Positions 1 to 12,274 of a DNA stretch of 12,274 nucleotides are shown one piece after another (the first letter of the stretch is position 1; every line of letters begins with the position of its first letter). The position numbers were made by a program, and so were the translations under genes. Below the pieces are notes generated by a model. The model was given only the letters and a program-made list of their open reading frames with translations, did not search any database and had not been told where the DNA came from. The DNA comes from Candidatus Aenigmatarchaeota archaeon (GTDB lineage Archaea > Aenigmatarchaeota > Aenigmatarchaeia > CG10238-14). The DNA lies in NCBI GenBank assembly GCA_026397455.1, contig JAPLUX010000071.1:1-12274 (forward strand). Direction: 5' to 3'.

Positions 1-1
1 A

Positions 2-1039
2 TTTGATTATAAAATCATCAACACACTCGAGAAAAGAGGTCTGATAAGGAAAAAAATCGAGAGTAAAAAACATGTTTCTTTGACTGATTTAGGAAGAAAA
101 ATAGTACCAGATGTAAAGATAAAAGAAGAGATTGGACAGTTAACGCCTGAAATAATAATATCAAAGAGATGGAAAACAGTGCCAATCAGACCTTATGATA
201 TTTCTATCCCTTCAGCTGGCATCTATCCTGGTAAGAAGCATTACATGACTCAGTTGATAGAATATATCAGACAAATATGGCTTGAGATGGGCTTCAAAGA
301 GATGACTGGCCCTATACTAGAAGTTTCTTTCTGGAATTTCGATGCCCTTTATCAACCACAAGATCATCCTGCACGTGATTTAGCCGATACTTTCTACATG
401 AAGACTCCTGAAAAAGGGATGTTGCCACAAGAAGATATAGTGAAGGCTGTTCAAGCCACGCATGAGTATGGATGGACTTGTAATTCTACTGGCTGGCGGT
501 ATAAATGGGATCCTGAGTTTGCTAAGAAATGTATATTGAGGACACATACCACTTCTTTGTCTGCCAGGACTTTGGCTGCTTTGAGGAATGCTGAGTTGCC
601 GGCTAAATTCTTCTCTGTTGGTCGATGCTTCAGGAACGAGACTTTAGACTGGAAACATCTGGCTGAATTCTACCAGACTGATGGGATAGTTGTTGGAGAA
701 GATGTCACATTCAGACATTTGTTGGGTTATTTGACCAGATACTTCACTAAATTAGGGTTTCCAAAGGCAAGGTTCAGGCCTTCTTACTTCCCTTACACAG
801 AGATGTCTGTCGAGATAGAAGTCTTGCATCCTGTCCAGAAGAAATGGTTGGAACTAGGTGGAGCTGGGATGTTCAGGCCAGAAGTAGTCAAGCCTTTACT
901 CGGAAAGGATGTTCCTGTATTGGCATGGGGACCTGGGTTTGAAAGGTTGGTTATGGTCAATTATAACATTCAGGATATACGTGAAATGTACTGGAATGAT
1001 TTGAAACAGTTGAGAGAAGCGAAGGTTTGGACAGGTTGA
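2..1039 (+). CDS. pheS: Phenylalanine--tRNA ligase alpha subunit, 5'-truncated by window edge
   Basis: Catalytic alpha subunit of PheRS, which charges tRNA-Phe in the cytoplasm as a complex with PheT. The frame is open from base 2 with no stop, so the TTG at 80 is not the start. Residues before it (LEKRGLIRKKIESKKHVSLT) look like the end of the N-terminal winged-helix region of archaeal PheS. The visible 345 residues hold the class II core: PGKKHYMTQ and QPQDHPARD near motif 1, motif 2 (CFRNETLDWKHLAEFYQ), then ELGGAGMFRPE and motif 3 (GPGFERL). Archaeal PheS is usually about 500 aa, so roughly 150 N-terminal residues lie outside the window. pheT is not next downstream; a T-rich stretch and a convergent gene follow. 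Confidence 0.96.
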   Translation, partial: FDYKIINTLEKRGLIRKKIESKKHVSLTDLGRKIVPDVKIKEEIGQLTPEIIISKRWKTVPIRPYDISIPSAGIYPGKKHYMTQLIEYIRQIWLEMGFKEMTGPILEVSFWNFDALYQPQDHPARDLADTFYMKTPEKGMLPQEDIVKAVQATHEYGWTCNSTGWRYKWDPEFAKKCILRTHTTSLSARTLAALRNAELPAKFFSVGRCFRNETLDWKHLAEFYQTDGIVVGEDVTFRHLLGYLTRYFTKLGFPKARFRPSYFPYTEMSVEIEVLHPVQKKWLELGGAGMFRPEVVKPLLGKDVPVLAWGPGFERLVMVNYNIQDIREMYWNDLKQLREAKVWTG

Positions 1040-1076
1040 AATCAAGAAGGAGAAATTTTTCACGAACTAGAAGTTT

Positions 1077-1096
1077 GTTATTTTTATTGTTTTTTA
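1077..1096 (+). terminator. T-rich tract after pheS, possible archaeal terminator
   Basis: About 40 nt after the pheS stop the plus strand has runs of five and six T within 20 nt. Archaeal RNA polymerase commonly terminates at oligo-T without a strong hairpin. The tract overlaps the last codons of the convergent gene (Lys-Lys-Gln-stop), so its T content may partly reflect coding. Confidence 0.35.
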
Positions 1097-1500
1097 GGAT
1101 GGGTTAAAGGAACGTTTCTTGCATACTTACCTGAACGATCATAGAATTTATCAGGTTGTACAAGTCCCAAGAATTTATTTAATTCAGCCTGACCGTATTG
1201 ACTACTAACTACAGATAGTACACCATCTAAATGTACTGAATAATGTCCAGATTTTTCGGGTTTAATCCTTTGATAAATTATAACAGCTGTTAGTAAAGGT
1301 CTACCATCTTTATTCATAATCAATTTAGAATATTCATCAATTTGATGAGTATCAGTCTGTTAACGTACAGCAAATCATCCTGTAGAATCCATTCGGAACG
1401 ATTCTTCTAGTTGTTTCTCTAATGCTCCTTCCCAGTTTAAAACTTCCTGTATTTTTTTACCTCTTCCTTTCATATTTTTAGTGAAATCATACCTTCTCAT
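1084..1500 (-). pseudogene. Small gene of unknown function with two in-frame stop codons
   Basis: I do not recognise this family. From ATG at 1500 one frame encodes 41 residues (MRRYDFTKNMKGRGKK...) to TGA at 1377-1375. After four codons (FAVR) there is TAA at 1362-1360. The same frame then stays open to a TAA at 1086-1084, with coding-like composition (for example LLTAVIIYQRIKPEKS and HYSVHLDGVLSVVSS). Read through, it would be about 138 aa, soluble and basic. Each stop is one C-to-T change from a sense codon (CGA Arg to TGA, CAA Gln to TAA), which suits a recent nonsense pseudogene or sequencing error. A well-placed TATA box precedes the ATG. I tried to fit a bulge-helix-bulge intron over the stops and found none. 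Alternatives are a genuine 41-aa protein plus a separate downstream ORF starting near the TTG at 1323 or ATG at 1317. Confidence 0.5.
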
Positions 1501-1528
1501 TTTATCATTTTAAAATGGAGATAGTTAG

Positions 1529-1537
1529 ATATTTAAA
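1529..1537 (-). promoter_or_regulatory. TATA box for the stop-containing small gene
   Basis: The minus strand reads TTTAAATAT, centred about 33 nt upstream of the ATG at 1500. This predicts a transcription start a few bases before the ATG and a nearly leaderless mRNA. The same 9-mer lies at a similar distance before the gene at 4374. Confidence 0.5.
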
Positions 1538-1564
1538 CATTTCTATTCTGTAGCAACTTTGTAG

Positions 1565-1592
1565 TAATGACTTATTCTCGAGATAATGACTT
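1565..1592. repeat. Direct repeat TAATGACTT x2 flanking a small palindrome
   Basis: TAATGACTT occurs at 1565-1573 and 1584-1592, 19 nt start to start. Between them is a CTCGAG-centred near-palindrome (TTATTCTCGAGATAA). The block lies about 30-60 bp upstream of the TATA box of the small minus-strand gene and downstream of the DUF35 gene. It could be a paired operator; the function is inference. Confidence 0.35.
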
Positions 1593-1636
1593 TGGCGAGT
1601 GAAAATTTTCGACTGTGTCTCCAGTAATTTGGCAGA

Positions 1637-2041
1637 TTAAATCGGTCTAAACTTCAACCCGTAGTTGATAATTCCTTCTTTCCCATCCGTGTAAATCCTT
1701 CTGAAACATGCCTCAACTTTTCTTCCGATTTGCAAATCTTCTTCTTTCCAGTCGACTATCTGTGATGTCAGCCTAGGTCCATCATCCAGTTCTATTATCG
1801 CAACAGGATAAGGAGTCTCTTTCTCAAAACCAGTTGGTGCAGAACGGACGATAGAAAAAGTCAATATCTTTCCCGTCTTTCCCAATTTTATTTCTTCCAA
1901 TTTTCCTTCTTTCCTGCAGATAGGACATAAAAATTTAGGTGGATAAAATGTATTACCACAAGTCGTGCATTTATTTCCTATGAGTTGATATCTTGGTTTA
2001 ATCAAACGCCAGAACAATGGAACACTCGATTCATAACCCAT
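1637..2041 (-). CDS. DUF35 Zn-ribbon/OB-fold protein, thiolase-HMGCS scaffold
   Basis: A 134-aa protein of the DUF35 family. An N-terminal rubredoxin-like zinc ribbon has C25-X2-C28 and C39-X2-C42 (KCTTCGNTFYPPKFLCPIC), and a C-terminal OB-fold runs from about residue 50. In archaea this protein bridges acetoacetyl-CoA thiolase and HMG-CoA synthase into one complex that channels acetoacetyl-CoA (known from a methanogen enzyme complex). It is the third gene of the operon, with its ATG only 4 nt after the thiolase stop. This order is the common archaeal arrangement and supports the same role here. All four zinc ligands are present and the length is typical. Confidence 0.93.
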   Translation of the reverse strand: MGYESSVPLFWRLIKPRYQLIGNKCTTCGNTFYPPKFLCPICRKEGKLEEIKLGKTGKILTFSIVRSAPTGFEKETPYPVAIIELDDGPRLTSQIVDWKEEDLQIGRKVEACFRRIYTDGKEGIINYGLKFRPI

Positions 2042-2045
2042 AAAA

Positions 2046-3197
2046 TCACCTTGAAAATATGTGGACTACAGCTGTAGCGCCAGAACCTCCGACATTATGC
2101 GTTAATCCAATTTTAGCATCTTTAACCTGTCTCTTATCAGCTTCTCCTCTCAACTGTAGAACAATCTCTATCGCTTGTTTAACCCCAGTCGCACCGACAG
2201 GATGACCGACAGCTTTCAAACCACCTGATGTATTAACTGGTATCCTTCCTGTCAATTCTGTCGCACCTTCATCCAATAACTTTCCACCCTCACCTTTCTT
2301 GCAAAAACCTAAGTCTTCTGTCGCTACAATCTCAGCTATGGTAAAGCAATCATGAACTTCAGCCAAGTCTATGTCATCAACATTAATTCCAGCCTGTTTA
2401 TATGCCACTTGAGCTGCTTTTACGGTAGCATCTAAGGTTGTTAAAGATCGTCTATCATGCAATGCTAAAGTATCAGAAGCTTGACCAGAACCTATGATGT
2501 ACACGGGATTGTCAGTATATTTCTTTGCCAATTCAGCTTTGCAAAGTATTAACGCAGCAGCACCGTCTGTTATCGGTGAACAATCCAATAGTGTTAAAGG
2601 ATCAGCAACCATCGTTGAGTTCAACACTTCTTCAACAGTTATCTCCTTGTTGAACTGGGCTATAGGGTTTAAAGAACCGTTATGATGGTTTTTCACGGCG
2701 ACTTTAGCAATCTGTTCTCTTGTCGTACCAAACTCAAACATGTGTCTTCTTGCTATCATCGCATACAAACTTGGGAATGTTAAGCCATAGTAAGCCTCCC
2801 ATTCTTGAGAAGCCGCTCCCATTAAAGCTGTCGTTGCACCGTCAGTCATCAAGTCAGTCATCTTCTCAGCTCCACCGGCTAGGACTATGTCATCTTGACC
2901 GGATAGTATGGAAAGAATACCTTGTCTCAAAGCAATTCCACCAGAAGCACAAGCACCTTCAACTCTAACAGCAGGAATTGATAAGCCTAGTTCACCTGAA
3001 ACTAATGCCGCTACATGTTCTTGTCCTATGAACCTTCCGGCAGACATGTTACCTAAGTAAATAGAATCTATCTCACTTCCCCTGACTTTTGCATCTATTA
3101 TAGCATTTGTTCCGGCTTCTATCGCTAATTCTCTCAAGCTTTTGTCCCAATGTTCCCCGAACTTGGTTGTACCAACGCCTATAATAGCGACTTTCAT
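2046..3197 (-). CDS. Acetyl-CoA C-acetyltransferase (archaeal thiolase)
   Basis: A 383-aa SCP2/archaeal-type thiolase that condenses two acetyl-CoA to acetoacetyl-CoA, the first step of the mevalonate pathway. The nucleophilic Cys is C83 in GACASGG. Near the C-terminus are HDCFTIAE and the GHPVGATG histidine motif. The final HNVGGSG replaces the CxG motif of classical thiolases, which is usual in this archaeal subfamily. The ATG overlaps the HMG-CoA synthase stop by 4 nt (ATGA), so translation is probably coupled. DUF35 follows 4 nt downstream. A fatty-acid thiolase is less likely given these partners. Confidence 0.94.
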
Positions 3198-4225
3198 ATA
3201 CCTCTCCTCAACCTTGTATAATGGGCATAAGTAACGTATTCTTTATCGTCGATATAATCTTGAATCTTCTTTGTTTTATTTCGTTTTTCCTCTATCAGGT
3301 CTGTTACTTTTATGCTGAACGAGTCACTACCAGCCCCGGAACCATAGGATGTGACGAGTATTCTTTGGCCTGGTTTTGCTATGTCTAACGTTGCAGCTAG
3401 GCCGAGCATCGATGATCCTGAATAAGTGTTCCCTATCCTTTGTACGACCAATCCAGGTTTAAGTTTTTCTGCATCTATGCCGAGTATTTTAGCCGCATTT
3501 AACGGGAATTTACCGTTCGGCATGTGAAAAACAACATAATCAAAATCAGATTCTTTTAGACTGAGTTTACTCATCAAGCCTTGCGTCGCAGAGACGACGT
3601 GTTTGAAATACGCAGGGATTCCAGTGAAACGACCGCCATGGCTCGGGTATTCTATACCTTCCCTTCTCCAGAAGTCTGGTGTATCAGAAGAAAAAGAGAA
3701 AGTTCCTTCTATCTCTGCTATCACACCGTTCTTGCCTAATATATAAGCTGCTCCACCTGCTGCTGCTGTGTATTCTAAGGCATCTCCAGGCTTGCTTTGG
3801 GATGTATCGGCGCCTATTGCTAACCCGAATTTGATATAACCACCTTGTATCAATCCCATGACCATCTGTATGCCTGCTGTCCCAGCTTTACAAGCGAATT
3901 CTGTGTCTGCTGCTGTGTATTCTGGGCCTACACCTATTGCTTCTCCAACAATTGTTGAAGTTGGTTTAACAGCATAAGGATGAGATTCTGAACCGACATA
4001 TATTGCCCCTATTTCCTTAGGGTTGATACCAGCCATTTTTAAAGCGTTTAAAGCAGCTTCTACGGCTATTGTTGCCGTGTCTTCGTCTATAGAAGGTACA
4101 GATTTTTCTTCTATGTTTAAGCCTGATTTGATTGATTTGGCATCAGCACTCCAGACGGATGCTATTTCCTCTACTTTAATCCTGAACCTAGGAATGTATC
4201 CACCGTATCCTATAATACCAATCAT
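3194..4225 (-). CDS. Hydroxymethylglutaryl-CoA synthase (archaeal type)
   Basis: A 343-aa cytoplasmic enzyme that condenses acetoacetyl-CoA with acetyl-CoA to HMG-CoA, committing carbon to mevalonate and archaeal lipids. The catalytic triad is visible: Glu80 in VGSES, Cys112 in [10 protein letters not shown], His234 in VFHMPNGK. The GNTYSGSS substrate loop is near residue 270. The length is normal for the archaeal/bacterial form. It is first in the operon with thiolase and DUF35. The chosen ATG sits about 27 nt from a TATA-like box, consistent with a leaderless transcript, and no Shine-Dalgarno is seen. Confidence 0.96.
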
Positions 4226-4247
4226 ATTCTTTCACTTTGTCCTATCA

Positions 4248-4256
4248 TTTTTAAAA
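4248..4256 (-). promoter_or_regulatory. TATA box of the HMG-CoA synthase operon
   Basis: The minus strand reads TTTTAAAAA, centred about 27 nt upstream of the ATG at 4225. Transcription would begin at or next to the start codon. The intergenic stretch 4226-4373 also carries the divergent promoter of the gene at 4374; I see nothing else in it. Confidence 0.55.
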
Positions 4257-4335
4257 GCTTTTGTATGGAGAGAAAAATAAGGGGGTTTTAATTGTTCTGA
4301 TGTTATTACAAGATAGTAACTACAATATATAAATC

Positions 4336-4344
4336 TTTAAATAT
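4336..4344 (+). promoter_or_regulatory. TATA box of the small Cys-containing ORF
   Basis: TTTAAATAT is centred about 34 nt before the ATG at 4374, giving a short or absent leader. A second AT-rich stretch (TATATATT, nearer the ATG) is too close to be the TATA box for this start. Confidence 0.45.
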
Positions 4345-4373
4345 CATATTAAATCAGTATATATTCGATAATT

Positions 4374-4709
4374 ATGCGAGAATATCGACCAAAAGTAAAA
4401 TGTACTGGTGCTGCAGGAGTGTGTATTGAGCAATATTGTCCAGTTTTTGATCTTGGTTATGGTGGAAAAATATCTGAACAAGTTCTCGGGGAAAATCTAA
4501 TGCATGGAGTAAAAAATACAAAAAATACAGTATCTAATATTTATGATATAGATGGAACCGTGGTGACTGTAACATTATCCAAGGATTTCACACCAGGAAA
4601 TTGTCGTTTTTGGATAAGGACCAAAGGTCCATACGAGAATGAATTATTAGAAAAATTTAAGAGAGAAATCGCTAAAGGTGTGCCAAAAATAGAAATTACA
4701 GATAAATAA
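4374..4709 (+). CDS. Hypothetical 111-aa protein with four cysteines
   Basis: I do not recognise this protein. The ATG follows a TATA-like box, the sequence looks coding and there is no transmembrane segment. Cysteines sit at positions 10, 17, 22 and 77. The three near the N-terminus (KCTGAAGVCIEQYCP) plus C77 could bind a metal or form disulfides, but they match no named motif I know. The C-terminal 30 residues are probably a charged amphipathic helix (ELLEKFKREIAKG). It is more AT-rich in codon use than the surrounding metabolic genes, like the orphan at 6896. Its stop is only 2 nt from the convergent porB stop, so the two transcripts probably overlap at their 3' ends. Confidence 0.7.
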   Translation: MREYRPKVKCTGAAGVCIEQYCPVFDLGYGGKISEQVLGENLMHGVKNTKNTVSNIYDIDGTVVTVTLSKDFTPGNCRFWIRTKGPYENELLEKFKREIAKGVPKIEITDK

Positions 4710-4711
4710 AA

Positions 4712-5602
4712 TTACAAAATCGTCCTTAAATTAACTCCACACTTCTCAAGGTTATCCATTTCTTTCCAACTTGCGTTGATACGTTCTTGTATGATTTTTA
4801 TCGTTTCCGGCTTCAAATGTTTGAACCTTCCCTGTAATTTAATGTATTCATCAACAGGCTTCAACTCAGGAGTCATCGTCCTCTTGAAAGCGCCATCATC
4901 AATCTCATACAACATCCACATCCCAGTCTGAACAGCCAGTTTAGCGACCTGTATCGTCATAGAAGAATCAAACGCCCAACCGATAGGACAAGGCGCGTGA
5001 ATGTGTAAGTACCTAGCTCCCTTCACCTGCATGGCTTTCTTTATTTTCTTCTGTAAATCTTGTGGATAACCAATGCTGGCAGTAGCAACATACTTAGATC
5101 CATGAGCAACAGCTATCATCGGTATATTCTTCTTCCATTGTTTCTTTCCTTGAGACTCTAAACCAGCTGGTGTAGTCGTTGCACTCGCACCGAAAGGTGT
5201 TGCACCAGACCTTTGTATACCAGTATTAGCATAAGCCTCGTTATCATAAGTGATAATCATGATATCATCATCCCTTTCTAAAGCACCTGAAACTGCACCA
5301 AAGCCTATGTCAACCATCCCTCCATCTCCACCATAGGCAATAACTTGTGTATGATTATTCCCTTGAGCTTCTAAAGCAGCTTTTACGCCAGTAGCCACAG
5401 AAGCAGAATTCTCGAACAATACATGAATCCAAGGAACCTTCCATGCTGTGGTCGGATACTGTGTCGATGTAACTTCCATACATCCTGTAGCCTCACAAAC
5501 TATCACATCCTTACCAGTCGCTTTCAACAACATTCTTGCAGCTAACACTGCACCACAACCTGCACATGTCCTAGTCCCAGGCGCCATCAAGTCTTCATCC
5601 AT
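4712..5602 (-). CDS. porB: Pyruvate:ferredoxin oxidoreductase beta subunit
   Basis: A 296-aa subunit that binds thiamine diphosphate and the proximal [4Fe-4S] cluster of POR, which oxidises pyruvate with CoA to acetyl-CoA and CO2 and reduces ferredoxin. Cluster ligands are C13 and C16 (RTCAGCG), C41 (ATGCMEV) and C205 (APCPIGW). The ThDP/Mg motif is GDGG at 92-95 with DNEAYANTG about 25 residues later. It begins inside porA (16-nt overlap), so it is probably translated by coupling. That makes its expression sensitive to whether porA is read to its end. Length and motifs are complete. A related 2-oxoacid substrate cannot be fully excluded. Confidence 0.95.
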   Translation of the reverse strand: MDEDLMAPGTRTCAGCGAVLAARMLLKATGKDVIVCEATGCMEVTSTQYPTTAWKVPWIHVLFENSASVATGVKAALEAQGNNHTQVIAYGGDGGMVDIGFGAVSGALERDDDIMIITYDNEAYANTGIQRSGATPFGASATTTPAGLESQGKKQWKKNIPMIAVAHGSKYVATASIGYPQDLQKKIKKAMQVKGARYLHIHAPCPIGWAFDSSMTIQVAKLAVQTGMWMLYEIDDGAFKRTMTPELKPVDEYIKLQGRFKHLKPETIKIIQERINASWKEMDNLEKCGVNLRTIL

Positions 5603-6761
5603 ACTACTTCACCATCTTTCATTTGTTTAGATTTATCTACGACATCGTTAATCTGAATAACTCTTATATCAACACCGCCTAAACCAGCAATCACACTTAT
5701 GAACTTGGACTTTTCAGTGAAAGGATACAAAGCATTACGAATCTCAGCAAACACAGGGCCAACACCTAACCCATAAGCAAATGCCTTCTCAAGGACGATG
5801 ATTGTTTTCTTTCCTTTTAAGGATTTTATCAATTCTTCTGTCGGAAATGGCCTGAAGCATTTTATTCTTACTAAACCTACGTCCTTTCTCTTGTCGACGA
5901 CTTCTTTTATCGTACCACAAACAGAGCCTAAAGCAACAATAACAGTGTCTTTATCGTTCTTGTATTCTTCTATGAAACCATCACCGTATTTTCTCTTGAA
6001 CTTATTAGCAAACTCTTCGTTGATTTCAGAAATAACATCCTTAGAATCCTGTATTGCTTCTTCCATATCTTTTTTCAAATCAAAATATGGTTCTGGGTAA
6101 GTGAACGGACCAAATGTCATCGGCCTTTCTGTATCGAGAACAGCATGATCTGGTTGATATTTAGGTAAGAATTCATCCACATCCTTTTGTTTGGGTATGT
6201 CAACTGGTTCAATAACGTGTGTTAGGATAAAACCATCCATACAAACCATCACTGGTAATAAGATTTTCTCAGCGATCTTGTAAGCCTGAATCAAAGTATC
6301 GACTGTCTCTTGAACGTTCTCGGTGTAGAGTTGTATCCATCCAGAATCCCTCTCTGCCATCGTGTCAGAATGGTCATTCCAGATGTTGATTGGAGCTGAT
6401 AATGCTCTATTAGCAACAATCATGACTACTGGTAACCTCATCCCTGAAGTAGCGAACAACACTTCATGCATCAACGCAAGACCTTGTGAACTGGTTGCTG
6501 TAAACACTCTAGAACCAGCAGCAACTGCACCGACCATACTAGACATCGCAGAAAATTCTGACTCTACTTCCAAGAATTTTGCTTTCAATTTTCCATCTGC
6601 TGCAAACTTAGCCAGATCCTCCACAATATGAGTTTCCGCGCATTATCCTAAAGATGAATAACGCTTTGCGGTGTTATTGGGTAGGCTGAAATAACATCTG
6701 GCTTACATAATACAACAGTATGAGCTACTGCTCGACTTCCTTCTAAAACTTCCATTACCAT
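5587..6761 (-). CDS. porA: Pyruvate:ferredoxin oxidoreductase alpha subunit, interrupted by a 32-nt BHB intron
   Basis: Alpha subunit of POR, carrying the pyruvate-contacting domain. It reads only as two exons. Exon 1 (6761-6666) encodes 32 residues from [14 protein letters not shown] to YPITPQ. Exon 2 (6633-5587) encodes 348 residues from [10 protein letters not shown] to the stop. Joined, they give 380 aa, normal for PorA. Without removal of 6665-6634 the frame ends at TAG after 37 residues, and the continuous downstream ORF (from GTG at 6624) lacks the essential YPITPQ region. Also visible are VESEFSAM (about 55-62), ANRALSAP (Arg near 108) and NIWNDHSD. The ATG at 6761 lies about 28 nt from a TATA box; ATG 6755 is an alternative. 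If the insert were not spliced, this would be a frameshifted pseudogene. Confidence 0.92.
6634..6665 (-). other. 32-nt bulge-helix-bulge intron in porA
   Basis: The minus-strand RNA folds as CCGC (6671-6668), bulge AAA (6667-6665), a 9-bp stem (6664-6656 with 6648-6640, two wobble pairs), a 7-nt loop, GCGG (6639-6636) pairing with CCGC, then bulge AAA (6635-6633). Cutting after the second A of each bulge removes 32 nt and joins CCGCAA to ACTCAT, restoring Pro-Gln-Thr-His. The product is the same wherever the two AAA bulges are cut equivalently. This is the architecture recognised by archaeal tRNA-splicing endonuclease EndA. The outer exon helix is relaxed: CAATA (6679-6675) pairs with TATTG (6628-6624), leaving extra unpaired bases. 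The intron carries an in-frame TAG at 6650-6648. Confidence 0.88.
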
Positions 6762-6784
6762 AGGGATTTATTAGGAAAGATGAA

Positions 6785-6793
6785 GATATAAAT
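6785..6793 (-). promoter_or_regulatory. TATA box of porAB
   Basis: The minus strand reads ATTTATATC, centred about 28 nt upstream of the ATG at 6761. This supports that start and a leaderless transcript in which the intron lies about 97 nt from the 5' end. Confidence 0.5.
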
Positions 6794-6818
6794 TTATTTT
6801 CAAAACATGTTTGAGAAG

Positions 6819-6834
6819 TGATATATGTATATCA
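6819..6834. promoter_or_regulatory. Perfect inverted repeat in the divergent promoter region, possible operator
   Basis: TGATATA-TG-TATATCA has perfect 7-bp arms with a 2-nt spacer. It lies between the porA TATA box and the promoter of the divergent gene at 6896. Symmetry and position suit a dimeric regulator, but AT-rich palindromes also arise by chance. Confidence 0.35.
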
Positions 6835-6867
6835 TGGTTTAAGTTTTTAAGTTAAGACAAAAGGGCA

Positions 6868-6876
6868 TTTAAATTT
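6868..6876 (+). promoter_or_regulatory. Candidate TATA box of the orphan gene at 6896
   Basis: TTTAAATTT is centred about 24 nt before the ATG at 6896, slightly close for a strictly leaderless start. An alternative AT-rich box near 6844-6850 would give a leader of about 20 nt. Confidence 0.35.
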
Positions 6877-6895
6877 AATCTTTTATTTGAATAAC

Positions 6896-7741
6896 ATGGA
6901 TGTTAAACAAGAATTGAAACTTCTACGAAAAGAAGACATAGATATTAAATCTCTCGAGAATGCATTGGTTCATTTTGATAATTTATCTTTTTTCGATATA
7001 GTGAGAACTTTAGATGAAGCTAATTCTTTAGTTCCTACGTTTGATCGTATAATTAGAACACTTCATGGAAAAATAATTCAATTCAAAGAAGAACCTTATA
7101 CAGGATATGCTGCTAATCTTAAAATTGGACGTTACAGCGGAGCATGGTATACATTGGAAGAATTAGGTAAAAAACTTCGTCAATCGTTACAATCTAGATT
7201 TATCGAAGGGGTTAAGAAATATCATGGACAACTTAATGAAGATCAACTTGAATGTTTATGGATAAAACAAGCTATTGAAAGAATTTATAGAGATGCATTT
7301 GGTTATGTATCTTCAGAAGCGGTAAAAAAAGGTACTTCTAAACGTGAAGTTAAAGGTAATTTATATGAAGAGTTAATTCGTCTTAGGGAAATGGGTATTG
7401 ATCCTCTTGGAATTAAAGTAATAGATGATTGGTATAATCCAAATGGAACAATTGGTTACAATAAATTTGTTATTCAACTACCAATAACTTTAGATGGTAA
7501 AAAAATGATGGGTATTTATATCCCCGAAGACGAAAAAATATTTACATTTTATCCAATTGAGCAAATACCTAATGCTGACTGGGTTTCAAAGATAGTACTT
7601 CAATTATTAGAAATTGGAAAAGGAGCTAAATTATTGAATAGAGATATAGATGATCCATACATTTCTTCATATGACCATGAAGGTTTTGGAGTTATTGGAA
7701 AGCGTGAAGGAATTAGAATGGACACGATGGTTTACAAATAA
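6896..7741 (+). CDS. Hypothetical 281-aa protein, orphan inside the POR region
   Basis: I do not recognise this protein. I chose the ATG at 6896 over the TTG at 6887 because it fits the TATA spacing and is a standard codon. It appears soluble, with no signal peptide or membrane segment. The N-terminal half is rich in charged helix (MDVKQELKLLRKEDIDIKSL and later LEELGKKLRQSLQSRF). The C-terminal half looks more beta-rich (VIQLPITLDGKKMMGIYIP) and ends GVIGKREGIRMDTMVYK. Codon use is AT-richer than in the flanking por and acs genes, resembling the ORF at 4374. It lies on the opposite strand between porA and acs and so helps split the por genes. Recent acquisition or a lineage-specific gene is possible. 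Confidence 0.75.
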   Translation: MDVKQELKLLRKEDIDIKSLENALVHFDNLSFFDIVRTLDEANSLVPTFDRIIRTLHGKIIQFKEEPYTGYAANLKIGRYSGAWYTLEELGKKLRQSLQSRFIEGVKKYHGQLNEDQLECLWIKQAIERIYRDAFGYVSSEAVKKGTSKREVKGNLYEELIRLREMGIDPLGIKVIDDWYNPNGTIGYNKFVIQLPITLDGKKMMGIYIPEDEKIFTFYPIEQIPNADWVSKIVLQLLEIGKGAKLLNRDIDDPYISSYDHEGFGVIGKREGIRMDTMVYK

Positions 7742-7742
7742 A

Positions 7743-7759
7743 TAAAAAAAGAAAAAAAC
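7743..7759 (-). terminator. Oligo-T terminator of the acetyl-CoA synthetase gene
   Basis: Just after the acs stop the minus strand has two runs of seven T (7758-7752 and 7750-7744) separated by one C. This is a strong archaeal-style oligo-T termination signal. It sits in the 25-nt gap before the convergent orphan's stop. Confidence 0.6.
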
Positions 7760-7766
7760 AATTTCT

Positions 7767-9494
7767 TTATTCTTCCAACGTTGTTAAGTCTCCTTCAGGT
7801 AACCCAAGTTCTCTTGCCTTCAACACTCTTCTCATGATCTTACCACTTCTCGTCTTCGGTAATGTCTTAATAAAATCTATATCTTTTGGATAAGCATGTC
7901 CAGCTAATCTCGTCTTAACGAATTTTTTTATGTCTTCCTTAAGTCCTTCAGATGGTTCATTGCCAGGTTTAAGGACTAAGAATGCTTTTATGACTTCACC
8001 TCTTAGTTCATCCGGCACTCCGATGACTCCTGCCTCAGCAACGGCAGGATGTTCGATCAAAACACTCTCTACTTCGAACGGCCCTACACGTTCACCTGCA
8101 GTCTTGATGACATCATCCGCTCTACCGACAAACCATACGTAACCATCCTTGTCCATCGATGACCTGTCCCCAGTAAAGTACCATTTACCTTTAAAGTATG
8201 AATCATATTTCTCTTTATTCTGCCAGATTTGCCTCATCATCGAAGGCCATCCGGGTTGTATGACAAGGTTACCTTCTTTACCGATTGGTAATTCTTTACC
8301 AGCATCATCAACTATCGCTACTCTTACTCCAGGTATTGGTTTACCCATCGAACCAGGTTTTATCGGCATTAATGGATAATTAGCAACCATTATACTTCCA
8401 GTCTCAGTTTGCCAATAATTGTCGTGGAAAGGTAAACCGAGTTCTTCAACACTCCATTTAACTGCTTCTGGGTTCAACGGTTCACCGACACTGCATAAAT
8501 ATCTCAAACTACTCAAGTCATATTTCTTCAGAATATCATTCCCAGCTGCCATTAACATTCTTATTGCCGTAGGAGCAGAATACCATATCGAGACATTGTA
8601 TTTTTCTAGTATTGAATACCATTTTGCTGGGTCGAACCTACCTTCATAAACAACTAAAGAAGCTCCATTAGACCATGAACCAAGTATACCATAGGCAATA
8701 CCCGTGACCCATCCTGGATCGGCAGTACACCACATCACATCCTCTTCATGTAGATCCAAGACCCATTTGGCAGTTATATGCTGCTGTAAGATTGAATAGT
8801 GTGCATGTACAATACCCTTGGATTTTCCTGTTGTTCCAGACGTGTACAACATGAATGAAAAGTCTTCAGGGTCTGTCTTTTCTATATCAAAGTTTCTTGA
8901 AGCCTTGTTCATCTCTTCATTATAACTGACCACACCCTTTTCCTTAGGAACGTTATCACCAACAACTATTATAGTCTCTAGAGATGGAAGTTCAAACCTA
9001 ATCTCATCGACCCTCTTTTTTAGTTCTGGGTCTGTTATGAGTACTTTTGCTGTACTGTCTGCTAAACGATCTTTTATACCGCTTGGACCGAAAGCTGAGA
9101 ACATCGTACCAGCGATAGCACCAACCTTTAGAATACCTAAGAAACTTATGTAAAGGGATGGAATTCTCGGCAATAGAATGAAGACACGATCTTCTTTCTT
9201 AACGCCTAAATTCTTTAAAACATTGGCAAATTTGTTGGAGAGGATTGATAATTCTGAGAATGTGAATTTTTTAGAGTCATTGTCACTTTCCCAGTAGAGT
9301 GCAACCTTGTTCTTCCTCCATGTTTTTACATGCCTGTCCACTGCGTTGTAAGCAGCGTTCAACTTACCTTTCTCAAAAAATTCTATCTCACTCTTAATAT
9401 CATCCCATTTGAAACTTTTGACAACTTTATCATAATCAAGATTTGGTTTTAACCTTAATTTTTCCATTGATTTTTGAACGATTTCTTCTTTCAT
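7767..9494 (-). CDS. AMP-forming acetyl-CoA synthetase
   Basis: A 575-aa ANL-superfamily ligase that activates acetate (possibly propionate) with ATP to acyl-AMP, then acyl-CoA. Motifs are complete: the P-loop YTSGTTGKSKG (217-227); NYWQTETG (359-366), whose Trp361 matches the residue limiting the acyl pocket to short chains in Acs; YFTGDR (439-444); hinge GRADDVIKTAGERVGPFEVE (457-476); and catalytic Lys552 in PKTRSGKIMRR, the usual lysine-acetylation control site in this family. The length matches the shorter AcsA-type enzymes. It has its own TATA box and a Shine-Dalgarno with an 8-nt spacer. It sits between the two halves of the POR gene set, which suggests shared acetyl-CoA metabolism. 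A broader medium-chain specificity is less likely. Confidence 0.93.
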   Translation of the reverse strand: MKEEIVQKSMEKLRLKPNLDYDKVVKSFKWDDIKSEIEFFEKGKLNAAYNAVDRHVKTWRKNKVALYWESDNDSKKFTFSELSILSNKFANVLKNLGVKKEDRVFILLPRIPSLYISFLGILKVGAIAGTMFSAFGPSGIKDRLADSTAKVLITDPELKKRVDEIRFELPSLETIIVVGDNVPKEKGVVSYNEEMNKASRNFDIEKTDPEDFSFMLYTSGTTGKSKGIVHAHYSILQQHITAKWVLDLHEEDVMWCTADPGWVTGIAYGILGSWSNGASLVVYEGRFDPAKWYSILEKYNVSIWYSAPTAIRMLMAAGNDILKKYDLSSLRYLCSVGEPLNPEAVKWSVEELGLPFHDNYWQTETGSIMVANYPLMPIKPGSMGKPIPGVRVAIVDDAGKELPIGKEGNLVIQPGWPSMMRQIWQNKEKYDSYFKGKWYFTGDRSSMDKDGYVWFVGRADDVIKTAGERVGPFEVESVLIEHPAVAEAGVIGVPDELRGEVIKAFLVLKPGNEPSEGLKEDIKKFVKTRLAGHAYPKDIDFIKTLPKTRSGKIMRRVLKARELGLPEGDLTTLEE

Positions 9495-9502
9495 CGAGGG
9501 TT

Positions 9503-9508
9503 CCTCCT
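9503..9508 (-). promoter_or_regulatory. Shine-Dalgarno of acetyl-CoA synthetase
   Basis: The minus strand reads AGGAGG with 8 nt to the ATG at 9494. This fixes the start and shows the organism uses SD-led initiation alongside leaderless mRNAs. Confidence 0.75.
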
Positions 9509-9546
9509 AATTTTGTTTATAATAGGTATAATAGGTGAGAAATAAA

Positions 9547-9555
9547 CTTATATTT
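9547..9555 (-). promoter_or_regulatory. TATA box of acetyl-CoA synthetase
   Basis: The minus strand reads AAATATAAG, centred about 57 nt before the ATG at 9494. The predicted start gives a leader of about 30 nt that includes the SD. This suggests acs can be transcribed separately from the upstream porCD-FMN unit. Confidence 0.45.
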
Positions 9556-9583
9556 TTTTCTAGTACACTAAGTTAGAGGTTTC

Positions 9584-9600
9584 ATGATGTTTAACATCAT
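9584..9600. repeat. Hairpin over the stop codon of the FMN-protein gene
   Basis: The 17-nt inverted repeat ATGATGTTTAACATCAT overlaps the TGA stop (9599-9597) of the minus-strand gene. No T-run follows directly on the minus strand, so it is not a typical terminator. It might protect the 3' end or be a regulator site for acs. Confidence 0.35.
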
Positions 9601-11186
9601 TCCTCCAAAATTTTTTCTGCTTCATCTTTGTAAGAATTCATTACGTATGGGATACCAGAAATCTTTGTTGCCTCTTCTGTCAGAGAAATAAGGTCTTTTC
9701 TTGAAATCGTTGAAATCTTGAAATTTCTGCTTCCAGCCATTAATTGTTGCAATCCAACTTTAAACTTCTGAGTGAATGTGTAGATACCTACTGCACCAAG
9801 CGGTATGTCTTTAATCTTATTTCCAAATTTCGCTTTAAGCTCTTCGTAACAAACAAAAATTTCTTCTACCTTTTTTCCATACTTTGAAACTGTTCCTGGT
9901 AATTCTTTTTTATCTAACCAAACACCGATGTTTTTTCCGACCATACCGGGTATCATTAAACCTCTTCCCATACAAACTGCTTTCACATGAGGGCTGCCCA
10001 TAGCGATTGCTTTGAACACTCCATCCTCACTAGAAAATCCTCCAGCAACAGCAATATCTGGAACTCTTATTCCTCTTTTGGTAAGTTTTTCGCAGTACTG
10101 ATAAACAAGTGCATCAAGATAGAAAGTTGGGATTCCCCACTCATTCATCATAGGCCATGGACTCATTCCTGTACCACCAGAAGAACCATCCACAGTAATA
10201 AGGTCTAATTTTGCTTCTGCTCCGTAACGTAGTGCCATTGCAAGTTCTACTGGAGAATATGCTCCAGTCTTTAAAGTAATTCTCTTAAAACCAATACCAC
10301 GAAGTCTATCTGTTTCTTCTAAAAATGATTCATGACTAATAGAACCGACACGAGAATGTCTTTCAAATTCCTTAATCGCTCCACTTTCGAATGCCTTTTG
10401 AACCTCAGGAAGTGTTGGGTCGGGTGTAACGATATATCCTCTTTTTTTAAGATCAATAGCTCTTTCTAATGATTTAACTTTTATTTCACCGCCTATACAT
10501 TTAGCGCCTTGTCCCCATTTTAGTTCAATAGTCTCAAGGTTATGTTTACTCGATACGTATTCTGCTACTCCAAACCTTGTATCTTCTACATTCATCTGGA
10601 CGAGCATTTCACCATAACCCTCGTAAAATTTTTTATAGATCTCTATTCTGCGATCCATCTCAGGGGATTTCTTAATCTTACCTTTATTGTCCAGCTCAAG
10701 ACCAGGATCTATTCCGCAAACATTTTCTCCACATACGATTGTAATGCCTGAAATGGCTGCTCCGATTGCAAAATGTTCCCAGTTATTTCTGGCTATTTCT
10801 GTAGAACCTAGTGCACCGGTGAATATGGGTACACGCAACTTAACCTTTTTATTCCATCCGTACTCTGTTTCAGTATTGACGTTGGGAAAAATTAACACAT
10901 CAGAACCAGCTTTGACTCCATCTGGTAAGCCTTTTGCTCCAGTAGCATAACCCTGAATATTAAGATGAGAATAATCAACGGGATAGTTTTTTTCCGCACC
11001 TGCAGTTACTTCTCCAAAAGGTCCTGGATAAAGGACTTCACGTCCTCTGAATGAAGATAACCAAATATCACAACAACCTGTACATCCATCTATACATCTT
11101 GAGCAAAGTCCAGACATAGGAACAACATTTCTTGAACGATTAAACGTCCCTACAGCTTCATTAGAATTAGGTCTTCTCAGATTCAT
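9597..11186 (-). CDS. FMN-binding glutamate-synthase-like protein with N-terminal Cys cluster
   Basis: A 529-aa protein with the FMN/TIM-barrel domain of the glutamate synthase large subunit: LKWGQGAKC (222-230), TVDGSSGGTGMSPW (331-344), AGGFSSEDGVFKAIAMGS (381-398) and a phosphate-binding MGRGL (406-410). It lacks the glutaminase domain. It also lacks the three-Cys [3Fe-4S] motif that follows the flavin site in GltB; only C405 is there. Instead CSRCIDGCTGCC (C28, C31, C35, C38, C39) could hold an Fe-S cluster. Start ATG 11186 is chosen because GGAGGT lies 7 nt upstream; the in-frame TTG at 11201 would place the SD inside the gene. It lies 37 nt after porD, probably in one operon, so ferredoxin-linked redox chemistry is plausible. 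The substrate is unknown; glutamate synthesis is not shown. Confidence 0.85.
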   Translation of the reverse strand: MNLRRPNSNEAVGTFNRSRNVVPMSGLCSRCIDGCTGCCDIWLSSFRGREVLYPGPFGEVTAGAEKNYPVDYSHLNIQGYATGAKGLPDGVKAGSDVLIFPNVNTETEYGWNKKVKLRVPIFTGALGSTEIARNNWEHFAIGAAISGITIVCGENVCGIDPGLELDNKGKIKKSPEMDRRIEIYKKFYEGYGEMLVQMNVEDTRFGVAEYVSSKHNLETIELKWGQGAKCIGGEIKVKSLERAIDLKKRGYIVTPDPTLPEVQKAFESGAIKEFERHSRVGSISHESFLEETDRLRGIGFKRITLKTGAYSPVELAMALRYGAEAKLDLITVDGSSGGTGMSPWPMMNEWGIPTFYLDALVYQYCEKLTKRGIRVPDIAVAGGFSSEDGVFKAIAMGSPHVKAVCMGRGLMIPGMVGKNIGVWLDKKELPGTVSKYGKKVEEIFVCYEELKAKFGNKIKDIPLGAVGIYTFTQKFKVGLQQLMAGSRNFKISTISRKDLISLTEEATKISGIPYVMNSYKDEAEKILEE

Positions 11187-11193
11187 GAAAATT

Positions 11194-11199
11194 ACCTCC
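11194..11199 (-). promoter_or_regulatory. Shine-Dalgarno deciding the FMN-protein start
   Basis: The minus strand reads GGAGGT, 7 nt before the ATG at 11186. It rules against the upstream TTG at 11201. An adjacent TATA-like stretch (11202-11212) is too near the ATG to be its promoter, so readthrough from porD is likelier. Confidence 0.75.
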
Positions 11200-11223
11200 A
11201 ATAATATATATTAAAAAAGTCCC

Positions 11224-11496
11224 TTATTTAACTTCTGTTTCACTCTTTATCGCTTTAACAGGACATTCTGTAATGCAAATTAAACAACCTTTACAATAAT
11301 CGTAATCGATGACAGCTTTTTTATCAACTAGTTTTATACAACCTTCAGGACAGAATTGAACGCATGTCCCACAACCGATACATTTGACGGTAACTACAGG
11401 CTTAAAAGTTCTCCATGATCCAGTCTTAACTTCTGTACTGCTGCCGGGTTTTCTTATCACACACTTTACTTCGGTTTTATCGTTTGATTTTTTCAT
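11224..11496 (-). CDS. porD: Pyruvate:ferredoxin oxidoreductase delta subunit (2x[4Fe-4S] ferredoxin)
   Basis: A 90-aa delta subunit that passes electrons from the PorB cluster to external ferredoxin. Two complete CxxCxxCxxxCP motifs are present: C39, C42, C45, C49 ([12 protein letters not shown]) and C68, C71, C74, C78 ([12 protein letters not shown]). The N-terminal extension with [10 protein letters not shown] is typical of PorD. The gene starts 20 nt inside porC, with GGTGA upstream acting as a modest SD. The FMN protein follows 37 nt later. Confidence 0.95.
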
Positions 11497-12007
11497 AAGT
11501 TTGTTTCACCGCTTCTACATTTTTCTCCGCGATTTCAGGAGAGAATCTTTCTTTTATCGTTTTATAAACAGAATCTATGTTGACTATTCCAGTGGCACCA
11601 ACTAATGCCCCGATCATCGGTGTGTTCACGAAAGGTTTACCGATTACTTTAAGAGCTATTCCAGTTGCATCGACTGTTTTTACTTTGGCCTTAGTATTCA
11701 ATTTTACATCTTTATTCGTGTTAATTATGATAGTTCCACTATCTTTTATTCCTTGGGCAACGTCTACAACGTCTAATAGAGTCGAATCTAAGACAACGAC
11801 GCAATCTGGGTTGTAAATCTGCTCTCTAATTCTGATGAATTTATCGTCTACCCTCGTGAAAGCGACAACTGGTGCCCCTCTTCTTTCAGTCCCGAAAAAT
11901 GGGAATGCTTGACAATATTTTTTGTCTTTAAAAGCAGCAACAGCCAAAATCTCAGCACTCGTGACTACACCCTGTCCCCCTCTTCCATGAAAACGAATCT
12001 CTATCAT
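11477..12007 (-). CDS. porC: Pyruvate:ferredoxin oxidoreductase gamma subunit
   Basis: A 176-aa gamma subunit of POR, the domain that binds coenzyme A. It opens with the family signature [18 protein letters not shown] and contains [13 protein letters not shown] (about 36-48) and a C-terminal [11 protein letters not shown] segment. Length is typical. It is first in the porC-porD unit and overlaps porD by 20 nt. The ATG at 12007 lies about 26 nt from a TATA box, consistent with a leaderless transcript. porA and porB are encoded about 5 kb away on the same strand, so the usual porCDAB cluster is split. Confidence 0.95.
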
Positions 12008-12028
12008 AACAAAATCATTTAAATTTCA

Positions 12029-12037
12029 TTTTTATAT
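12029..12037 (-). promoter_or_regulatory. TATA box of porCD
   Basis: The minus strand reads ATATAAAAA, centred about 26 nt upstream of the ATG at 12007, predicting a leaderless mRNA. It shares the 75-nt divergent intergenic region with the kinase promoter. Confidence 0.55.
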
Positions 12038-12050
12038 GTTTTTGCATTAG

Positions 12051-12059
12051 TTTAAAAAT
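12051..12059 (+). promoter_or_regulatory. TATA box of the PfkB-family gene
   Basis: TTTAAAAAT is centred about 28 nt before the ATG at 12083, again pointing to a leaderless start. Confidence 0.5.
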
Positions 12060-12082
12060 AGTTTAAAGTTAATTTAATAGTT

Positions 12083-12274
12083 ATGAAATTCTTAGTCATA
12101 GGGAACATAACAAAAGACATTATTAGAACAAAAAACGAAGAAAAGTATGCTCTCGGTGGCAATGCTAGTTATAGTTCTATAGCTGCTGTTAAACTAGGTT
12201 GTAAAACCCATGTTCTGAGTAGAGGAAATGATGAAATAATTGAGTGGATTAAAAACCTGAAAAGTCAAGGAATA
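12083..12274 (+). CDS. PfkB-family carbohydrate/nucleoside kinase, N-terminal part (cut by window edge)
   Basis: Only the first 64 residues are in the window. MKFLVIGNITKDII is the first beta-strand with the substrate-binding Asp, and ALGGNASYSSIAAVKLGCKTHVLS is the N-terminal PfkB signature (GG followed by a helix, then a strand). The family phosphorylates sugars or nucleosides with ATP. Substrate and C-terminal catalytic motif lie beyond the right edge, so no specific name is justified. It is divergently transcribed from porCD. Confidence 0.85.
   Translation, partial: MKFLVIGNITKDIIRTKNEEKYALGGNASYSSIAAVKLGCKTHVLSRGNDEIIEWIKNLKSQGI

Follow-up and report, generated by a model that had tools for sequence, protein, structure and literature searches.

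A putative bulge-helix-bulge intron in porA of a Candidatus Aenigmatarchaeota genome, with inserts at the same junction in other small archaea

The porA locus

The window described here is the whole of a 12,274-nucleotide contig (G000:C22) from a Candidatus Aenigmatarchaeota draft assembly (G000; 942,536 bp in 191 contigs, 72% complete). It carries on its minus strand the gene porA, which runs from an ATG at 6761 to a stop at 5587, encodes the alpha subunit of pyruvate:ferredoxin oxidoreductase and has a TATA-like TTTATAT about 29 bases upstream of its start codon. The end of porA is overlapped by an intact, putatively porB-like open reading frame of 296 amino acids on the same strand (4712..5602).

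The reading frame of porA is divided by an insert of 32 nt (6665..6634, minus strand; AGCGTTATTCATCTTTAGGATAATGCGCGGAA). Exon 1 (6666..6761), recognised by alignment with 14 intact PorA proteins, comprises codons 1 to 32 and ends in YPITPQ, the last codon being CAA for Gln32, while exon 2 (5587..6633) opens with an ACT codon for threonine, begins THIVED and remains open for 348 codons to the stop. The insert is not a multiple of three and its sixth codon is an in-frame TAG, at which the unspliced frame stops; its precise excision fuses the two parts into a single frame of 380 amino acids. The division at YPITPQ|THIVED and the frame-breaking insert with its TAG, both described in the initial annotation, are thus confirmed to the base. 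The joined protein matches the NCBIfam model PorA_Arch with an E-value of 2.4e-160 and 533.7 bits, slightly below the cut-off of 550. In 13 of the 14 intact relatives the residue immediately after P[IV]TPQ is threonine, and in one (L010) it is serine; P31, Q32 and T33 are invariant across an alignment of seven PorA sequences. The 72%-complete assembly holds a single porA, in these two pieces, and not the second intact copy that had been considered as evidence against an intron.

Structure of the insert

Together with its flanks the insert folds as CCGC-AAA-[9-bp stem, 7-base loop]-GCGG-AAA with a minimum free energy (MFE) of -14.8 kcal/mol (z -3.95; one of 200 shuffles as low), and every structural element proposed earlier, namely the 4-bp CCGC/GCGG helix, the AAA bulges and the 9-bp stem, was recovered. 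On the minus strand, the central helix begins in the exon with CCGC (6668..6671), made up of the proline codon CCG and the C of the glutamine codon CAA, and is followed by the 5' bulge AAA (6665..6667), the 5' strand of the inner stem, GCGTTATTC (6656..6664), the seven-base loop (6649..6655), the 3' strand of the stem, GGATAATGC (6640..6648), the intron-side strand of the central helix, GCGG (6636..6639), and the 3' bulge AAA (6633..6635). Two of the nine pairs of the inner stem are G-U. The three-base bulges lie on opposite strands, each exon border falling two bases into its bulge, and cuts of the form AA^A would be expected at 6666/6665 and 6634/6633 by the rule given for cbf5 introns in PMC2738675. 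The outer helix beside the 3' bulge amounts to 0 bp in G000 and to 0-2 bp in the 13 other inserts for which it was computed (see below); because the outer helix of the strict hBHBh' form is absent, we assign the G000 insert to the relaxed HBh' form, which a strict EndA might cut poorly.

A fold of this kind is rarely met by chance at the junction. Among 10 million random 32-mers placed there, a bulge-helix-bulge (BHB) motif of the same geometry (stem of at least 9 bp, helix with at least two GC pairs, slides of up to two bases allowed) arose 11 times at genome composition and 53 times at insert composition. When the BHB-like motifs in 176 kb of G000 (876 in total, 116 of them joining ORFs) were ordered by stem length and helix GC, the porA insert took first place among the 116. 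A scan for BHB introns in protein genes gave 31 ORF-joining motifs in 176 kb of G000 against 33 in a mirror-image control, and 275 against 284 in 400 kb of G104; stable short motifs numbered 6 against 7 and 59 against 54, respectively, with no excess, and no flood of such introns was seen in these two genomes by a scan that has little power. At up to three mismatches the G000 assembly contains the insert core only once, and none of 24 pattern matches in a viral collection is a relative. A stretch of 32 nt is too short for the catalytic RNA core of a group I or group II intron, and such an intron was rejected, the window having no match in Rfam at gathering scores.

Inserts at the same junction in other archaea

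The comparison with the porA genes of relatives, which the initial annotation had put forward as a check, was made with the joined PorA as query and revealed 18 further genes with an insert at the same phase-0 junction. The total is 19 genes with 16 distinct inserts of 13-36 nt, spread over three phylum-level sets of small archaea, groups that are presumably DPANN. Precise removal restores the PorA frame in the relatives as it does in G000, and all of the intron-bearing genomes are draft or metagenome assemblies. The suggestion that 32 nt is close to the minimal size does not quite hold, given inserts of 27-30 nt and one of 13 nt at the same site.

The class to which G000 belongs contributed 156 genomes, of which 67 matched at 1e-25 (a phylum search at 1e-40 returned the same 156), and four of these 67 have the insert (G000, G146, G104 and G091). 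From the phylum of G156, the genome of locus L135 and a Woesearchaeota MAG, 371 genomes out of a larger group were searched. A match at 1e-25 was obtained in 92, which for about a dozen was solely with long frames (~900-1280 aa) of another type; inserts were found in G156, G284, G223, G434, G517, G288, G491, G389, G323 and G456. A further set of 145 genomes related to G284, which overlaps the G156 set and of which 63 matched at 1e-60, adds G551 and G553. In the phylum of G157, a Nanohalarchaeota genome with locus L065, 25 of 34 genomes matched at 1e-60 and inserts occur in G603, G602 and G621. In that of G158, a Diapherotrites genome with locus L066, 10 of 19 genomes matched at the same threshold, and 14 loci show no insert at the junction. 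Among contigs of named genomes, the best 80 of at least 588 confirmed loci include one with an insert, L135, which is the same gene as in G156. The junction was read by tblastn in 150 + 30 + 56 + 9 loci, some of them duplicates, and was unreadable in some, such as G144:C13, G599 (contig edge) and G136 (fragments). The remaining matches were judged by match start and stop flags only, so stop-free inserts with a length divisible by three would be missed among them.

Covariation, stops and codon choice

Across the 19 genes the exon offers CCNC and the insert ends in GNGG plus two bases, the one exception being G621 (GCAG, with one C.A mismatch); the central helix is fully paired in 18 genes and in three of four positions in G621. 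The inner stem follows directly on the three-base bulge in 14 of 15 distinct sequences, the exception being G389, which folds with a 2-nt 5' bulge; the 13-nt insert of G456 folds without an inner stem. When the inserts were folded together with their flanks (all but G551 and G553), the MFE structure contained the central helix for 12 of 17 and lacked it for G284, G517, G491, G603 and G621.

The third base of the Pro31 codon and its partner in the insert vary together, as A-T in 15 genes, G-C in three and T-A in one. For 18 end-glued sequences (15 distinct, the 13-nt G456 left out), 95.6% of the cells are paired. Their covariation score of 0.705 was reached by none of 500 shuffles (0.162), and sliding the partner gave no more than 0.179. 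The number of pairs changed on both sides, one of five measures of covariation, was not above expectation (6 against 4.9 shuffled; 140 of 500).

An in-frame stop is present in all 19 inserts. For the seven introns of an earlier subset with lengths not divisible by three, which would be noticeable even without a stop, the joint chance of the stops by shuffling is 0.005; introns divisible by three are more open to detection bias. The Pro31 codon is CCA in 15 of the 19 intron genes, five of these 15 being near-copies (G284, G223, G434, G551 and G553), against 37 of 137 intron-free genes (the readable part of 140 rows; Fisher p 1.8e-5). Such a bias is compatible with either a preferred entry sequence or a constraint from the helix.

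Proposed splicing and its machinery

The 18 additional inserts at the same junction, their stops and the covariation between exon and intron make the intron reading much more likely, and on this comparative evidence we regard it as very probable that the 32-nt insert is an archaeal tRNA-type (BHB) intron in a protein gene. Within the unspliced porA transcript, pairing of the exon CCGC with the intron GCGG would give a relaxed HBh' motif its central helix; EndA would cleave each three-base bulge behind its second base, and RtcB would join Gln32 to Thr33. The spliced mRNA would then encode the 380-residue PorA and the unspliced one would stop at TAG. That the transcript is cut and ligated, and the spliced product translated, is what we infer. 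The initial annotation, which had proposed a BHB intron in the porA pre-mRNA, thus gains support from 19 genomes with compensatory changes; its reading of the sequence was correct, and that of the mechanism most likely so. The porA inserts taken together appear, from their sequences, to be a position-conserved, compensating and highly scattered family of short mRNA introns that would be removed by splicing.

Genes for both enzymes of the EndA/RtcB route that had been suggested are found in G000, which encodes one EndA (PF01974, a 186-aa frame; L038, G000:C47:5708-5986, minus strand) and one RtcB, the latter having been searched for in G000 only. EndA was found in six of ten genomes searched. 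The four without it are G091, which has the intron, and G157, G158 and G159, which are intron-free in the genes read; G091 (75% complete) was the only one without EndA among the five intron-bearing genomes in the search (G000, G104, G146, G156 and G091). The G000 enzyme keeps the catalytic tyrosine and histidine and has threonine at the position of the lysine, K156 of M. jannaschii EndA (1a79). This position is occupied by Thr, Ser or Ala in seven other EndAs and in G104 and G105 (lysine-less loci L038, L031-L037, L221 and L222; G000 family; G049, G104, G105), and the lysine is kept in the long (~400 aa) EndAs of G146 and G116 and in the EndA of G156. The short EndAs carry a lysine-rich stretch, KLKKGPK, before the catalytic histidine, a possible counterpart of the broad-specificity loops described in PMC12397907.

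ARAGORN predicts introns in seven tRNA genes of G000. Three predictions, at L060 1501-1617 and at L049 1501-1617 and 1895-1992, have long or oddly placed introns; one of these tRNAs is left untyped by ARAGORN, and several introns per tRNA are possible.

Alternative explanations

The alternative that fares best accepts the intron and adds a function to it, namely that the stop of the retained intron shuts off PorA until splicing and so regulates pyruvate oxidation. The stops found in 19 of 19 inserts, and the shuffling chance of 0.005 for the seven introns not divisible by three, are what such a control device would predict, but detection favours frame-breaking inserts and most relatives' genes manage without one (in the G000 class, the insert occurs in four of 67 matched genomes), and we consider this addition unlikely.

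A broken gene or an assembly error, with the insert a mutation or artefact of a single metagenome bin, is favoured by the state of the one draft assembly, 72% complete and in 191 contigs, and by the second break in the porA of G091. Against it stand 19 assemblies with 16 distinct inserts at the same base throughout, the 348 further codons that stay open downstream in G000, the intact porB-like frame that adjoins them and the lack of a second porA in the G000 assembly, so that we judge this explanation very improbable.

Translational bypassing, in which the RNA would be kept whole and the ribosome would hop over the hairpin, is known from T4 gene 60 and the mitochondrial byps, elements that combine a hairpin and an in-frame stop with matching take-off and landing codons. 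The hairpin and the stop are present in every insert, but the take-off codon CAA or CAG is unmatched, the last three insert bases being GAA, GAT, GAC or GAG in all 19 and never CAR, and bypassing gives no reason for the covariation between the exon wobble base and the intron; we give it hardly any credence. Scarcely more can be said for a palindromic mobile DNA with a 3-nt AAA target duplication that is retained in the RNA, since the AAA that flanks the insert on both sides in the window is replaced in many relatives by bulge triplets that are not repeats (AAT/ATA, AGT/ATA), G000 holds no second copy, and the inserts of far relatives are dissimilar, yet their ends pair with the exon CCNC and follow its wobble base.

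Distribution and history of the putative introns

A quick maximum-likelihood tree (LG+G4, SH-aLRT only) was built from 159 PorA rows, excluding the duplicates L316 and L261 and any row below 250 aa other than G091, which was kept at 213 aa. It requires 17 changes for 19 introns, 13 of them forced by starred branches, and a smaller tree of 105 rows requires 12 changes for 14 introns, nine of them forced; change counts on quick trees cannot separate gain from loss, and starred branches can err too. With labels shuffled on the large tree the mean is 18.2 changes, and 96 of 500 shuffles were as low as 17. A single origin would need 38 losses on the large tree and 30-31 on the smaller one. Sisters that differ in presence of the intron are, on the smaller tree, G104/G105 (same genus), G146/G145, G288/G238 and G156/G351 (starred), together with G389/G511 (85, not starred), and, on the large tree, G621/G622 (starred). 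The porA of G104 lies in a clade apart from the other intron genes on the smaller tree.

The intron-free gene of G549 is closer in DNA to the intron-bearing genes of G434, G551 and G284 than the intron-bearing G223 and G553 are, which points to a recent precise loss. Next to the junction it differs from G434 at two of 18 bases on either flank, while further down the count is three of 42 and further up none of 27, a pattern that, in a search for co-conversion, is no more than suggestive of a local change. No local cluster of differences was seen between G104 and G105, whose 140 differences in 648 bases are evenly spread. The PorA of the window is nearest to proteins of the G157 phylum (65% to G603), against 44-45% to its own family and at best 55% to its own class, which suggests that porA itself was probably transferred.

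Quite possibly, although we hold this tentatively, the porA junction is a hot spot at which BHB introns have been repeatedly gained and precisely lost in small (DPANN-type) archaea; part of the same reading is a mobile intron family with the preferred entry sequence ACN CCA CAR | ACN. Either way, with repeated gain or with an ancestral intron, cbf5 would greatly understate how dynamic the introns of archaeal mRNAs are.

Comparison with known BHB introns

The mechanism proposed for porA is that already known from cbf5. The cbf5 introns of Desulfurococcales and Sulfolobales, as described in PMC2738675, include examples of 33, 36 and 39 bp, mostly have an unconventional BHB, are expected to be cut between the second and third bulge base, lie at the codon of the catalytic aspartate and have undergone lineage-specific loss. 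The porA inserts share with them the short length, the position in a protein gene, the unconventional BHB and the expected cut, and differ in their place at Gln32|Thr33, in being found in other archaea and far more scattered, in the stop present in 19 of 19, and in that their splicing is deduced. The same paper treats introns in other protein genes as predicted and unconfirmed, and cites 12-bp putative introns in genes of the rudivirus SIRV1; by description these resemble the 13-nt insert of G456 in a coding gene, although the SIRV1 genes are viral.

BHBs more widely have a 4-bp helix and 3-nt bulges on opposite strands, and HBh' variants are known among them (PMC4090602 and PMC7714728). These features of tRNA and rRNA introns recur in porA, where coding sequence (Pro-Gln codons) supplies the exon strand of the helix and not, as in tRNA introns, the anticodon arm. 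According to a 2020 study (PMC7714728), cbf5 is the only archaeal mRNA known to have a BHB intron apart from the one described there, HVO_1309 of Haloferax, in which the intron lies in the 5' UTR and processing by EndA was confirmed in vitro. HVO_1309 and porA are alike in having a BHB in an mRNA, but the porA intron breaks a reading frame. Among the papers listed by full-text searches, none reports a porA intron in its title or the opening of its abstract; this agrees with the initial annotation, which knew of none, and does not prove absence.

If the intron reading is true, porA would hold a second, position-conserved intron family in archaeal protein genes, in an enzyme of central carbon metabolism, and the splicing of protein genes by the tRNA machinery would not be confined to Crenarchaeota and would extend to several groups of small archaea. 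Split genes of the porA type are likely to be annotated as frameshifted or truncated in metagenomes, and presence and absence in the pairs G104/G105, G621/G622 and G434/G549 would offer a natural system for intron gain and loss free of the spliceosome.

Other interruptions of porA genes

Several porA genes are interrupted elsewhere. The gene of G091 (L196, G091:C8, about locus 2652) has a second break, a frame change after residue 205, for which an assembly error, decay or another insertion are candidates. Stops flagged in L238 and L124 have no relation to the junction; that of L124 (Methanoregula OWC_0058) is an in-frame stop in an otherwise intact porA (YRVA*DNK). L197 (G116:C12) carries an intein-like in-frame insertion of about 526 aa at PorA residue 86, which starts with cysteine after TATASQGL and ends in VVSN before a cysteine. 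At a different site of PorA, L331 (G400:C15:7400-10200) has, following SAPINIW, a second insertion of about 320 aa that keeps the frame, ends in VHN before CDHSDS, contains LAGLIDADG-like motifs and is likewise an intein candidate.
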